The notes beneath the pieces are model-generated. The model searched no databases and was not told the origin of the DNA. It worked only from the letters and a program-made list of their open reading frames with translations. The translations under genes were made by a program, and so were the position numbers. A stretch of DNA of 64,000 nt. It comes from Intrasporangiaceae bacterium URHB0013. GTDB lineage: Bacteria; Actinomycetota; Actinomycetes; Actinomycetales; Dermatophilaceae. The DNA lies in the NCBI GenBank assembly GCA_000620545.1, contig JIBA01000018.1, positions 1-64,000 on the forward strand. Reading direction: 5' to 3'. This document shows positions 1 through 64,000 of the stretch, piece by piece. How positions within the stretch are numbered: position 1 is the stretch's first letter; each line of letters opens with the position of its first letter.

Positions 1-338
1 CCGATCTGCAGCGGCATGACGGCGTTGGCGAACCCGGCGAAGAGGGGCGTCGCGAAGAGCAGCAGCATGATCGTGCCGTGCATGGTGAACAGCTGGTTGT
101 ACTGCTCCGGGTTGTCGACGACCTGGAGACCGGGCGTGATGAGCTCGGCGCGGATGATCAGCGCCATGAACCCGCCGATCAGGAAGAAGATGAAGGACGT
201 CACGAAGTAGAGGTTGCCGATGACCTTGTGATCGGTCGTCGTCACCCACTTGACGAACGTCTGGCCCTTCGCCAGCCGTGGGCGTGCGGCCGTCCGGCCG
301 GGGACCTGCGCTTCGCGGTTGAGCGCTGCGGATGTCAT
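1..338 (-). CDS. ctaD: Cytochrome c oxidase subunit I, N-terminal part (cut by window edge)
   Basis: First 112 codons of the haem-copper subunit of the aa3-type terminal oxidase, an inner-membrane proton pump. Visible are the cytoplasmic N-terminus with the family motif TTDHKVIGN, the first membrane helix ([20 protein letters not shown]), and the start of helix II with [12 protein letters not shown], whose His is a low-spin haem a ligand in the family. The ATG at 338 overlaps the ctaC stop (ATGA), so the two subunits are probably translationally coupled. The rest lies left of base 1. Confidence 0.97.
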
Positions 339-1261
339 TGGTTGCTCCCTGTGCGGGCGGGTGCCGGGATCTTCTCGATGTCGCCGGGCACCATCTCCTC
401 CCGGCTGACATTGACGGGGATGAGCCCCTCCTGGCCGATGGATCTCAGGCGTGCCATCTCCTGGTCGTACTCGGCCTGCGGGACGACCTTGACCATGAAG
501 AGCATCTGCGAGTGGTAGGCGCCGCAGAGCTCGGCGCACTTGCCCTGGAAGGTGCCGACCTGCGTCGGCGTCAGCTGGAACTTGTTCGTCTTGCCCGGGA
601 GCATGTCCATCTTCATCATGAACGCCGGCACCCAGAAGCTGTGGATGACGTCACGGGCGTTGAGGACGAACTCGACGCGCTTGTTGACGGGCAGGTAGAG
701 CACCGGCATCTGGGCACGCTTGCCCTCGGTGCCGTCGAGCTCGGTGTGGACGCCGGTCTCGTGCACGTTGGAGTCGATGTAGTTGAAGTCCCAGCTCCAC
801 TGCTTGGCGACGACGCTGACCGTGAGGTCCTGCTTCGTGCTCGTGCTGACGAGCCTGGCCTCGTCACGCGCGGTGTAGTAGAAGAAGACGGCCACCATGA
901 ACACGGGGATGATCGTGTAGAGCATCTCCATCGGCACGTTGTAGCGCAGCTGGACGGGAAGCGTCTCGTCGCCCTTGCGCTTGCGGAAGCGGACGGCGGC
1001 GTAGAGCATCAGGCCCCACGTCACCGCACCGACGGCGAGCACGGCGATCCAGCTGGGGATCCAGAGGTCGGTGACCAGCTGGCCGGAGTCGGACACCACC
1101 GGGGGCAGGTATCCCCGCGTCACTCCCTCACAGCCGCTGAGGGCCAGCGCCGCCAGAGCGGCGATCCCGGCGACTCGGAGACGCCTGCGTCGCCGCGCGG
1201 GCTCCCCCACCACCATGGTCACCACCGGGGACGCCGCTGGGGTGTCTTCGTGCTCAGGCAC
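335..1261 (-). CDS. ctaC: Cytochrome c oxidase subunit II, lipoprotein
   Basis: CuA-carrying subunit that takes electrons into the aa3 oxidase. A basic stretch (RRRRRLRV) and hydrophobic run end in the lipobox LSGC, so it is probably a lipoprotein. Two membrane helices follow (around [17 protein letters not shown] and [17 protein letters not shown]), then the extracytoplasmic cupredoxin domain with the CuA signature: His in DVIHSFWVP and the [12 protein letters not shown] cluster. The GTG at 1261 was chosen because GAAAGG lies just upstream. ATG 1216 would give a more typical 29-residue signal up to the Cys and cannot be excluded. Transcribed with ctaD. Confidence 0.95.
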
Positions 1262-1406
1262 CAGGTGCACCTTTCGTTCCGTACGTGGGCGCGCTGGGCG
1301 CGCATCGAACGTGTTCACGTCAAACCGTCTGGGCAGCAAAGGCCCACGGCGCAACCCTACCGTCCCACTTGTCACGCTGTCCGCAGGGGGCGGCTAACGT
1401 TGCGGA

Positions 1407-2711
1407 GTGGTCAGTCGCGATCAGGGCACGAACGTCGGACCCGGAGGGTCGTCGCCCTCCGGAGGTCACCAGCGGGCCTCGAGCGCACCCACCGACGACG
1501 CTCGGCAACCTCGTCCGGCCATGGTCGGACGACCGCCGGCGCCAGTCGCGCCGGCCGTGCGCCGGCTGCTCGACGCGGCGTCCGGGCCGCTCCATCCTGT
1601 TGCCCGCGACACCCTCCAGGCCGCCGTCGAGGTGGGCTGGGCGGATCCGGCCCGCCTGCACGCCGAAGGTCGCCGGGCCCGCGCCCTGCTCGACCGGTCC
1701 CGCGAGATCGTCGCCGCCGGTCTCGGCGTCCGCCCCGCCGAGGTCAGCTTCCTCCCGAGCGGTCCGACGGCGCTGGCCCGGGCCGTCGACGGCCTGGCGT
1801 ATGCCGTCCGCCGGCGTGGGCAACGAATCGTGGCCTCAGCGGTGGAGCACTCCGCCGTCCTCGTCCCGGGCCGGGCCCGCGCGGCCGCGGGCGACGATCC
1901 CTCCCTGCTCGCCGAGGTCCGTGTCGACCCCCTGGGGCGGCTCGACCTCGACGCCTGGCGGGCCGCCCTGACGGTCTCGGGCAGCGTCGTGGCGGCGCTG
2001 CAGAGCGCGAACGGTGAGGTAGGTACCCGCCAGCCCCTGGCCGCGGCTCACGACGCGTGCGCGGCCCGCGGCATACCCCTGGTGGTCGACGCGATGGCGT
2101 CACTGGGACGCGACGTCGTGCCGCCCGACTGGGACGTCCTCGTCGGGGACGCGCGGTCGTGGGGCGGGCCGCCGCTGGGTGTGCTGGTCGTTCGCGAGGG
2201 TGTGCGTTGGCACTGGCCCGAGGCCCGCGCCGACGTCGAGCACGGTCGCGCGGACGTCACGCCCTGGGTGCCACTCGCGCTCGCCGCGGCCGAGGCCTGG
2301 CAGCAGACCACGGCAACCAGTGCCGCGGACACCCCGATCGTCAGGGCGCTCGTCGACGACATCCGCGCCGCGGCCGCCGCCGTGCCCGACACCCACGTCG
2401 CCGGCGACCCGGACGACCGGCTCCCCCACGTCGTCACCTTCTCGAGCCTCTACGTCGACGGGGAGGCCGTCGTCGGCGCCTTCGACGCCGCCGGGTTCGC
2501 CGTCGGGAGCGGCTCCGCCTGCACGTCCAGCACTCTCGAGCCGAGCCACGTGCTCGCGGCCATGGGCGTCCTCACCCACGGCAACGTGCGGGTGACCCTC
2601 CCCCTGCCCGCGGTCTCCCCCGCTCTGGCCGACGACGTCGTGGCCTTCGCGGCCGTCATCGCCCCGACCGTCCGGGCCGTGCGGGACCAGCTCGGGGTCA
2701 GCGACCTGTGA
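1407..2711 (+). CDS. Class V aminotransferase, cysteine-desulfurase-like, PLP lysine not seen
   Basis: The fold-type I PLP enzyme family (NifS/IscS-like) is recognisable from the N-terminal LLDAASGPLHPVAR block, VEHSAVL (the family HxS/HxA region) and the C-terminal GSGSACTSSTLEPSHVL loop. That loop contains the cysteine used as persulfide carrier in desulfurases. The usual Schiff-base segment S-x-H-K-x-x-G-P-x-G is replaced by GDARSWGGPPLG, with Arg where Lys is expected. The downstream tusA-like gene overlaps by TGATG, which supports a sulfur-transfer role. GTG 1407 is preceded by TAACGT at 6 nt and no Shine-Dalgarno, consistent with a leaderless start. ATG 1521 is an alternative. Family assignment is firm; catalytic competence is not. 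Confidence 0.8.
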   Translation: MVSRDQGTNVGPGGSSPSGGHQRASSAPTDDARQPRPAMVGRPPAPVAPAVRRLLDAASGPLHPVARDTLQAAVEVGWADPARLHAEGRRARALLDRSREIVAAGLGVRPAEVSFLPSGPTALARAVDGLAYAVRRRGQRIVASAVEHSAVLVPGRARAAAGDDPSLLAEVRVDPLGRLDLDAWRAALTVSGSVVAALQSANGEVGTRQPLAAAHDACAARGIPLVVDAMASLGRDVVPPDWDVLVGDARSWGGPPLGVLVVREGVRWHWPEARADVEHGRADVTPWVPLALAAAEAWQQTTATSAADTPIVRALVDDIRAAAAAVPDTHVAGDPDDRLPHVVTFSSLYVDGEAVVGAFDAAGFAVGSGSACTSSTLEPSHVLAAMGVLTHGNVRVTLPLPAVSPALADDVVAFAAVIAPTVRAVRDQLGVSDL

Positions 2712-2965
2712 TGGGTGACGAGAGCGTCGTCGACGCCCGAGGCGAGCGCTGCCCGCTCCCCGTCATCCGGCTCGCGAGGCTCGTCCGCGACCGGCCGGAC
2801 CTCACTGCCGTCACGGTGCTGGCGACCGATCCGGCCGCCGCGCACGACGTCCCGGCGTGGTGCCGGATGCGCGGCCACCGCCTCGTCGCAGCGCGTGCGG
2901 AGGGCGACCACACGGCATACGTCGTCGAGGTGGTCAGGCCCAGCACGCCGGAAGGGGCGCGCTGA
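2711..2965 (+). CDS. TusA-like sulfur carrier protein
   Basis: An 84-residue protein of the TusA/YeeD/SirA family. It has the signature ARGERCPLPVIRL near the N-terminus; the Cys of CPxP carries the persulfide in the family. Its ATG overlaps the stop of the desulfurase-like gene, so it is the likely acceptor of sulfur from that enzyme. The tail is family-like, with a basic/acidic mix (GHRLVAARAEGDHTAYVVEV). The last 32 bases overlap the 3' end of the oppositely oriented aat gene, an antisense overlap with no room for a separate terminator. Confidence 0.85.
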   Translation: MGDESVVDARGERCPLPVIRLARLVRDRPDLTAVTVLATDPAAAHDVPAWCRMRGHRLVAARAEGDHTAYVVEVVRPSTPEGAR

Positions 2966-3608
2966 GCACGGTCGGCAGGATCGCGAGGTACTCGTCCCGG
3001 GCAACCTCACGCACGCCCATCGTGGCCAGGTGCGGCGTCTGCCACTGGACGTCGACGAGGCGGCGCGGGTCCCCGTCCGCGATGAGCAGGTCGCGAAGGC
3101 CCACGAGCGCCACCTTCGAGGCGTCGCGCTCGTGGTGGAACATCGACTCGCCGGCGAAGAGGCCACCGATCGCGACGCCGTAGAGCCCGCCGACGAGCTC
3201 ACCGGCACGCCACGTCTCGATCGAGTGCGCCCAGCCGGTGCGATGGAGCTCGACGTAGGCGTCGACGATCTCGGGGGTGATCCAGCGCCCGTCGCGGTCG
3301 GGCGCCGCGCACGCCTCGACGACCGCCCGGAACTCCGTGTCGACGCGCACCTCGAACTGGCCGACGGCCTTGCGCAGCGACCGCGTCACCCGCAGCTCGC
3401 GAGGGCGCAGGATGCCACGGGGGTCGGGCGACCACCACCCGATCGGCTCCGCGCCGTGCTCGCCGATCCCCATCGGGAACACCCCGACGGAGTACGCCTC
3501 GAAGAGCGTCGCCACGTCGAGGTCCGCTCCGATGCCGATGAGGTCCTCCCCGGGGGGCACGCGGTCGAGCGCGAAGTCCCAGGGGGTGGACGGCGGCGGC
3601 GTGGGCAC
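2934..3608 (-). CDS. aat: Leucyl/phenylalanyl-tRNA--protein transferase
   Basis: Adds Leu or Phe from aminoacyl-tRNA to N-terminal Arg/Lys of proteins, making N-degrons for ClpS/ClpAP-type turnover in the cytoplasm. Family blocks are visible: GADLDVATLFEAYSVGVFPM near the N-terminus, WWSPDPRGIL, GRWITPEIVDAYVELHRTGW, and GGLYGVAIGGLFAGESMFH. The length, 224 aa, is normal. The GTG start at 3608 has GGGAG 7 nt upstream. Neighbours are functionally unrelated. Confidence 0.93.
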   Translation of the reverse strand: MPTPPPSTPWDFALDRVPPGEDLIGIGADLDVATLFEAYSVGVFPMGIGEHGAEPIGWWSPDPRGILRPRELRVTRSLRKAVGQFEVRVDTEFRAVVEACAAPDRDGRWITPEIVDAYVELHRTGWAHSIETWRAGELVGGLYGVAIGGLFAGESMFHHERDASKVALVGLRDLLIADGDPRRLVDVQWQTPHLATMGVREVARDEYLAILPTVLSAPLPACWA

Positions 3609-3682
3609 TGACGGCTCCCGGCTCTCGTGGATGGGCTGTTCGACCGCTCGCGGTGACCGTCAGCGCCGGGCAGGAGACGGCA

Positions 3683-4669
3683 TCATGGCCGTGGACAGGT
3701 GATGTGCGGGCCGATCTCGGCGGCCGACTCGGGACCGTAGGCGTCGGCGAGCCGCTCGAGGAAGCGCTCCTGGCCGAGGGCGTACTCCTGCGTGCCCACG
3801 GTCTCGATGACGTAGGTGGCGAGCATGGAGCCGAGCTCCGCGCAGCGACGGACCGGCAGGCCGGTCGCGAGACCGGTGAGGAAGCCGGCACGGAAGGCGT
3901 CGCCGACGCCGGTCGGGTCGGCCTTGCGCACCTCGCGAGCGATCCCGACCTCGACCGGCTCCTCGCCGCGAACGCGGACAGTGACCCCGTCCTTGCCGCG
4001 GGTCTTCACCTGCACGTGGACGCGGTCGGCGAGCTCGTCCTCGCTCCAGCCGGTCTTCTGGCAGGCGAGGTGGCTCTCGTACTCGTTGGTGAAGAGGTAC
4101 TCGGCGCCGTCGATGAGCCGCGCGATCGTCGGGCCGTCGCAGAAGGCGAGCTGCTGCGAGGGGTCTGCCGCGAACGGGATGCCGCGCGAGCGGCACTCGT
4201 CGGAGTGGCGCAGCATCGCCTCGGGGTCGTTGGCGCCGACGACGACGAGGTCGAGCCCTCCCACGCGCTGGGCGACCGGCGCGAGCTCGATGTCGCGCGC
4301 CTCGGTCATCGCGCCCGCGTAGAACGTGGCGATCTGGGCCATGTCGCGGTCGGTGGTGCAGATGAAGCGCGCGGTGTGCTGGGACGCGGAGTAGTGCACG
4401 CCCCCGCAGTCGACGCCGTGGCGCTCGAGCCAGCTGCGGTAGTCGGTGAAGTCCTCACCGACCGCTCCGACGAGCAGCGGCCGTTGTCCGAGGTTCGCCA
4501 TCCCGAAGGCGATGTTCGCGGCGACCCCGCCCCGGCGGACCTGGAGGTCCGACGTGAGGAACGACAGGGAGATCTTGTCGAGCTGTTCGACGACGAGGGA
4601 GTCGGCGAAGAGCCCGTCGAAGGTCATGAGGTGGTCGGTCGCGATGGAACCGGTGATGGCGATCTGCAC
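3683..4669 (-). CDS. PfkB-family carbohydrate/nucleoside kinase (adenosine-kinase-like)
   Basis: A 328-aa ribokinase-fold kinase. The N-terminal GSIATDHLM, the substrate-site block RRGGVAANIAFGMANLG and the C-terminal signature ADPTGVGDAFRAGF with the catalytic Asp are all present. Its place between ctaC and erpA matches the adenosine kinase (Rv2202c-like) of mycobacteria, so adenosine or a ribosyl compound is a reasonable substrate guess, but the sequence alone does not fix it. The GTG start at 4669 has TAGGTT 6 nt upstream and no ribosome-binding site, so it is probably leaderless. Confidence 0.85.
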   Translation of the reverse strand: MQIAITGSIATDHLMTFDGLFADSLVVEQLDKISLSFLTSDLQVRRGGVAANIAFGMANLGQRPLLVGAVGEDFTDYRSWLERHGVDCGGVHYSASQHTARFICTTDRDMAQIATFYAGAMTEARDIELAPVAQRVGGLDLVVVGANDPEAMLRHSDECRSRGIPFAADPSQQLAFCDGPTIARLIDGAEYLFTNEYESHLACQKTGWSEDELADRVHVQVKTRGKDGVTVRVRGEEPVEVGIAREVRKADPTGVGDAFRAGFLTGLATGLPVRRCAELGSMLATYVIETVGTQEYALGQERFLERLADAYGPESAAEIGPHITCPRP

Positions 4670-4864
4670 AGCACGAACCTACCCGGCACCGGCCCACCCC
4701 TGACGACGGCAGCACCGCGGCCCCTCGAGCGCCCGTCGGACCCTTGGTCGAACGGCCCCTGAGCCATCTCGTCGAACTGTCCGTCAGCCCGTCCGTCTTC
4801 CGGCTCCGCGAGGGGCCGGTCGACCCGCTCGCCGGCGGACGCGGAGGGGACGCGGAGGGGACGA

Positions 4865-4897
4865 CGAAGGGCCCGACCATGACGGTCGGGCCCTTCG
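4865..4897 (-). terminator. Strong hairpin after erpA
   Basis: Perfect 14-bp arms CGAAGGGCCCGACC and its complement around a 5-nt loop, 39 bp past the erpA stop on the minus strand. There is no clear T run, as is common in high-G+C actinobacteria. It separates erpA from the kinase gene. Confidence 0.75.
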
Positions 4898-4935
4898 GAC
4901 GTGCCGTGCGGCGGTGCCGCCGCTGTTGCTTCGAC

Positions 4936-5313
4936 TCAGCTGAAGGAGTCGCCGCAGGCGCAGCTGCTGCCGGCGTTGGGGTTGTCGATCGTGAAGCCCT
5001 GCTTCTCGATGGTGTCGGCGAAGTCGATCGTGGCGCCCTCGAGATAGGGGGAGCTCATCCGGTCGACGACGACCTCGACACCGTCGAAGTCGCGGACGAG
5101 GTCACCGTCGAGACTGCGCTCGTCGAAGTAGAGCTGGTAGATCAGGCCCGAGCAGCCGCCGGGCTGGACACCGACGCGCAGGCGGAGGTCGTCGCGACCC
5201 TCCTGCTCGAGCAGGCTCTTGACCTTCGTGGCCGCGACGTCCGTCAGGACGACACCGTGGGCGGGAGCCTCGGTCTGAACCTCGGCGGGAGATGCGTTCG
5301 TCTCGACACTCAT
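4936..5313 (-). CDS. erpA: Iron-sulfur cluster insertion protein, HesB/IscA/ErpA family
   Basis: A-type carrier that hands Fe-S clusters to apo-proteins in the cytoplasm. The three conserved cysteines are present: VGVQPGGCSGL and the C-terminal SCACGDSF. The central block YQLYFDE and VVVDRMSSPYLEGATIDF is typical. The ATG at 5313 was chosen over the upstream in-frame ATG because GAAGGA lies 7-8 nt before it. Clients in this window include quinolinate synthase, lipoyl synthase and the respiratory chain (inference). The protein is 125 aa, normal for the family with a short N-terminal extension. Confidence 0.95.
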   Translation of the reverse strand: MSVETNASPAEVQTEAPAHGVVLTDVAATKVKSLLEQEGRDDLRLRVGVQPGGCSGLIYQLYFDERSLDGDLVRDFDGVEVVVDRMSSPYLEGATIDFADTIEKQGFTIDNPNAGSSCACGDSFS

Positions 5314-5494
5314 GTGTTGGTCCTTCACGTCGTGGAGCATGGGTCAGAAGTAGGAACCCGTGCCGCGCCGGATGTGTTCCCGACGCCTCCAAGGATACGT
5401 CGGACACCGACCGAACCACGCATCCTGTCCCCGAATCGCCCAGTCCGACGGCGGACGGCGGGCGTCTGGGCACGGTCCGGCGGCGTCAGGCCGC

Positions 5495-6670
5495 TCACGA
5501 TGCGGACGGCGACCACGTCCGCGCGACGCGTGCGGTGCGGTCCGCGAGACGTGCAGCGGGCTCTGCGAGCGCCGCGGCGACCTGGTCGGGACGCTCCGCG
5601 ACGGCATACACGCCCGACAGCCCGGCCGTCATCGACTCGCGCCGCCCGACGAGCGACTGCCCCGGTACGGCGACGACCGGGACGCCCACGCGCGCGGCCG
5701 CCTCGGCGACCCCGACCACGACCTTGCCGCGGAGCGACTGCCAGTCGAACGTGCCCTCGCCGGTGACGACGAGGTCGGCGGAGGCCACGAGGTCGGCGAA
5801 CCCGACCGCGTCGAGCACCGCCTCGACGCCGGAGACACGGCGCGCACCGAGAAGGTGCAACGCGTAACCGAGTCCGCCCGCAGCGCCCGCGCCGGGCTCT
5901 CGCTCGGGCCTGAGCAGGGAGTCCGTGAGCAGGTCCCTGGCGGGCGGGCGGACCCGGGCGACAACGCTGGCGAAGTGGCCGAGCGCGTTCTCGAGCCGTT
6001 GCGCGTCCTCCTCGGAGGCGCCCTTCTGGGGGCCGAAGACGGCACTCGCCCCCTTGAGGCCGAGAAGAGGCGAGTCGACGTCGCTGGCGATGACGAGATC
6101 GACGCCCCGGAACCGGTCGCGTGCGGCGTCCACGCCTGCGACGTCTTCGGGAGTCGTTGCCGCGAGGGCCAGGCCACCGCGACCCAGTCGCGCGGCCGGC
6201 CCGACACCGAGTGCGCTCAGCAGGCCGGCCCCCGCATCGTTGGTGCCCGACCCGCCGAGACCGACGACCACGCGCCGGGCCCCGGCGTCGAGGGCTGCGA
6301 GCACGAGCGTCCCGACGCCGGAGGTCGACGTGCGGGTGGGGTCGCGCTCGTCCGGGGCGAGCAGGTGCAGCCCCGCCGCCTGCGCGGACTCCACGTACGC
6401 CGTCCGGCCACCGGCGCCGTGCGTCAGCAGGATGGTGCCGGGAACCTCGCGGCCGAGCGGGTCGGTGGTGACGACGGCGTGCACCTCGCCGTCGAGGCTC
6501 TCGGCCAGAACGTCCACGAAGCCGGGCCCGCCGTCCGAGAGAGGCACGAGCGTGAGCCGGTCGCGAGGCGCGGTCCGGCCCCAGCCCTCGGCCATCGCGG
6601 CCGCCGCCTGGGGCGCGGTGAGCGTGCCGGTGTAGCAGTCGGGAGCGATGATCACGTGCACGTCCGGCAT
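5495..6670 (-). CDS. Glycerate kinase, GlxK/GckA type
   Basis: The type I glycerate 2-kinase fold (391 aa) is recognised from the start block IIAPDCYTGTLTAPQAAAAM (family APDSFKGTLSA), PLSDGGPGF (family PLADGGEGT), GLGGSGTNDAGAGLLSALG and the C-terminal GEGTFDWQSLRGKV. It would phosphorylate D-glycerate in the cytoplasm. The substitutions Ser/Lys to Cys/Thr in the first motif and Glu-Gly-Thr to Pro-Gly-Phe in the second are worth noting; they may reflect a divergent subfamily. ATG 6670 was preferred to the upstream in-frame start, which lies in the intergenic hairpin region. The same neighbour order (erpA, glycerate kinase) occurs in mycobacteria. Confidence 0.85.
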   Translation of the reverse strand: MPDVHVIIAPDCYTGTLTAPQAAAAMAEGWGRTAPRDRLTLVPLSDGGPGFVDVLAESLDGEVHAVVTTDPLGREVPGTILLTHGAGGRTAYVESAQAAGLHLLAPDERDPTRTSTSGVGTLVLAALDAGARRVVVGLGGSGTNDAGAGLLSALGVGPAARLGRGGLALAATTPEDVAGVDAARDRFRGVDLVIASDVDSPLLGLKGASAVFGPQKGASEEDAQRLENALGHFASVVARVRPPARDLLTDSLLRPEREPGAGAAGGLGYALHLLGARRVSGVEAVLDAVGFADLVASADLVVTGEGTFDWQSLRGKVVVGVAEAAARVGVPVVAVPGQSLVGRRESMTAGLSGVYAVAERPDQVAAALAEPAARLADRTARVARTWSPSAS

Positions 6671-6700
6671 CCTCCCACCGCGGCGCCCAGCGCCTCTATT

Positions 6701-6742
6701 CGAGGTGATCGCGGCCGTCACGTGCCGTCCGCGATCACCTCG
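6701..6742 (-). terminator. Hairpin between queA and the glycerate kinase gene
   Basis: Inverted repeat with 14-bp arms (CGAGGTGATCGCGG at 6701-6714 and its complement at 6729-6742) and a 14-nt loop. It starts 8 bp past the queA stop on the minus strand, where it can end the SDR-queA transcript. Confidence 0.7.
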
Positions 6743-6749
6743 ACCCGGT

Positions 6750-7844
6750 TCAGCGGTGGGGCAGGAAGAGGCCCGCGTCGCCGAACTCGTGCCAGGCGTA
6801 GCGGTGGGCGACGGCCTCGTCGTACGCGCGCTGGGTCAGGGCAGCGCCGGCCACCGACTCGACGAGGAGCAGGTGCGAGGCCTCAGGATCGTGCCAACCG
6901 GTGACGAGCCCGTCGACGACGTGGGCGGGTCGGTCCGGCGAGATGACGACCTCGGTCCAACCTGCTGCGGCGTGCACGCGGCCGCCGGCGTCGGCCGCCG
7001 ACTCGATGGCCCGCGTCGCGGTGGTCCCGACCGCCACGACCCGACCGCCGCGCGAGCGGGCGAAGTTGACCAGGGCAGCCGTCTCCGGCGACACCGCGAA
7101 CCGTTCGGGCTGTGGCGCCTCGCCCGACTCCTGGGACGACAGACCGGTGTGCAGGGTGACCGGGGCGACGAGCACGCCGGCGGACACGAGTCCCGTCACG
7201 AGGGCGGCCGTGAACGGTCTGGCCGCGCTCGCCATCTCGGCGCTTCCGGGCAGCCGCGCGAAGACGGTCTGGTAGGCGTCGATGGGGAACCTGGACCGGA
7301 GGTAGCCGTAGGCGATCGGCCGGCCGAGCGCTTCGAGGTGCTCCGCGAGCGTGCAGCCGTCGAGCTCGACCGACCGCCAGAGCCGGTTGCCGCGTCCCGT
7401 CGGCGACGAGTCGGGTCTCGGGTAGGGCCCCTCGAGCCGCAGGCGGGGCCCGCCGGAGGCGAGCTCGACGACGTCTCCCTCCACCGCGTCGAGGACAGGG
7501 TGTGCGGCGTCCGGCGCCGTGCGCAGCTCCACGACCCACGTGCAGTCGTCGAGCTCGGTCGCCACGTGCACGACGACGGCGCCGCGTCCGGCGACCCGTC
7601 CATCGACCTCGCCCGCCACGGTCGCCGAGTTGTTCACGAGGAGGAGGTCTCCGGGCCCGAGGTGGTCGCCGATGGCCGAGAAGGTCGTGTGCACGGTCCG
7701 CACGTCACCGGGCGACGGCTCAGAGGCGACGAGCAGGCGTACGCCGTCCCGTCCGAGACCCCTCGCCTCCGGCGGAGAGTCGGCGGTGAGGTCGTCGGTG
7801 ACCCTGAAGACGGTGCCGGGCACGTGCGCGAGGGTCGCGGTCAC
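6750..7844 (-). CDS. queA: S-adenosylmethionine:tRNA ribosyltransferase-isomerase
   Basis: QueA transfers and isomerises the ribosyl moiety of SAM onto 7-aminomethyl-7-deazaguanine in tRNA, giving epoxyqueuosine. Family blocks visible are LLLVNNSATVAGE, RSRFPIDAYQTVFA, SAARPFTAALV, LVSAGVLVAPVTLHTGLSS and GWTEVVISPDRP. Length is 364 aa. The GTG start overlaps the stop of the upstream SDR gene (GTGA), so the two are coupled. No other queuosine gene (tgt, queC-G) is in the window, so the pathway context is unknown here. Several canonical QueA motifs are divergent, and a changed substrate is possible. Confidence 0.85.
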   Translation of the reverse strand: MTATLAHVPGTVFRVTDDLTADSPPEARGLGRDGVRLLVASEPSPGDVRTVHTTFSAIGDHLGPGDLLLVNNSATVAGEVDGRVAGRGAVVVHVATELDDCTWVVELRTAPDAAHPVLDAVEGDVVELASGGPRLRLEGPYPRPDSSPTGRGNRLWRSVELDGCTLAEHLEALGRPIAYGYLRSRFPIDAYQTVFARLPGSAEMASAARPFTAALVTGLVSAGVLVAPVTLHTGLSSQESGEAPQPERFAVSPETAALVNFARSRGGRVVAVGTTATRAIESAADAGGRVHAAAGWTEVVISPDRPAHVVDGLVTGWHDPEASHLLLVESVAGAALTQRAYDEAVAHRYAWHEFGDAGLFLPHR

Positions 7845-8569
7845 GACGCCACCCCCGGTGTCGTGGCTGCGGCGAGCAGGTCCGCGGCGCGGTAGCGGCC
7901 GCTGGCGGGACGGGTGTCGAGCAGCGTCAGGATCCCGGGCACGGCGACCTCCTGCGGCAGCGGTCGGTCGGTGATGTCCTCACCGAGGAACGCCGCCTGG
8001 TGCATCGCGGTGCGCATGTCGCCGGGGTCGACGGCGTACCCCCTCACCGCAGGCTCCTCCGCGGCCAGCGTCAGGGTCAGGTGGTCGAGCGCGGCCTTGC
8101 TGGCGCCGTAGCCACCCCACGTCTCGTAGTGCTCGATGCCTGCGTCGGACGAGATCGCGAGAACCGTCCCGCCGGCGGCCGCGAGCGAGGGCAGGAGCGC
8201 TCGGGTCAGCGCGTGGGGGGCCAGGACGTTGACGGCGAGCACCGCCGCCAGGTCGTCGGTGGAGAGCTCACGAAGGGGGCGCAGCGGGACGGGCCCGAGC
8301 GTGCTCGCGTTGTGGACGAGCAGGTCGAGTCCGTGCGCGCCGGCCATCCGGATCACGACGTCGGCGACCTCGTCACGGTGGACGGCATCGCTCACGTCGC
8401 CGGCCGCGCCGACGACCTGGTGGCCGTGGTCGCGCAGCTCGTCGACGGCATGGGCGAGGGCGGCCCCGTCACGAGCGGTGACGACGAGGTCCCAGCCCCG
8501 GTCGGCCAGGGAGCCGGCGAGCGCTCGGCCGAGGCCCTGGGTGGCGCCGGTGATGAGGGCGGTGGACAT
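7841..8569 (-). CDS. SDR-family NAD(P)-dependent oxidoreductase
   Basis: A classical short-chain dehydrogenase of about 242 aa. It has the nucleotide-binding TGATQGLG at the N-terminus, HNAS (family NNAG position), the catalytic Ser in AISSDAG and the YGASK catalytic pair. The substrate cannot be read from the sequence. The second of two adjacent ATG codons (8569) sits 6 nt behind AGGAG. It is the first gene of a two-gene operon with queA and lies behind a MerR/SoxR-like dyad, so induction by a MerR-family regulator encoded elsewhere is likely. Confidence 0.88.
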   Translation of the reverse strand: MSTALITGATQGLGRALAGSLADRGWDLVVTARDGAALAHAVDELRDHGHQVVGAAGDVSDAVHRDEVADVVIRMAGAHGLDLLVHNASTLGPVPLRPLRELSTDDLAAVLAVNVLAPHALTRALLPSLAAAGGTVLAISSDAGIEHYETWGGYGASKAALDHLTLTLAAEEPAVRGYAVDPGDMRTAMHQAAFLGEDITDRPLPQEVAVPGILTLLDTRPASGRYRAADLLAAATTPGVAS

Positions 8570-8612
8570 CATGTCTCCTGAGGGTGGTCGTGGATCGATG
8601 ACCCCAGCGTCA

Positions 8613-8634
8613 GACATCAAGTCGGCTTGAGGTC
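8613..8634 (-). promoter_or_regulatory. MerR/SoxR-like operator upstream of the SDR gene
   Basis: A 22-bp dyad in the SDR/nadA intergenic region: GAC-A-TCAAG, TCGG spacer, CTTGA-G-GTC. On the minus strand it overlaps a candidate -35 TTGACC. The CTTGA/TCAAG core resembles known MerR-family sites such as the SoxR box. The family is inferred from the dyad only; no regulator gene lies nearby. Confidence 0.55.
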
Positions 8635-8686
8635 AAGTGCCCGGACGCTGGCGCTGGGAACGCGCGCGGCGGCATACCATCTGCAC

Positions 8687-9895
8687 ATGACGATCGACAC
8701 GGCATCGGCCCCGACGCCTGCTCCGCTCCCCCTCCTCGTGCTCGGGAGGGGCACCGACCTGCACACCGAGCGCGGAGTCGAGTGCCCGGGCGACCTGCCG
8801 GCGGCGTCCGACCCCGGCCTCGTCGAGCGCGCCCGCGCCGCCAAGGCCGCGCTCGGAGACCGCGTCTTCGTCCTCGGGCACCACTACCAGCGGGACGAGG
8901 TCATCGAGTTCGCCGACGTGACCGGCGACTCCTTCAAGCTCGCGCGCGACGCCGCGGCCCGACCCGAGGCGCCCTACATCGTGTTCTGCGGCGTGCACTT
9001 CATGGCCGAGTCGGCCGACATCCTCACGAGCGACGAGCAGACCGTGATCCTGCCCGACCTCGCCGCCGGATGCTCGATGGCCGACATGGCGGCCATCGCC
9101 CAGGTCGAGGACTGCTGGGAGCAGCTGGCCGCCGCCGGCGTCGCCACGCAGACGATCCCCGTCACGTACATGAACTCGTCGGCCGCCATCAAGGCCTTCA
9201 CCGGTCGGCACGGCGGGACCATCTGCACGAGCTCCAACGCCCGCACGGCTCTCGACTGGGCGTTCGAGCAGGTGGGTGGTCTGGACGGCACGGGCAAGGT
9301 GCTCTTCATGCCCGACCAGCACCTCGGGCGCAACACCGCCGTGCGCGAGCTCGGCCTCTCGCTGGACGACTGCGTCGTCTGGGACCCGCACCGCCCGAAC
9401 GGCGGCCTGACCCACGAGCAGCTCGAGAAGGCCCGGATGATCCTCTGGCGCGGGCACTGCTCGGTGCACGGCCGCTTCTCCGTCGACGCCGTCGAGACGG
9501 CGCGCCGCGAGATCCCCGGCGTCAGGGTCATCGTCCACCCGGAGTGCCAGTACGACGTCGTCGAGCTGGCCGACGAGGTGGGCTCGACGGAGAAGATCAT
9601 CCAGACGATCGCCGCCGCACCGGCCGGCACGTCGTGGGTCGTGGGCACCGAGCTCAATCTCGTGCGCCGGCTCGCGCAGCAGTTCCCCGAGCAGCGGATC
9701 GCCTTCCTGGAGAAGAACGTCTGCTACTGCTCGACGATGAACCGCATCGACCTGCCGCATCTCGTGTGGGCGCTCGAGTCCCTCGTCGAGGGCCGCATCG
9801 TCAACCCGATCCACGTCGACCCGACCGTCGCCGGCGACGCCCGTGCGGCGCTCGACCGGATGCTCGCCCTGCCCGGCAAGACGCACAAGGACTGA
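8687..9895 (+). CDS. nadA: Quinolinate synthase
   Basis: Condenses iminoaspartate with dihydroxyacetone phosphate to quinolinate in NAD biosynthesis, using a [4Fe-4S] cluster. The family residues are visible: GHHYQRDEVIEFADVTGDS, the three cluster cysteines in IVFCGVHFMAES, VHPECQYDVV and KNVCYCSTMN, and NLVRRLAQQ. Length is 402 aa. ATG 8687 was chosen because TACCAT stands 6 nt upstream with no Shine-Dalgarno, indicating a leaderless start; the upstream ATG would begin inside the operator region. nadB and nadC are not in the window. Confidence 0.95.
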   Translation: MTIDTASAPTPAPLPLLVLGRGTDLHTERGVECPGDLPAASDPGLVERARAAKAALGDRVFVLGHHYQRDEVIEFADVTGDSFKLARDAAARPEAPYIVFCGVHFMAESADILTSDEQTVILPDLAAGCSMADMAAIAQVEDCWEQLAAAGVATQTIPVTYMNSSAAIKAFTGRHGGTICTSSNARTALDWAFEQVGGLDGTGKVLFMPDQHLGRNTAVRELGLSLDDCVVWDPHRPNGGLTHEQLEKARMILWRGHCSVHGRFSVDAVETARREIPGVRVIVHPECQYDVVELADEVGSTEKIIQTIAAAPAGTSWVVGTELNLVRRLAQQFPEQRIAFLEKNVCYCSTMNRIDLPHLVWALESLVEGRIVNPIHVDPTVAGDARAALDRMLALPGKTHKD

Positions 9896-9901
9896 GGCGG
9901 G

Positions 9902-10717
9902 GTGACGCACCCTCACGGCGAGCCCCGCCCGGAGGTCGTCCGCGGGCTCGACCGCATCGCCGTGATCTCGGACGTCCACGGCAACCTCTCCGCACTCCTC
10001 GCCGTGCTCGCCGACATCGAGGCCCGCGGGATCGAGCGCGTGCTCAACCTCGGCGACGTCGTCGGCAAGGGGCCTCGCGGCCCGGAGTCGATCACGCTGT
10101 GCCGCGACGCCTGCGAGGTCACGGTGCGCGGCAACTGGGACACCTTCATCTCCGCCAACGAGACGCAGCCCTGGCAGCACGGGCAGTGGGTGCGCGACCA
10201 GCTCGACGACGACGAGATCGCTTGGCTGGCAGGGCTGCCCAATGCCCACGAGCTCGTGATGAGCGGCAACAGGGTCCGCCTCTTCCACGCGTCGCAGACC
10301 AGCGAGTTCCACCGCGTCCACTTCGACCACACGCAGGAGGAGTTCCGTGGGATGTTCGCCAACACCGACTTCACCGGCGAGTTCACGGCGGGGCTCCAGC
10401 CGCCCGGCGCGACGCCGAACGTCGTCGGCTACGGCGACATCCACGGCGCGTACCTCGAGGTCGACGAGGGCCTGATGCTCTTCAACGCGGGCGCCGTGGG
10501 CAACCACCTCGACGCCCCGAGCGCGCCGTACACGATCCTCGAGGGCGTGCTCGACTCCCCTGACCCGGCCCCCTTCTCCATCACCTTCCCGCGGGTCCCC
10601 TACGACATCGAGGCGGAGATCGCCGTGGGGTTCGAGCTCGGCATGCCGGAGGCCGATGCGTACGCCCTCGAGCTCCGCGACGGCATCTTCCGCGGGTCGG
10701 TCACGGCGACGAGCTGA
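9902..10717 (+). CDS. Calcineurin-like metallophosphoesterase
   Basis: A 271-aa protein with the dinuclear-metal motifs of the YfcE/MJ0936-type phosphoesterases: SDVHGNLSAL (D-x-H), NLGDVVGKGP (GD), RGNWD (GN-x-D), the His in LFHASQ, and YGDIHGAYL, where the family usually has GHTH. Substrate is unknown. The GTG start lies 6 bp after the nadA stop with GAGGCGGG before it, so it is in an operon with nadA. The metal site looks intact except for the GDIH variant. Confidence 0.85.
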   Translation: MTHPHGEPRPEVVRGLDRIAVISDVHGNLSALLAVLADIEARGIERVLNLGDVVGKGPRGPESITLCRDACEVTVRGNWDTFISANETQPWQHGQWVRDQLDDDEIAWLAGLPNAHELVMSGNRVRLFHASQTSEFHRVHFDHTQEEFRGMFANTDFTGEFTAGLQPPGATPNVVGYGDIHGAYLEVDEGLMLFNAGAVGNHLDAPSAPYTILEGVLDSPDPAPFSITFPRVPYDIEAEIAVGFELGMPEADAYALELRDGIFRGSVTATS

Positions 10718-10759
10718 GCCCGTCGCCGTGCGACGTGGTCGTGGGGTATGCCGTCCGCC

Positions 10760-12130
10760 TCAGCTCGGGGAACGCATCGCTCCCAGCCGCGCGAGGAAGA
10801 CCGCCTCAGCCACGCACACCTTCTCGAACTCGGCGAGGTGCAGCGACTCGTTGGCGCCGTGTGCGCGGGTGTCGGGGTCCTCGACGCCGGTGACGATGAT
10901 CGAGGCGTCGGGGAAGCGCGCCGAGAAGTCGGAGATGAACGGGATCGAGCCGCCCACACCCATGTCGACGGGCTCGGTGCCCCAGGCGTCGGCGAACGAC
11001 GCACGCGCCTCGTCGTAGACGGGGCCGTCGGCGTCGGCCGCGAACCCGGACCCGTGCTCCTCGAGCTCGACGGTGAGTCGGGTGCCCCAGGGGGCGTGGG
11101 CCTCGAGGTGCTCCCGAACGCGCTCGAACGCGACGAGCGGGTCCTGCGTCGGTGCGAGGCGGACCGAGACCTTGGCGGCAGCCTTGGCCGCCAAGGTGTT
11201 CGAGGCCTTGTCGATCGAGGTCGCGTCGATGCCGATCGTCGTGATCGAGGGCTTGTTCCAGAGCCGGCTGAGGATCGAGCCGGACCCGATGAGCGACACG
11301 TCGTCGAGCAGACCCGACTCCGCGCGGAAGCGCTGTTCGTCGTACTCGATGTCGGCGGCCTCGCCCGCGTCCAGGCCGGCGACGGCGACGTTGCCGTCGG
11401 CGTCGTGGAGCGAGGCGAGCAGGCGCACGAGTGCGGTCACCGCGTCCGGGGCGGCGCCACCGAACATTCCCGAGTGCACGGAGTGGTCGAGGGTCTGGAC
11501 CCGGACGACGAGCCGGATGCCCCCGCGCAGGGTCGTCGTCAGTGCCGGCGTGCCGATCTCCCAGTTGCCGGAGTCGGCGATGACGATGGCGTCGGCCGCG
11601 AGGCGGTCCCCGTGCTTCTCCAGGATGGTGCCGAGGGACGGGGAACCGGACTCCTCCTCACCCTCGACGAAGACGGTGACACCCACCGGCACGTTGCCGG
11701 CGTGCGCACGCAGGGCGGCGACGTGCGCCATGACACCGGCCTTGTCGTCAGCGGCACCCCGGCCGTAGAGGCGGCCGCCGCGCTCCTCGGGCTCGAACGG
11801 CGAGCTGTCCCAGTCGGCTTCGTCGCCGGGCGGCTGCACGTCGTGGTGGGCGTAGAGCGTGACGGTCGGTGCGCCCTCGGGGCCGTCGAGGTGCCCGATG
11901 ACGGCCGGGCGGCCGCCCTCGACGACGATCTCGACGTCGAGCCCCTCGCGCCGCAGCAGCTCGGCAACGGCCTCGGCGCTGCGGGCCACCTGGCTCTGGT
12001 CGAAGGACGAGGCGGAGACGCTCGGGATGCGCACGAGCTCCCCGAGGTCGGCTCGGACCTGCGGCATGAGGTCGGCCACGCGGTCGCGGATCTGCTGGAT
12101 CTGGTCGGGGGTGGGGGCGTCGTCAGTCAC
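10760..12130 (-). CDS. M20-family zinc dipeptidase
   Basis: A metallopeptidase/amidohydrolase of the ArgE/DapE/CPG2 family, 456 aa. Metal and catalytic motifs are present: YAHHDVQPPGD (first His and Asp), GRGAADDKAG (bridging Asp), and EGEEESGSPS (catalytic Glu plus ligand). A dimerisation/lid domain follows (SVHSGMFGGAAPDA), and the C-terminus has the final His (HGANE). It probably cleaves dipeptides in the cytoplasm. The GTG at 12130 has TAGGGT 7 nt upstream and no ribosome-binding site (leaderless pattern). Confidence 0.9.
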   Translation of the reverse strand: MTDDAPTPDQIQQIRDRVADLMPQVRADLGELVRIPSVSASSFDQSQVARSAEAVAELLRREGLDVEIVVEGGRPAVIGHLDGPEGAPTVTLYAHHDVQPPGDEADWDSSPFEPEERGGRLYGRGAADDKAGVMAHVAALRAHAGNVPVGVTVFVEGEEESGSPSLGTILEKHGDRLAADAIVIADSGNWEIGTPALTTTLRGGIRLVVRVQTLDHSVHSGMFGGAAPDAVTALVRLLASLHDADGNVAVAGLDAGEAADIEYDEQRFRAESGLLDDVSLIGSGSILSRLWNKPSITTIGIDATSIDKASNTLAAKAAAKVSVRLAPTQDPLVAFERVREHLEAHAPWGTRLTVELEEHGSGFAADADGPVYDEARASFADAWGTEPVDMGVGGSIPFISDFSARFPDASIIVTGVEDPDTRAHGANESLHLAEFEKVCVAEAVFLARLGAMRSPS

Positions 12131-12289
12131 GTGCCCGACCCTACCCACGCCGGCGTGTCCCGACGAGGCTGTCGACGGCCGGTCGGGCCGGCCGTTCCGG
12201 TCGCTTCGGTTCGCTTCGGTCGCTCCGACCGGGCAGCCTCACGGGTGCCGCCTCGGGGGCTGTCGTCCCCCATCGGTAGGTTCGGTGCG

Positions 12290-13099
12290 ATGGGAGACAA
12301 CACGTTCGTCGCGGGACAGCAGCCCTGGCTCGAGCGCCTCGGCAACCTGCGCAACGTCGTGCGCCAGGAGATGGTCAGCCGCCAGCTCGCGGAGCACCTG
12401 CCGCGTGGACCCCTCCGCGTGCTCGACGTCGGGGCGGGCCAGGGCACGCAGGCGCTGCGCCTGGCCCGGCTCGGTCACTCCGTGACGGCCGTCGAACCGG
12501 ACGGGCGGATGCGCGCCGCCTTCGAGCAGGCCGCCGCCGGGCTCACCGCCGAGCAGCGAGAGCACGTCACCCTCCTGGCCACCGACCTCGGCGGCCTCGC
12601 GAGCGTGACGCAGCCGACGGCATACGACGTCGTCATGTGCCACGGCGTGCTCATGTACCTCCCGGAGAGCCGCACCGCGGTGGCCGGGCTGGCGCGCCGG
12701 GTCGCGCCCGGCGGCCTCGTGTCGATCGCGACCCGCAACGGTGACGCCATGGCCTGGCGCCCGGCCCGTCGGCACGACTGGCCCGCAGCCCTCGCCATGC
12801 TCGACGAGGAGCGCCGGGCAGCCGAGCAGGGCCGGGACGCCCGCTACCGCAACGAGATCGGCGTCGACGCCCGCGCCGACACCCTCGCCTCCCTGACGAG
12901 CCACTGCGAGGCCGCGGGCCTCGCGGTCACCGCCTGGTACGGCGTCCGCGTGGCCAGCGACGACGTCCCGGTCGACGAGCCCGCGCCCACGGGAGCCGAT
13001 CTGACGGCTCTGCTCGACGTCGAGGAGCGGCTCGGCTCGACCGACCCCTACCGTGCGCTCGGCACCCTCGTTCACGTCGTCGCCCGTCACAGGGCCTGA
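12290..13099 (+). CDS. Class I SAM-dependent methyltransferase
   Basis: A 269-aa Rossmann-fold methyltransferase. Motif I is LRVLDVGAGQGTQALRLA, with the acidic end of strand 2 at AVEPDG and the motif IV region VVMCHGVLMYL. The C-terminal half (NGDAMAWRPAR, YGVRVASDD) resembles the SmtA/CmoM-like group, but the substrate is not determined. The ATG at 12290 has TAGGTT 7 nt upstream and no ribosome-binding site, so it is likely leaderless. It may be co-transcribed with the adjacent pcm gene, although a hairpin lies between them. Confidence 0.85.
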   Translation: MGDNTFVAGQQPWLERLGNLRNVVRQEMVSRQLAEHLPRGPLRVLDVGAGQGTQALRLARLGHSVTAVEPDGRMRAAFEQAAAGLTAEQREHVTLLATDLGGLASVTQPTAYDVVMCHGVLMYLPESRTAVAGLARRVAPGGLVSIATRNGDAMAWRPARRHDWPAALAMLDEERRAAEQGRDARYRNEIGVDARADTLASLTSHCEAAGLAVTAWYGVRVASDDVPVDEPAPTGADLTALLDVEERLGSTDPYRALGTLVHVVARHRA

Positions 13100-13104
13100 A
13101 ACCC

Positions 13105-13131
13105 GGTCGGGGCTGACGTCGAAGCCCGACC
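13105..13131 (+). terminator. Bulged hairpin after the methyltransferase gene
   Basis: GGTCGGGGCT pairs with AGCCCGACC (one bulged G) across an 8-nt loop. It lies between the stop at 13099 and the pcm start at 13148. The stem is stable but has no T run, so it may only attenuate. Confidence 0.45.
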
Positions 13132-13147
13132 GTGCTTGGCTCGGACC

Positions 13148-13729
13148 ATGGATGCGGTCGACCGGGTGCAGGAGGCCTTCGTCGCCGTGCCGCGTGCCCG
13201 TTTCCTCCCCCGTGGCGCCCGGTCGCGGGCGGCCCACGACGGCCCCATCCTCATCGGGCACGGTCAGACGAACTCCCAGCCGCGGACGGTCGCGGACATG
13301 TTGCGCCTGCTCGACGTGCAACCCGGTGACCGGGTCCTCGACGTCGGCGCGGGCTCCGGATGGACGACCGCGCTGCTCGCCCACCTCACCGGGCCGGACG
13401 GCGAGGTCGTCGGCGTCGAGCTCGAGCCCGCCCTGGCGCGCTGGGGCGCCGCAAACCTCGCCGCCGCACGGATGCCGTGGGCCGAGATCCACGAGGCACG
13501 CGACGGCGTGCTGGGCGACCCCGACCGCTCACCTTGGGACCGCATCCTCGTCTCGGCCGAGGCGAGGACGCTCCCCCAGCCGCTCGTCGACCAGCTCGGC
13601 GACCCCGCACGGCTCGTCGTTCCCGTCGCGGGCACCATGACGCTCGTGGTCCGCGACCACGGCGCCCTCACCACGACCCGCCACGGGCGCTACCGCTTCG
13701 TCCCGCTCCGCGCGACCCCGGGAGCCTGA
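13148..13729 (+). CDS. pcm: Protein-L-isoaspartate O-methyltransferase
   Basis: Methylates L-isoaspartyl residues so that damaged proteins can be repaired. The family pattern is clear in 193 aa: VPRARFLP near the N-terminus, GHGQTNSQPRTVADML (family GxGQTISQP), motif I VLDVGAGSGWTTALLA, GVELEP, and WDRILVSAEA (family DxIxVTAA). The protein is short at the C-terminus relative to the E. coli enzyme, which is common in actinobacterial homologues. ATG 13148 gives the normal N-terminus. Confidence 0.88.
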   Translation: MDAVDRVQEAFVAVPRARFLPRGARSRAAHDGPILIGHGQTNSQPRTVADMLRLLDVQPGDRVLDVGAGSGWTTALLAHLTGPDGEVVGVELEPALARWGAANLAAARMPWAEIHEARDGVLGDPDRSPWDRILVSAEARTLPQPLVDQLGDPARLVVPVAGTMTLVVRDHGALTTTRHGRYRFVPLRATPGA

Positions 13730-13803
13730 CGTCAGGGGTCGTATGCCGTCACGGCGCGGGGCACGATGCGGGACCGGGACCCGGTTCGGCTTAGAGTGTC
13801 CAC

Positions 13804-14385
13804 GTGTTCGGACGCAAGAAGACCCTCAACGAGGAGCTCGCCCCCACGGCCTCGGCCGACGAGTCGGCGCGCCCCGGTGCGAAGAACCGGCCCACGCCGA
13901 AGCGACGTGAGCAGGAGGCCCTCAACAAGCGTCCCCTCATCGTCACGGACCGCAAGGCCGCGACGAAGCAGGACAAGACGGCCCGTCGTGAGGCCCTGGC
14001 CAAGCAGCGCGCCGGCATGATGACCGGCGACGAGAAGTACCTCCCGGTCCGGGACAAGGGTCCCCGACGCCGCTTCATCCGCGACACGGTCGACGCCCGC
14101 TGGAACATCGGTGAGTTCATGCTCCCGATCATGCTCATCGTGCTGCTGCTCAGCTTCGTCCGCACGAACTGGGCCCTGCTGCTCGTCTTCGTGCTCGTCT
14201 ACGGACTCATCCTCGTGGCCATCGGCGACGCCCTGCTCATGTGGCGGCGCACGCGCCGCAGGATCGAGGACAAGTTCGGCGGCGCCGAGAAGGGCGACGC
14301 GTGGTACGCCATCATGCGCGCCTTCCAGATGCGCCGCACGCGCATGCCGAAGCCTCAGGTGGACCGGGGCCAGCACCCCGTCTGA
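13804..14385 (+). CDS. DUF3043 membrane protein
   Basis: A 193-aa actinobacterial conserved protein with a charged, Lys/Arg/Glu-rich cytoplasmic N-terminal half (residues 1-95, including RPTPKRREQEALNKRPL). Two adjacent membrane helices follow (GEFMLPIMLIVLLLSFV and LLLVFVLVYGLILVAIGDAL), then a basic tail. Function is unknown. The GTG at 13804 has TAGAGT 6 nt upstream and no ribosome-binding site (leaderless pattern). It is a single gene. Confidence 0.85.
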   Translation: MFGRKKTLNEELAPTASADESARPGAKNRPTPKRREQEALNKRPLIVTDRKAATKQDKTARREALAKQRAGMMTGDEKYLPVRDKGPRRRFIRDTVDARWNIGEFMLPIMLIVLLLSFVRTNWALLLVFVLVYGLILVAIGDALLMWRRTRRRIEDKFGGAEKGDAWYAIMRAFQMRRTRMPKPQVDRGQHPV

Positions 14386-14478
14386 CCGACGAGCGCTGGG
14401 CCACCCGTCGACGACCGGTCGTGGACCCCCGGCGGCTATGGCGTCTTCCGGCGGCGTTCCGGGCGCGTGCCCCGCGCG

Positions 14479-15849
14479 TCAAGCCTGGAGGTCGGCGAAG
14501 GCGAGGGGCGCCCGCGTCACGGCATACGTGGCGAAGTAGAGCTTGTCGACGGACCCGTCACCAGCACGCACGACCTCCAGCACCTCACCGCGTTCACGCC
14601 CGCCGACTGCGCGGTAGCGGTCGGTGCCCTCGGCGGCATACCGCGTCTCGGACAGCTCGTCGTCGGTGAGCCTCGACCAGAGCTCCCCTTCCCGCACGAA
14701 GAACGTGATCGGCGAGCCCTCCGACCACCACAGGCCGAGCAGCTCGGTGAGGGCCGGGTGCTCCGTCTCGGGCACCCACGCGGTCGCGAGCGACGGCTCG
14801 GCGTCGATGACCGCCTCGACGAGGTCGGTCGCCAGGCCGAGCGTCAACGGCCCGGACGTGGCGTTGGCGAGGACGACGGCCCCGATGCCCTCCCTGCGCC
14901 GGACCCGCAGCCCGGTGAGGAAGCCCGGCATGGCGCCGCCGTGCCCGACGTAGACGCGCTCGCCGCGGCGGCCCATCCCGAAGCCGAGGCCGTAGGCGCC
15001 GCTCCAGCCATCGACGTCGGTCATGATGATCGGCCGGCACATCTCCTCGATCGTCTCGGGCCGCACGACGCGATCGTCGGGGCTCGCGACGTAGGCGGCG
15101 TAGCGGGCCATGTCGGCAACGGTCGACCACAGCCCGCCCAGCGGCGCGGTGGCGTTGAGGGTGAAGAGGGGCTCCTCGCTCGCGGTGCCGGCGTACGGGT
15201 CGACCTGGTAGCCGACGGCGCGGTCGTCAGCGGGCGTCAGACCGGTGCGGCTCATCCCGAGCGGCTCGAGCACCCGCTCGCGGACGACCTGCTCCCAGCT
15301 CTGGCCGGTCACGCGCTCGACGACCTGGCCGAGGAGGCCGTAGGCGAGGTTGGAGTAGTGGAACGCGTGGTGGGCGGGCAGGACCTGCTCGGCCTCCTCG
15401 ACCCCCGCCAGGAATGCCTCGCGCTCGGGTGCCACCAGGCTCTCCCAGATGTTGCCGACGGGCTCACGCTGCAGGCCCGAGGCATGGGCGAGCATCTGGC
15501 GCAGGGGAATCCGCGCATGCCTCGTCGAGGGGAGGTGCGTCTCGAGGGTGTCGTCGAGCGACAACAGTCCCTCGTCGCGCAGCGACATGATGGTCAGCGC
15601 GGTGAACGTCTTCGTCACGGAGCCGATCATGAACTGCGTGTCGTCGGTTGCCGGCGCAGGCTGCGGCCCGAGACGCGCGGACCCGACGTGCGCCGACCAG
15701 ACGAGCCGGCCGTCGCGCACGACGCCCACGCTGACGCCGGGCGAGCGCCAGGACCTCTGGGCGGTGACGACCCGGCCGAGCAGGTCGCGCTCGAGCCCGG
15801 GCGACAGCGCCGCGTCCGACCCGCCCTGGGCCCCGAGCGGCGTGCTCAC
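14479..15849 (-). CDS. Serine hydrolase, class C beta-lactamase/PBP4* fold
   Basis: A 456-aa penicillin-binding-protein-like hydrolase with the three active-site motifs: SxxK as GSVTKTF (about residue 75), YxN as YSNLAYG (about 165) and HxG as GHGGAMPG (about 295). A C-terminal extension of about 130 residues follows, like the DUF3471-type tails of related esterases. No signal peptide is seen, so it is probably cytoplasmic; whether it acts on esters or peptides is unclear. Its GTG start overlaps the stop of the small upstream gene (GTGA), indicating coupled translation. Confidence 0.88.
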   Translation of the reverse strand: MSTPLGAQGGSDAALSPGLERDLLGRVVTAQRSWRSPGVSVGVVRDGRLVWSAHVGSARLGPQPAPATDDTQFMIGSVTKTFTALTIMSLRDEGLLSLDDTLETHLPSTRHARIPLRQMLAHASGLQREPVGNIWESLVAPEREAFLAGVEEAEQVLPAHHAFHYSNLAYGLLGQVVERVTGQSWEQVVRERVLEPLGMSRTGLTPADDRAVGYQVDPYAGTASEEPLFTLNATAPLGGLWSTVADMARYAAYVASPDDRVVRPETIEEMCRPIIMTDVDGWSGAYGLGFGMGRRGERVYVGHGGAMPGFLTGLRVRRREGIGAVVLANATSGPLTLGLATDLVEAVIDAEPSLATAWVPETEHPALTELLGLWWSEGSPITFFVREGELWSRLTDDELSETRYAAEGTDRYRAVGGRERGEVLEVVRAGDGSVDKLYFATYAVTRAPLAFADLQA

Positions 15850-16061
15850 TCCGCTGCCCGCAGGCTCATCGGGCCGTAGACGACGGTGTCGTTCTCACGC
15901 AGGGTGACCGCCTCGACGCCGACGTCGAGCAGCTCGCGCCACGACTCCCCCAGATAGCTCTCGGCGTCGCTCTGGGTGGGGAAGCCGGCGGTGGTCACGC
16001 CCTCTCCCGCCACCGGGTTGCCGTGGGCGTCGAGGAACAGCCAGGACCAGTCAGCACTCAT
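15846..16061 (-). CDS. Small conserved actinobacterial protein of unknown function
   Basis: A 71-aa soluble acidic protein (SWLFLDAHGNPV, PTQSDAESYLGESW, VYGPMSLR). I recognise it as a frequent actinobacterial small ORF but know no function. It is the first gene of a two-gene unit with the serine hydrolase. Its ATG has TAGGGT 6 nt upstream and no Shine-Dalgarno, another leaderless start. Confidence 0.8.
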   Translation of the reverse strand: MSADWSWLFLDAHGNPVAGEGVTTAGFPTQSDAESYLGESWRELLDVGVEAVTLRENDTVVYGPMSLRAAE

Positions 16062-16107
16062 GCGGACACCCTAGTTGCCGGCTCGTTTGACGGGCGGAGG
16101 CCCCGCG

Positions 16108-16240
16108 TGCGACGGTTCGCGTAACCGAAGGACGATGGGGCAAGCCGGTGTGACTCCGGCGCTGACCCGCAACCGTGAAGTGACCCTCCGCCGCAGCGCG
16201 GGCCGGGGTGACCAGCCGGAAAACCCGCGTCCCACCGGCT
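16108..16240 (+). promoter_or_regulatory. Cobalamin riboswitch
   Basis: The conserved core is visible in order: GGGGCAAGCCGGTG, GACTCCGGCGCTGACCCGC (the region around the B12 kissing-loop helices), CAACCGTGA, and the 3' block CAGCCGGAAAACCCGC. It lies directly upstream of a corrinoid uptake/salvage operon, as expected for repression by adenosylcobalamin. The edges are approximate. Confidence 0.85.
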
Positions 16241-16339
16241 CCTTTTGTCAGTCTGTCGTGGAATGCGGACCGGAGTCACCTCGCCGGGCCGGCCGCAGCC
16301 AGCAGACCCGACATGGTGTCCGACCGCGAGGAGGAAACC

Positions 16340-17083
16340 GTGTCCCCTGTCCGTCACGCCCCGCTCCGGGTCGTTCTCGCCGTGCTCGTCGCGGCCTGCC
16401 TGTCTGCCCTCACCATCGCGCCCGCGCACGCTGCCGCGTACCGCTACTGGGGCTTCTACCAGCTCACCGACAACGCCTGGACCTTCGCCCAGAAAGGCCC
16501 GGACACGACGGTCCCGAAGGACGGGAGCGTCGACGGCTGGCGCTACGCCGTCGCTGAGGAGACCTCGACCCGCTACCCGCGCGCGGTCCTCACCTTCGAC
16601 GAGGTCTGTGGCACGACGCCCGCCGAGGCGGGCAAGAAGCGCGTCGGGCTCGTCCTCGACTTCGGCCGCCCGGCGGATGCCGCCGACGGCGCCACCCCGC
16701 CCGAGCCGAAGGCCCTCTGCGCCGTCGTCGCCACGGATGCCACGAGCTCCGTGGTGCTCGCGGCCGCCGGTGGCGTCCGCACCGAGAAGGGCCTCGTCTG
16801 CGCCGTCGACGGCTACCCGACGAGCGAGTGCGGCGGTCCGGTTCAGGAGGTCAGCGCCGAGGCGAAGGCCGCCGACCAGCCGGTCACCATCGCGGCACCG
16901 GCCGCCAGCCCGTCGGCGTCGGCGTCGAGCCCGGCGCCCTCGGGCTCCGACCTCGCCGCAGCGCCGACGTCCGGCACCTCGGGTGGGTCCGTGACGGCAT
17001 ACGTCATCGCGGGTCTCGTCCTGCTTGCTCTCATCGGCTACCTGCTCGTGCGCTCGCGTGCGCGCACCCGTCAGGACGGCTGA
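16340..17083 (+). CDS. SCO2322-family secreted, membrane-anchored protein
   Basis: A 247-aa protein with an N-terminal signal peptide (cleavage likely after AHA, residues about 30-32), an extracytoplasmic domain that begins YRYWGFYQLTDNAWTF, a Ser/Ala/Pro-rich linker (about 185-215) and one C-terminal helix (AYVIAGLVLLALIGYLLV) with a short basic tail. I recognise the family as SCO2322-like, found next to cobalt/cobalamin ECF transporters in Streptomyces. It may be a surface corrinoid- or cobalt-capture accessory (inference). The GTG at 16340 follows a very strong GAGGAGGAAA. It is the first gene of the riboswitch operon. Confidence 0.85.
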   Translation: MSPVRHAPLRVVLAVLVAACLSALTIAPAHAAAYRYWGFYQLTDNAWTFAQKGPDTTVPKDGSVDGWRYAVAEETSTRYPRAVLTFDEVCGTTPAEAGKKRVGLVLDFGRPADAADGATPPEPKALCAVVATDATSSVVLAAAGGVRTEKGLVCAVDGYPTSECGGPVQEVSAEAKAADQPVTIAAPAASPSASASSPAPSGSDLAAAPTSGTSGGSVTAYVIAGLVLLALIGYLLVRSRARTRQDG

Positions 17084-17097
17084 GGAGCCACGACAGC

Positions 17098-18183
17098 GTG
17101 ACGCGGCCCCGGCTCAAGGCCCGGCTCCAGCACCCCGCAGCCTGGTGGCTGTGGGGTCTGGGCCTGGCCACGGCTGCGTCGCGCACGACCAACCCCGTGC
17201 TGCTGCTGCTCGTCATCGGGGTCTGCGTCCTCGTCGTCAGTGAACGGCACGACCCGGCGACCGTGAACCCGCTGCCGGCCTTCCTCGTCATCGGTGCCGT
17301 CATCGTCGCCTTCCGCGTCGTCATGACGGCGCTGCTCGGCAACGGCATCGTCGGCGACACGGTCGTCCTGACCCTGCCGAGCGTGCCGCTCCCAGACTGG
17401 GCGGCGGGCGTGCGCATCGGCGGCACGGTGACACTCGAGTCCCTGCTGTATGCCGCCTACGACGCCCTGCGCCTCGCGGCCGTCCTCGCGTGCCTGGGTG
17501 CCGCCAACGCGCTCGCGAGCCCGCGCAGGTTGCTGCGCTACCTGCCGGCAACGCTCTACGACGTCGGCACCGCTGTCGTCGTCGGACTGACGTTCGCGCC
17601 CCAGCTGCTGACCGACGCGCGCGACGTGCGGGCCGCCCGGACGCTGCGCGGTCGCGACGGACGAGGTATGCGCGAGATGGCCCGCCTCGCGGTCCCCGTG
17701 CTCGAGACCGCCTTCGAGCGGTCGCTGGGCCTCGCCGCCTCGATGGAGTCGCGCGGCTACGGCAGAGCGGTGCGCTCCACGACGACGAGCCGCAGGGCCG
17801 CCACGGGACTCGCGCTCGCCGGGCTCGTCGGTGTCCTCGCAGGTCTCTACGGCCTCCTCGACTCCTCTGCCGGAGGGGTGCTCGGGCTGCCCGTGCTCGT
17901 CCTCGGCGCGCTGCTCGCCGGCGCGAGCCTCCTCGTGGGTGCCTCACGCGACCCGCGGTCCGGTCACCGCCGCGACCAGTGGACGTGGACCGAGACCGTC
18001 ACGGTCGTCGCCGGGGCCGTCCCTGCCGCCGTCCTCGTCGTCGGCTCCGTGCAGGGCTGGGAGGGCATCGTGCCGAGCCAGCAGGCCGAGCTGCCCGCGG
18101 TCCCGCTCCTCGCCGTCCTCGCCGTCGTCGTCAGCGCCGTCCCGGCCTGGATCACACCCCGTCCGCGGGAGGTCGCACCGTGA
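17098..18183 (+). CDS. ECF transporter transmembrane component (EcfT/CbiQ type)
   Basis: The energising membrane subunit of an energy-coupling-factor importer, 361 aa, with several hydrophobic helices. It has the two Ala/Ser-Arg-Gly coupling motifs of the family, AARTLRGRDG and SMESRGYGR, which contact the ATPase. The GTG start is 14 bp after the preceding stop, and the 3' end overlaps the ATPase start (GTGA). Length exceeds the usual 250-270 aa because of extra C-terminal helices (after SRRAATGLAL). Confidence 0.88.
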   Translation: MTRPRLKARLQHPAAWWLWGLGLATAASRTTNPVLLLLVIGVCVLVVSERHDPATVNPLPAFLVIGAVIVAFRVVMTALLGNGIVGDTVVLTLPSVPLPDWAAGVRIGGTVTLESLLYAAYDALRLAAVLACLGAANALASPRRLLRYLPATLYDVGTAVVVGLTFAPQLLTDARDVRAARTLRGRDGRGMREMARLAVPVLETAFERSLGLAASMESRGYGRAVRSTTTSRRAATGLALAGLVGVLAGLYGLLDSSAGGVLGLPVLVLGALLAGASLLVGASRDPRSGHRRDQWTWTETVTVVAGAVPAAVLVVGSVQGWEGIVPSQQAELPAVPLLAVLAVVVSAVPAWITPRPREVAP

Positions 18184-19802
18184 TCAGCTTCGAGCACGTG
18201 TCGGTGCAGTATGCCGACGCCCCCGCTCCCAGCCTCCACGACGTCACGCTCGAGATCCCCGAGGGCGAGCTCGTCCTCGTCGTGGGGCCGACCGGGAGCG
18301 GGAAGTCGACGCTGCTGCGCACCATCAATGGTCTTGTCCCGCACTTCAGCGGGGGCACCCTGACAGGGCGCGTCACCGTCGACGGCCTCGACACCGCCGA
18401 GCACCGTCCGCGCGACCTCGCCACCGTCGTCGGTCTCGTCGAGCAGAACCCGTCATCGACCTTCGTCACGGACGTCGTCGAGGACGAGGTCGCCTACGGC
18501 ATGGAGACGATGGGCCTGGGCTCGACGACGATCCGCCGGCGCGTCGAGGAGACGCTCGACCTCTTCGGGCTCACGCCGCTGCGCGCGCGGTCACTCCGCT
18601 CCCTCTCGGGTGGTCAGCAGCAGCGGGTCGCGATCGCGGCGCTGTTCGCGGCGGGACCTCGGGTCCTCGTGCTCGACGAACCGACCTCGGCGCTGGATCC
18701 CGTTGCGGCAGAGGAGGTTCTGGCCTCGCTCCACCGCATCGTGCACGACCTCGGTGTCACCGTCGTTCTCGCCGAGCACCGGCTCGAGCGCGTCGTGCAC
18801 CACGCCGACCGCGTCGTCCTCGTCGACGAGGGGCACGTGTCCGAGCTGCTCGACCCGGCCGAGGCGATGCGGCGCTCCCAGATCTACCCACCCGTCGTCG
18901 GTCTCTCACGCCTCGTCGGGTGGTCGCCCACGCCCCTGTCCATCCGCGACGCTCGCCGCAAGGCGGCCGGGCTGCGCCAGGCCCTCGGCGACAGCGCGCC
19001 GCCGACCGGCGCGGACCTGAGGGTCGTCGGGCCTGCCGACGCCGTACGCATCACTGGTGTCCGCGTCTCGCGCGGCGCCCGCATCGTCCTGGACGGCCTC
19101 GACCTCGCCGTGGCTCGCGGCTCGGTGACGACACTCATGGGTCGCAACGGTGCAGGCAAGTCGACGCTGCTGGGCGCCATCGCGGCGCAGCACCGGCTGT
19201 CCGGGGGGAAGGTGCGCCTGGGGGCCGACGGCGTCGACCCGCATACCCGGTCCGCCCGGGAGCGGGTGCGCACCGTCGGGCTCGTGCCGCAGCAGCCCGA
19301 GCTGCTCCTCTACACCGACTCCGTCGCGGCCGAGTGCGCCGCTGCCGACGAGGACTTCGGGGCCGCGCCGGGATCGGCCCGCGCCCTGCTCGATCGCATC
19401 TCCGGCGGCATCGACCCCGCGGTGCACCCCCGCGACCTGTCCGAGGGACAACGACTCGAGCTCGCGCTCGCCGTGATCCTCTGCGGCGCACCCGAGGTGC
19501 TCCTGCTCGACGAGCCGACCCGCGGGCTCGACTACGGCGCCAAGAAGCGGCTCGGCGAGATGCTCACCGGCCTGGCCGCCCAGGGCACGACGGTCCTGCT
19601 GGCCACCCACGACGTGGAGCTGGCGGCCGAGGTGGCCGACCGCGTCATCATCCTCGCCGACGGGGAGGTCGTCACCGACGGGCCTGCCCGTGACGTGCTC
19701 GCCTCGTCGCCGGCCTTCGCCCCGCAGGTGACGAAGGTGCTCCTCCCCCAGACCTGGCTCACGGTGGCCGAGGTCGCAGGCGCCCTCGCGAGGATCGCAT
19801 GA
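18180..19802 (+). CDS. ECF transporter ATPase, two fused ABC domains
   Basis: A 540-aa protein with two complete ABC modules. Domain 1 has Walker A GPTGSGKST, signature LSGGQQQR and Walker B VLVLDEPTSALDP. Domain 2 has Walker A GRNGAGKST, a modified signature LSEGQRLE and Walker B VLLLDEPTRGLD. It is a fused EcfA-EcfA' pair that powers corrinoid (or cobalt) import through the adjacent EcfT and S component. It is overlapped by both neighbours, so this is a tightly coupled operon. The second signature (LSEGQ instead of LSGGQ) is a mild variant. Confidence 0.93.
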   Translation: MISFEHVSVQYADAPAPSLHDVTLEIPEGELVLVVGPTGSGKSTLLRTINGLVPHFSGGTLTGRVTVDGLDTAEHRPRDLATVVGLVEQNPSSTFVTDVVEDEVAYGMETMGLGSTTIRRRVEETLDLFGLTPLRARSLRSLSGGQQQRVAIAALFAAGPRVLVLDEPTSALDPVAAEEVLASLHRIVHDLGVTVVLAEHRLERVVHHADRVVLVDEGHVSELLDPAEAMRRSQIYPPVVGLSRLVGWSPTPLSIRDARRKAAGLRQALGDSAPPTGADLRVVGPADAVRITGVRVSRGARIVLDGLDLAVARGSVTTLMGRNGAGKSTLLGAIAAQHRLSGGKVRLGADGVDPHTRSARERVRTVGLVPQQPELLLYTDSVAAECAAADEDFGAAPGSARALLDRISGGIDPAVHPRDLSEGQRLELALAVILCGAPEVLLLDEPTRGLDYGAKKRLGEMLTGLAAQGTTVLLATHDVELAAEVADRVIILADGEVVTDGPARDVLASSPAFAPQVTKVLLPQTWLTVAEVAGALARIA

Positions 19803-20656
19803 GTGGCCGTCGGGTCATCGCCCTGCGCTGGCCCGCCGTCGTCGCCGTCGCCGTCGTCGGCGTCGTCGGGCTCGTGGCCTTCACCTGGCCCTTCTTCGTG
19901 ACCGGCGACTTCGCCCGCGACCACGGCAACGACGCGCCGTGGCTCTTCGCCGTGCTCCTCGGGCTGCTCGCCGTCGTGTGCCTCGCCGAGGTCACCGCCG
20001 GACGTCTCGACGCCAAGACGGTCGCGGTCCTCGGGGTGGCCGCCGCGGCCGGTGGTGGCCTGCGGCTGCTGAGCGCAGGCACCGCAGGACTCGAGCCGAT
20101 GTTCTTCATCGTCATCGTCGCGGGACGCGTCCTCGGCCCGGGTGTCGGCTTCGTCTCCGGCGCCCTCGCCGTCACGACCGGCGCCCTCCTCACCGGTGGC
20201 GTCGGCCCGTGGCTGCCCTTCCAGATGATCTGCGCCGGCGGCATCGGGCTGGGAGCCGGTCTGTTGCCGGGCCGCGCGGGAGGACGTGCCGAGCGGTGGG
20301 TGCTCGCGGCATACGCCCTCGTGACCGGACTCGCCTTCGGGCTGTTCATGAACCTCTGGTTCTGGCCGTTCCTGGGGACCAACGCCCCCAGTGGCATGGG
20401 CTTCGTCCCCGGCGCTCCGGTCTCCGAGAATCTCGCCCACTACGCCCTCTTCTACCTCGCGACCTCGCTGGCGTGGGACCTGCCGCGCGGCGTGCTCAAC
20501 GCGCTCCTCGTCCTGCTGGCCGGTCCGGCGCTGCTGCGGGTCTTCCGGCGCGGCGCGCGACGGGCCGCCTTCGGGGTGCCCGTCGTCTTCGAGCCGACCT
20601 CCCCGGCGGAACCCGAGCGCCGGGTGCCTGTGGAGCACGCACGGGACACCCGATGA
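19799..20656 (+). CDS. ECF transporter S component, predicted corrinoid-specific
   Basis: A 285-aa integral membrane protein with about six helices. The family-like AGRVLGPGVGFVSGALA and PWLPFQMICAGGIGLGAG segments identify it as a substrate-binding S component. Cobalamin or cobinamide specificity is inferred from the upstream cobalamin riboswitch and the cobU-cobS genes that follow, not from the sequence. Its ATG overlaps the ATPase stop, and its stop overlaps the cobU start. Confidence 0.82.
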   Translation: MSGRRVIALRWPAVVAVAVVGVVGLVAFTWPFFVTGDFARDHGNDAPWLFAVLLGLLAVVCLAEVTAGRLDAKTVAVLGVAAAAGGGLRLLSAGTAGLEPMFFIVIVAGRVLGPGVGFVSGALAVTTGALLTGGVGPWLPFQMICAGGIGLGAGLLPGRAGGRAERWVLAAYALVTGLAFGLFMNLWFWPFLGTNAPSGMGFVPGAPVSENLAHYALFYLATSLAWDLPRGVLNALLVLLAGPALLRVFRRGARRAAFGVPVVFEPTSPAEPERRVPVEHARDTR

Positions 20657-21273
20657 GCGGGGCGGTGGGTGCGACGGCGACGGGGCCCGGCCCGGCCCGG
20701 ACGACGACCCTCGTCACCGGCCCGGTGCGCAGCGGCAAGAGCCGTCATGCCGAGGACCTGCTCCGGGACCACGGGGACGTCCTCTACGTCGCGACCGGGA
20801 GACCGGCCGATCCGTCAGATCCCGAGTGGAGCCGACGCGTCGCGGACCACCGCGCTCAGCGGCCGGGGACGTGGCGGACCCTCGAGACGACGGACGTGGT
20901 CGGTGCCATCGACGCCGCGGCGGGTCCCCTCCTCGTCGACTGTCTCGGCACGTGGCTCACGGCGCTCGTGGACGACGTCGGCTGGGAGGACCTCGTCACT
21001 GCCGCCGCAGCGGTGCGCCGCGAGGCCGATCGACTCGTGGACGCACTCTGTGCTGCAAGGGTGCCCGTCGTCGTCGTCACGAACGAGGTCGGCTGGTCCT
21101 TGGTCGCGACGACGGCCTCTGGGCGGATGTTCCAGGACGAGCTGGGCCGGCTCAACGCGCTCGTCGCCGGCGTGGCCGCCCGGGTGCACCTCGTCGTCGC
21201 CGGACGCGTCGTGGACCTCAGCGACGCACCCGTCGTTCCCCGGGAGCCGAGGCCGAGGACGCTCGATGCGTGA
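20653..21273 (+). CDS. cobU: Adenosylcobinamide kinase/guanylyltransferase
   Basis: Bifunctional enzyme (206 aa) of nucleotide-loop assembly: it phosphorylates adenosylcobinamide and then makes GDP-cobinamide. It has the P-loop GPVRSGKSRHAE, the DCLGTWLTAL block with its Asp, and VVTNEVGWSLV plus FQDELGRLN, which are family signatures. It overlaps the S-component gene upstream and cobS downstream. With the importer it forms a salvage route for cobinamide taken up from outside. Confidence 0.93.
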   Translation: MSGAVGATATGPGPARTTTLVTGPVRSGKSRHAEDLLRDHGDVLYVATGRPADPSDPEWSRRVADHRAQRPGTWRTLETTDVVGAIDAAAGPLLVDCLGTWLTALVDDVGWEDLVTAAAAVRREADRLVDALCAARVPVVVVTNEVGWSLVATTASGRMFQDELGRLNALVAGVAARVHLVVAGRVVDLSDAPVVPREPRPRTLDA

Positions 21274-22072
21274 CGCCTGGCGGCTCGCCTTCGGCACCCT
21301 CACCGTCGTGCGCGTCCGAGCACCGGCGCACGTCGACCATGCCGTCCTGGGCCGCGCGATGCTCCTCGCCCCGGTCACGACCGCCCCGGCCGCCCTGGCC
21401 TGGGTCGCGCTGGGCATGGCGTCGACGACGGGCTGGGCACCCGCCGGCGTGAGTGCGGTGCTGGCTCTGGTCCTCGCGGCACTCCTCTCGCGCGCCCTGC
21501 ACCTCGACGGCCTCGCGGACCTCGCCGACGGGCTCACGTCCGGCTACGACCCGGCGCGGTCACTCGAGGTCATGCGGCGGGGCGACGCGGGACCGGCCGG
21601 CGCGGCGGCGATCGTCCTCGTCCTGCTGCTCGACGCTGCTTGCCTCGCAGTCCTGTTCGGGACCGCACCGGGAACGGCACTGGCCGTCGGGGCCCTCGTG
21701 GCGAGCCGGCTCGCGTGCGCTGTCTGCGCGCGGGACGGCATACCTCCCGCGCGTGGTGAGGGACTCGGTCAGGGGGTCGCCGGCAGCGTGGGCCGGGTAC
21801 ACCTGTTCGGCCTCGTCGCGGCTGTGAGCGTGCTGGCCGCGCTCGTGGTCACCGGCAGTTCGCTCGCGGCGTCGGAGCCCTCGTGGTGGGCCGCCGCCGG
21901 TGGCGTCGCGGTCGTCCTGGTCGCGGTGGCTGCGGCCGTCGTGACCCGACACCACGCGGTGCGTCGTCTCGGAGGGGTCACCGGTGACGTCATCGGCGCC
22001 GCCCTCGAGGTCGCGATGGCCGCCGGACTCGTCACGGCGACACTCGTCGCCAACGCCCTCCCCCACCCCTAA
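21266..22072 (+). CDS. cobS: Adenosylcobinamide-GDP ribazoletransferase (cobalamin synthase)
   Basis: A membrane enzyme that joins GDP-cobinamide with alpha-ribazole to give adenosylcobalamin. The diagnostic metal-site motif HLDGLADLADGL is present, as are RRGDAGPAGAAA and the C-terminal RRLGGVTGDVIGA; most of the rest is hydrophobic helices. Length is 268 aa. It is the last gene of the riboswitch operon, overlapping cobU by 8 bp. cobT, which makes alpha-ribazole phosphate, is not in the window. Confidence 0.93.
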   Translation: MRDAWRLAFGTLTVVRVRAPAHVDHAVLGRAMLLAPVTTAPAALAWVALGMASTTGWAPAGVSAVLALVLAALLSRALHLDGLADLADGLTSGYDPARSLEVMRRGDAGPAGAAAIVLVLLLDAACLAVLFGTAPGTALAVGALVASRLACAVCARDGIPPARGEGLGQGVAGSVGRVHLFGLVAAVSVLAALVVTGSSLAASEPSWWAAAGGVAVVLVAVAAAVVTRHHAVRRLGGVTGDVIGAALEVAMAAGLVTATLVANALPHP

Positions 22073-22411
22073 CCGTCGAAAGGCCAAAGTTCGCGGGCGC
22101 GCACTCGTCGAAAGGCCAAAGTTCGCGGGCGCGCACTCGTCGAGAGGCCAAGCCAGGCCACATGCTTTGGCCTCTCGACCACGTGCTAGTCGCAAACTTT
22201 GGCCTCTCGACGGTTGAGCTGGGCCGCAAAGGTTGGCCTCGACAAGGTGCTAGCCGCGAACTTTGGCCCCTCGACTGGGGGGCGAGCCGCAAACTTTGGC
22301 CTCTCGACGGTTGAGCTGGGCCGCAAAGGTTGGCCTCGACAAGGTGCTAGCCGCGAACTTTGGCCCCTCGACTGGGGGCGAGCCGCAAACTTTGGCCTCT
22401 CGACGGTTGAG
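22073..22411. repeat. Array of related direct and inverted repeats between cobS and gatD
   Basis: About eleven variants of one word (GTCGAGAGGCCAAAGTTTGCG or its complement) fill the gap between two convergent genes. The two leftmost copies point one way, a 13-bp perfect hairpin (GTCGAGAGGCCAA at 22139-22151, complement at 22167-22179) sits in the middle, and the rest point the other way. The right part is a direct repeat of about 97 bp starting at 22192, 22289 and (truncated) 22385. It could act as a bidirectional terminator. It is a non-coding mosaic, and its word recurs in the hairpin after pepA. Confidence 0.85.
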
Positions 22412-22434
22412 GGGTGGGGTGTGGTGGGGTCAGG

Positions 22435-23220
22435 TCAGCGGCGGAGGCGGGCTGCCACGGGGGCGGGCAGGCGGCTGCGCCAGTCGGACCCGGGAGACTC
22501 GCGTCGTGACTCGGCGATGCGCTCGCGGCGGGCCCGTTCCACGAACGGCGACTCGAGCGTGGGCCACGCCTCGGACCGCTGCGTGGCACGGGCGAGCACG
22601 AGGTCGGCGAGCTCCGGGTTGAGCGCGAGCAGCGGGCCGTGCAGACGGGTGCCGAACACGGATCCGGCGAGCACGCCCTCGGACGTGTCTCCGCCGGCGT
22701 CGTCGGCGCGGTTGCCCGCACCGACCTCCAACGTGAAGAGCGCCCGGGCGCCGTCCTCGCGCACCGTGCGCAGGTCGTTCGCCTCCCAGCCGATGAGGGC
22801 GGGCAGGTCGAGCGAGGCGTCCGGCCGGGTGACGACCGTACCGGTGACCTCGGTCGCGGGGTGGGTGCTCACTGGCGCGAGCCCCAGACCTGGGTGCCGG
22901 GAACCGGAGGGGTCGACCCACGAACGAGCGACCGCGTCGAGACCGGCGTCGACCGCCAGGAGCACCGCGCCGTCGGAGACCCGCGCCGCGAGGTCGGTCG
23001 AGCGCAGGGCCTCGACCAGCGCTGCCACGCCACCACGTCCGGTGCCGCCGACGAGGTAGACGTCGGCCTCGACAAAGGAGTCGGGCCGGTCGACCGTGAC
23101 GGTCTCGACGGCAATGTCACGTGCGGCCCCACGACGCACGAGAGCGCCCGCGTTGGCCTCGTCGGCCGCAGCGACCGTGGCGAGCGGGAAGAGCGTGGCG
23201 ACGGTGAGTGCCTTGCTCAA
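22435..23220 (-). CDS. gatD: GatD-like protein lacking the amidotransferase cysteine
   Basis: Partner of MurT by position and by the C-terminal block VFGTRLHGPLLALNPELADL, which matches the His-containing segment of CobB/CobQ-type class I glutamine amidotransferases. The nucleophile loop, normally like LAVCAGYQ, reads LLAVDAGLDAVARSW. There is no cysteine anywhere in the 261 residues, so glutamine hydrolysis by the usual mechanism is impossible. The N-terminal start is weak: TTG at 23220 overlapping the murT stop (TTGA) gives the longest fit. In the family, MurT-GatD amidates D-isoglutamate of lipid II. Here the role must differ or be lost. Confidence 0.75.
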   Translation of the reverse strand: MSKALTVATLFPLATVAAADEANAGALVRRGAARDIAVETVTVDRPDSFVEADVYLVGGTGRGGVAALVEALRSTDLAARVSDGAVLLAVDAGLDAVARSWVDPSGSRHPGLGLAPVSTHPATEVTGTVVTRPDASLDLPALIGWEANDLRTVREDGARALFTLEVGAGNRADDAGGDTSEGVLAGSVFGTRLHGPLLALNPELADLVLARATQRSEAWPTLESPFVERARRERIAESRRESPGSDWRSRLPAPVAARLRR

Positions 23221-24464
23221 TGGGAGCCTCCTCGAAAGTGCTTGGAGATGCGCCGGAAGGCCGGGTAGTTGCAGGCCACGATCACCTCGCCCGGTGCATG
23301 GGTGCGGACGGCGGACTCGATGTCGGCGCCCTCGACGACCTCGACGCCGGCTGCGTCGAGGACGGCCGCGGCGTCGGCCGCGCGTCCGCCCGTGACCGCG
23401 ACCCGCCGGCCTGCGAGGCGCTGGAACGGCGCCTCCCACATCGTGGCGGTGTCCTTGGGGCCGAACGGGTCGACGGCGACGACGAGCGGACGGTCCGTCG
23501 TGACGGCGACGTCGATCGCCTCCGCCCACCCCGCGGGGTTCTTGAGCATGAGCAGCCGGGCGGCGTGGTCACCCAAGGGGTACGGCGCGTAGCGGCCGTC
23601 GACGTCGGCGACGGCGCTCACCCGCTGCGCCGCGGCTGACACGTCGACGCCGAGGGCATCCGCGGCAGCGAGCGCGAACGCACCGCCAACGGGTCCCGTC
23701 CGGCCCGGCACGGTCACCTCGATGCCCGTGCGTCGACCCTGGTGCTCGACCGCCCAGCCGTCCCCGTCGGGCACGACCTTCCAGTCCGGCTCCGGGCGCG
23801 ACCGCTGGCAGCCGGGGCAGCTCCACGAGTGGTCGGTGAAGTCCTGGACCGACCCGCACGCCGGGCAGATCAGGGCGTCGCCGCGCCAGTACAGACCGCC
23901 GCTCACACCGATCCGGCGCGGGGCGGTCTCGAAGGCCCAGCTCACGAGTGGGTCGTCCACGTTGACGATGGCGACGCAGTCGTCGGGCAGCGCGGCCGCG
24001 GTGCGGCGCCAGTGCTCCAACGTGCTCTTGAGCGACACCCCGCGGGTGTACTCGCGGGAGCTGTTGAGCACGACGACCGCCTTGGGTCGGGTGCCCCGGG
24101 CGACCGGCTCGAGGTAGACCTCGTCGACCTCGAGGGCCGCCAGCTCGGAGGTGCGGTCGGCCGACAGGGCGGTGACGATCCCATCGGTCATGTTGGCACC
24201 GGTCGTGTTGCTCACAACCGCGCCGCCCGGCGTGATCGCCGCCGCGACCAGCGCCGTCACGGTGCTCTTGCCGTTGGTGCCGGTGACGAGGACGGTGCGT
24301 CGGTCGCCGGCCACGGCCCGAAGCACCTGTGGGTCGACGCGCAGGGCCAAGCGGCCGCCGATCATCGAGCCCGAGCCCTTGCCGAGGACCTGGGAGAGTC
24401 GTCCCGCCGACCGTCCTGTGGCCAGCGCCAGCCGGGCGCGGAGCGGATCGCGTACGTCAGACAA
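23217..24464 (-). CDS. murT: MurT-like Mur-ligase-fold protein
   Basis: A 415-aa Mur-ligase homologue. It has the ATP-binding VTGTNGKSTVT (about residue 60), the Cys4 zinc ribbon ICPACGS and SCPGCQ typical of MurT, and a C-terminal DUF1727 region. Two family motifs are altered: LNLSRDQLDR reads LNSSREYTRG, and the C-terminal W-x-W-D segment reads ATMWEAPF. MurT normally amidates lipid II D-Glu using ammonia supplied by GatD; the partner next door lacks its cysteine. The TTG start at 24464 is the best in-frame choice but unusual. Confidence 0.82.
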   Translation of the reverse strand: MSDVRDPLRARLALATGRSAGRLSQVLGKGSGSMIGGRLALRVDPQVLRAVAGDRRTVLVTGTNGKSTVTALVAAAITPGGAVVSNTTGANMTDGIVTALSADRTSELAALEVDEVYLEPVARGTRPKAVVVLNSSREYTRGVSLKSTLEHWRRTAAALPDDCVAIVNVDDPLVSWAFETAPRRIGVSGGLYWRGDALICPACGSVQDFTDHSWSCPGCQRSRPEPDWKVVPDGDGWAVEHQGRRTGIEVTVPGRTGPVGGAFALAAADALGVDVSAAAQRVSAVADVDGRYAPYPLGDHAARLLMLKNPAGWAEAIDVAVTTDRPLVVAVDPFGPKDTATMWEAPFQRLAGRRVAVTGGRAADAAAVLDAAGVEVVEGADIESAVRTHAPGEVIVACNYPAFRRISKHFRGGSH

Positions 24465-24605
24465 ATGCGGTTACCCTTCTCGACATCGTTGGGTCACGCC
24501 GCTCGACAGCGAGGGCGACCGCTCGGTGACATGCCAGATCGACAAGCCAGATCGTAGCCGCAGCACCGGTTCTCCCGGTCCGCGGGTGGACGAGGAGGAG
24601 ACCGC

Positions 24606-25742
24606 GTGCGAGCCACCGATGTCGGAATCGAGATCGGGACGGGCCGCTCGGGTCCGCTGAACGCCATCACCGACGTCGAGGGCGTCCGGGTCGGCTACAG
24701 CACGATCGTCCACGGCGAGGGCGAGATGACCGTCGGGCAGGGGCCGGTGCGCACGGGTGTCACGGTCGTCCTGCCGCACGGCGGTCGCGCCTCCACCGAA
24801 CCCGTCTTCGCCGGCTACCACCGACTCAACGGGTTCGGCGAGCTCACCGGGCTCGAATGGTTGCACGAGTCCGGCATGCTCTCGAGCCCCATCGCCCTGA
24901 CGAACACCGACAGCGTCGGGGTCGTGCGCGACTCACTCATCGCCCGTGAGACCCGCGTACCGGGGCGGATGCCGATCATGCTCCCCGTCGTCGGCGAGAC
25001 GTGGGACGGCATCCTCAACGACATCAGCGGTCAGCACGTCACCCGCGAGCACGTGCACGCTGCCTTCGACGACGCGCGCAGCGGTGCCGTCGCGGAGGGC
25101 AACGTCGGCGGAGGCACGGGCACCCAGTGCTACGGCTTCAAGGGGGGGACCGGCACGGCCTCTCGCGTCGTGGACCTCGGCAACCGGCACTTCACGGTGG
25201 GTGTCCTCGTGCAGGCGAACCACGGCGACCGGAAGCACTTCGAGGTCAACGGGGTGCCGATCGGCCACGTCCTGACCAAGAAGGTCGTGCCCTTCCCTCG
25301 CATGTCGGAGATCACCCGCGTCCCGCCGCCCGGCACGGGCTCGGTGCTGGCCGTGGTCGCGACGGACGCGCCGCTGCTCCCCCACCAGCTCAACCGGCTC
25401 GCCCAGCGTGCCGGGCTGGGCATCGCGAAGTTCGGCGCGCGCGGTGACAACTACTCCGGCGACCTCATGATCGCCTTCTCGACCGCCGCGCACGGGATGC
25501 CCGACCAGGGCCCCGGCGCCCGTACCGAGATCGGGATGCAGGTCGAGATGCTTGCGCTCGAGTACTTCGACGCACTGTTCGGCGCCGTCATCGAGGCGAC
25601 CGCCGAGGCCATCCTCAACGCGATGCTCCAGGCCGAGACGATGGAGGGCCGAGACGGCCTGACGATCCATGCCCTCGACGGTGAGCGTCTTGCCAGCATC
25701 CTCGACCGCCACGGCAGGCGCCGTTTCTCCTTGCGTGAGTAG
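24606..25742 (+). CDS. P1-family aminopeptidase (DmpA type)
   Basis: A self-processing Ntn-hydrolase-like peptidase of 378 aa. The family segments are NAITDVEGVRVGYS at the N-terminus, NVGGGTGTQCYGFKGG, and the processing site GTG-SVLAVVATDAPLLP, where cleavage before the Ser would free it as the nucleophile. DmpA-type enzymes are L-aminopeptidases/D-amidases or esterases, and the exact substrate is unknown. The GTG start follows GAGGAGGAGA at good spacing. It is a single gene, divergent from murT. Confidence 0.88.
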   Translation: MRATDVGIEIGTGRSGPLNAITDVEGVRVGYSTIVHGEGEMTVGQGPVRTGVTVVLPHGGRASTEPVFAGYHRLNGFGELTGLEWLHESGMLSSPIALTNTDSVGVVRDSLIARETRVPGRMPIMLPVVGETWDGILNDISGQHVTREHVHAAFDDARSGAVAEGNVGGGTGTQCYGFKGGTGTASRVVDLGNRHFTVGVLVQANHGDRKHFEVNGVPIGHVLTKKVVPFPRMSEITRVPPPGTGSVLAVVATDAPLLPHQLNRLAQRAGLGIAKFGARGDNYSGDLMIAFSTAAHGMPDQGPGARTEIGMQVEMLALEYFDALFGAVIEATAEAILNAMLQAETMEGRDGLTIHALDGERLASILDRHGRRRFSLRE

Positions 25743-25905
25743 CAGATCCGTCTGCGTACGTCCTCACACCTCCCCCGAGCCACTGCGCGCCAGCGGACCC
25801 TTCGGAGACCAGACACGGCTGCACCCAGCCGCACGCACCCAGCGACGGCGTATGCCGGGTGGTGGTTTCCCGGCGCACCCACCCGTCACCCGTCGGTCCG
25901 GGGCG

Positions 25906-27024
25906 TCAGGACTCCCGAACCTGGACCTGCACGAACGGCGGCTTGACCACGGTGGCCTCCAGGGCTCGACCGCGGACGTCGATCTCGACGGTCTCGCTGT
26001 CGGCGATCTCGGGGCTCAGCAGGGCGAGGGCGATGCCCTGCTTCAGGCTGGGCGAGAACGTCCCGGAGGTGACCTCGCCTGCGGCGGCGCCCTTCCACGA
26101 CACGGTGCAGTGGGCGCGCGGGATGCCACGGCCGGTCACGAGGAGGCCACGCATGAGGCGGGTCGGGTTGGCGCGCTCGGCCTCGAGGGCCTCCTTGCCC
26201 CAGAAGGTGTCCTTCTTCCAGCCGACGGCCCAGCCGGCACGGGCCTGGACGGGCGAGATCTGCAGCGACAGGTCCTGCCCGTGCAGCGGGTAGCCCATCT
26301 CGGTGCGGAGGGTGTCGCGCGCGCCGAGACCGCAGGGCTTGCCCTCGAACGGAGCAAGCGCCACGAGGAGCGCGTCCCACAGGGCGGCGGCGTCGTCCCA
26401 GCGGGGCACGAGCTCGTACCCGCGCTCGCCGGTGTAGCCGGTGCGGCACACGATGACGGGCCGTCCCTGCCAGTCCGCCTCGACGAACGACATGTAGTCG
26501 TGGCCGGTCGGCAGCCCGAGCGACTCGAGCACCTCGTCGCTCTTCGTGCCCTGGACCGCGATGACACCGTAGTCACGGTGCAGGTTCGTCACGGTGATGC
26601 CCTCCGGCGCGGCGGCCTGGAGGCGACGGACGACCTCGGCGGTGTTGGCTGCGTTGGGGATGAGGAAGACGTCGTCGTCGGACTTGAGGTAGACGATGAG
26701 GTCGTCGACGACGCCGCCTGCGTCGTCGCAGCACAGGGTGTACTGCGCGGAGCCCGGCTGGATGCGGCGCACGTCGTTGGTCAGGCACGCGTTGACGAAC
26801 TCGGCCGCGCCGGGACCGGTCACCGACGCCTTGCCGAGGTGGCTCACGTCGAAGACGCCGACGCGCTCGCGCACCGCGGTGTGCTCGGCCACGACGCCGC
26901 CGCCCGGGTACTCGATCGGCATGTCCCAGCCACCGAAGTCGGCCATCTTGGCGCCGAGGGCGACGTGGCGGTCGTGCAGGGGGGAGGTCAGCGGGGAGGT
27001 CGTCCCCGACGTCGCTGTCGTCAT
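25906..27024 (-). CDS. gcvT: Glycine cleavage system T protein (aminomethyltransferase)
   Basis: Transfers the aminomethyl group of glycine from lipoylated H protein to tetrahydrofolate. Length is 372 aa, with family blocks [64 protein letters not shown] and [19 protein letters not shown] 27024 was chosen over the upstream in-frame start because TAGGTT is 7 nt before it (leaderless pattern). gcvP and gcvH are not in the window. It depends on lipoate, whose genes lipB and lipA lie 10-15 kb to the right. Confidence 0.95.
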
Positions 27025-27208
27025 GGGCGTCAACCTACCGCCCACGAGGTATGCCGCCTCCGCTCGTTATCATCGAACGCCGCCACCATCGGCGGTGTCG
27101 TGAGGCCGACCGGCGCACGAACCCGTACACCAGCGACGCACCACCGACGCACCCCCAGGACGTCCCGTGACTCGTGCGCCCGACAGCACCTCGACAAAGG
27201 AGTCCTTC

Positions 27209-28678
27209 GTGGCCAACCTGACCATCTCGAACCGCTCGTCCGCCGACACGGCCGGCGACGCGCTCGTCGTCGCGCTCGTCCCCGGTGAGGGCGGCGCCTC
27301 CCTGGCCCCTGGCCACGGCCTGCCCCGCAAGACCGTGTCGCACCTCAAGTCCGTCATCGCCGACCTCGACCTGGCCGGCAAGGTCGGTGAGGTCACCACC
27401 CTCGCCGCCGTCCCCGAGGTCGCCGCGAAGCTCGTCGTGCTCGCCGGCGTCGGCGGGCTGTCCACCGACGCCGCCGGCCTCGAGGAGGTCCGCAAGGGCA
27501 TCGGCGGGGCGATCCGGTCGCTGAGCACGAAGAAGAAGGTCGCCGTCGTCGTGCCCGGCACGTCGGTCGAGCTCGTCTCCGCCGTCGCCGAGGGCGTGGC
27601 CCTCGGGGCGTACGCCGTGTCCAAGGCCGGCACGAGGAGCACCGACGCGGTTGACGCCGTGGCGCTCGTCGGCCCCGCAGACGCCGCCTCGCGCAAGGCC
27701 GTGAAGCGTGCCGCCGCGCTGGGTGAAGCCGTCGCGTACACCCGTGACCTCGTCAACCTCCCGCCCAACCTGCTCTACCCGGAGACGTTCGTCGGCTCCC
27801 TCGCCGACCGCATCAAGGGCACGAAGGTCAAGCTCAAGTCCTACGACATGAAAGCCCTTCGTGACGGCGGCTTCGGCGGCACGGTTGGAGTGGGCCAGGG
27901 CTCGGCCAACGAGCCTCGGATCGCCGTCCTCAGCTACGCCCCGTCACGTCCGAAGGCGTCCATCGCCTTCGTCGGCAAGGGCATCACCTTCGACTCGGGC
28001 GGCCTGTGCATCAAGCCCGCGAACGGGATGCTGACCATGAAGTGCGACATGGCCGGGGCGGCCGCCGTCGCCGGCGCCGTGCTCGCCATCGCCGAGCTCG
28101 GCCTGCCCATCGCCGTCACCGGCTACCTCGGCCTCGCCGAGAACATGCCGAGCTCCACGGCCCAGCGTCCGAGCGACGTCGTGACGATGCGTGGTGGCAC
28201 GACCGTCGAGGTGCTCAACACCGACGCCGAGGGACGCATGGTCCTCGGCGACTGCATCGCCCTCGCCTCCGAGGAGAAGCCGGACGCCATCGTCGACATC
28301 GCCACCCTGACCGGCGCGCAGGTCGTGGCGCTCGCCAACACGGCTGCCGTCATGGGCAACGACGACGCCTTCCGGACGCGCGTGCTGGAGGCGGCCCAGG
28401 CGGTCGGTGAGGCGATGTGGCCGATGCCGCTGCCCCAGGAGCTGCGCCCGGCCCTCGAGTCCGTCAACGCCGACCTGGCACACAAGGGCGGCCCCGAGGG
28501 CGGCATGCTCACGGCCGGGATCTTCCTCGGGGAGTTCGTCGGCGAGGGGATCCCGTGGAGCCACCTCGACATCGCAGGCCCAGCGTTCAACGACAAGGCG
28601 CCGACGGGCTACTGGCCCAAGGGCGGCACGGGCTTCGGCGTGCGCACCCTCGTCGGCCTCGCCGAGTCCTACGTCTGA
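27209..28678 (+). CDS. pepA: Leucyl aminopeptidase, M17 family
   Basis: A hexameric dizinc aminopeptidase of 489 aa. Catalytic-domain motifs are complete: VGKGITFDSGGLCIKP (Lys and Asp ligands), MKCDMAGAAAV, and the M17 signature NTDAEGRMVL. GTG 27209 was selected because AAAGGAG lies 6 nt upstream; longer in-frame starts would run into the upstream non-coding region. It is divergent from gcvT, and a strong hairpin follows. Confidence 0.95.
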   Translation: MANLTISNRSSADTAGDALVVALVPGEGGASLAPGHGLPRKTVSHLKSVIADLDLAGKVGEVTTLAAVPEVAAKLVVLAGVGGLSTDAAGLEEVRKGIGGAIRSLSTKKKVAVVVPGTSVELVSAVAEGVALGAYAVSKAGTRSTDAVDAVALVGPADAASRKAVKRAAALGEAVAYTRDLVNLPPNLLYPETFVGSLADRIKGTKVKLKSYDMKALRDGGFGGTVGVGQGSANEPRIAVLSYAPSRPKASIAFVGKGITFDSGGLCIKPANGMLTMKCDMAGAAAVAGAVLAIAELGLPIAVTGYLGLAENMPSSTAQRPSDVVTMRGGTTVEVLNTDAEGRMVLGDCIALASEEKPDAIVDIATLTGAQVVALANTAAVMGNDDAFRTRVLEAAQAVGEAMWPMPLPQELRPALESVNADLAHKGGPEGGMLTAGIFLGEFVGEGIPWSHLDIAGPAFNDKAPTGYWPKGGTGFGVRTLVGLAESYV

Positions 28679-28684
28679 CCCCGA

Positions 28685-28727
28685 CGACGAGAGGCCACGT
28701 TCCGTGTCGGAACGTGGCCTCTCGTCG
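28685..28727 (+). terminator. 19-bp-stem hairpin after pepA
   Basis: Perfect arms CGACGAGAGGCCACGTTCC and complement around a GTGTC loop, 7 bp past the pepA stop and ahead of the convergent DUF5302 gene, so it can end both transcripts. The arm shares the GAGAGGCCA core with the 22.1-22.4 kb repeat array. Confidence 0.85.
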
Positions 28728-28749
28728 AATGCGCTGGAGAGCGGCTGGG

Positions 28750-28950
28750 TCAGGGGGCGGACTTGCGGCTGGGGCGGAACCCCTTCCGACCGGCGGGGTT
28801 GGCGGGACCGTGCGCGCCGTCCACCTTGCTGCGCTCGTGGTCGTCCGAGACGTCCTTGCCACCGTGGGGGTGCTTCTTGTCGAGTGCGGCCCGGAACTTG
28901 GCCTTCATCTCCTCGCTCGGACCTACGGACTCACCATCCTGCTTCGACAT
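28750..28950 (-). CDS. DUF5302 family small protein
   Basis: A 66-aa highly charged cytoplasmic protein. The family pattern includes EEMKAKFRAALDKKHP, VDGAHGPANPAGRKGF and a basic C-terminus FRPSRKSAP. Function is unknown. ATG 28950 follows AGGAGGAAGA, which decides the start over the in-frame ATG 13 codons upstream. Confidence 0.85.
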   Translation of the reverse strand: MSKQDGESVGPSEEMKAKFRAALDKKHPHGGKDVSDDHERSKVDGAHGPANPAGRKGFRPSRKSAP

Positions 28951-29077
28951 GCGTCTTCCTCCTGTGTGATGTGGAGCCGGGTCGGGCACGGGCTGAGCCC
29001 GTCACCCTGCCACCGTACCCAGCGCGCGGACCACTGGTTTTCCGGCGACCCGGGCGGTCGTATGCCGGGTCGCGGGC

Positions 29078-29425
29078 TCAGGCGTCACCCTGTCGTCGGC
29101 GCTTGCTCCACTCGCGCATCCGGTTGGGATAGCCCGTCTTGTTGACGTCGTAGACCGGCACGGCGAGCTTCTGGCTGATCTCGAAACCCTCCTTGGGAGA
29201 GTTCACCGCGCGCCGCGTCCACTCGCCGTCCCAGGCGATGAGCACGATCGTCGTCGGCGTGACGCTCGTGGCGGGCTCGACGTAGGCCTCGACGTCGAGC
29301 CGGGAGTCGACGAACGAGCGGAGGTGCTGCTCGACCGCCTTCCGGTCGATGTCCATCTGCGGCCCGTCGGAACGGCCGGGACGACCGTTGCCCTTGCGGC
29401 TGTGTCGCCGTGAGAACCAGCCCAT
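29078..29425 (-). CDS. Conserved hypothetical protein near lpd
   Basis: 115 aa with a basic N-terminal tail (MGWFSRRHSRKGNGRPGR), a central alpha/beta-looking segment (TTIVLIAWDGEWTRRAVNS) and a basic C-terminus (MREWSKRRRQ). I know it as a recurring actinobacterial neighbour of the lpd-sucB genes but no function. ATG 29425 has TACAGT 6 nt upstream (leaderless pattern), which decides it against the longer frame. Confidence 0.75.
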   Translation of the reverse strand: MGWFSRRHSRKGNGRPGRSDGPQMDIDRKAVEQHLRSFVDSRLDVEAYVEPATSVTPTTIVLIAWDGEWTRRAVNSPKEGFEISQKLAVPVYDVNKTGYPNRMREWSKRRRQGDA

Positions 29426-29625
29426 GTCGGCACTGTACGTGGTCGACCCGTGCCGACTGCCACAGCACGCCGGGAGGCGTGACCTGCCTGTGACGCGTGA
29501 CTCGATCAATGACAAGATGCTCTTGCACGTCCGCCCGTACGCTCGCCCACGGGTATCCCCGAACCTCCCGGACTCCCGCTGCACGACGGCAGGAGCAGGC
29601 GATTCACCCGAAGGAGCACATGCAC

Positions 29626-31005
29626 ATGCCGGCTGGTGCCGCAGGCGACTACGACATCGTCATTCTCGGTGGAGGGTCCGGCGGCTACGCCTGTGCCCTG
29701 CGGTCGGCAGAGCTGGGGCTCTCCGTGGCGCTCGTGGAGAAGGGCCCTCTGGGCGGCACGTGCCTGCACCAGGGCTGCATCCCGACGAAGGCGCTGCTCC
29801 ACGCGGCGGAGGTGGCCGACGTCGCCCGTGACGGCGCGGCGTTCGGTGTCAAGACGACCTTCGAGTCCGTCGACATGTCAGGCGTCCACGCCTACAAGGA
29901 CGGCGTGGTCGGCCGACTCCACAAGGGCCTGCAGGGTCTGGTGAAGGCGGCGAAGATCGACTACGTCGAGGGTGTCGGCGCCCTCGACGGGCCCCGCACC
30001 GTGGTCGTCGGCGACCGGCGCCTCACCGGCCGCAACGTCGTGCTCGCGACGGGCAGCTACGCGAAGACGCTTCCCGGTCTCGAGATCGGCGGCCGCATCA
30101 TGACGAGCGAGCAGGCCCTCGCGATCGACCACGTGCCGGCCCGGGTGATCGTGCTCGGCGGCGGCGTCATCGGCGTCGAGTTCGCCTCGGTCTTCAAGAG
30201 CTTCGGCTCCGAGGTGACGATCGTCGAGGCTCTCCCGCGCCTCGTCGCGGCCGAGGACGAGGCCATCAGCAAGCAGCTCGAACGGTCGTTCCGCAAGCGG
30301 AAGATCGCCTTCAAGACGGGCGTGCGCTTCGCGGGCGCCACGCAGCACGGTGACGTCGTGACCGTCTCGCTCGAGTCGGGCGAGACCATCGACGCCGACC
30401 TCCTGCTCGTGGCCGTGGGCCGGGGCCCGGTGACCGAGGGTCTCGGCTACGAGGCGGCCGGTGTCACCGTCGACCGCGGCTTCGTGCCGACCGACGCGCG
30501 CCTGCGCACCAACGTCGAGGGCGTGTACGCCGTCGGTGACATCGTGCCCGGCCTCCAGCTCGCCCATCGCGGCTTCGCCCAGGGCATCTTCGTCGCCGAG
30601 GAGGTCGCCGGCCTGAGGCCGGCCACCATCGACGAGACGGGCATCCCTCGCGTGACGTACTGCGACCCCGAGATCGCCAGCGTGGGACTGACCGAGGCAC
30701 AGGCGCGCGAGAAGCACGGCGAGGTCGCGACGTACGAGTACAACCTCGGCGGCAACGGCAAGTCGCAGATCCTCGGCACCCAGGGCTTCGTCAAGCTCGT
30801 GCGCCAGGTCGACGGACCCGTCGTCGGCGTCCACATGATCGGCGCCCGCATGGGCGAGCAGATCGGCGAGGCACAGCTCATCGTCAACTGGGAAGCGCAC
30901 CCGGAGGACGTCGCCGGTCTCATCCACGCGCACCCCACACAGAACGAGGCACTCGGCGAGGCACACTTGGCCTTGGCGGGTAAGCCGCTGCACGCACACG
31001 CTTGA
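29626..31005 (+). CDS. lpdA: Dihydrolipoyl dehydrogenase (E3)
   Basis: The FAD enzyme that reoxidises dihydrolipoamide in 2-oxoacid dehydrogenase complexes and glycine cleavage. Length is 459 aa. FAD-binding [10 protein letters not shown], the redox disulfide [13 protein letters not shown], the NAD-binding [21 protein letters not shown], and the catalytic His/Glu in [13 protein letters not shown] are all present. Two ATGs (29620, 29626) follow AAGGAG; 29626 has the better 9-nt spacing. sucB starts 31 bp downstream, so this is an E3-E2 operon. Confidence 0.97.
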
Positions 31006-31036
31006 GCCAGAAACTGGGAAGAGGAGAAAACACGTC

Positions 31037-32923
31037 ATGTCAGAACGCGTGACCATGCCGGCCCTGGGTGAGTCCGTCACCGAGGGGACCGTCACCCGCT
31101 GGCTCAAGAACGTCGGTGACCGCATCGAGGTCGACGAGCCGCTGCTCGAGGTCTCGACCGACAAGGTCGACACCGAGATTCCCTCCCCGGTGGCGGGCAC
31201 CCTCCAGGAGATCCTCGCCCAGGAGGATGACACCGTCCCGGTCGGCGCGGACCTCGCCGTCATCGGCGACGGCGCAGGGCCCGCGTCCGGTGGCGACGCC
31301 CCGGCCGCCGAGTCGCAGTCGCAGCCCGAGCCGGCCCCCGAGCCCCAGCCCGAGGCCGCTCCGGCGCCCGAGGCGCCGAGCACCGAGCAGGAGCCGCAAG
31401 CCGCCACGAGCGAGCCCGAGGCCGCCCAGGCCGAGCAGCCGCAGGCGGGGGCGTCGTCCTCAGAGGGCGGCGAGGGTCAGACGGTCACGATGCCGGCCCT
31501 CGGTGAGTCCGTCACGGAGGGCACCGTCACCCGCTGGCTCAAGTCCGAGGGTGACGAGGTCGCCGTCGACGAGGCACTGCTCGAGGTGTCGACCGACAAG
31601 GTCGACACCGAGATCCCCTCCCCCGTCGCGGGCACGCTGACCAGGATCCTCGTCCAGGAGGACGACACCGTCCCCGTCGGAGCCGACCTCGCCGTCATTG
31701 GCGGCGCAGCCCCCGCTGCCTCCGCCGAGGCGGCCCCCGAGAAGGCGCCCGAGCCGCAGCCCGAGCCGCAGTCGGAGAAGGCCCCCGAGCCGGCGCCCGA
31801 GAAGGAGCCCGAGAAGGCTCCCGAGCCTGCCGGGCAGGCCCCGAAGGCTCCCGCGCAGGAGACCCCGGAGACGGCCACGCTCGAGGCCGCCGGCAAGCCT
31901 GCCGACGCCGAGCGCGCCCCGGCCCAGCAGTCCCCCGAGGCCGCCGGGCCGAGCGCCACCCCGTCGCGCGACGACGCCGCTGCCTACGTCACGCCGCTCG
32001 TGCGCAAGCTCGCGAACCAGCACGACGTCGACCTCGGCTCGATCACGGGCACGGGCGTCGGCGGTCGCATCCGCAAGCAGGACGTGCTCGATGCCGCCGA
32101 GGCCGCGAAGGCCCCCGCCGAGCCCGCTCCCGTCGAGCAGCCTGCCGCGCAGGCCGCACCCGCCGCATCCGGCTCCGCCGCGGCCGGCACCACCGCTGCC
32201 CCCGCGGCAGTCTCGCCCAAGCGTGGCACCCGGGAGAAGATGTCCCGCCTGCGCAAGGTGATCGCCACGCGCATGGTGGAGTCCCTGCAGGTCTCGGCCC
32301 AGCTGACCACCGTCGTCGAGGTCGACCTCACGAAGGTGGCCCGCCTGCGCGCGAGGGTGAAGAGCGACTTCGAGGCTCGCGAAGGCACGAAGCTGAGCTT
32401 CCTGCCGTTCCTCGCGCTCGCCGCCACCGAGGCGCTCAAGGCGCACCCCATGGTCAACGCGAGCGTCGAGGGCGACGAGGTCGTCTACCACGGCAGTGAG
32501 AACCTCTCCATCGCCGTGGACACCGAGAGGGGCCTGCTCGTCCCGGTCGTCAAGAACGCCGGTGACCTCAACATCGCGGGTCTGGCCCGGGCGATCGCCG
32601 ACGTCGCAGCGCGCACGCGCAACAACAAGATCACGCCCGACGACCTTGCCGGTGGCACGTTCACCATCACCAACACCGGTAGCCGCGGTGCGCTCTTCGA
32701 CACGCCGATCATCAACCAGCCGCAGGTGGCCATCCTCGGCACCGGCGCGATCGTCAAGCGTCCCGTCGTCGTCACCGACGTCGACGGGGGCGAGACCATC
32801 GCGATCCGCTCGATGATGTACCTCGCACTGTCCTACGACCACCGCATCGTCGACGGGGCGGACGCCGCCCGGTTCCTCGGCACGATGAAGGCCAGGCTCG
32901 AAGAGGGGCAGTTCGAGGCCTGA
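31037..32923 (+). CDS. sucB: Dihydrolipoyl acyltransferase (E2) of a 2-oxoacid dehydrogenase complex
   Basis: 628 aa with two lipoyl domains (residues about 1-80 and 150-230), each with the lipoylated Lys in [14 protein letters not shown]. Ala/Pro/Glu-rich linkers follow each, then a peripheral-subunit-binding domain ([20 protein letters not shown], about 315-350) and the catalytic domain ending in [18 protein letters not shown] (the DHRxxDG motif). In actinobacteria such two-lipoyl E2 proteins serve pyruvate and possibly 2-oxoglutarate dehydrogenase, so the substrate is not certain. Its lipoyl groups would be installed by lipB/lipA in this window. Confidence 0.95.
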
Positions 32924-32947
32924 GATCCCGGTCTCGAGGAGCAGCAC

Positions 32948-33856
32948 ATGACGAAGCGCGTCGCCGTCACCGGCTCGTCCGGCCTGATCGGCGGCGCGCT
33001 CCGTCACGCCCTGGCCGAGCGGGGCGACGACGTGGTCCGGCTCGTGCGTCGGTCCCCGTCCGCTCCGGACGAGGTCACGTGGGACCCCGGCCACGGCCTT
33101 CTCGACCCGGGTGCGCTCGACGGCGTCGACGCGGTCGTCAACCTCGCGGGCGTCGGCATCGGTGACCGCCGGTGGAACGCCCAGCACAAGCGCGAGGTCG
33201 AGCGGTCACGCACGGACGCCACCGGGACGGTCGCCCACGCCCTCGTCACCCACCGCGACCGCACCGGCGATACCGTCCGTCTGGTCAACGCGTCGGCCGT
33301 CGGCTACTACGGCGACCGCGGGGAGGAGCCCCTCCCCGAGACGAGCGAACCGGGTCAGGACTTCCTCTCCGGTGTCGTGGTCCGCTGGGAGGGCGCTGCC
33401 CGGCCCGCGGTCGATGCCGGGATACCCGTGGCGTTCGTCCGCACCGGACTCGTCATGGCCCGCGAGGGTGGCGCCTTCGATCGCATCGCGCTGCTCGGCC
33501 GCCTGGGGCTCGGCGGACCGATGGGCTCCGGGCAGGAGTGGTGGCCGTGGATCACCCTCGTGGACGAGGTCCGCGCCCTCGTGCACCTCATCGACCAGCC
33601 GCAGCTCGTCGGCCCGTTCAACCTCGTGGCACCCGGAGCCGCCCGACAGCGTGACATCACGTCGGCCATCGGGTCGGCCCTCTCACGCCCGGCGTTCGTC
33701 CCCGTGCCCCGGCTCGCCCTGCGTGCCGTCCTCGGCGAGTTCGCCGACTACGTCGTCGCCAGCCAGCGAGTCGAACCGCAGGCCCTGCTCGCCTCCGGCT
33801 TCACGTTCGAGCACCCTGACCTCGAGAGTGCGGTCAGGTGGATGGTGCGGCGCTGA
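32948..33856 (+). CDS. TIGR01777-family epimerase/SDR-like protein
   Basis: An atypical SDR of the YfcH type, 302 aa. It has the NAD(P) motif VTGSSGLIGGAL, VVNLAGVGIGDRRW, NASAVGYYGDRG with the family Ser and Tyr, and FVRTGLVMAREGGAF, followed by a C-terminal DUF1731-like block (FVPVPRLALRAVLGEFAD). Biochemical function is unknown. Its position after sucB and before lipB is conserved in actinobacteria. The last 23 bases overlap the convergent kinase gene. Confidence 0.9.
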   Translation: MTKRVAVTGSSGLIGGALRHALAERGDDVVRLVRRSPSAPDEVTWDPGHGLLDPGALDGVDAVVNLAGVGIGDRRWNAQHKREVERSRTDATGTVAHALVTHRDRTGDTVRLVNASAVGYYGDRGEEPLPETSEPGQDFLSGVVVRWEGAARPAVDAGIPVAFVRTGLVMAREGGAFDRIALLGRLGLGGPMGSGQEWWPWITLVDEVRALVHLIDQPQLVGPFNLVAPGAARQRDITSAIGSALSRPAFVPVPRLALRAVLGEFADYVVASQRVEPQALLASGFTFEHPDLESAVRWMVRR

Positions 33857-35426
33857 TCGCGCCGATCCGCCACCCCTGCCCGCCACGCAGCAGGCGGAAG
33901 TCGAGCCGACGCCCGACGTCGGCCGGTCTGTCCAGCCGGGCACCGTCCGAGGTGATGACGACGTACGCCGTCCAGTCGACCCTCGCGCGTACGACTGCCT
34001 CCGTCGGTGTCCCCGTGACGTAGACCGCCTCCGCCACCTGGAGGCGCAGTCCCTGCCAGCGGGTGCGGCCCTCGCGGAGCCCGGAGAGCAGCGCCCGGTC
34101 GCTGGCCAGGCTGGGCAGACCGGGGGCGTGCACTCCGGAAAGGGCCGTCTGGTCGCCCCGGACGAGCGCGGCCGCCCGTCGGTCGCTGAGCGCCTGCAGC
34201 AGGTCCTCCGGTCGGAGCGACGGACTCGCAGCATCGCGCAGGACCCTCTCCGCGGTGGCTGAGGTCGGCCCGGTCGAGGCCGGCACGCGCGGCGACGTCG
34301 AGGTCGCGGTTGCAGACGGTGGCGACGGTGCGGACATGCGCGACAGTTGGCCGTGGCTCGCGGTGGACCCGGGAGCAGCCACGACAGTCGACCCCGCGGG
34401 GACGGGCCGCGCAGCCGTCGTGACGGCAGGAGCAGGTTGCGGGGAGGCGCCTGGCGCTCGCGCCGCCAGTGCCCAACCCGTGGCTGCGACGAGTGGCACG
34501 GCGACGAACACCGACGCGACGACTCGACGTGACCAAGGGCGTGGCCCGGGCTGCGCGGGAAGCGGTGCGCGCCCGGCCTCCACCCGGAGGCGATGGGTCA
34601 GCGCCGACGCCTGGTCGGCACCGACGACCACCTCGACGCACTCCGCGGGAGCGGCATCGTAGAAGAGACGAGCGAGCTCGGCAGCGCTCGGCCGGAGCTC
34701 CGGGTCGGGGTCGATGGCCGCGGCCACGACGGGAGCGAGCTCAGGCCCGACATGGCTCACGACGATGTCCTCGTCCAGCCGCATCATGGTGTCCGGGGCG
34801 CCGTTGCCCGTCAGGCAGAACCACGCGACGGCGCCCAGGGCATACACGTCGGCGGCCTCGCCCGGGCGGTCCCCGAGTGCGACCTCGGGCGCGATGAAGC
34901 CGGGTGTCCCGTGCACGGCGCCGGGCTCGCTGCCGGCCACCCGCACGGCCCCGAGGTCGAGCAGGACGGGGCGCCCCCGGGACGTCACGGTGATGTTGGA
35001 CGGCGAGATGTCGGCGTGCAGACCTCCTGCCGAGTGCAGGTGCGCGACGGCCTCGCACACGGGCGTGAGGACCGTGACGACCTCGCCGGGACGGAGGTGG
35101 CCACGACTGCGGACCATCCCGGTGAGCTGGGCTCCCGTGACGAGGTCGAACACGAGGGCCTCGCGACCATCGGCGAGGGGCACGACCGATCGGAGCGACG
35201 CCAGGTGGTCGTGCTGGACGGCCATGAGGACCTGCTGCTCGGCGAGCGACTGCTGCCGGTCGAGCTCGTCGCGGAGGAGATGTGGCACCTTGATCGCCAC
35301 CCGGCGTCCGGTCGTATCCGTTCCCGACCAGACGATCGCCGACGACCCCGTGCCGATCACGGCGTCGACGCGGTGTCCGGGGACCTCGGGACGTTCCGGT
35401 GGCTGCTCTCGTTCGCTGTCGGCCAT
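33834..35426 (-). CDS. Membrane-anchored Ser/Thr protein kinase
   Basis: A 530-aa PknB-type kinase. It has a G-loop (IGTGSSAIVWSG), the ATP Lys in VAIKVPHL, a catalytic loop HADISPSNI (canonical HRDLKPxN) and Mg-binding DLG in LLDLGAV, followed by GTPGFIAPEV. The catalytic-loop Lys is Ser here. A single membrane helix (ASVFVAVPLVAATGWAL, about 315) leads to a roughly 200-aa extracytoplasmic part: a Ala/Pro/Ser/Thr linker, then a globular domain ending near LLRGGQGWRIGAI that has no known sensor repeat. ATG 35426 gives the usual short N-terminus. The target is unknown. Confidence 0.88.
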   Translation of the reverse strand: MADSEREQPPERPEVPGHRVDAVIGTGSSAIVWSGTDTTGRRVAIKVPHLLRDELDRQQSLAEQQVLMAVQHDHLASLRSVVPLADGREALVFDLVTGAQLTGMVRSRGHLRPGEVVTVLTPVCEAVAHLHSAGGLHADISPSNITVTSRGRPVLLDLGAVRVAGSEPGAVHGTPGFIAPEVALGDRPGEAADVYALGAVAWFCLTGNGAPDTMMRLDEDIVVSHVGPELAPVVAAAIDPDPELRPSAAELARLFYDAAPAECVEVVVGADQASALTHRLRVEAGRAPLPAQPGPRPWSRRVVASVFVAVPLVAATGWALAARAPGASPQPAPAVTTAARPVPAGSTVVAAPGSTASHGQLSRMSAPSPPSATATSTSPRVPASTGPTSATAERVLRDAASPSLRPEDLLQALSDRRAAALVRGDQTALSGVHAPGLPSLASDRALLSGLREGRTRWQGLRLQVAEAVYVTGTPTEAVVRARVDWTAYVVITSDGARLDRPADVGRRLDFRLLRGGQGWRIGAISAAPST

Positions 35427-35552
35427 CCGTCCATGCAACCAGCGCCGCACCGGTCGCCGGGCGGGCCATCCACAGGCACCGCGACGGTCCAGCGGGCCGA
35501 CGACGATGTGGCCGCACGGCATACGCACGCGGACGGCGGCGGAGCCGAAGCC

Positions 35553-36620
35553 TCAGGGGGTCTGGCCGGGCGTCACCACGTCGACGACCCGGCGGTCCCG
35601 GGCGCTGATGCGCGCGGCGTCCACGACGGCGAGCACGTGGACGGCGTCCCGCGGGTCGACCGGCATCGTCGCCTGCGGGTCCGACGACACCACGGCTGCG
35701 GCCACCGCGCGGTAGAAGTTCGCCTGGTCGGCGTCGGTCACGACGGGGCCCGGTTCGCGCTCGTCGCCGCGGACCACCCACCCCACGGCGTCCCCCTCGT
35801 TCTCGAACTCCGTGAACGAGCTGACGTCGTCGAACTGACGACCGATGACGTACGAGCCGCCCGAGCCGCTGACCCGGGCCCGCGGCCCCGGGGCGCCGTT
35901 GACCGAGCTCGACATGACGTGGCTGACGACACCTGAGGTGTGCCGGCACGCGAGGAAGGTGTCGTCCTCGGCGACCGTGGTGCGGGAGTCGACCTCGGCA
36001 TAGACCGACTCGACCTCACCGTGCAGCAGCACGGCCTGGTCGACGAGGTGGGTGTGGAGGTCGAGCAGCAGGCCGCCGCCCTCGTCGGCCGAAACCAGCT
36101 CGCGCCAGCGCTGCTTCGGCACGGGGCGCCAACGGTCCCAGCGGTATTCAGCTCTCCAGATCTCACCCACGAGGCCCTCGTCCCGAACGAGCCGAAGCGC
36201 CGCCAGCTCGGGGTCGAAGCGGCGGTTGTTGAAGACCGTGAGCGGGACGCCGTGGTGGGCGGCCAGGTCGACCACCGCGAGGGCGCGGCTCGCGTCGACC
36301 GCGAGCGGCTTGTCGACGACGACCGGGAGGCCCGCTTCGATGACGCGTTCGGCCTGCTCGGCGTGCACCCCGCTCGGTGAGGCCAGGACGACGAGGTCGA
36401 GTCCTTCGACGGCGAGTAGCGTCTCGAGGTCCGGCACCACCTCGGTGCCCGGGAGGTCGGTCCGCACCTCGTCGGCGCGGGTCGCGTTCGACGTCGAGAC
36501 CACCGCCATGGTGAGCCCGGCGCGCACGATGAGCGGGGCGTGGATGCCTCGTCCCGCGGAGCCGTAGCCAACGAGTCCGACGCGCAGCGGGATGGACGGG
36601 GACGAGGCGGTGGCGGGCAT
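35553..36620 (-). CDS. Gfo/Idh/MocA-family oxidoreductase
   Basis: 355 aa with an N-terminal Rossmann fold (LRVGLVGYGSAGRGIHAPL), the catalytic-motif variant VVVDKPLAVD (family EKP) and the C-terminal LLLDLHTHLVDQAVLLHG segment with the conserved Asp/His. It would oxidise or reduce a sugar or cyclitol with NAD(P); the substrate is not readable. ATG 36620 has TACGAT 6 nt upstream. It shares a 36-bp intergenic region with the divergent lipB gene. Confidence 0.9.
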   Translation of the reverse strand: MPATASSPSIPLRVGLVGYGSAGRGIHAPLIVRAGLTMAVVSTSNATRADEVRTDLPGTEVVPDLETLLAVEGLDLVVLASPSGVHAEQAERVIEAGLPVVVDKPLAVDASRALAVVDLAAHHGVPLTVFNNRRFDPELAALRLVRDEGLVGEIWRAEYRWDRWRPVPKQRWRELVSADEGGGLLLDLHTHLVDQAVLLHGEVESVYAEVDSRTTVAEDDTFLACRHTSGVVSHVMSSSVNGAPGPRARVSGSGGSYVIGRQFDDVSSFTEFENEGDAVGWVVRGDEREPGPVVTDADQANFYRAVAAAVVSSDPQATMPVDPRDAVHVLAVVDAARISARDRRVVDVVTPGQTP

Positions 36621-36656
36621 TCCGGCATCGTATGCCGCCCGGCGTAGGGTGACCGC
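36621..36656. promoter_or_regulatory. 36-bp divergent promoter for two leaderless genes
   Basis: Both -10 hexamers fit in the gap. TACGAT (minus strand) is 6 nt before the oxidoreductase ATG, and TAGGGT (plus strand) is 6 nt before the lipB ATG. Any -35 elements must lie inside the opposite gene's promoter or coding start. No Shine-Dalgarno is present on either side. Confidence 0.6.
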
Positions 36657-37316
36657 ATGCGCTTCGTCCACCTCGGCCTCGACCCCGACCTCGTCGACTA
36701 CGAGCAGGCCTGGCAGGTCCAGCGCGACACCCACGCGAAGGTCGTGGCGGGCGAGGAGCCCGACACCGTCTACCTCCTCGAGCACCGCGCCGTCTACACG
36801 GCCGGCAAGCGCACGGAGCCGCAGGAGCGCCCCACTGACGGAACCCCCGTCATCGACGTCGACCGTGGCGGCAAGATCACCTGGCACGGGCCCGGTCAGA
36901 TCACCGGCTACCCGATCGTCCGGCTCCCGGCGCCGATCGACGTCGTCGGCTACGTCCGCCACCTCGAGGAGATGATGATCCGCGTATGTGCCGACTTCGG
37001 TGTCGAGGCCGGGCGGGTCGAGGGCGAGAGCGGCACCTGGATCGCCGAGGACCACCGCGGCCCGCGCCGCAAGATCGGCGCCATCGGCATCCGCGTCAGT
37101 CGCCAGGTCGCCATGCACGGCTTCGCGCTCAACTGCAACCCCGACCTGTCGTGGGGCGAGGTCATCATCCCCTGCGGCATCGTCGGTGCGGGGGTCACGT
37201 CACTGTCGTTCGAGCTCTCCCGCGACGTCCCTGTCACCGAGGTGCTCCCTCACGTCGAGAAGCACCTCGCCGACATCCTGCCGACGCTCCAGCCGAACCG
37301 CCGCGCCCTCGCCTGA
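36657..37316 (+). CDS. lipB: Octanoyl-ACP:protein octanoyltransferase
   Basis: Transfers octanoate from acyl-carrier protein to lipoyl domains, the first step of lipoate synthesis. 219 aa. Family motifs are [18 protein letters not shown], the catalytic Lys in [11 protein letters not shown] and the catalytic Cys in [11 protein letters not shown]. It acts before lipA, which is 4.6 kb downstream, on clients such as the E2 protein and glycine cleavage H protein. The ATG is leaderless by pattern (TAGGGT, 6 nt). Confidence 0.96.
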
Positions 37317-37412
37317 GATTTCGCGACCACCGCCGAGCCGTGCGTCCGACCGGGCGCGGTCCGGTGAACCCCCTAGGGTGACGACCACCAACCGGTCGAA
37401 CCAGGGGGAAAG

Positions 37413-38384
37413 ATGGACGTCGCGGTCCGCACCGTCAACCTACGCAAGACGTACCTGAGCCGAGGGTCGCGACGCGTCGCCGTCACGGGGCTGTCCATGG
37501 CCGTGCCCCTCGGCGGCGTTCACGGCTTCCTCGGACCCAACGGTTCGGGCAAGACGACGACGATCCGGATGCTGCTCGGTCTCGTGCGCGCGGACTCCGG
37601 CACCGCCGAGGTCTTCGGCGAGGCCGTGCCGAAGCGCCTGCCCCACGTCATCGACCGGGTCGGAGCGATCGTCGAGTCGCCGAAGTTCTTCCCGGCCTTC
37701 ACGGCCCGCCAGAACCTCGTGCTGCTCGCAGGGGCGATCGGGAGCCCGCGCCAGCGGGTCGACGAGGTGCTCGAGGCCACCCACCTTCGTGACCGCGGCC
37801 GTGACCGGTATGCCGGCTTCTCGCTGGGCATGAAGCAGCGTCTGGCCATCGCGGCGACCCTGCTCAAGGACCCCGACCTGCTCATCTTCGACGAGCCGAC
37901 CAACGGGCTCGACCCGGCGGGCATCCGCGAGGTGCGTGACACGATGAAGTCGCTTGGTGCACAAGGCAAGACGGTGCTCGTCAGCTCACACATCCTCGCC
38001 GAGGTCGAGCAGGTCGCCGACACCGTGTCGATCATCGGGCACGGGTCGCTTCTCGCCGAGGGCCGAGTCAGCGACATCCTCGGAGGCGCCGGCGCGGCCG
38101 GAGCCGCGCAGGTCCGGGTCGGCGTCGCCTCTCCGGACCGGGCCGCCGAGGTGCTGGCCGCCGACGGCTTCACGGTGACCCGTGACGACGGCTACCTCGT
38201 GGTCGGGACGGACGACCCCGCGGCAGTGACCCGGTCCCTGGCCGGGCACGGTCTCTACGTCGCTGAGCTCGTGCCGGTGCGGCCGGACCTCGAGTCGGCG
38301 TTCCTGGCCCTCACCGCCGACGAGGGGCTCGGGAGCGATGCCGACCGGGCTGCAGGTCGACGCACGGGCGCCGGTGCGGCATGA
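37413..38384 (+). CDS. ABC transporter ATP-binding protein
   Basis: 323 aa with Walker A GPNGSGKTTTIR, signature FSLGMKQRLAIA, Walker B LLIFDEPTNGLDP and the H-loop SSHILAEV. A C-terminal DUF4162-like extension of about 100 aa is typical of BcrA/DrrA-type exporters. GGGGGAAAG precedes the ATG. It overlaps the permease gene by 4 bp, so the pair forms one exporter. The substrate is unknown; drugs or lipids are common in the family. Confidence 0.92.
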   Translation: MDVAVRTVNLRKTYLSRGSRRVAVTGLSMAVPLGGVHGFLGPNGSGKTTTIRMLLGLVRADSGTAEVFGEAVPKRLPHVIDRVGAIVESPKFFPAFTARQNLVLLAGAIGSPRQRVDEVLEATHLRDRGRDRYAGFSLGMKQRLAIAATLLKDPDLLIFDEPTNGLDPAGIREVRDTMKSLGAQGKTVLVSSHILAEVEQVADTVSIIGHGSLLAEGRVSDILGGAGAAGAAQVRVGVASPDRAAEVLAADGFTVTRDDGYLVVGTDDPAAVTRSLAGHGLYVAELVPVRPDLESAFLALTADEGLGSDADRAAGRRTGAGAA

Positions 38385-39430
38385 GCAACACGCTCGTCTC
38401 CCCCGACTCGCGTCCACGGACCGACCGCCGGCCCCAGGGCACGTCGCTCGCCGGCCTCGTTGGCGTCGAGCTGCGCCGACTGTGGTGGCGCAGGCTGACC
38501 AAGGTGGCCGTCGTCGCCGTGGTCCTCTTCACCGGCGCCAGCGTCTACAACGCCTACAGCCAGAGCTCGCCCGAGCGCATCGCCCAACAGCTCGACGAGT
38601 ACCGGATCCTGCAGCAGCAGGCTCCCCGGATCGCGGAGGAGTGTCGCCAGCAGCAGGCCGTCGAGCGCGACCGCAGCGGCGACCAGAGCATCGACTTCGG
38701 CTGCGACGAGCAGGGCCAGACGCCGACCCTCGAGCAGATGGGGCTCGCGCTCCCCGTCGCCGACACGATCACCGACGGCATCGCCCGGACCAGCTCCCTG
38801 CTGCTCGCGTTCGTGGCGCTCCTGCTCGGCGCGAGCTTCGTGGGTGCCGAGTTCTCGACCGGCTCGATGGGCCTCTGGCTGACCTTCCAGCCACGTCGGC
38901 TGCGCGTGGCCTCGACCAAGCTCGTCGCAGCCGCCGTGGGCGGCGCCGCCGTCGCGGTCCTGTGCCTCGTCCTCACCAACCTCGGCGCCCGCATGGTCGC
39001 CGTCGTGAACCGTCCCGGTTCGGATCTCGACCTGCCTCCCGTACCGGCTCTCGGGGAGCCGCTGGTGGTCCTCGGCCTGCGCATCGTCGCGCTGGCCCTG
39101 GGCGCCGGGATCGTCGGGGCGGCCCTCGGGCTGGTCCTCCGGCACACCGCCGCCGTCGTCGGAGTCGTGCTCGGCTTCGCGGTCGTCGTCGAGGGCATCG
39201 TCATGCAGGCGTTCCTCCAGGGCCGACTCCAGCGCTGGTCGGTGCTGAAGAACATCGAGGCGTTCATCGAGCGGGGCACCAGCTACTTCGCGGAGACCTG
39301 CGGACCCACCTCGTGCGAGTTCACCCAACAGACGCTGAGCTACACGCACGGCTGGGTCTTCCTGTCCAGCGTCCTGCTCCTCGTCGTGCTGGTCGGGCTC
39401 GTGGCCTTCCGGCGGCGCGACGTCACCTGA
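38381..39430 (+). CDS. ABC-2-type permease
   Basis: 349 aa. A first helix (KVAVVAVVLFTGASVYNAY) is followed by a long Gln/Glu-rich extracytoplasmic loop (about residues 65-120, with two Cys: AEECRQQ and FGCDEQ). Four to five more helices follow (SLLLAFVALLLGASFVGAEF, LVAAAVGGAAVAVLCLVL, LGAGIVGAALGLVL, VGVVLGFAVVVEGIVM and a last one). GAEFSTGSM is the typical ABC-2 coupling region. Partner of the ATPase just upstream. Confidence 0.88.
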   Translation: MSNTLVSPDSRPRTDRRPQGTSLAGLVGVELRRLWWRRLTKVAVVAVVLFTGASVYNAYSQSSPERIAQQLDEYRILQQQAPRIAEECRQQQAVERDRSGDQSIDFGCDEQGQTPTLEQMGLALPVADTITDGIARTSSLLLAFVALLLGASFVGAEFSTGSMGLWLTFQPRRLRVASTKLVAAAVGGAAVAVLCLVLTNLGARMVAVVNRPGSDLDLPPVPALGEPLVVLGLRIVALALGAGIVGAALGLVLRHTAAVVGVVLGFAVVVEGIVMQAFLQGRLQRWSVLKNIEAFIERGTSYFAETCGPTSCEFTQQTLSYTHGWVFLSSVLLLVVLVGLVAFRRRDVT

Positions 39431-39515
39431 GCCACCCCGTCGGCCTGTCGATCCGGGGCAGAGCCGTTCGTCGTACGTGTAGCCGGATCGACCGGTCCGA
39501 GGCGAAGGAGTGAAC

Positions 39516-39872
39516 ATGGCCAAGTACCTCATCCTCATCTACGGCAGCGAGCAGGAGTGGGATGGGCAGACGACCGAGGAGCTCGAGGCGAAGGAAGCCG
39601 CGCACGTGGCCTTCTCCGCAGCAGCAGGGCCGGGCCGCCTCACGGGTGCCGAGCTCGAGTCGGTGAGGACAGCGACCACCCTGCGGGCGTCCGAAGGTGA
39701 CACCCCGACGATCACCGACGGGCCGTTCCTGGAGACGAAGGAGGCGCTCGGCGGCTTCTACGTCATCGACGCCCCCGACCTCGACGCCGCCGTCGCACTC
39801 GCCGGCCTGCTACCGGAGCTGCGCGAGCAGCACGGCGCGATCGAGGTGCGTCCGATCGTCGACCACGGCTGA
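39516..39872 (+). CDS. YCII/DGPF-domain protein, partner of the sigma factor
   Basis: 118 aa with the DGPF motif (ITDGPFLETKEALGGFYVID) and the YCII-like fold. Genes of this type sit beside ECF42-group sigma factors across actinobacteria, as here, and are thought to belong to that signalling unit. ATG 39516 has GAAGGAG 5 nt upstream. The sigma gene begins 10 bp after its stop. Confidence 0.9.
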   Translation: MAKYLILIYGSEQEWDGQTTEELEAKEAAHVAFSAAAGPGRLTGAELESVRTATTLRASEGDTPTITDGPFLETKEALGGFYVIDAPDLDAAVALAGLLPELREQHGAIEVRPIVDHG

Positions 39873-39882
39873 AGGGTCGATC

Positions 39883-41154
39883 GTGCCGGGTGCGCCGGGC
39901 GGACCTCCCGCCGAGGTCGTCGCGGCCGTGGCGACGGCCCACCGCGACGAGTGGGGTCGTGTGCTCGCCGCCACGGCAAGGATCACTCGGGACCTCGACC
40001 TCGCCGAGGAGTGCACGCAGGACGCGTTCGAGCGAGCCCTCGAGCGGTGGGTGGCAGACGGCATACCCCGTCGTCCCGGCGCCTGGCTGACCACCGTGGC
40101 GGCCAACCGAGCACGCGACGTCGTCCGCCGGGAGGCGCACGGGCGCCGGCTGCTGCCCCTGCTCGTGGTCGACGAGGAGGACTCCGGGTCGTATGCCGTC
40201 GCACCCGGCCCGCTGCCCGACGACCGTCTGCGCCTCGTCTTCACCTGCTGCCACCCGGCGCTCGCACCGGAGGCGCAGGTGGCACTCACGCTGCGCCTCG
40301 TCTGCGGACTCTCGACCGCAGACGTCGCACGTGCCTTCCTCGTGCAGGAGTCGACGATGGCGGCGCGGATCACCCGGGCCAAGAAGAAGGTCGCGGCCGC
40401 GCGCATCCCCTACCGCGTGCCGACCCGCGAGGAGCTGCCGGCCCGCCTCCGAGCCGTCACCGAGGTGGTGCACCTCGTCTTCACGACGGGTCACACGGCC
40501 CCGAGCGGCACACAGCTCGTGCGCGACGATCTCGTCGATGTCGCGGTCGCCATGGGACGGATGCTGGACGACCTGCTCCCCGACGAGCCGCGCGTCACCG
40601 GCCTGCTCGCGCTCATGCTCCTGGCGCAGGCCCGTCGCAGGACGCGGCTCACGGCCGAGGGTCACCTGGCGCTGCTGTCGCAGCAGGACCGGTCGCGCTG
40701 GGACCGTGACCTCATCGACGAGGCCGGCCGCCTGCTGACCCGGTCGCTGGAGGCGGCACCGCCCGACCGGTTCACCGTCGAGGCCGCCATCGCCGCCGTG
40801 CACGCCGAGGCGCCGACCTGGGAGTCGACCGACTGGCACGAGATCGTCGCCCTCTACGACGTGCTGCTGCGGCTCTGGCCCACGCCCGTCGTCGAGCTCG
40901 GGAGGGCCGTGGCCCTGGGGTTTCGCGACGGCCCAGCCTCGGGACTGGACGCTCTCGCCCCACTCCTCGACGAGCCCGGGGTGGCGACCTACCCCTACGT
41001 GAGTGCCGCACGCGCCGACTTCCTGGGCCGGCTCGGGCGCTGGAGCGACGCCGAGTCGGCCTACGAGGAGGCGGTCGCCCTGACGGGCAACGACGTGGAG
41101 CGTGACTTCCTGCTCGAACGGCTGGCCGAGGTCCGGGCCCGGCTGGGAGGGTGA
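39883..41154 (+). CDS. ECF sigma factor, group ECF42 (SigJ-like, long C-terminal extension)
   Basis: 423 aa. Region 2 is visible at [20 protein letters not shown], with [12 protein letters not shown]. Region 4 is [36 protein letters not shown] roughly 230-residue helical/TPR-like C-terminal domain (DUF6596 type) follows, ending [20 protein letters not shown]. No anti-sigma gene is nearby; in this group the C-terminal extension and the DGPF protein are thought to control activity. GTG 39883 has GAAGGG upstream. Target genes are unknown. Confidence 0.92.
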
Positions 41155-41254
41155 GCGACGACAGACCCGAGGGCACGGCATACGTCGGCGTCAAGGGTTG
41201 ACCGTGAGTGGGCGTAGCCTGTGCGGAGCAGCAAATCCCGACCAAGGAGCCCCT

Positions 41255-42280
41255 GTGTCTGTCGTTCCCGACGGCCGTCGTCTGCTGCGCGTCGAGGCGC
41301 GCAACGCCGAGACCCCCATCGAGCGCAAGCCGTCCTGGATCAGGACGACCGCCAAGATGGGTCCCGAGTACACCGCCCTGCACTCGATGGTGAAGTCGGA
41401 GGGCCTGCACACGGTGTGCCAGGAGGCCGCCTGTCCCAACATCTTCGAGTGCTGGGAGGACAAGGAGGCCACCTTCCTCATCGGCGGTGACGTGTGCACC
41501 CGTCGCTGCGACTTCTGCGACATCGCCACGGGCCGCCCGACGTCCCTGGACCTCGACGAGCCACGCCGGGTGGCCGAGTCGGTCGCCCGGATGGGCCTGC
41601 GCTACTCGACCGTCACCGGTGTGGCGCGCGACGACCAGCCTGACGGCGCCGCCGGTCTCTACGCCGAGACGATCCGCCAGATCCACCTGCAGAACCCCAG
41701 CACCGGCGTCGAGATCCTCCCGCCCGACTTCGGTGCCAAGCCGGAGCTCGTCGGCCAGGTCTTCGACGCGCGTCCCGAGGTCTTCGCGCACAACCTCGAG
41801 ACGGTGCCGCGCATCTTCAAGCGCATACGCCCGGCGTTCACCTACGAGAAGTCGCTGAAGGTCCTGACCATGGCGCGCGAGGCGCAGCTCGTCACCAAGA
41901 GCAACCTCATCCTCGGCATGGGCGAGACCGACACCGAGATCGAGGAGGCCATCCGCGACCTGCACGACGCCGGCTGCGACATCCTCACGATCACCCAGTA
42001 CCTGCGCCCCTCGAAGCTGCACCACCCGATCGACCGGTGGGTCAAGCCGGAGGAGTTCGTGCACTGGTCCGAGATCGCCGAGGAGATGGGCTTCAAGGGC
42101 GTCATGGCCGGTCCGCTCGTGCGCTCGTCGTACCGCGCCGGTCGTCTCTGGGCCACCGCGATGCGCAAGTGGGGGCGGGAGATCCCCGCCCACCTGTCGC
42201 ACCTCGCACAGGCCGCCGAGTCCCCCGCCCGCCAGGAGGCGGCGTCGTTGGTGGCCCGCACCCAGAGCGCCGTATCCTGA
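41255..42280 (+). CDS. lipA: Lipoyl synthase
   Basis: A radical-SAM enzyme that inserts two sulfurs into octanoyl domains. 341 aa. The auxiliary-cluster cysteines [12 protein letters not shown] and the radical-SAM motif CTRRCDFC are present, with the C-terminal Ser ligand in [14 protein letters not shown] lies 6 nt before GTG 41255. It works after lipB and needs Fe-S insertion (erpA in this window is a candidate donor). Confidence 0.97.
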
Positions 42281-42285
42281 GCACC

Positions 42286-43020
42286 ATGGCACGCAACAAG
42301 GACGGCGACGCGAGCAGCGCGCCCCAGGAGAAGAAGCAGGGACGGCTGTCCCAGATCCGTGACGTCTACCGGGTCTCCAAGCAGGCTGACCCGCTCATCG
42401 GCTGGTTCATGCTGCTGTCGTTCCTCGTCGTCTTCGGGGTGCTTCTCGTCATCGGCTTCCTCGTCAAGCTGCCGTGGATCCTCGGCGTCTTCGGGGTGCT
42501 GTTCGGCATCCTCGCCGCGACCTTCGTCATGAGCCGTCGCGCCGAGCGGGCGGCCTACAGCCAGATCGAGGGCCAGGCCGGTGCCGCCGGCGCCGCGCTC
42601 ACCTCGATCCGGCGCGGCTGGTACACCGACCGCGAGCCCGTGGCCGCCGACGTCGCCCGTCCGGGAGACCTCAACTCCGCCGCGATGGTCTACCGGGCGC
42701 TCGGACGCCCCGGTGTGGTCCTCGTGGGTGAAGGCCCGACGAGCCGCGTCCAGAAGCTGCTCGCGACCGAGAAGAAGCGCGTCGAGAGGGTCGCCCCCGG
42801 GGTGCCGGTGACGACGATGCGGGTCGGCTCCGGCGAGAACGAGGTCCCGCTGCCCAAGCTCGCGAGCAAGGTCCAGCGCCTCAAGCCGCAGATCACCAAG
42901 GACGAGATGGCCATGGTCAACAAGCGCCTCAAGGCGCTCGGTGGTCTCCGCGCTCCCCTGCCGCCCGGCGTCGACCCCATGCGCGCACGCATGGACCGAA
43001 AGGCCTTGCGCGGCAAGTGA
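42286..43020 (+). CDS. DUF4191 membrane protein
   Basis: 244 aa with a charged N-terminus, two close membrane helices (GWFMLLSFLVVFGVLLVIGF and WILGVFGVLFGILAATFVM), then a soluble cytoplasmic domain (YRALGRPGVVLVGEGP, VTTMRVGSGENEVPL) with a Lys/Arg-rich end. It follows lipA by 5 bp, as in other actinobacteria. Function is unknown. TATCCT sits 7 nt before the ATG, so it may also have its own leaderless promoter. Confidence 0.88.
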   Translation: MARNKDGDASSAPQEKKQGRLSQIRDVYRVSKQADPLIGWFMLLSFLVVFGVLLVIGFLVKLPWILGVFGVLFGILAATFVMSRRAERAAYSQIEGQAGAAGAALTSIRRGWYTDREPVAADVARPGDLNSAAMVYRALGRPGVVLVGEGPTSRVQKLLATEKKRVERVAPGVPVTTMRVGSGENEVPLPKLASKVQRLKPQITKDEMAMVNKRLKALGGLRAPLPPGVDPMRARMDRKALRGK

Positions 43021-43054
43021 ACCCGCGCCGCTGCTGCGGCTTCACCCCGGCGGT

Positions 43055-43096
43055 ATGCGGAAGGGCCGGCTCCCTGAGGAGCCGGCCCTTCCGCAT
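43055..43096 (+). terminator. 19-bp-stem hairpin after DUF4191
   Basis: Perfect arms ATGCGGAAGGGCCGGCTCC and complement with a CTGA loop, 34 bp past the stop. It lies between the convergent DUF4191 and RDD genes and can serve both. Confidence 0.88.
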
Positions 43097-43177
43097 GCTC
43101 GACGACCCGGATCCAGGGATTGCGGCCGGCGGGCGTATCGCCGGCCGCCCGGATGGGGTGGGCTCGCCCCGGACGTC

Positions 43178-43660
43178 TCAGCGAGTGCGGACGATGACGG
43201 TGTTGGGCACCTTGTCGTGCAGGCCTCGGCCATCGCGGTCCCAGACCACGGCGGGCAGGAAGAGGCACAGCAGCACCGTGCGCGCGATCGCCTGGAGCGG
43301 CAGGACCCGTCCCCCGGCGAGTGACCGGACCTGCAGACCCATGATGCGATGGCCGATGGTGAAACCGACCGTGCCGACGAGCACCAGGTGCATGACGCCG
43401 AACACGGCGAGCACCACGAGGCCCTGGCTGCCGGACGCCGGCGGCTGCGAGAACGGCAGCGGGACGCCGAAGAGGCCGCGGGCGATGAAGGAGGCGATGG
43501 CCCAGTCGATGAGCACGCCGGCGAAACGGATGCCGAAGCCGGCCACCGAGCCGGGCCCCTGCGGGGGCAGGCCGAGGTCACGACCTCGGTACTGCCCCTC
43601 GGCGTTGGTACGCGCTCGCGGGCCCTCGAGCCATGAGCCGAAATCCTTGCGGTCCACCAC
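43178..43660 (-). CDS. RDD-family membrane protein
   Basis: 160 aa. The family pattern is GIRFAGVLIDWAIASFIARG (Arg and Asp of RDD), a second helix around LVVLAVFGVMHLVLVGTVGF, and a loop with GHRIMGLQVRSLAGGR and WDRDGRGLHDKV. Function is unknown. GTG 43660 has TACGCT 6 nt upstream. It is divergent from glnA, as the homologue is in mycobacteria. Confidence 0.88.
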   Translation of the reverse strand: MVDRKDFGSWLEGPRARTNAEGQYRGRDLGLPPQGPGSVAGFGIRFAGVLIDWAIASFIARGLFGVPLPFSQPPASGSQGLVVLAVFGVMHLVLVGTVGFTIGHRIMGLQVRSLAGGRVLPLQAIARTVLLCLFLPAVVWDRDGRGLHDKVPNTVIVRTR

Positions 43661-43713
43661 GGCTCCAGCGTAACGAGACCCGGTCCGCGCCCTTTGCCCG
43701 GCCCTGTCCATCC

Positions 43714-43751
43714 GTAACACCGGCGAAACACGAGGGTCACTGGAGAGAAAT
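43714..43751 (+). promoter_or_regulatory. Double GlnR box upstream of glnA
   Basis: Reads GTAAC-N6-GAAAC-N6-GTCAC-N6-GAAAT, matching the four-part actinobacterial GlnR consensus (gTnAc-n6-GaAAc repeated). It lies 110-147 bp before the glnA start, so nitrogen-limitation control by GlnR is likely. Confidence 0.85.
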
Positions 43752-43860
43752 CGGCGGTCGATAGTGTCGTTCCCGACAGCACGGGGCCGTCCCTCGATCC
43801 GTGGCGCTCGCTGAGCCCGCCCGGACCGGTGGTCGACCCCGCCCCACATCAGGAGGTTGG

Positions 43861-45285
43861 ATGTTCAGCTCAGCTGACGAGGTCCTCACGTTCATCAAGG
43901 ACGAGGACGTCAAGTTCGTCGACATTCGGTTCTGCGATCTGCCCGGTGTCATGCAGCACTTCAACGTGCCGGCTGAGTCGGTCGACGAGGACTTCTTCAC
44001 GGTCGGTCAGATGTTCGACGGATCCTCGATCCGCGGCTTCCAGGCGATCCACGAGTCGGACATGAAGCTCGTGCCGGACCCCGCCACGGCCTTCATCGAC
44101 CCGTACCGCACCGAGAAGACCCTCGTCATGAACTTCTCGATCCTCGACCCCTTCACGGACGAGCGCTACAGCCGTGACCCCCGCAACATCGCGAGCAAGG
44201 CCGAGGAGTACCTCAAGTCCACCGGCATCGCCGACACCGCCTTCTTCGGCGCCGAGGCGGAGTTCTACGTCTTCGACGACGTGCGGTTCGAGACGAAGCA
44301 GAACGCCTCGTACTACTACCTCGACTCCATCGAGGCCGCGTGGAACACCGGCCGTGAGGAGGAGGGCGGCAACAAGGGCTACAAGACCCGCTACAAGGGC
44401 GGCTACTTCCCCGTCTCGCCGGTCGACCACTTCGCCGACTTCCGCGACAAGATCTGCCTCGACCTGAAGGAGGTCGGTCTCAACGTCGAGCGCAGCCACC
44501 ACGAGGTCGGCACCGCAGGCCAGATGGAGATCAACTACCGCTTCAACACGCTGCTCCACTCGGGCGACGACCTCATGAAGTTCAAGTACGTCGTCAAGAA
44601 CTCCGCCTGGCAGCAGGGCCACACGGCCACCTTCATGCCCAAGCCGCTCTTCGGTGACAACGGCTCTGGCATGCACACGCACCAGTCGCTCTGGAAGGAC
44701 GGCGAGCCGCTCTTCTACGACGAGCGCGGCTACGGCGGCCTGTCCGACCTCGCGCGCTGGTACATCGGCGGCCTGCTCAAGCACGCCCCGTCGCTGCTCG
44801 CCTTCACGAACCCGACGGTGAACTCCTACCACCGCCTGGTCCCCGGCTACGAGGCCCCGGTCAACCTCGTCTACTCGGCCCGCAACCGGTCGGCATGCGT
44901 CCGCATCCCGATCACGGGCACCTCGCCCAAGGCCAAGCGGATCGAGTTCCGCGTCCCTGACCCGTCGGCGAACCCGTACCTCTGCTTCGCCGCCCAGCTC
45001 ATGGCCGGTCTCGACGGCATCAAGAACCGCATCGAGCCCCCGGAGCCGGTCGACAAGGACCTCTACGAGCTCCCGCCGGAGGAGCACGCCGCGATCGAGC
45101 AGGTCCCCGGGTCGCTGCCAGAGGTCCTGGCTGCGCTCGAAGCCGACCACGACTACCTCCTCGAGGGCGACGTGTTCACCGCCGACCTCATCGAGGCCTG
45201 GGTCGAGTACAAGCGCAAGAACGAGGTGGACCCGATCCGTTTCCGTCCGCACCCGCACGAGTTCGAGATGTACTTCGACCTCTGA
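43861..45285 (+). CDS. glnA: Glutamine synthetase, type I (beta subgroup)
   Basis: Makes glutamine from glutamate, ammonia and ATP; dodecameric. 474 aa with [12 protein letters not shown] (metal Glu), [10 protein letters not shown], the ATP-site block [40 protein letters not shown], and the adenylylation loop [10 protein letters not shown] whose Tyr is the GlnE target. AGGAGG precedes the ATG. It is under a double GlnR box. A tyrosine integrase gene lies only 29 bp past its stop. Confidence 0.98.
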
Positions 45286-45314
45286 TCCTCACGGGGCGCT
45301 GACCTGCGGAAACG

Positions 45315-46409
45315 TCAGGTGACCACCCCCTCTGTCCTTGACTTGTCCTCACGGGCTGCCAGAGCTACGGCGACGGCAGCCCGTGAGGACTCGTCTTTGT
45401 CGGGCCACATGTGCCCGTAGGTGTTGAGCGTCGTCATCGCCGACGCGTGCCGTAGCCGCGTCTGGACGACCTTGACGTCGAGGCCGGCGCTGATGAGCAG
45501 CGAGGCGAAGTAGTGGCGGCAGTCGTGGAAGCGGAAGCCCTCAGGCAGCCCCTCGACGCTCCCCCGCACGTCACGCATAGCCCGCTCGATCGCCCACGGC
45601 GTTGCGGCACGCATGATCGTGTCAGTGACCAGGACGTCGGCGCCCGTGCGCGCCACTTCCGCCGAGAGCATGAGCGCCAGCTCAGGCGGGATCGGAACGG
45701 ACGTGCGCGAGGTCTCCGACTTCAGCGGCCTGCTCGGGTACTGGATCGCAGGATGCACGATGCCGCGCATGAAGTCGACGTCAGACACGCGCAGGGCGGC
45801 CGCCTCAGCGACACGCAGGCCGGCGAAAGCCCCGAGCAGGATCGCCGGCCGCAGCCCCTCCGGAAAGGCCTCGTAGAGCGCCCAGATCTGCGCCGTGCTG
45901 GCGACGTAGGGCCGCTGCTCCCCGGACTTCGGCGCTGTCTTCCGGGAGCAGGGCGAGCGCGGGATGATGCCGTCGGCGACGGCGTCGCCCATCACCTGAG
46001 CGAGTCGCCGGTAGGTGGCGTAGATGTAACTCGGCTCGTAGCCTTCTGCGCTCAGGCGTGCGGTCCACGCCTTGACGTTCGAAGGCCGCACCGCGCTCAG
46101 TTGCATCGGGCCAAACGCCTGACGGATTAGCCGCAGATGCACTTTGGCCTGCCTGACCGTGGTGGGCGCTCGGGAGGCGTAACCCTCGAGCCAGGTGTCG
46201 CACCACTGGTCGACGGTCTGCCGTGCCGTCCGCGGGTCTACATGCGTGCCAGCCACCAGGGCCGCAGTCTGCTCGTCGAGCCACCGCTGCGCGTCCACCT
46301 TGCGGTCGAATCGGCGCGCGTGCTGCTTGCCAGCGGCGTCGTAGTACCGCGCCTGCCACCGGCCGCCCGGCTGCTTGGCGATGCTAGCCACGGGCAGCGC
46401 TCCGCTCAT
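45315..46409 (-). CDS. Tyrosine recombinase/integrase of the accessory element
   Basis: 364 aa. An N-terminal Arm-binding-like region (GRWQARYYDAAGKQHARRFD), a SAM-like core-binding domain (about 65-160) and the catalytic domain follow in order. Catalytic residues seen are Arg in GAFAGLRVAEAAAL, His-x-x-Arg in FHDCRHYFASLL, a second His region RLRHAS and the nucleophilic Tyr in TLNTYGHMWP. It faces glnA and overlaps the repressor gene by 26 bp, so the two are co-expressed. Its last codons contain a 16-bp-arm hairpin. It would catalyse integration and, with the Xis-like protein, excision. Confidence 0.93.
   Translation of the reverse strand: MSGALPVASIAKQPGGRWQARYYDAAGKQHARRFDRKVDAQRWLDEQTAALVAGTHVDPRTARQTVDQWCDTWLEGYASRAPTTVRQAKVHLRLIRQAFGPMQLSAVRPSNVKAWTARLSAEGYEPSYIYATYRRLAQVMGDAVADGIIPRSPCSRKTAPKSGEQRPYVASTAQIWALYEAFPEGLRPAILLGAFAGLRVAEAAALRVSDVDFMRGIVHPAIQYPSRPLKSETSRTSVPIPPELALMLSAEVARTGADVLVTDTIMRAATPWAIERAMRDVRGSVEGLPEGFRFHDCRHYFASLLISAGLDVKVVQTRLRHASAMTTLNTYGHMWPDKDESSRAAVAVALAAREDKSRTEGVVT
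45345..45390. terminator. 16-bp-arm hairpin inside the integrase 3' end
   Basis: Perfect arms GTCCTCACGGGCTGCC (45345-45360) and complement (45375-45390), with a 14-nt loop. It lies 60-105 bp past the glnA stop, where it can end the glnA transcript, while also coding for the integrase tail. The arm contains CCTCACGGG, the iteron-like word found in the element's ATPase gene. Confidence 0.55.
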
Positions 46410-47037
46410 CAGCGACGGACATGATGGCCTCCTCGAGCTCGTTGAGCGCGCTGGTGATGCGCGCGTTCCCCTGCCGCTCCACGGAGTCGAACTTCGCGTC
46501 TACGTGCTGTTCGATTGCATCGGCAATGCGGACCATGTCCTCGGCTGATCCCCGCCCCTTCCGTCTTGCTTGAGCATTGGCTTCCGCGATCTCACGCAGC
46601 CGCCCCCACCGCTCCAGATCCAGCCTGTCGAGCGCGGCCTGCAGCTGGCCGTTCGACGACGCTCTGGCTCGGAGCGCCCACCTATCCATGCGGGCAGCGA
46701 CAGCGGCCTTCACCGCGGCCTCGAGCTCAGTAAAGGCCTCGTCCTCGGCACGTTCGACCCTGCGAACCTCCTCGTCGACCAGCACCTCGGGAGGCTCGAT
46801 GATGTCATCGAGCTCGAGTTTGAACACCCGTGAGAAGGCCACTAGCTCATCCACTGTGATCCGACGGCCGGCCTTCTCAATCTTGTAGATCGCGCTTCCG
46901 TGGATCGCGCAGCCGGCCTGTGTCATGCGTTCCGCCAGCCCCTCGAAGGACCACCCTCGGATCTCGCGCTCCCACTGAACGCGGCGCGACAGTGCGCTCT
47001 CACTGCCCAACGTTCGGGCTGCATTCGGACGCGGCAT
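46384..47037 (-). CDS. XRE-type repressor with a coiled C-terminal region
   Basis: 217 aa. The N-terminal Cro/CI-like helix-turn-helix is at WSFEGLAERM and GSAIYKIEKAGRRITVDELVAFSRVF (residues about 28-80). A long, charged, probably helical region follows (about 90-217, e.g. AEDEAFTELEAAVKAAVAARM), likely for oligomerisation. AAGGAGGGAA precedes the ATG. A good promoter (TTGCCA, 17 nt, TATGCT) lies upstream. By position it controls the opposite xis-led operon (inference). Confidence 0.85.
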   Translation of the reverse strand: MPRPNAARTLGSESALSRRVQWEREIRGWSFEGLAERMTQAGCAIHGSAIYKIEKAGRRITVDELVAFSRVFKLELDDIIEPPEVLVDEEVRRVERAEDEAFTELEAAVKAAVAARMDRWALRARASSNGQLQAALDRLDLERWGRLREIAEANAQARRKGRGSAEDMVRIADAIEQHVDAKFDSVERQGNARITSALNELEEAIMSVADERSAARG

Positions 47038-47062
47038 GTTCCCTCCTTCCTAAGTGGAATAG

Positions 47063-47114
47063 AGCATAGCCATGTTGGCTTGCGGTGGCAATACCGGGAA
47101 GACATCATCTTCCC
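47063..47114. promoter_or_regulatory. Overlapping divergent promoters and operators of the element switch
   Basis: Minus strand: -35 TTGCCA (47086-47091) and -10 TATGCT (47063-47068), 17 nt apart. Plus strand: a weaker pair, TTGCGG and CATCAT, 17 nt apart, overlaps it. An inverted repeat GGGAAG-N7-CTTCCC (47096-47114) and a direct repeat of CATAGCCATG (about 47065 and 47128) are candidate repressor sites. Confidence 0.6.
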
Positions 47115-47152
47115 TTACGGGGGAGAGCCATAGCCATGAAGGAGGAGGAGCG

Positions 47153-47335
47153 ATGCCCAAGTACCTCACGACCACCGAGGTGGCGGAGTTGTTACGAGCG
47201 CCCGCTGAAACCGTCCGCTTCTGGCGGCACACGGGCAAGGGTCCGCGAAGCTTTAAGATCGGCCGCCGGGTGCTCTACGACATCCGCGACGTCGAGGAGT
47301 ACGTGGAGAGGGCGCGAACCGCGGGGGCGGCATGA
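47153..47335 (+). CDS. AlpA/excisionase-like helix-turn-helix protein
   Basis: A 60-aa MerR/AlpA-type winged HTH: YLTTTEVAELLRAPAETVRF, then FWRHTGKGPRSFKIGRRVLY, which is the common Xis/AlpA pattern, and DVEEYVERA. ATG 47153 follows GGAGGAGGAG, which decides it over the longer in-frame ATG. In the family such proteins direct excision or activate element genes. First gene of a rightward operon joined by stop/start overlaps. Confidence 0.88.
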   Translation: MPKYLTTTEVAELLRAPAETVRFWRHTGKGPRSFKIGRRVLYDIRDVEEYVERARTAGAA

Positions 47336-47517
47336 GCCCGGGAAATGGGGAACGCCGCCTCCCCAGGCGAGGGGAGGACGGCGCAGAGACCCCGGCGAAG
47401 AAGTCTGTGCTGCCAAGCATGACACACGGTGTTGTCCGCCGGTACGGCACCGAACTGGGCTTCCGCCTCTACCAAGAGGCGATGGCCCGTCTCACTCAGA
47501 GGGGCCGGCATGAGTGA
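47332..47517 (+). CDS. Small basic protein of the element operon
   Basis: 61 aa, strongly basic N-terminal half (ERRLPRRGEDG), then GVVRRYGTELGFRLYQEAMARL. I do not recognise it. Its ATG overlaps the xis stop (ATGA) and its own stop overlaps the next gene by 8 bp, which supports expression by translational coupling. Confidence 0.6.
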   Translation: MSPGNGERRLPRRGEDGAETPAKKSVLPSMTHGVVRRYGTELGFRLYQEAMARLTQRGRHE

Positions 47518-47818
47518 GCCGCCTAGCACCCTGGACGCCATGGTGGACGGCCAGCCTGCCCGGGTGGTCCTCGACGCCGCATCGCACTACACGCCGGACG
47601 AGGTAGACCAGGAGCGCAGCGCAGCGTTCGTCGCCGGCTACGAGCTCGGCCTGGCCCAGAGGGTCGACCTCGACGCCGAGCACCGCGCCCACGAGCTGCT
47701 CCACCACAGGGCGCTCGAGATGCTCGGCATGGCTCGCCGGGAGGCCGCGAAGAAGGGCCCAGCGTGGGCCGAGATGATCGAGGATGCCGCCGCTGAACCG
47801 TGGGGGTCGAGCCCATGA
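47510..47818 (+). CDS. Small acidic protein of the element operon
   Basis: 102 aa, soluble, mostly helical by appearance (DEVDQERSAAFVAGYELGLA, HELLHHRALEMLGMARREAA). No family recognised. The start at 47510 lies inside the preceding gene, and its stop overlaps the ATPase ATG (ATGA), so it is coupled on both sides. Confidence 0.7.
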   Translation: MSEPPSTLDAMVDGQPARVVLDAASHYTPDEVDQERSAAFVAGYELGLAQRVDLDAEHRAHELLHHRALEMLGMARREAAKKGPAWAEMIEDAAAEPWGSSP

Positions 47819-49299
47819 GCAGCGACGCGATCTACGGTCACGACTACCCCGAGCCCTACGACCCAGGCCCCGAGGACAACCGGACCAGCACGCTCGGGGA
47901 GGCCACACACGTGGTCTCCGCGCGCATGGTTGGAGGCGGGTCCTTCATCCTCGACGCGCCGGAGCACGTCCCGGCCGTCTGGGGCGACGGCCCATCAGTC
48001 CTCTGGGCAGAGGGCGAGTCGCTCATCATCGGCGGGCCGCCGGGCGTCGGCAAGACGACCCTGTCCGGTCAGGTCCTCCGCGGCCGCCTCATCGGCGGCG
48101 AGGTCCTCGGGCACACGGTCGTCAGCACCTCCTCGAGGGTGCTCTACCTCGCGATGGACCGCCCCCGACAGATCGCACGGGCCCTCAGGCGCACCCTCGG
48201 CGACCTTCCACGCGACCTTCTCGACGAGCGCCTCCGGGTCTGGCCCGGGCCACCGGTCACGGACGTCGCTGCACACCCCGAGACGCTGCTCGGCTACGCC
48301 CGGCTGGCAGGCGCGGACACGATCATCGTCGACAGCCTCAAGGACGCCGCCATAGGCCTCGTCAACGACGAGGTCGGCGCTGGCTACAACCGCGCGCGCC
48401 AGCTGTGCATCGCCAACGGCGTCGAGGTGCTCGAGCTGCACCACCTCGTCAAGAACGGCCCAGGTGGCGGCAAGCCGAACAACCTGGCCGGGCTCTACGG
48501 GTCGGCGTGGATCACCGCCGGAGCCGGCTCCGTGGTGCTGCTCTGGGGCCAAGCAGGCGACCCCATCGTCGAGCTGACTCACCTGAAGACCCCCGCGGAC
48601 GAGGTCGGCCCGTTTCGCGTCATCCACGACCACACCGCCGGCACGTCCGTCGTCTGGCACGCCGCCGATCTGCTCGCCATGGCAAGGGCCACGCCGTCAG
48701 GGATCACCGCCAAGGCTGCCGCGTGCGCGCTGTTCAGCACGAGCAACCCCTCCCCCGCAGAGGTGGAGAAGGCACGCCGGAAGCTCACGGGGCTCGCGAA
48801 GGCTGGCGACCTGAGCCACGTCGAGGGCGACCCCAAGTCCTCGCGACCGGCTGTCTGGACCTCGCCTAACCCCCTCACGGACCCCCTCACGCCCGGTGAA
48901 AACGCCGTGACCCCTCACGGCAGGGGAAACCCCTCACGCTCCACGCTCACGGACCCCCTCACGGATCCCCTCACGGGGGTCACGCGCCCCACCCCTCACG
49001 TTTTCCCCCCTCTTCTTATAGGGGGAAAGCGTGAAGGCGACACCCCGGACGGCAAAACCTGCAGCACCTGCCGCACCGAACTCAACGAGCTCCGAGCCCC
49101 TTACTACGACACGTGCACCCGGTGCGACGTCGTAATTGACGCGGCACCCAAGGCGGCATCAAAAGCGCCGCAGTCGAGGTCATTGCTTGGAGCGAACTCC
49201 AAGCCCTCGGAATCGTCGACGGCATCCGGATCCGATCCGCCGCGCGAGCTGCGACGCGTCCGAGATGGCGCCGACTGGCCATGTCCCCAGAGCACCTAA
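47815..49299 (+). CDS. RecA-fold (RepA/AAA_25-like) replication ATPase
   Basis: 494 aa. Walker A is IGGPPGVGKTTLSGQ (about residue 75) and Walker B is TIIVDSLKDAA (about 180), with LELHHLVKN following as in RepA/DnaB-like hexameric helicases. A winged-helix-like segment (about 300-345) follows. The next part (PLTDPLT repeats) is the translation of iteron-like DNA, and a C-terminal Cys4 ribbon has CSTC and CTRC. Likely the element's replication helicase/initiator. The C-terminal 40 residues are low-complexity, and the reading frame overlaps the HNH gene. Confidence 0.82.
   Translation: MSSDAIYGHDYPEPYDPGPEDNRTSTLGEATHVVSARMVGGGSFILDAPEHVPAVWGDGPSVLWAEGESLIIGGPPGVGKTTLSGQVLRGRLIGGEVLGHTVVSTSSRVLYLAMDRPRQIARALRRTLGDLPRDLLDERLRVWPGPPVTDVAAHPETLLGYARLAGADTIIVDSLKDAAIGLVNDEVGAGYNRARQLCIANGVEVLELHHLVKNGPGGGKPNNLAGLYGSAWITAGAGSVVLLWGQAGDPIVELTHLKTPADEVGPFRVIHDHTAGTSVVWHAADLLAMARATPSGITAKAAACALFSTSNPSPAEVEKARRKLTGLAKAGDLSHVEGDPKSSRPAVWTSPNPLTDPLTPGENAVTPHGRGNPSRSTLTDPLTDPLTGVTRPTPHVFPPLLIGGKREGDTPDGKTCSTCRTELNELRAPYYDTCTRCDVVIDAAPKAASKAPQSRSLLGANSKPSESSTASGSDPPRELRRVRDGADWPCPQST
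48871..49000 (+). repeat. Iteron-like array inside the ATPase gene (candidate origin)
   Basis: Seven same-strand copies of CCCCTCACG(G) start at 48871, 48883, 48911, 48930, 48955, 48967 and 48992, plus a dyad CCGTGA-CCCC-TCACGG around 48905-48920. A T/A-richer stretch (TTTT... CTTCTTATA, 49001-49020) follows directly. Repeats, a dyad and an adjacent easily melted stretch next to a replication ATPase are the usual make-up of an iteron origin. Confidence 0.7.
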
Positions 49300-49621
49300 A
49301 GCGTGCGCCTTCCCCGACTGTGACGAGCGCGTCACCGCACGCACCTACTGCCCCGACCACGACGCCACCATGGGCCGCTTCCGCGACGTACGCCGAGGCA
49401 CACCAGCCCAGCGCGGCTACGACCACGCACACCGCATGGCACGCAAACGGTGGGCACCCATGGTCGCCCGCGGCACCGTCGACTGCTGGCGATGCGGCAA
49501 GCCCATCGAACCCGGCACCGACTGGGACCTCGGGCACTCAGACGATCGCACCGAGACCAGAGGCCCCGAGCACGCACGACAGTGCAACCGCTCGACCGCC
49601 GGCCAGACCAACCGGCGCTGA
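49265..49621 (+). CDS. HNH endonuclease-like protein
   Basis: 118 aa. N-terminal Cys motif CAFPDCDERVTARTYCPDH, then a phage-type HNH domain: CWRCGKPIEPGTDWDLGHSD and HARQCNRSTAG at the end. ATG 49265 lies inside the ATPase 3' end; longer in-frame starts exist but run through the ATPase gene. Small HNH proteins of this type occur in phage packaging modules and mobile elements, but no terminase gene follows here. Confidence 0.8.
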   Translation: MAPTGHVPRAPKACAFPDCDERVTARTYCPDHDATMGRFRDVRRGTPAQRGYDHAHRMARKRWAPMVARGTVDCWRCGKPIEPGTDWDLGHSDDRTETRGPEHARQCNRSTAGQTNRR

Positions 49622-49642
49622 AGAACCCCCAAGGAGGCCCGC

Positions 49643-50446
49643 ATGTCGTGGTCGATCCTTGAGGGTGACTGCATCGACGTGATGCGAACCCTGCCCGCAG
49701 AGTCGGTCGACGCGATCATCACGAGCCCGCCCTACGCGATGCAGCGCAAAGCGACCTATGGCGGCGTGCCCGAGTCGGAGTACCCCGCATGGACAGTCGC
49801 CTGGATGACTGAGGCTCGTCGGCTGCTCAAGCCTGACGGGTCCGTGGTCATCAACATCCGCCCGCACGTCCGCAACGGCCAGATCAGCGACTACACGCTC
49901 AGGACTCGCCTCGCCGTGCGCGAGGCTGGCTGGGCTGAGGCCGAGGAGCTGATCTGGGACAAGAAGGGTGGCGCCCCGGTCGGGCACGTCGGCAGGCCAC
50001 GTAGGTCATGGGAATCGCTACATTGGTTCGCCAAGCATGGGCGACCACACTGTGCGCCAAAGGCTGGTGGGCGAGTGGGTCGCATCGGAGGGTTGCAGGG
50101 AAGAACGGACGGGAGCCACATCCACGGCATACAGGCCGCGGTCACGGACGGCGTCGCTCGTGTCGCTGACATCGTCGCGCTGAGTACGCGCAAGAATGAG
50201 AACGACACCGACACCAACCGACACCCCGCGCCATATCCGCCTGCACTGGCGGAGTGGGTCGGCAAACTCATCTGCCCACAAGGCGGAACCATCCTCGACC
50301 CGTTCAGTGGTAGCGCCTCCACCGGGGTCGCCTGCATCCGCAACGGATGGGACTACATCGGCATCGAGGCCATGCCCGAGTATGCCGAGATGAGCCGTAA
50401 GCGCCTCGCCCACACAGAGGCCGAGCGCACCCGCCACACCGCTTGA
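49643..50446 (+). CDS. DNA methyltransferase (beta-class, TSPPY type)
   Basis: 267 aa. Catalytic motif IV is ITSPPYAMQ (about residue 28), and the SAM-binding motif I DPFSGSASTGVAC lies C-terminal (about 225), giving the beta-class order. The TSPPY form occurs in N4-cytosine and some N6-adenine enzymes, so the modified base is undecided. The middle part (100-200) is the probable target-recognition region. AAGGAG lies before the ATG. No restriction endonuclease gene is adjacent, so it is an orphan methylase, perhaps protecting the element from host restriction. Confidence 0.88.
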   Translation: MSWSILEGDCIDVMRTLPAESVDAIITSPPYAMQRKATYGGVPESEYPAWTVAWMTEARRLLKPDGSVVINIRPHVRNGQISDYTLRTRLAVREAGWAEAEELIWDKKGGAPVGHVGRPRRSWESLHWFAKHGRPHCAPKAGGRVGRIGGLQGRTDGSHIHGIQAAVTDGVARVADIVALSTRKNENDTDTNRHPAPYPPALAEWVGKLICPQGGTILDPFSGSASTGVACIRNGWDYIGIEAMPEYAEMSRKRLAHTEAERTRHTA

Positions 50447-50754
50447 CGCTCCGACCGACCGGGGGCACCCCACCCCTCCCCGGGAGGCCCCCAGCCGCTC
50501 CCCTTCGGCACTGCGGATTCCCAGATGTACGGGTTCGGGAGTCCGCTGTGGTAGTCATTGTTGGTGGTTACCGCCCTACGCAATGAACTTCGTTAGGGAA
50601 CTCGATCGGACCGTCCTTCGTCATGCGATCCGATTTATAGGCAGGCGCCCGAGATTGCGTTGGTCAGACGCCGTTACCGCCAACGGGCCCGACTGGCCTC
50701 CCTAAACGGCAGCGGTTGGGGCACGTGGGATGCGGTGCGAGTTCGGGCCGGCTC
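50447..50754. other. Non-coding stretch at the element's probable right side
   Basis: Just past the methyltransferase stop a G/C hairpin (GGGGGC about 50460 with GCCCCC about 50490) may end transcription. The word GTTACCGCC occurs twice (about 50567 and 50674). No gene and no obvious copy of a left-end attachment core was seen. Confidence 0.5.
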
Positions 50755-51053
50755 ATGCCCACAGAGGATGACTACGACGCCATACTTCTGGAGAGGTCAG
50801 AGGACTGGATTGACGAGAGGTTCTTCGAGGCCAGATTTCGCCTACTCGAAAGGCATGCGCACACCCCGGGGGTGACAAGTTCGAGACTCGGGAAGATGGC
50901 GGCCGTCAGGTCATATGCGTCGAAAAGACCAAAACCTTCCTGTCCAAGGTTCGTGCGGGCGGGGTCGCACTCGCCGCGGGGGCCGCCACCAACGGGGCCT
51001 ACGACGGGCTCAGGACGCTCATCGGACAGGTATTTCCCGGCTTCGTCGGATGA
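50755..51053 (+). pseudogene. Small gene split by a frameshift
   Basis: Frame 1 from ATG 50755 reads a protein-like MPTEDDYDAILLERSEDW and FFEARFRLLERHAHTPG. Coding sense then continues in another frame as GDKFETREDGGRQVICVEK and TFLSKVRAGGVALAAGAA to a TGA at 51053. The switch falls in the run ACCCCGGGGGTG (50863-50874). Joined, it would be about 98 aa with an acidic N-terminal helix and a hydrophobic, glycine/alanine-rich C-terminal part. No family recognised. A true frameshift, sequencing error or programmed -1 shift are all possible. Confidence 0.5.
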
Positions 51054-51439
51054 CGACCCGAGAGCCGCGGAGAGGATGGGCCTCTCCTTCGACTGCTTCA
51101 GGGTACGCGCCCAACATTCGTCACGACTCGATCAGCGTTTAGTCGTAGAGCTCTTCTAGGCAGCCGTGCGGGACGGGCGGGCACGGGCTCGCCGCGCCGT
51201 ACGTCCTTCCTGGCCTCGTACGATTCGCGATCCCTTGGTCGAGCATGAAGCCTTGAGGCCCATGCGAGGCATGGCCGATGATGTTGAGGGGTTCCATGGC
51301 CCCAAACAGTCACAGCTGACTCTTTCGGTCTCGCGGTCGCCGAGCGCAGCGTGGACGTCCGGAGTGCCGAGTCGAGGAGAGCGAGGGCGATTGCGGTCCC
51401 GCCGATGTTCGAAGTGCCGAAGGCCGCGTCTGCTCGAGG
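51054..51439. other. Stretch without a recognisable gene
   Basis: Short open frames occur on both strands; a 52-codon minus-strand frame begins near 51299. None has a ribosome-binding site, recognisable domain or support from neighbours. It may hold the worn junction between the integrated element and older accessory DNA. Confidence 0.4.
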
Positions 51440-52237
51440 TTAGAGAATCGCCGTGAGGACGCCCCCGTCAGCGCGGACGGCCGCGCCGTTGGTGGCGGAC
51501 GCGAGGGGGCTCGCCAGGTACAGCGCGAGGCTGGTGAGCTCGCGCGGGTCGATGAAGCGCTGCAACAGGGACGTCTGGCTGCCCGCGATGATCGCCCCCT
51601 TGAGTTCTTCTGCCGCCATGCCCCGGGCCTCGGAGATCTCCTCGACCACGCGGGCCACACCGTCCGAGTACGTCGGTCCGCCGAGGATCGTGTTGACCGT
51701 GACCTCGGTGCCTCGGGTCCGCTTGGCGAGACCGTTGCTCAGGGCCAGCATCCCGGCCTTGGTGACCCCGTAGTGCGCCATGTCTGCAGGAACGTTGATC
51801 CCCGACTCGCTGCCGATGAAGATGATCCGGCCCCAGCCCCTCGCCAGCATCCCGCCAAGCACATGACGTGAGAGCCGGACGCCACTCATGAGATTGACGT
51901 CGACGTAGCGCTGCCAGTCGGCATCGGTGATGTCCTCGAAGGCCTTGACCTCAAAGAGCCCGACGTTGTTCACGAGGATCTCGACCTCGCCCAAGCCGTC
52001 GAGCAGACGGGCGACTTGGTCCGCTTCAGCGAAGTCCGCTGCGACGCCGGATACGACCGCGCCGGGCACCTCCTCCCGCAGGCTCTCGGCCGCGTTGCGG
52101 ACGCGCTCCTCGTCGCGCCCGTTCACGAGAACCGACGCCCCCTCCTCGAGCAGGCCGCGGGCGATCGCGTACCCGATGCCCTGGGTCGAACCGCTCACGA
52201 ATGCCTTCTTGCCGCTGAGCTGCAGGTCCACGTCCAT
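51440..52237 (-). CDS. SDR-family oxidoreductase under MarR control
   Basis: 265 aa. Motifs are VSGSTQGIGYAIARG (TGxxxGxG type), NNVGLFE (NNAG), FIGSESG (catalytic Ser) and YGVTKAG (YxxxK). The C-terminus GGAAVRADGG is the usual 3-oxoacyl-reductase-like end. The substrate is unknown. It diverges from a marR gene. A good promoter (TTGATT, 17 nt, TACGTT) is covered by two MarR-type dyads, so it is probably derepressed by the MarR ligand and may detoxify that ligand. Confidence 0.9.
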   Translation of the reverse strand: MDVDLQLSGKKAFVSGSTQGIGYAIARGLLEEGASVLVNGRDEERVRNAAESLREEVPGAVVSGVAADFAEADQVARLLDGLGEVEILVNNVGLFEVKAFEDITDADWQRYVDVNLMSGVRLSRHVLGGMLARGWGRIIFIGSESGINVPADMAHYGVTKAGMLALSNGLAKRTRGTEVTVNTILGGPTYSDGVARVVEEISEARGMAAEELKGAIIAGSQTSLLQRFIDPRELTSLALYLASPLASATNGAAVRADGGVLTAIL

Positions 52238-52273
52238 CACCACTTCTTCTGCGGCCTGACGCGGCCGAATTTA

Positions 52274-52289
52274 ACTTGATCAGTCAAGT
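52274..52289. promoter_or_regulatory. MarR-type operator 1
   Basis: Dyad ACTTGA-TCAG-TCAAGT between the SDR and marR genes, lying just downstream of the SDR -10 (TACGTT, minus strand). Confidence 0.75.
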
Positions 52290-52306
52290 CAAACGTAGGC
52301 GCTCAT

Positions 52307-52322
52307 ACTTGCTCAATCAAGT
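52307..52322. promoter_or_regulatory. MarR-type operator 2
   Basis: Dyad ACTTGC-TCAA-TCAAGT, one mismatch from operator 1 and 33 bp from it centre to centre (about three helix turns). It overlaps the SDR -35 (TTGATT, minus strand). Confidence 0.72.
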
Positions 52323-52366
52323 CAGGGTTGGTCGCTGAGGGCGGCTGGCCTGCGTAGGCTGTGCCT

Positions 52367-52870
52367 ATGAAGTCGAGCGGTCAGGAGCGACTCGCTGGAG
52401 ACGACCTGCAGACGTGGGCGGCTCTGGCCACCGTCCTGGAATGGCTCCCCAGCGCGCTCGACGAGCAGCTGCAACGCGACTCGGGCCTGAGCCACTTCGA
52501 GTACGGCGTCATGTACGCCCTGGCCAACGCCGAGGACCGCACCTTGCGCATGAGCGTGCTGGCCGGGTACGCCAACAGCTCGCTGTCGCGCCTGTCGCGG
52601 GCTGTGACCCGCCTCGAGTCGAAGGGCTGGGTGCGGCGTCGGCCCGACCCCGGCAACGGACGCTACAACCTCGCCACCCTCACCGAGCTCGGGGCGCGCA
52701 CGGTGGACGAGGCCACGCCGAAGCACGTCAGGACCGTGTACCGACTCGTCCTCGACCAGCTCACCGAAACCCAGAAACGGCAGCTGCGCGAGGCCAGCCG
52801 GCGCATCCTTCGAGCGGTCAAGGCCGAGGGCGAGTGGGAACCCGGCGCACATGCGGAGCAGTCCACGTGA
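52367..52870 (+). CDS. MarR-family transcriptional regulator
   Basis: 167 aa winged-helix regulator. The DNA-binding part is LRMSVLAGYANSSLSRLSRAV with RLESKGWVRRRPDPGNGRY (recognition helix plus wing, about residues 65-110). Flanking helices for dimerisation are HFEYGVMYALANAED and LVLDQLTETQKRQLREASRR. TAGGCT lies 6 nt before ATG 52367, so it is probably leaderless. It likely represses itself and the SDR gene through the two dyads between them. Confidence 0.92.
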   Translation: MKSSGQERLAGDDLQTWAALATVLEWLPSALDEQLQRDSGLSHFEYGVMYALANAEDRTLRMSVLAGYANSSLSRLSRAVTRLESKGWVRRRPDPGNGRYNLATLTELGARTVDEATPKHVRTVYRLVLDQLTETQKRQLREASRRILRAVKAEGEWEPGAHAEQST

Positions 52871-52971
52871 CCCTCACGGGGACGGCCTACGGAGGCGAAC
52901 CGAGCTCGATCCGCGGCGTCGAAGGCTGGGCTTGCGCGTCGGGGCACGAACGACCGGGGTCCGGCGCACTC

Positions 52972-53178
52972 TCTGGCTCCAAGGGGCTGGGACGCGGTGG
53001 ACCGCGCCAGCACTTTCGAGGCATGGTCGGTCACCACGAGCATCTGCTTGCGGTCGGCCAGGTTGATCCCCACGACGGCGTTAGCGAGCGGGACCGCCGC
53101 CCGCAGCCGCGACAGATGGCGGACGAGCTCGCGCCTCAGCTCACTCATAAGGTCGGCGGCCGCGAGGAACCAGTTCAT
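52972..53178 (-). mobile_element. Truncated IS110-like transposase, N-terminal remnant
   Basis: The frame from ATG 53178 reads LMSELRRELVRHLSRLRAAV, AVVGINLADRKQMLVVTDH and ASKVLARSTASQPLGA, like the N-terminus of an IS110-family transposase subgroup (first catalytic Asp region). It then loses all similarity after about 70 codons. The RNase H-like core and the C-terminal Ser domain are missing. No intact end was found. Confidence 0.5.
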
Positions 53179-53308
53179 CGACAAAGTGCGGCCGACGCAG
53201 TGGTCGCGCAGCGACCTTCTCACTATCCTGCCCGGGGGCGGACTGGGAGTGGAACCCTCGATTGGGCGCGTCGTCGATCTTCTACAAGCAGGACTGTTGC
53301 GGTTCGTG

Positions 53309-53569
53309 CTACCCCTGGCCCGCGTCGCGCACGGTCTCGGGAAGCGTCGAGACGCCGATGATGCCGACGAGGCGCTCCACGAGCGTGACCCCTTGCCTGA
53401 CGGCGAGCCCGAGCCTGTCCGCCGGCACGGTGATCGTGAGACTCACGGTTCCGGTAGCCGAAGTGCCGAGGGCGGGCCGGAACCCGTCGAGTTGGCTGAG
53501 GATCGCCTGGGCCTGGTCGGCTGTCGGCCTCGTGTCCAACTCGAACTCGAGGGCATAGTGGTCCGTCAT
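53309..53569 (-). CDS. Small hypothetical protein
   Basis: 86 aa, predicted alpha/beta (HYALEFELDTRPTADQAQAI, TVSLTITVPADRLGLAVRQG, LVERLVGIIGVSTLPETV). It resembles the N-terminal domain of actinobacterial proteins that continue into a helix-turn-helix, which would make it a truncated copy. That resemblance is from memory and weak. No clear ribosome-binding site. It lies between an IS remnant and the sulfatase island. Confidence 0.45.
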   Translation of the reverse strand: MTDHYALEFELDTRPTADQAQAILSQLDGFRPALGTSATGTVSLTITVPADRLGLAVRQGVTLVERLVGIIGVSTLPETVRDAGQG

Positions 53570-53962
53570 GTGGCTGGCGGGCTCCTTGGCTGCACTAGAT
53601 CCTTGGACGAGCCGTGTAACCGGGGACAATGACCTTGCCAGGCCGCGGCGCGCCCCTCCACCTGAGCATGCCAGCGCAGTCCCCGGCTCACAATCAGCTC
53701 GACTCGGCGACGGCAATTGCTCGGCGGAGGAGGCGCGCAAGCAGGCAAGCTGCTCTGGGGTCTCGAGTGCCACCTTCATGCGCACGGTGCCTGGCAGTCA
53801 GGACGAGGCACTCTCGGGCCCGATGCCGTTTCCTGCGGATGCCGAGAAGCAGCGCTTCGAGATGCCTCCTCGCAGACGATGTCCTCCGCTGTAAACGTCA
53901 AGAAGTGGACGTTGCTTGCTGAAGGCGGCAGCGCGTGGATGGCCGGTCGGCCGATGTTACGT
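53570..53962. other. Stretch without a recognisable gene
   Basis: Open frames on the plus strand lack ribosome-binding sites and known domains and run into the DUF7144 gene on the opposite strand. No strong hairpin or repeat was seen. It is the left edge of the sulfatase island. Confidence 0.4.
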
Positions 53963-54394
53963 TCAGCCATCCTTGACCTCCGACCCGTGCACTGTCACGG
54001 CCCAAATGATGAGTACGTCGATGGCGATGACGATCGCGGACCAGACGGGGTACGCCGGAAGGAAGGCTATGTTGATGACCGCACTCGCGAAGGCCACGAC
54101 GACGGCCAAGATCCGCGCCCACATCTGGCCCGCGAGGAGTCCGGCGCCGGCGCCAATGGCCAGCGTGCCACCGACGATGTGAATCCATCCCCAAGCCGTG
54201 TAGTCGACGTTGATTACGAGGCCTTTGGACCCAACTAGGAACACCTCGTCGCGGAACAACGCGACGAGACCCTCGATGATGTGGAACGAGCCGATCATGA
54301 TTAGCATGAAGCCGGCGAAGACGATCCAGCCCACCCATCCGGTCCGCTCTCGAGCGCCCGCAACTGCAGCAGGGAACTTGCTCGTCGTGCTCAT
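53963..54394 (-). CDS. DUF7144 family membrane protein
   Basis: 143 aa with four membrane helices (WVGWIVFAGFMLIMIGSFHI, WGWIHIVGGTLAIGAGAGLL, ARILAVVVAFASAVINIAFL, VWSAIVIAIDVLIIWAVTV). The family pattern includes LVINVDYTAWGWIH and FLPAYPVWS. Function is unknown; such genes often accompany stress or accessory loci. GGAAAGGAA precedes the ATG. It is the last gene of the leftward island unit. Confidence 0.88.
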   Translation of the reverse strand: MSTTSKFPAAVAGARERTGWVGWIVFAGFMLIMIGSFHIIEGLVALFRDEVFLVGSKGLVINVDYTAWGWIHIVGGTLAIGAGAGLLAGQMWARILAVVVAFASAVINIAFLPAYPVWSAIVIAIDVLIIWAVTVHGSEVKDG

Positions 54395-54450
54395 GACTGC
54401 ATTCCTTTCCGTCATTCCGTGAGCGCTACCCGAGCTGGGCGGCACAAGTG

Positions 54451-54597
54451 TCAGCGCCGGCGGTCCTGCCGGCGGTCCTGTCGGCGGTTGACGCCGTGGA
54501 CCACGACCGCCGCAGTCGCTGCAGTCGTGGCGACGCGCGCCACCGGCGCGGGGCCGACCACTGCCGCACGTCGCATCCGTCGTCGCGCGATACCCAT
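54451..54597 (-). CDS. Arg-rich small protein, probably a truncated SHOCT-family partner of DUF6325
   Basis: 48 aa: MGIARRRMRRAAVVGPAP, an Ala/Val stretch that could span a membrane, then NRRQDRRQDRRR and stop. DUF6325 genes in actinobacteria are often followed by a protein with this kind of N-terminus and a C-terminal SHOCT domain (family memory). Here the SHOCT part is absent. The ATG is 1 bp past the DUF6325 stop (TGACATG), so the two are coupled. Confidence 0.6.
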   Translation of the reverse strand: MGIARRRMRRAAVVGPAPVARVATTAATAAVVVHGVNRRQDRRQDRRR

Positions 54598-54598
54598 G

Positions 54599-55078
54599 TC
54601 AGACACCTGCCTTGGCGAGGTACTCGTCGTCTTCTTCGATCACGGCCAGGAGCGCCTGGACGGGGATCCGTCCGCTGGCGACCAACTGCCCTCCGGCTCG
54701 GCGTACGGCGGAGCCGAAGGGCGCGGCCCAGACGTTTTCCCAGACCAGCACAGCAGCGGTGCTGCCAGGCTCGACAGCTGCTGCGACAGCCTGGACGTCG
54801 TCCTCGTTGAGGAGCATGGCTAGCTCGGTCTCGTAGGAACGCAAGGCGCCGAGCTCGGTGTCGTCGACGTCAGAGATCTCGAAAGCCTCGAGCTTTCCGT
54901 CGTCGTCCTTCTTGAGGATGAGGAGGTCGAGGACGCGCACTATGTCGCGGTCGACGAGGTCCGCCAGTGCGGGCGCGATCTCGCCCTTGAACTGACTTCC
55001 GGGAAACTCGACCACGATCCAGTCGACCGGTCCGAGCTCGTCAATGACGTCTGGGATATCGGTAGTCGTCTCGCTCAT
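54599..55078 (-). CDS. DUF6325 family protein
   Basis: 159 aa. The pattern ELGPVDWIVVEFPGSQFKGE, DRDIVRVLDLLILKKD, LLNEDDVQAVAAAVEPGS and NVWAAPFGSAVRR with QLVASGRIPVQALL matches the family as I know it. It is a soluble cytoplasmic protein with no enzymatic motif. AAGGAG lies 9 nt before the ATG. It belongs to the leftward island unit and is commonly paired with SHOCT and membrane proteins. Confidence 0.88.
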   Translation of the reverse strand: MSETTTDIPDVIDELGPVDWIVVEFPGSQFKGEIAPALADLVDRDIVRVLDLLILKKDDDGKLEAFEISDVDDTELGALRSYETELAMLLNEDDVQAVAAAVEPGSTAAVLVWENVWAAPFGSAVRRAGGQLVASGRIPVQALLAVIEEDDEYLAKAGV

Positions 55079-55253
55079 CTCTTGCTCCTTGCCGATGATG
55101 ATTTGCTTGTGGTGAGTCCGCGACTGGCGGTGCTGTCGACTTTGCTGGGCCCACTGTGAGCGCCGTGGCGACCCGCCAGCGCTCGTATAGACAGATCGGT
55201 ACCTGGCGATCGTGGCATTGCCGCCACGGCACGGTGCTCACCCTGCTTGCCGC

Positions 55254-55265
55254 TCACCCGGGTGA
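55254..55265. repeat. Palindrome TCACCCGGGTGA, copy 1
   Basis: Perfect 12-bp palindrome between the arylsulfatase stop and DUF6325. On the minus strand it forms the last codons and stop (S-P-G-TGA) of a 17-codon frame. Confidence 0.8.
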
Positions 55266-55307
55266 TTCGGCGACTGCTCGATCGTTGAGGGCTGGCGTGT
55301 CGCTCAT
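55254..55307 (-). CDS. 17-aa ORF ending in ESPG
   Basis: MSDTPALNDRAVAESPG, with CAGGGAGAAAACA before the ATG (a usable ribosome-binding site). It shares its last four residues, ESPG, and its stop context with the 69-aa gene at 58.6 kb. It may be a real tiny peptide, a leader, or the collapsed remains of a gene whose 5' and 3' ends were kept. Confidence 0.4.
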   Translation of the reverse strand: MSDTPALNDRAVAESPG

Positions 55308-55340
55308 TGTTTTCTCCCTGGCCCGGAAGGCGGGTTGCTG

Positions 55341-57746
55341 TCAGCCATTGACGCCGCGCACGGCGTCGGACTGATGCGCATGAGTGTGGATGGCCAGGTC
55401 GTCGTCGGCGTCCAAGTGTGGCGCGACGTCGAACACAACCTTCTTGACGGTGCCCGTGAAGGTGAAAGGCGCCTTGTCGGCGTAGCTGCGGTCGGCGACC
55501 AGGCCATTGTCCTGACCCACGTCGAGGCCCGAGTAGCCGCTGAAGGCGAACGGCACAGTGTGCTCGAGCCGCCCCTTCCCCACCTGCTCCCCGTTCACGT
55601 ACAGCGTGATGTCGCCAGGCGTCGCCGGCTTGGCCCCGTCCGCCGCGAAGGCGAGCTTCACCTGGACGTCGCCGCACGGTAGGACGTCGTCGGACTCCTG
55701 GTGGTAGTCGAAGACACCCAGAAAGGCGTATGAATGCCGAAGCTTGCCGTCCTTGACGTAGAGCGAGAAACCGCCGAGGTGCGTGCCATCCGCAACGATG
55801 ACGCCCTCAGCACCGCCGTCGGGGACATACAGGTCGGCTGTGATCGTGTAGGAGCGGTTGTAGATGCGGGGCACTAGGCCAGGGGCCACGTTCTGGACGT
55901 TGCCGTAATAGGTGGTGCTCGAGTTGTCGCCGATCGGAGGCAGGATTCCGAAGAAGGGTGCGAAACCCGATAGGAGCGGCTTGACGTGGTACTTCTCCGC
56001 CTCCTCCCAGAAGAGCGCCTGGAGCTCCGCGACCTTGTCTGGGTTCTCTGCGGCGAGGTCGTGGGCCTGGGAGAAGTCGTCGGACAGGTTGTACAGCTCG
56101 ACCGGGTCAGTGTCGGGTTGCCAAACCCCGGGCGCGAATGTTTTGAGGACCTCGGGATCAAGGCGCCACGGTACGCGTGGCATCCGCATCGAGAGCCACC
56201 AGCCATCGTGATACATGGCTCGGTTGCCGAAGTTCTCGAAGTACTGCTTCGTGTGTCGCTCTGGTGCCTGAGGGTCGGCGAACGAGTCGGCGAACGTCTG
56301 GCCCGTCATCGGCTGCTGCTGGACGCCGTCGACGTGCGTCGGCTGAGGGATGCCCGTGATGTCGAGGATCATCGGGCCGATGTCGCTCACATGGGTGAAC
56401 TGGGAGCGCACGCCGCCTGGTTCGGTGATCCTCTCTGGCCAGCGGATGACCAAGGGGTCCCTGGTGCCTCCGAGGTGCGAGGCAACCTGCTTGCCCCAGG
56501 CGAACGGCGTGTTGCCTGCCCAAGCCCAGGCCGTGGAGTAGTGCGGGTACATCATTTCGGTGCCCCAAGCCTCCAGCCCTCCCCACTTCAACGCCAACTG
56601 CATCTGCTCTGCGTCGGTCAGCGGTAGGCCGTTGACCATTGTGCCTTCGTTGAACGATCCGGTGGGAGTGCCTTCGAGGCTGGCACCGTTGTCACCCCAG
56701 ATCCACACGACTATGGTGTCGTCCAGCTCACCCATCTCCTCGATCGAGGCCAGCAGGCGACCAACGTGGTGGTCGGCGTTCTCGGAGTACCCGGCGTAGA
56801 CCTCCATCTGGTGGGCGAAGAGTCGCTTGCTGTTCTCGGAGAGGGAGTCCCAGGCTGGCATCTCCTCGGGACGGGGTGTGAGTTCGGTTCCCTCCGGAAC
56901 CACGCCGAGCGCCTGCTGACGCGCGAAGGTCTCCTCGCGAAGCTTGTCCCACCCCTGGTCGAACTGGCCCTTGTACGTGTCGGACCACTGCTTGGCCACG
57001 TGGTGGGGTGCGTGACTGCAGCCTGTGGAGTAGTAGAGCATCCACGGCCTGTCGCCGTCGTGGCCCCGTACGCCATGCAGCCAGTCGATCGCGTGGTCCG
57101 TCATTGCCTCGGGGAAGTAGAACGGCTTGCCGTCGGTGCCCTCCTGGACGCCGATAAACCGGTTGTTCTCGGCGATCATCGTGTCGTACTGGCCGGCTTC
57201 GGGCGCGAGGAAGCCCCAGTAGTAGTCGAAGCCCCACGCGTTCGGCCAGTGGGTAAACGGGCCGGCCGGACCCTGCTCGCCCTCGGGCGTCAGGTGCCAC
57301 TTGCCGAACGCCCCGGTCGAGTAGCCGTTCTGCTGCAGCACCTTGGGGAAGGGCGCCGCATCGCGCGGCAACATCGCAGAGTAGCCGGGGAACCCGCAGG
57401 AGAACTCAGGAATGCCCCCCATGCCTACCGCGTGGTGATTGCGACCCGTGAGCAGAGAGGCCCTGGTGGGGGAGCACATCGCGGTGACATGAAACCGGTT
57501 GTAGCGCAGACCCTCGCTTGCCATTCGGTCGTAATGGGGCGTCCGGATCGGGCCACCGAAGGTGCTGGGGTTGCCGAAGCCCGCATCATCGATCAGCACG
57601 ACGAGCACATTGGGGGCGCCCTCAGGAGCGTGCGCATGCCCGATCAGGCCCCAGTCGGGCTCTGAACCGGCCAGGGTTTGCGCGGCGACACCCGCGAAGG
57701 GTGGCCGCCTGATCGGTAGGACGGTTCGGTCGATCTGTTCACTCAT
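55341..57746 (-). CDS. Arylsulfatase, large AtsA/AtsD type
   Basis: 801 aa alkaline-phosphatase-superfamily sulfatase. Metal-site start VLVVLIDDAGFGNPSTFGG, formylglycine motif TAMCSPTRASLLTGR (C-x-P-x-R, Cys about residue 92), GKWHLTPEG, and WIWGDNGASLEG (second metal pair) are present. The large C-terminal region (about 560-800, with a jelly-roll-like end) is usual for this 780-800 aa class. No signal peptide, so it is probably cytoplasmic. The Cys must be converted by the FGE at the right end of the window. Its ATG overlaps the flavodoxin stop. Confidence 0.95.
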   Translation of the reverse strand: MSEQIDRTVLPIRRPPFAGVAAQTLAGSEPDWGLIGHAHAPEGAPNVLVVLIDDAGFGNPSTFGGPIRTPHYDRMASEGLRYNRFHVTAMCSPTRASLLTGRNHHAVGMGGIPEFSCGFPGYSAMLPRDAAPFPKVLQQNGYSTGAFGKWHLTPEGEQGPAGPFTHWPNAWGFDYYWGFLAPEAGQYDTMIAENNRFIGVQEGTDGKPFYFPEAMTDHAIDWLHGVRGHDGDRPWMLYYSTGCSHAPHHVAKQWSDTYKGQFDQGWDKLREETFARQQALGVVPEGTELTPRPEEMPAWDSLSENSKRLFAHQMEVYAGYSENADHHVGRLLASIEEMGELDDTIVVWIWGDNGASLEGTPTGSFNEGTMVNGLPLTDAEQMQLALKWGGLEAWGTEMMYPHYSTAWAWAGNTPFAWGKQVASHLGGTRDPLVIRWPERITEPGGVRSQFTHVSDIGPMILDITGIPQPTHVDGVQQQPMTGQTFADSFADPQAPERHTKQYFENFGNRAMYHDGWWLSMRMPRVPWRLDPEVLKTFAPGVWQPDTDPVELYNLSDDFSQAHDLAAENPDKVAELQALFWEEAEKYHVKPLLSGFAPFFGILPPIGDNSSTTYYGNVQNVAPGLVPRIYNRSYTITADLYVPDGGAEGVIVADGTHLGGFSLYVKDGKLRHSYAFLGVFDYHQESDDVLPCGDVQVKLAFAADGAKPATPGDITLYVNGEQVGKGRLEHTVPFAFSGYSGLDVGQDNGLVADRSYADKAPFTFTGTVKKVVFDVAPHLDADDDLAIHTHAHQSDAVRGVNG

Positions 57747-58417
57747 GCGGCCTGTCCGATCTTGTCAGCGATTCCGGCGCCAAAGAAGCCGGCTTCGACC
57801 AGCTGCTCGTCGCGGATGTTCGTGTCCGGAATCTTCACGCCCAAGTACTTCTTCCGGTACTCGCCGGAGCCCAAATAACTGAGCAGCGACAGCAGGGACC
57901 GCACCTGGCCGCCGGCGTACCGGAAATGGAGGCTGTCCAAGAACTGGCCGCCCTGCTCGGTGCCGAGACGGCGCACCGTCTTCATGTTGTGGCGCCAGTA
58001 CCGGCGGCAGACCACCATGGCGACGAACGGCGTGCCCGACAGGGCCTTGCGGGCGGCCTCCGACTGGAGGAAGGACCGGACCGGGACGTTGGTCGACAGC
58101 CACCACGTGGGGGAACCGATGACCACCAAGTCGTAGGCCGCCGCGGTCACCGACTCGGGGACTTCGATCTTGCCTGGTCTGCGGCGCAGCTCAGCGGGGA
58201 TCATCCCGATGACCTCAAGCATTGGCCTTGGCATGGGAAACTCCGAGAACCGCTTCGCGTAGCGCGGATCCGTGAAGCCGATCTTGGCGAAGGTTACCTC
58301 GCAGCCTTGGGCCTGCAATGGAGTCGCGATCGCCCGTAGAACCTTCTCGGTCTGGCCTGTGTACGAGAAGTAGACGCATAGAACCCTGGGTCCTTTCGGC
58401 GTTTCGTTCGGCTGCAC
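57743..58417 (-). CDS. Flavodoxin-like FMN protein
   Basis: 224 aa. N-terminal phosphate loop VYFSYTGQTEKV and the flavin-stacking segment VIGSPTWWLSTNVPVRSFL mark a long-chain flavodoxin/WrbA-like fold, close to proteins annotated as dialkylresorcinol-condensing-enzyme-like. A hydrophobic to basic tail (LLSLLSYLGSGEYRKKYLG) follows. Redox partner and substrate are unknown. GTG 58417 follows AAAGGAGGATC. It overlaps the arylsulfatase start (ATGA), so electron transfer and sulfatase expression are coupled. Confidence 0.82.
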   Translation of the reverse strand: MQPNETPKGPRVLCVYFSYTGQTEKVLRAIATPLQAQGCEVTFAKIGFTDPRYAKRFSEFPMPRPMLEVIGMIPAELRRRPGKIEVPESVTAAAYDLVVIGSPTWWLSTNVPVRSFLQSEAARKALSGTPFVAMVVCRRYWRHNMKTVRRLGTEQGGQFLDSLHFRYAGGQVRSLLSLLSYLGSGEYRKKYLGVKIPDTNIRDEQLVEAGFFGAGIADKIGQAA

Positions 58418-58550
58418 GTCGATCCTCCTTTGGGAGTGGGAGCCTTCTCATGCCGGACCGACCGGTATCAGTTGGCCAGCCGCGCCCGGTGGCGTCTTCC
58501 GTTGAAGCCTGCGTCGTCGCGGGACACAGGGGCCACACCCGCACGTCGAT

Positions 58551-58562
58551 TCACCCGGGTGA
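58551..58562. repeat. Palindrome TCACCCGGGTGA, copy 2
   Basis: Forms codons S-P-G and the stop of the 69-aa gene. Together with copy 3 it is part of a longer partly duplicated stretch (GGGCGTTCGA, 5 nt, GAGTCACCCGGGTGAA on the minus strand). Confidence 0.8.
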
Positions 58563-58760
58563 CTCGACCTCGAACGCCCGAACGTCGAGTCCCAGAGCGA
58601 AGAGTTGGCGCAAAATCCCATGGAACTCAGCCGGGTCTCTCACGAGTCCGGCCAATTCCGTGCGGCCTGCGACCGTGCTCTGAGACAGCCCGGCGAAGGA
58701 CTCGAAGAACCGCTCATCAAGCTCCCCCGAGATGATGATCCTGCACGTCAACCGGGTCAT
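58551..58760 (-). CDS. 69-aa small protein linked to the LuxR regulator
   Basis: Reads MTRLTCRIIISGELDERF, then ESFAGLSQSTVAGRTELAG, DPAEFHGILRQLFALGLDV and RAFEVESPG. It is a small alpha/beta protein of a type I have seen next to sulfatase/DUF6325 loci in actinobacteria; function unknown. The ATG is 7 nt past the LuxR stop, so it is co-translated. ATG 58760 was chosen because the longer frame has no ribosome-binding site and overlaps LuxR by 137 bp. Confidence 0.7.
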   Translation of the reverse strand: MTRLTCRIIISGELDERFFESFAGLSQSTVAGRTELAGLVRDPAEFHGILRQLFALGLDVRAFEVESPG

Positions 58761-58767
58761 ACGAGGA

Positions 58768-61104
58768 TCATGTGCCCGTGTCCTCGTTGCCGAATCCCGC
58801 GACGCGCTCTTCACCCGGGTGACTCCGCTTCGAACGCCCGGCCCGTGCGTGCGTCGAGTCGGCGGTTCGCAGACGCTGGACCGCCTCCGCTCGGGACGAC
58901 ACACCGAGCTTTCGATAACTGCTCTTGAGATGCGACTTAACCGTGTTGTGGGAGATGAAAAGCTGTTGGCCGATCTGTCGCTGGTTTAGACCTTCAGCCA
59001 ACAGCCGGAGGACACCGACCTCTCGACCCGACAGGCTGTCGCCGAACTCTGAGCTGACCTTGGCTGGAGCATTCAGAAGGCCACGGAGCTGGTCAGTCCG
59101 CGTCCTCAAGATGCCGGGGTCTGGGATCCTGTCGAGAATCGCGTCTGCGGCATCGAGGCGCGCCAGGGCCGCCTCCGGCTCCCCGAGGCTGCTTTGCACG
59201 GTGGAGGCGAGCACCTCGGCGAGCACAAGCCACGTTCCTCGAGGCGCGACGTCGATCAGCTCGATCGCCGTCTCGAATCGCCTGAGCGCTGAGCGCAGCT
59301 CACCGGCACGGCGGTCCTGCTCGCCAAGAGCCAGGTGCAACACCGCGGCGACTGTCGTCCGCTCGGCCCCAATGGCCGTGAGCACGTCGAGCAGCGTCTC
59401 GAGCATGGGTGCGGCGCGCGAGGACGGCTCCCCGTTGGCCATCTCAGCCAAGCCCAGGCTCCCTACTGCCACAGCCAACAAGACAGGATTGCCGTCCGGG
59501 ATCTGGCGGACCGCGTGGCGCAGGACCGCCACTGCCTCATCGAACCTTCCCTGGAGGTAGAGGCTCTGCCCGAGCGCGCCGAGCGCGATGCCCTCCCAGG
59601 CGTCGCTAGGCGCAGACGTGACCGCTCGACGTGCCGCGGTCTCGGCTTCAGCCACGTGCGTCACGGCGACGATTCCCATGAGGAAGTCGGCCCGGAATCC
59701 GAGGGTGAGACCGTTCGCGTCCTGGTCTCCCTTGTGGCCGGTCTGCGCCAGCCGAAGGTGCTCGACCGCGCCATCGTAGTCGTTGTCGAGAGCCGCGTCG
59801 ACGGCACGGACGAAGCCCAACTCTGCCTCCTCGACCGCCGCCGGCCAGCTGAGGGCGTCGAGCCAGCGCCGGACGGTGGCGGAGCGTCCTGCCGCAGTCA
59901 TCACCTGCAACTGCCTCGAAATCAGACGTGCTGACAGCCGTACATCACGCGCAGCGATGGCGTGCTCGGTCGCGGCCTCGAAGTCGCCAACGTCCGTGAG
60001 CCAGGCCGCAGCCCGAGCGTGCAGGATGGTCACGAGCTCGGGCTGTGTCCTGCTCAGCTCGAAGCGCAGAGCTCCGGCGAAGAGGTGGTGTAAGTGATAC
60101 CACTGTGTCTCGATGTCGGTCGAGATGAAGAAGTTTCCCAACTCCAGCGCCGCCAACCGTTCGCCGGAGTCGACGCGGCCGGTAACCGCATCGCACAAGG
60201 GACCACTGAGCCGGTCGAGGACCGATACCTGAAGCAAAAAATCACGACTGTCGGCCGTGAGCAGGTCGAGTACATCGCCGGCGAGGTAGTCCACGACCTG
60301 CCGGCTGCCCCCATCGAAGGAGTCGATGAACGAGTCGCGGTCCTCCGCAGGTGCGAGGAGTGCCGCGAGCCGGATCGGTGCAGGCCAACCGCCGGTCCGT
60401 TCGGTGAGACGTTCCAAGCTCGACGGCATTAGGTTGTTCATATCCACACCGTCGAAGAAGGCAGACACTTCGGCCGCGCTAAAGCGCAGCGCGTCCGCGC
60501 GAACCTCCACCAGCTCGTCCGAGGCTCGCAGTTTGGCGATACCCAACGCGGGGTCGGACCGGGTGGTCACGACAACCTGTATCTCCGCCGGACGGTAGCC
60601 AATGAACAGCTGTAGCTGCTCGTCGATCACGAGGGTCTCGGCCAGGTGGAAGTCGTCGAGAATCAGCACCACGGAGCCGTCACAGGCAGCCAACTCCTCG
60701 ACCAGTGCCGGTATGACGATCTCGACGACTCGCCCGGGCTGTGCGCGCAGCGCTGCCATCGACCGGTGACCGACCGTCGGTTGGGAGCCGGACAAAGCCG
60801 CGATGATGTGGGTCCAGAATCGCGTGGGCTCCGCGTCGCCGGCATCAAGGCTCACCCACGCGAACGACGTCGTCGCAGCCGCCGTAGCGACCCACTCGGT
60901 CAGCATGGTGGTCTTGCCGAACCCGGCCGGCGCCGAGACCAGAGTGAGCTTACGATCTCGTCCGGCGATCAGGGGCTCGAGCAGCCTAGGTCGGCTCACC
61001 GAACCGTGCGGCCGCCGATGCGGAACCAGCTTGGACGCGATGACGCCCGTCGGCGGCCACGGAGAGGTCGACGACGTAGGCACTCGTGGCCCTGACGGCT
61101 CCAT
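58768..61104 (-). CDS. MalT/LAL-type LuxR regulator
   Basis: 778 aa. N-terminal STAND/AAA ATPase: Walker A LVSAPAGFGKTTMLTEWVA (about residue 60) and Walker B SVVLILDDFHL (about 150). A winged-helix/TPR-like middle (about 300-690) follows, then the LuxR helix-turn-helix LSGREVGVLRLLAEGLNQRQ and IGQQLFISHNTVKSHLKSSY (about 695-745). An unusual extra tail of about 28 residues follows QRLRTAD and contains palindrome copy 3 read in another frame. Probable activator of the island genes (inference). Confidence 0.92.
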   Translation of the reverse strand: MEPSGPRVPTSSTSPWPPTGVIASKLVPHRRPHGSVSRPRLLEPLIAGRDRKLTLVSAPAGFGKTTMLTEWVATAAATTSFAWVSLDAGDAEPTRFWTHIIAALSGSQPTVGHRSMAALRAQPGRVVEIVIPALVEELAACDGSVVLILDDFHLAETLVIDEQLQLFIGYRPAEIQVVVTTRSDPALGIAKLRASDELVEVRADALRFSAAEVSAFFDGVDMNNLMPSSLERLTERTGGWPAPIRLAALLAPAEDRDSFIDSFDGGSRQVVDYLAGDVLDLLTADSRDFLLQVSVLDRLSGPLCDAVTGRVDSGERLAALELGNFFISTDIETQWYHLHHLFAGALRFELSRTQPELVTILHARAAAWLTDVGDFEAATEHAIAARDVRLSARLISRQLQVMTAAGRSATVRRWLDALSWPAAVEEAELGFVRAVDAALDNDYDGAVEHLRLAQTGHKGDQDANGLTLGFRADFLMGIVAVTHVAEAETAARRAVTSAPSDAWEGIALGALGQSLYLQGRFDEAVAVLRHAVRQIPDGNPVLLAVAVGSLGLAEMANGEPSSRAAPMLETLLDVLTAIGAERTTVAAVLHLALGEQDRRAGELRSALRRFETAIELIDVAPRGTWLVLAEVLASTVQSSLGEPEAALARLDAADAILDRIPDPGILRTRTDQLRGLLNAPAKVSSEFGDSLSGREVGVLRLLAEGLNQRQIGQQLFISHNTVKSHLKSSYRKLGVSSRAEAVQRLRTADSTHARAGRSKRSHPGEERVAGFGNEDTGT
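58811..58822. repeat. Palindrome TCACCCGGGTGA, copy 3
   Basis: Lies in the LuxR gene's 3' extension. In the LuxR frame it reads SHPGE, but in the frame used by the 69-aa gene it reads RAFEAESPG-stop, the same end as copy 2. Confidence 0.8.
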
Positions 61105-61476
61105 CCCTCAAGTTCTCGCCGGGGGCGTTGCGCCGCTTCCGAGACCCACCAGCTCAAAAGCCTTCACTTCGGGGCCTCCCGTTAATGCACCTCACCCGAA
61201 CAGCCTCCGACTTTCTGTCCGCCGACACCTCCCCCAATGCGGGTGAGAACCGCGCGACCCGAACCCCACGGACTGCCCCGTCCGGGCGAGACGGTTCCCG
61301 AAACACACGACGTCGTGTCGTGTTGAACGCAGGCACCGCCTCCGAAGGGATCGCGCAACGAAGGCCTTGTCACACCGCAGGAGGCAACGACGTCCAGTCC
61401 CTCCTGTGGCGACACCCGAGAGGCCTCGGGCCCGGATCGCACGGTGACGATGCGGATTGCCGCGATCCTCGCTGAC
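61105..61476. other. Divergent regulatory region of the sulfatase island, left part
   Basis: No gene seen. Inverted half-sites CTCACCCG (61191-61198) and CGGGTGAG (61240-61247), 41 bp apart, match the two halves of the TCACCCGGGTGA palindrome. They lie 87-143 bp before the LuxR start, a suitable place for an operator. Confidence 0.5.
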
Positions 61477-61498
61477 CACCACCGCGTCGACGGTGGTG
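61477..61498. promoter_or_regulatory. 22-bp inverted repeat upstream of the second sulfatase
   Basis: Perfect 8-bp arms CACCACCG and CGGTGGTG with a CGTCGA centre. It ends directly before an ATG that opens a 62-codon frame. It could be an operator for the rightward genes. Confidence 0.45.
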
Positions 61499-61687
61499 AT
61501 GCACTACAGGATGATCGACCCGGTCTACGACCCTAGGGACGGACCGCAGGCGCGGCGGCGGTGGGCTGCGCCGCCCTGGCCGGACGCCGCGAAGGTGCTT
61601 GGCCTGGTCAACGCAGCGCTACGCGACCTCGCTCACGAGCGATACGCGCACGGCGGGGAAGTGCATCCTTCCACCCCCAGAGGGTGA
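61499..61687 (+). CDS. Possible 62-aa hypothetical protein
   Basis: Reads MHYRMIDPVYDPRDGPQARR, then WPDAAKVLGLVNAALRDLAH and HGGEVHPSTPRG. Third positions are G/C rich as in real genes here, but there is no ribosome-binding site and no family. It may be the tail of a lost gene. It lies between the divergent LuxR and sulfatase genes. Confidence 0.3.
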   Translation: MHYRMIDPVYDPRDGPQARRRWAAPPWPDAAKVLGLVNAALRDLAHERYAHGGEVHPSTPRG

Positions 61688-61794
61688 TGCAGGACGCGTC
61701 GCGCGAACTTTAGGCTCTCATTCTCAGCCCGGACGCCATGGGCGGACGGGCAAGTGCCCGCGCTTCGAGTTCGGCGCGGCTGAATGGAGGAACC

Positions 61795-63309
61795 ATGCCC
61801 GCGGCCCATCCCAACATCCTGATCATCTTGGCGGACGACATTGGTTGGTCCGATCCGAGCTGTTACCACCAAGGGTTGATGGGTACTCGGACCGCGAACA
61901 TCGACCGGATCGCCGAAGAGGGCGTCCGCTTGACGGACTGCTACGCGCAGGCGAGCTGCACGGCCGGCCGCGCGGCCCTGATCACCGGACAGCTGCCGAT
62001 GCGCACCGGATTGACCACCGTCGGGATGCCCGGCGCGGTGCAAGGACTCCAGGCCGAGGATCCGACCTTGGCCGACCTGATCAAGCCCCAGGGGTACGTC
62101 ACCGCGCAGATCGGCAAGAACCACCTGGGTGACCGCAACGAGTTCCTCCCCACGGTCCACGGTTTCGACGAGTTCTACGGCAACCTGTACCACCTCAACG
62201 CCGAGGAGGAGCCGGAGCAGCCGGACTACCCCGTCGAGCATCCCGCGTTCCAGCGCTTCTTCAAGCCCCGTGGGGTGCTCGACTGCAAGGCCACTTCGAC
62301 CGACGACGACACGGTCGACGAGCGCTTTGGGCGGGTCGGCAAGCAGACCATCCACGACAGTGGCCCCTTGACGCGGAAGCGGATGGAAACCATCGAGGAC
62401 GACCTGTTGGCTCACTCGGTCGACTTCATGAAACGCGCACACGAGGCAGGCAAGCCTTTCCTGCTCTGGCACAACACCACCCGGATGCACGTGTGGACCC
62501 ACCTGTCCGACCGGTGGAGAGACAAGACCGGGTTGGGGGTCTACGCCGACGGCATGCAGGAGCTGGACTGGGTCGTCGGCGAGCTGCTGGGCACCGTGGA
62601 GGATCTGGGCATAGCGGAGGACACGATAGTGATCTTCACGACCGACAACGGCGCCGAGAAGTTCAGCTGGCCCGATGGGGGCACGTCCCCGTTCCGCGGC
62701 GAGAAGGGCCTCGGTTGGGAGGGCGGGTTCAGGGCACCCTTCCTCATCCGCTGGCCCGGCCACATACCGTCAGGGCAGGTGCTCAACGGCATCTTCTCGC
62801 TGGAAGACGTGCTCCCCACGCTGCTGGCGGCCGCCGGGCTGCCCGATGTCAAAGACAAGCTGCTCGCCGGGCACCAAGCCGGCGAGAAGTACTTCAAGGT
62901 CCACCTCGACGGCTACAACCAGCTGCCGTACCTGTCAGGCGAGACCGAGGAGTCGGCCCGCAACGAGTTCTTCTACTACGGCGAGCACGACCTGTTCGCC
63001 GTTCGGTATCGCAACTGGAAGATCCACTTCCAGGTCAAGGACGACTGGTTCACCGGCCAGCTCAAGAGGTCCACGGTTCCCATGCCCGTGAACCTGCGGG
63101 TCGACCCGTTCGAGCAGCACATGCAAGCCCCCGGCTATCCCATCTACGTCGGCGAGAAGCTTTGGACGGTCATGCCGGCGGGCTACATCCTGCAGCTGCA
63201 TGCCCAGACCTTCCACGACTTTCCGCCGCGGCAGGCCCCCGCCGACTTCAACCCGTCCGCCATGCTTGGCCACGTGCTCAAGCAGGTCGCCGGCGGGATC
63301 GCGAACTGA
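61795..63309 (+). CDS. Arylsulfatase, CTAGR-type
   Basis: 504 aa. Start ILIILADDIGWSDPSCY gives the metal Asp pair. The modification site is YAQASCTAGRAALITGQ (C-x-A-x-R rather than C-x-P-x-R). GKNHLGD and ITTDNG-like FTTDNGAEKF follow with FRGEKGLGWEGGFRAPFLIR. This subclass is usually found beside an FGE gene, as here. GGAGG lies 5 nt before the ATG. No signal peptide. Substrate is unknown. The FGE gene begins 62 bp downstream, so they form an operon. Confidence 0.95.
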   Translation: MPAAHPNILIILADDIGWSDPSCYHQGLMGTRTANIDRIAEEGVRLTDCYAQASCTAGRAALITGQLPMRTGLTTVGMPGAVQGLQAEDPTLADLIKPQGYVTAQIGKNHLGDRNEFLPTVHGFDEFYGNLYHLNAEEEPEQPDYPVEHPAFQRFFKPRGVLDCKATSTDDDTVDERFGRVGKQTIHDSGPLTRKRMETIEDDLLAHSVDFMKRAHEAGKPFLLWHNTTRMHVWTHLSDRWRDKTGLGVYADGMQELDWVVGELLGTVEDLGIAEDTIVIFTTDNGAEKFSWPDGGTSPFRGEKGLGWEGGFRAPFLIRWPGHIPSGQVLNGIFSLEDVLPTLLAAAGLPDVKDKLLAGHQAGEKYFKVHLDGYNQLPYLSGETEESARNEFFYYGEHDLFAVRYRNWKIHFQVKDDWFTGQLKRSTVPMPVNLRVDPFEQHMQAPGYPIYVGEKLWTVMPAGYILQLHAQTFHDFPPRQAPADFNPSAMLGHVLKQVAGGIAN

Positions 63310-63370
63310 CGAGGCGTCGAGCGCTGTGCCCGGTGTTGAGTCCCGACGGTGGATGGGCGAGGCTAGCCTC

Positions 63371-64000
63371 ATGAGCCTCGCCTCCCCATCGGATCCGCCT
63401 CTTGCTGCGCCCTCCGCCGGCATGGTGTGGGTGCCCGGCGGTGAGTTCGCAATGGGCTCCGAACAGTTCTATCCCGAGGAGGCGCCGGTCCGGCGCGTCG
63501 CCGTCGACGGCTTCTGGATGGACGAGCACCTGGTGACCAACGAAGAGTTCACCACCTTCGTGAACGCCACTGGCTACGTCACGGTTGCGGAGCGCCCGCT
63601 CGCCGCGGCCGACTACCCGGGGGCCGACCCGACCCTGTTGGCACCTGGGTCCGTGGTGTTTCGTCGAAGCAACGGCCCAGTCGACCTGCGCGACAACCGA
63701 ATGTGGTGGGAGTACGTGCTGGGCGCCTCGTGGAGCAGGCCCGAGGGTGGAGGCAGCGATCTGGACGGCCGTGCGCAGCACCCGGTGGTGCACGTCTCCT
63801 GGGAGGACGTGCACGCGTTCGCACGGTGGTCTGGCAAGCAGTTGCCGACCGAGGCCGAGTGGGAGTTCGCGGCGCGGGGTGGTCTCACCGATGCGATCTT
63901 CGCGTGGGGTGACGAACACTTCCCCGGCGGGCGGGCAATGGCGAACACCTGGCAGGGCGAGTTCCCCTGGCAGAACCTGCTCGTGGATGGGTACGAAGGC
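63371..64000 (+). CDS. Formylglycine-generating enzyme, partial (runs off window)
   Basis: Copper-dependent oxidase-fold protein that converts the sulfatase Cys to formylglycine. 210 codons are visible with the SUMF1/FGE pattern: MVWVPGGEFAMGSEQFYPEE, VDGFWMDEHLVTNEEFTTFV, HPVVHVSWEDVHAFARWSGK, LPTEAEWEFAARGGL and FAWGDEHFPGG. The C-terminal part with the two active-site Cys lies beyond base 64000. ATG 63371 was chosen for length; ATG 63422 would start at the domain itself. It serves both sulfatases of the island by inference. Confidence 0.93.
   Translation, partial: MSLASPSDPPLAAPSAGMVWVPGGEFAMGSEQFYPEEAPVRRVAVDGFWMDEHLVTNEEFTTFVNATGYVTVAERPLAAADYPGADPTLLAPGSVVFRRSNGPVDLRDNRMWWEYVLGASWSRPEGGGSDLDGRAQHPVVHVSWEDVHAFARWSGKQLPTEAEWEFAARGGLTDAIFAWGDEHFPGGRAMANTWQGEFPWQNLLVDGYEG

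What the first reader, a model, noticed from the sequence alone, without database searches (positions are those of the whole stretch)
22435..24464. MurT-GatD pair without the amidotransferase cysteine
GatD reads LLAVDAGLD where the nucleophile Cys is expected and has no Cys at all in 261 residues, while its His segment (TRLHGP) is kept. MurT keeps its Cys4 ribbon and P-loop but has MWEAPF where W-x-W-D is usual; that Asp may be the residue that completes the GatD active site. Both changes fit loss of glutamine-dependent amidation of lipid II with retention of the complex. A cell wall with another alpha-carboxyl substituent on D-Glu, or use of free ammonia, would explain it.
Basis: partly seen in the sequence, partly recalled or inferred. 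Interest (0 to 1): 0.72.

Follow-up and report, generated by a model that had tools for sequence, protein, structure and literature searches.

The report
Cell-wall amidase pair missing its cysteine
A pair of cell-wall genes that normally put an amide on peptidoglycan has lost its glutamine-splitting cysteine here and, independently, in other actinobacteria, including what looks like a whole family whose walls carry an amino acid at that spot, so it may be the missing enzyme that attaches that amino acid.

Summary
The main observation holds. At 22435-24464 (-) lies an overlapping murT-gatD pair. GatD has no Cys in 261 residues; the catalytic Cys column holds Asp91 (GAC). All 9 sampled genomes with this variant (Terrabacter, Humibacillus, Intrasporangium oryzae kin) show Asp, under purifying selection, and the genome has no second MurT or GatD. 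MurT did lose the adenine-pocket Asn267 (Gly) and changed its RDQxDR loop; P-loop, Mg ligands and zinc ribbon remain. Among 256 distinct pairs read, 146 keep the Cys, with His and Asp349 in all 146; 109 lack it, in three supported lineages plus a stray. The largest (98 pairs) is a family identified by proxy as Microbacteriaceae, whose B-type peptidoglycan carries an amino acid, not an amide, on the D-Glu alpha-carboxyl; 7 of 21 such loci lie beside racemase genes, against 0 of 19 Cys-bearing ones. I infer that Cys-less MurT-GatD ligate an amino acid to D-Glu. Nothing is biochemically shown, and a named I. calvum strain, of a species with alpha-glycine, has no MurT. Rivals: free-ammonia amidation, or a non-catalytic complex.

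The parts
22435..23220 (-). gatD* : Cys-less GatD homologue, 261 aa, TTG start overlapping the murT* stop
   Evidence: GATase_3 PF07685 40 bits; S. aureus GatD 5n9m E 7.8e-16
22948..22950 (-). Asp91 codon (GAC) in the place of the catalytic Cys (S. aureus C94)
22639..22641 (-). His194 codon, the kept catalytic His (S. aureus H189), in TRLHGP
23217..24464 (-). murT* : Mur-ligase family, 415 aa, TTG start
   Evidence: Mur_ligase_M 27 bits and MurT_C 25.2 bits; S. pneumoniae MurT 6fqb E 2.9e-27
24264..24269 (-). P-loop Lys66-Ser67 (S. aureus K59/T60), kept
24129..24131 (-). Glu112 (S. aureus E108, Mg ligand), kept
24042..24059 (-). altered active-site loop SREYTR (canonical RDQxDR, one residue shorter)
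23808..23867 (-). Cys4 zinc ribbon (Cys200, 203, 216, 219), kept
23685..23687 (-). Gly260 in place of the conserved adenine-pocket Asn (S. aureus N267)
23451..23453 (-). Asp338, the kept triad Asp (S. aureus MurT D349); coordinates computed from the start at 24464
23433..23435 (-). Glu344 in the WxWD motif, in place of S. aureus MurT Asp355
24606..25742 (+). divergent neighbour: peptidase family S58 (DmpA-like), beside murT* in 7 of 8 named loci with the variant
   Evidence: PF03576 369 bits
25906..27045 (-). gcvT, flanking anchor gene of the island
20669..22072 (+). ORF with the CobS domain (residues 207-454), other flanking anchor

Best explanation
MurT*-GatD* is a diverged MurT-GatD complex that can no longer split glutamine. 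SHOWN by sequence: loss of the GatD Cys and Gln98 and of MurT Asn267; retention of the phosphate, Mg and acceptor residues, of His and Asp349, of the zinc ribbon and of the gene overlap; purifying selection; repeated Cys loss in other lineages. INFERRED: MurT* still activates the alpha-carboxyl of D-Glu of the lipid-linked precursor with a nucleotide triphosphate, and an amine other than glutamine-derived ammonia attacks it, most likely an amino acid; glycine is the documented alpha-substituent in Intrasporangium calvum. GatD* stays as structural partner, its old glutamine pocket perhaps reused (invariant Arg62, Asp91, Asp95, Arg192, His194) to hold the amine donor. The same reading applied to the Microbacteriaceae-like family makes the Cys-less pair the ligase that puts the first bridge residue on D-Glu in B-type peptidoglycan.
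For: Asp91 in 9 of 9 genomes with the variant; named loci are 59-89% (GatD*) and 65-94% (MurT*) identical to the window. dN/dS of the printed pairs within Terrabacter/Humibacillus: 0.064-0.193 (murT*), 0.139-0.366 (gatD*). Of 256 distinct pairs, 146 Cys-bearing ones have His189, Gln98 and MurT Asp349 and Asp355 in 146 of 146 and Asn267 in 145; 109 Cys-less ones lost Asn267 in 101 and Asp355 in 62, yet keep P-loop Lys, Ser/Thr, Glu, Asp, Arg304 and Asn322 together in 101 (145 of 146 in Cys-bearing ones) and Asp349 in 107. Cys status needs 4 changes on an 82-row MurT tree. 98 of the 109 belong to family f19, Microbacteriaceae-like by Dps (27 of 386 order genomes hit, all 27 in f19); that family has B-type peptidoglycan (PMC10978784 passage), for which a Gly-D-Glu peptide is called characteristic (PMC4156110 passage). 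Four f19 genomes hold a Cys-bearing and a Cys-less pair. Racemase genes lie beside 7 of 21 Cys-less and 0 of 19 Cys-bearing loci (Fisher p 0.009, kinship not corrected). I. calvum type strain has Gly on the D-Glu alpha-carboxyl (PMC3035309 passage).
Against: No biochemistry, and I found no peptidoglycan data for a strain with the window variant. I. calvum PheN6, T. tumescens JCM 1365 and T. aerolatus have no MurT in the whole-genome search, so alpha-Gly in this clade does not need this pair, or those strains use another enzyme. In the window clade His and MurT Asp349 are intact and only nucleophile and Gln pocket are gone, which an ammonia-using enzyme would show as well. I. oryzae, the deepest member, has Ala at the P-loop Ser/Thr and Asp at the KNP Lys; T60A kills the S. 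aureus enzyme. Asn267 to Gly may weaken ATP binding. In lineage f7 the Mg-site Asp is Arg in 2 of 2, so Cys loss there goes with a changed ligase core. f19 is identified by one proxy protein that hit only 3 of its genera. 14 of 21 Cys-less loci show no racemase within about 7 kb. The window clade and f19 lost the Cys independently, so one function need not be that of the other.
Confidence: 0.43

Rival explanations
1. Free-ammonia amidation: MurT* still amidates D-Glu but takes NH3 from the cytoplasm, GatD* being a structural activator. Carbamoyl phosphate synthetase I is a precedent (recalled).
For: S. aureus MurT with GatD C94G keeps ammonia-dependent amidation at pH 8.5, and GatD must be present (PMC3266927 passage, PMC6085368 passage). 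Ligase core, His and Asp349 kept in the window.
Against: Does not explain the loss of Asn267 and the loop change in MurT*. In the Microbacteriaceae-like family the alpha-carboxyl of D-Glu carries the bridge residue, so amidation there is not expected (and general knowledge). Free ammonia is scarce at neutral pH (general knowledge).
Confidence: 0.22
2. Non-catalytic complex: both subunits lost their chemistry and were kept as a binding or regulatory module, for example a lipid II sensor.
For: Glutaminase dead; Asn267 to Gly; I. oryzae P-loop Ser/Thr to Ala and KNP Lys to Asp; f7 Mg-site Asp to Arg. Pair dispensable: absent in T. tumescens, T. aerolatus and others. Purifying selection fits a binding role too.
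Against: P-loop Lys and Ser, Mg-ligand Glu/Asp, acceptor Asn, Arg304 and KNP are kept in all 8 distinct window-clade pairs other than I. oryzae. In f19 the core is kept in 93 of 98 Cys-less pairs although the Cys and His places vary widely.
Confidence: 0.2
3. Decaying relic of a MurT-GatD pair on the way to loss.
For: Patchy presence: 6 of 9 sampled genomes of the window's genus, one of the three without it being 74% complete.
Against: dN/dS below 1 for both genes, no stops inside MurT* in any of the 9 genomes, invariant AVDAGLDA and TRLHGP motifs.
Confidence: 0.05
4. The pair acts on a substrate outside peptidoglycan, for example a gamma- or beta-linked peptide or storage compound, with the adjacent S58 peptidase as the opposing hydrolase.
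For: S58-family gene divergent to murT* in 7 of 8 named loci and absent together with it at this locus in T. tumescens and T. aerolatus. The Mur-domain family also includes cyanophycin synthetase and CapB (PMC11915815 passage).
Against: I. oryzae has murT*-gatD* without the peptidase in the stretch held. On the tree the nearest rows are MurT-GatD pairs with Cys and His.
Confidence: 0.1

Closest known systems
MurT-GatD, lipid II isoglutaminyl synthase (S. aureus 6gs2/6h5e, S. pneumoniae 6fqb)
   Same: Two-gene operon, Mur-ligase middle and MurT_C domains, zinc ribbon, P-loop, triad His and MurT Asp349, class I GATase-like partner with the HGP motif
   Different: No catalytic Cys, Gln98 to Asp, Asn267 to Gly, Asp355 to Glu, loop RDQxDR changed; NCBIfam scores 91.9 and 34.5 bits against cut-offs of 800 and 400
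Cys-less MurT-GatD of the Microbacteriaceae-like family f19 (found here)
   Same: Cys lost, Asn267 lost in 92 of 98, loop changed, Gln98 changed in 67 of 98, ligase core kept in 93 of 98
   Different: Separate origin on the MurT tree; Cys replaced by Gly/Ala/Ser/Thr/Asn/His instead of Asp; His lost in 37 of 98; other neighbourhood (sigma-factor-like ORF read by eye, in part racemases)
MurT-like ligases without GatD of pseudomurein archaea (PMC11915815, passages)
   Same: MurT homologues without a working glutaminase partner
   Different: Those genomes lack GatD; here GatD* is kept
Ammonia-dependent amidotransferases with a lost Cys, e.g. carbamoyl phosphate synthetase I (recalled)
   Same: Class I GATase domain without its nucleophile
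   Different: Different ligase; Cys to Ser there (recalled)

Membership tests
MurT-GatD lipid II isoglutaminyl synthase (glutamine-hydrolysing) | Mur ligase middle domain plus MurT_C domain | tested here: met
   PF08245 27 bits (cut-off 24), PF08353 25.2 bits (cut-off 25)
MurT-GatD lipid II isoglutaminyl synthase (glutamine-hydrolysing) | Catalytic Cys of GatD | tested here: not met
   Asp91; 0 Cys in 261 aa
MurT-GatD lipid II isoglutaminyl synthase (glutamine-hydrolysing) | Catalytic His of GatD in HGP | tested here: met
   His194
MurT-GatD lipid II isoglutaminyl synthase (glutamine-hydrolysing) | MurT Asp349 (third triad residue by the S. aureus structure paper) | tested here: met
   Asp338
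MurT-GatD lipid II isoglutaminyl synthase (glutamine-hydrolysing) | ATP site: P-loop Lys/Thr, Mg-binding Glu | tested here: met
   Lys66, Ser67, Glu112; Ala in I. oryzae at the Thr place
MurT-GatD lipid II isoglutaminyl synthase (glutamine-hydrolysing) | Adenine-pocket Asn267 | tested here: not met
   Gly260; Asn in 145 of 146 Cys-bearing pairs
MurT-GatD lipid II isoglutaminyl synthase (glutamine-hydrolysing) | Conserved MurT Asp355 and GatD Gln98 | tested here: not met
   Glu344 and Asp95; Asp and Gln in 146 of 146 Cys-bearing pairs
MurT-GatD lipid II isoglutaminyl synthase (glutamine-hydrolysing) | NCBIfam equivalog cut-offs NF045635 / NF045636 | tested here: not met
   91.9 of 800 and 34.5 of 400 bits
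MurT-GatD lipid II isoglutaminyl synthase (glutamine-hydrolysing) | Glutamine- and ATP-dependent amidation of lipid II | not testable with these tools
   needs an assay
Amino-acid ligase on the D-Glu alpha-carboxyl (proposed) | ATP-dependent transfer of Gly or another amino acid to the precursor | not testable with these tools
   needs an assay
Amino-acid ligase on the D-Glu alpha-carboxyl (proposed) | Presence in organisms with alpha-substituted D-Glu | tested here: inconclusive
   Fits f19 (Microbacteriaceae by proxy); I. calvum, a species with alpha-Gly, has no MurT in strain PheN6; peptidoglycan of strains with the window variant not found

The most novel reading that the evidence does not exclude
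Cys-less MurT-GatD complexes are a second functional class of MurT enzymes: amino-acid ligases that place glycine or a bridge amino acid on the alpha-carboxyl of D-Glu. They would be the unknown first step of B-type cross-bridges in Microbacteriaceae and of alpha-glycyl peptidoglycans elsewhere, having arisen more than once by loss of the glutaminase.
Probability: 0.4. Interest if true: 0.88.

Novelty: new variant of a known kind. Interest (0 to 1): 0.73.

Why it matters
Which enzyme attaches the amino acid to the D-Glu alpha-carboxyl in B-type and alpha-glycyl peptidoglycans is, to my knowledge, an open question. My searches for MurT with Microbacterium and for group B peptidoglycan ligases listed no paper on it by title or abstract (15 of 19 and 2 of 2 listed). 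A repeatedly evolved, family-wide Cys-less MurT-GatD gives a two-gene candidate that can be deleted and assayed. It also warns that 'MurT-GatD present' cannot be read as 'D-Glu amidated'.

Tried and rejected
Assembly error or pseudogene: rejected (9 of 9 genomes, low dN/dS). Second intact pair: not found. 'The window variant is the alpha-Gly ligase of all Intrasporangiaceae': rejected in that strict form, since I. calvum PheN6, T. tumescens and T. aerolatus have no MurT. An unnamed 4.0-Mb single-contig genome, G015, has 85% DNA identity to the PheN6 gcvT and no match; I could not show that it is the I. calvum type strain. AlphaFold model of GatD* from 9 sequences: mean pLDDT 35.9, of no use, so no fold search was run. 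Naming f19 by contigs against PLSDB: one hit what look like ribosomal RNA operons, best Arthrobacter/Pseudarthrobacter at 89-90%, the other gave nothing useful. First Dps paralogue tried was of the other class. Searches and papers looked into for Terrabacter wall chemistry gave no alpha-carboxyl data for Terrabacter.

A slip of mine, mended: the column printed as 'D349' is S. aureus D355. Recounting the printed chain and one search gave the true D349 column, which is Asp in 9 of 9 window-clade, 96 of 98 f19, 2 of 2 f7 and 146 of 146 Cys-bearing pairs. N264 is also not conserved among Cys-bearing pairs (75 Asn of 146), so its change is not counted. For this I lowered the best explanation from a drafted 0.45 to 0.43, raised the ammonia rival from 0.20 to 0.22 and lowered interest from 0.74 to 0.73.

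Dropped rows and limits: of 298 loci with MurT, 6 had no GatD in reach, leaving 292 loci and 256 distinct pairs; 1 has a gap at the Cys column and counts as neither. The f19 loci are not a random sample: 11 (0 Cys-bearing), the 30 best-scoring (22 Cys-bearing) and 80 that I chose from its lower-scoring matches (0 Cys-bearing, 79 Cys-less, 1 without GatD). The 82-row tree used every third f19 Cys-less locus (33 of 98), every second f19 Cys-bearing one (11 of 22), 6 window-clade loci, 2 of f7 and 30 hand-picked others, by the quick method. dN/dS (NG86): 15 of 36 pairs printed for murT*, gatD* and gcvT, 12 of 28 for the S58 gene. Whole-genome MurT search: 50 of the 80 named loci.
Full report
What is there. 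On the minus strand at 24464-22435 lie two overlapping genes: murT* (415 aa, TTG start) and gatD* (261 aa, TTG start overlapping the murT* stop). Pfam and PDB searches place them as MurT (Mur_ligase_M, MurT_C; S. pneumoniae 6fqb E 2.9e-27) and GatD (GATase_3; S. aureus 5n9m E 7.8e-16). They fall far below the NCBIfam equivalog cut-offs (91.9 of 800 and 34.5 of 400 bits).

The residues. Printed alignments to the S. aureus chains put Asp91 (GAC, 22948-22950) at GatD C94 and Asp95 at Q98; His194 is at H189. In MurT*, N267 is Gly260, the loop RDQxDR is SREYTR, and the Asp of the WxWD motif is Glu344. Counting along the printed S. aureus chain, K59, T60, E108 and N267 fall where the paper says, and that WxWD Asp is D355; the triad residue D349 lies six residues before it and is kept as Asp338. 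Lys66/Ser67 of the P-loop, Glu112, the acceptor-site Asn91, Arg291, KNP and four zinc-ribbon Cys remain. By published mutagenesis (passages only), C94G or C94S, D349N, T60A, E108A and N267Y each abolish S. aureus activity, and S. pneumoniae needs K59, N85 and D112/E113. Ammonia-dependent amidation survives C94G.

Not an error. The genome shows one MurT and one GatD. In the 149 sampled genomes of the family, 89 have a PF08353 match and 9 have the variant at 65-100% identity. One, G130, counts in both, its match being the variant itself, so 88 have the canonical type, 9 the variant and 52 neither in these two searches. The variant sits in 6 of 9 sampled genomes of the window's genus, 2 of a second genus and 1 of a third. 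All 9 GatD have Asp. dN/dS (NG86) of the printed pairs within Terrabacter/Humibacillus is 0.064-0.193 for murT*, 0.139-0.366 for gatD*, 0.016-0.126 for the S58 gene and 0.069-0.197 for gcvT; with I. oryzae it is 0.34-0.41 for murT*, 0.46-0.55 for gatD* and 0.18-0.20 for gcvT. So the pair evolves faster than its neighbour at that depth, though still below 1. AVDAGLDA and TRLHGP are invariant in the 9-row GatD* alignment, whose least similar row is 59% identical to the window.

Named relatives. A genome scan with the neighbouring GcvT returned 80 named loci. The variant lies beside gcvT in 8 of the 80: Terracoccus sp. 273MFTsu3.1, Terrabacter sp. Ter38, Root181, Root85 and MAHUQ-38, two Humibacillus xanthopallidus strains and Intrasporangium oryzae. 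A divergent S58 peptidase gene accompanies it in 7 of the 8. In T. tumescens the printed ORF map shows gcvT followed directly by the cobS-like gene, and neither T. tumescens nor T. aerolatus has a match to any of the three island genes at the locus. A whole-genome search of 50 of the 80 named genomes found no MurT in 16: T. aerolatus, T. tumescens, I. calvum PheN6, Humibacillus sp. DSM 29435 and a Humibacillus MAG, a Micrococcales MAG, a Lapillicoccus MAG, Phycicoccus elongatus, two Knoellia, Janibacter sp. HTCC2649, Ornithinimicrobium murale, Leekyejoonella antrihumi and three Nocardioides. Of the 34 with a match, 8 are the variant, one (G525) is fragmentary and one (G530) weak and partial.

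Not alone. Surveys of family, order, class and chosen genomes plus 80 fetched f19 stretches gave 298 loci with MurT, 292 with GatD and 256 distinct pairs. Cys-bearing: 146 (124 outside f19, 22 in f19), all 146 with His189, Gln98, Asp349 and Asp355, 145 with Asn267. Cys-less: 109, made up of 9 of the window clade (Asp), 2 of an unnamed lineage f7 (Arg, with His to Gln) and 98 of family f19 (Gly 64, Ala 20, Ser 7, Thr 3, Asn 2, His 2). One pair has a gap. In the Cys-less pairs Asn267 is lost in 101 of 109 and Asp355 in 62 of 109; Asp349 is kept in 107; His is kept in 9 of 9 of the window clade and 61 of 98 of f19; P-loop Lys and Ser/Thr, Glu, Asp, Arg304 and Asn322 are kept together in 101 (window clade 8 of 9, f19 93 of 98, f7 0 of 2) against 145 of 146 Cys-bearing ones. 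So in the window clade and f19 the glutaminase goes while most of the ligase core stays; in f7 the core changed too. The f19 sample was chosen by me and leans to divergent loci. On an 82-row MurT tree (quick method) the Cys status needs 4 changes: the window clade (support 100), beside Cys-bearing f16 sequences (support 93), f7 (100), f19 as one group of 32 (100), and one stray long branch, L385, whose place is unsure.

Who is f19. The Dps of M. arborescens (PDB 2yjj; organism of 2yjk from PMC4571993 passage) finds 27 of 386 order genomes at E<=1e-35, all 27 in f19 but in only 3 of its genera, at 55-74% identity. f19 spans 85 sampled genera and, among the listed ones, 0.7-4.6 Mb. I take it as Microbacteriaceae; this is an inference. 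That family has B-type peptidoglycan (PMC10978784 passage), and the Gly-D-Glu peptide is called characteristic of B-type walls in the Rhodoluna description (PMC4156110 passage). In such walls the alpha-carboxyl of D-Glu carries the bridge (general knowledge, Schleifer and Kandler, not read), so a MurT match kept in 162 of 199 f19 genomes, Cys-less in all the lower-scoring loci with GatD that I read, is unlikely to amidate it. Four f19 genomes have both kinds (G965, G977, G1031, G1068) and two have two Cys-less pairs (G1029, G1064).

Neighbourhood test. Among 40 loci fetched with about 7 kb flanks (one cut short), alanine-racemase-like genes lie next to 7 of 21 Cys-less and 0 of 19 Cys-bearing pairs (Fisher p 0.009; 0 of 12 Cys-bearing within f19, p 0.03; kinship not corrected). 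Pfam confirms racemase domains in the 7 ORFs that I sent, from 4 of the 7 loci. B-type bridges often contain D-diamino acids (general knowledge), so the neighbour fits, but 14 of 21 loci show none.

Reading. Best supported: a MurT-GatD that cannot use glutamine and probably ligates an amino acid to D-Glu. For f19 the case is fair; for the window clade it is weaker, because I. calvum, whose type strain has glycine on the D-Glu alpha-carboxyl (PMC3035309 passage), has no MurT in the named strain tested, because I. oryzae lost the P-loop Ser/Thr, and because the rest of the triad is intact. Ammonia use and a non-catalytic complex are live rivals. Nothing here is shown biochemically.

Literature. 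Ten full-text searches. No title or abstract start listed by them reports a Cys-less GatD or links MurT to B-type or alpha-glycyl peptidoglycan; several lists were cut. Papers were read as passages only.

Noticed in passing
L387, L389, L392, L398, L399, L401, L402 (f19 genomes): Two adjacent alanine-racemase-like ORFs beside the Cys-less pair. In 7 of 7 one has Arg or Ser at the place of the PLP Lys (xxLRxDAYGHG-like) but keeps VSYG, and the other keeps the Lys but has no VSYG: complementary losses that suggest an obligate heterodimeric racemase. Pfam run for 4 of the loci. The roles of the two motifs are recalled.
   Followed up: partly
named genomes G515, G516, G520-G522, G524, G526, G531, G542, G543, G545, G546, G551, G557, G559, G560: 16 of 50 named actinobacterial genomes have no MurT, against the statement that murTgatD is universally present in Actinobacteria (PMC6085368 passage). 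Some are incomplete MAGs.
   Followed up: partly
L088/L246 (G451) and L239 (G443), unnamed lineage f7: Separate GatD with Cys to Arg and His to Gln in both genomes; MurT with EHxDR loop and Arg at the Mg-site Asp, adenine Asn kept.
   Followed up: partly
window 22074-22411: Cluster of repeats (AACTTTGGCCTCTCGAC-like, 8 copies with up to 2 mismatches, 0 expected; a 97-nt tandem pair) between the convergent ends of the cobS-like gene and gatD*. The exact motif was in 4 of 427 loci, all copies of this place in this genome.
   Followed up: no
window 24606-25742: S58 (DmpA-family) peptidase gene, the most strongly conserved of the three island genes (dN/dS 0.016-0.126), absent together with murT*-gatD* at this locus in T. 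tumescens and T. aerolatus.
   Followed up: partly
G520 (I. calvum PheN6): No MurT found although the species' type strain is reported to carry glycine on the D-Glu alpha-carboxyl; if PheN6 has it too, another enzyme must add it.
   Followed up: no
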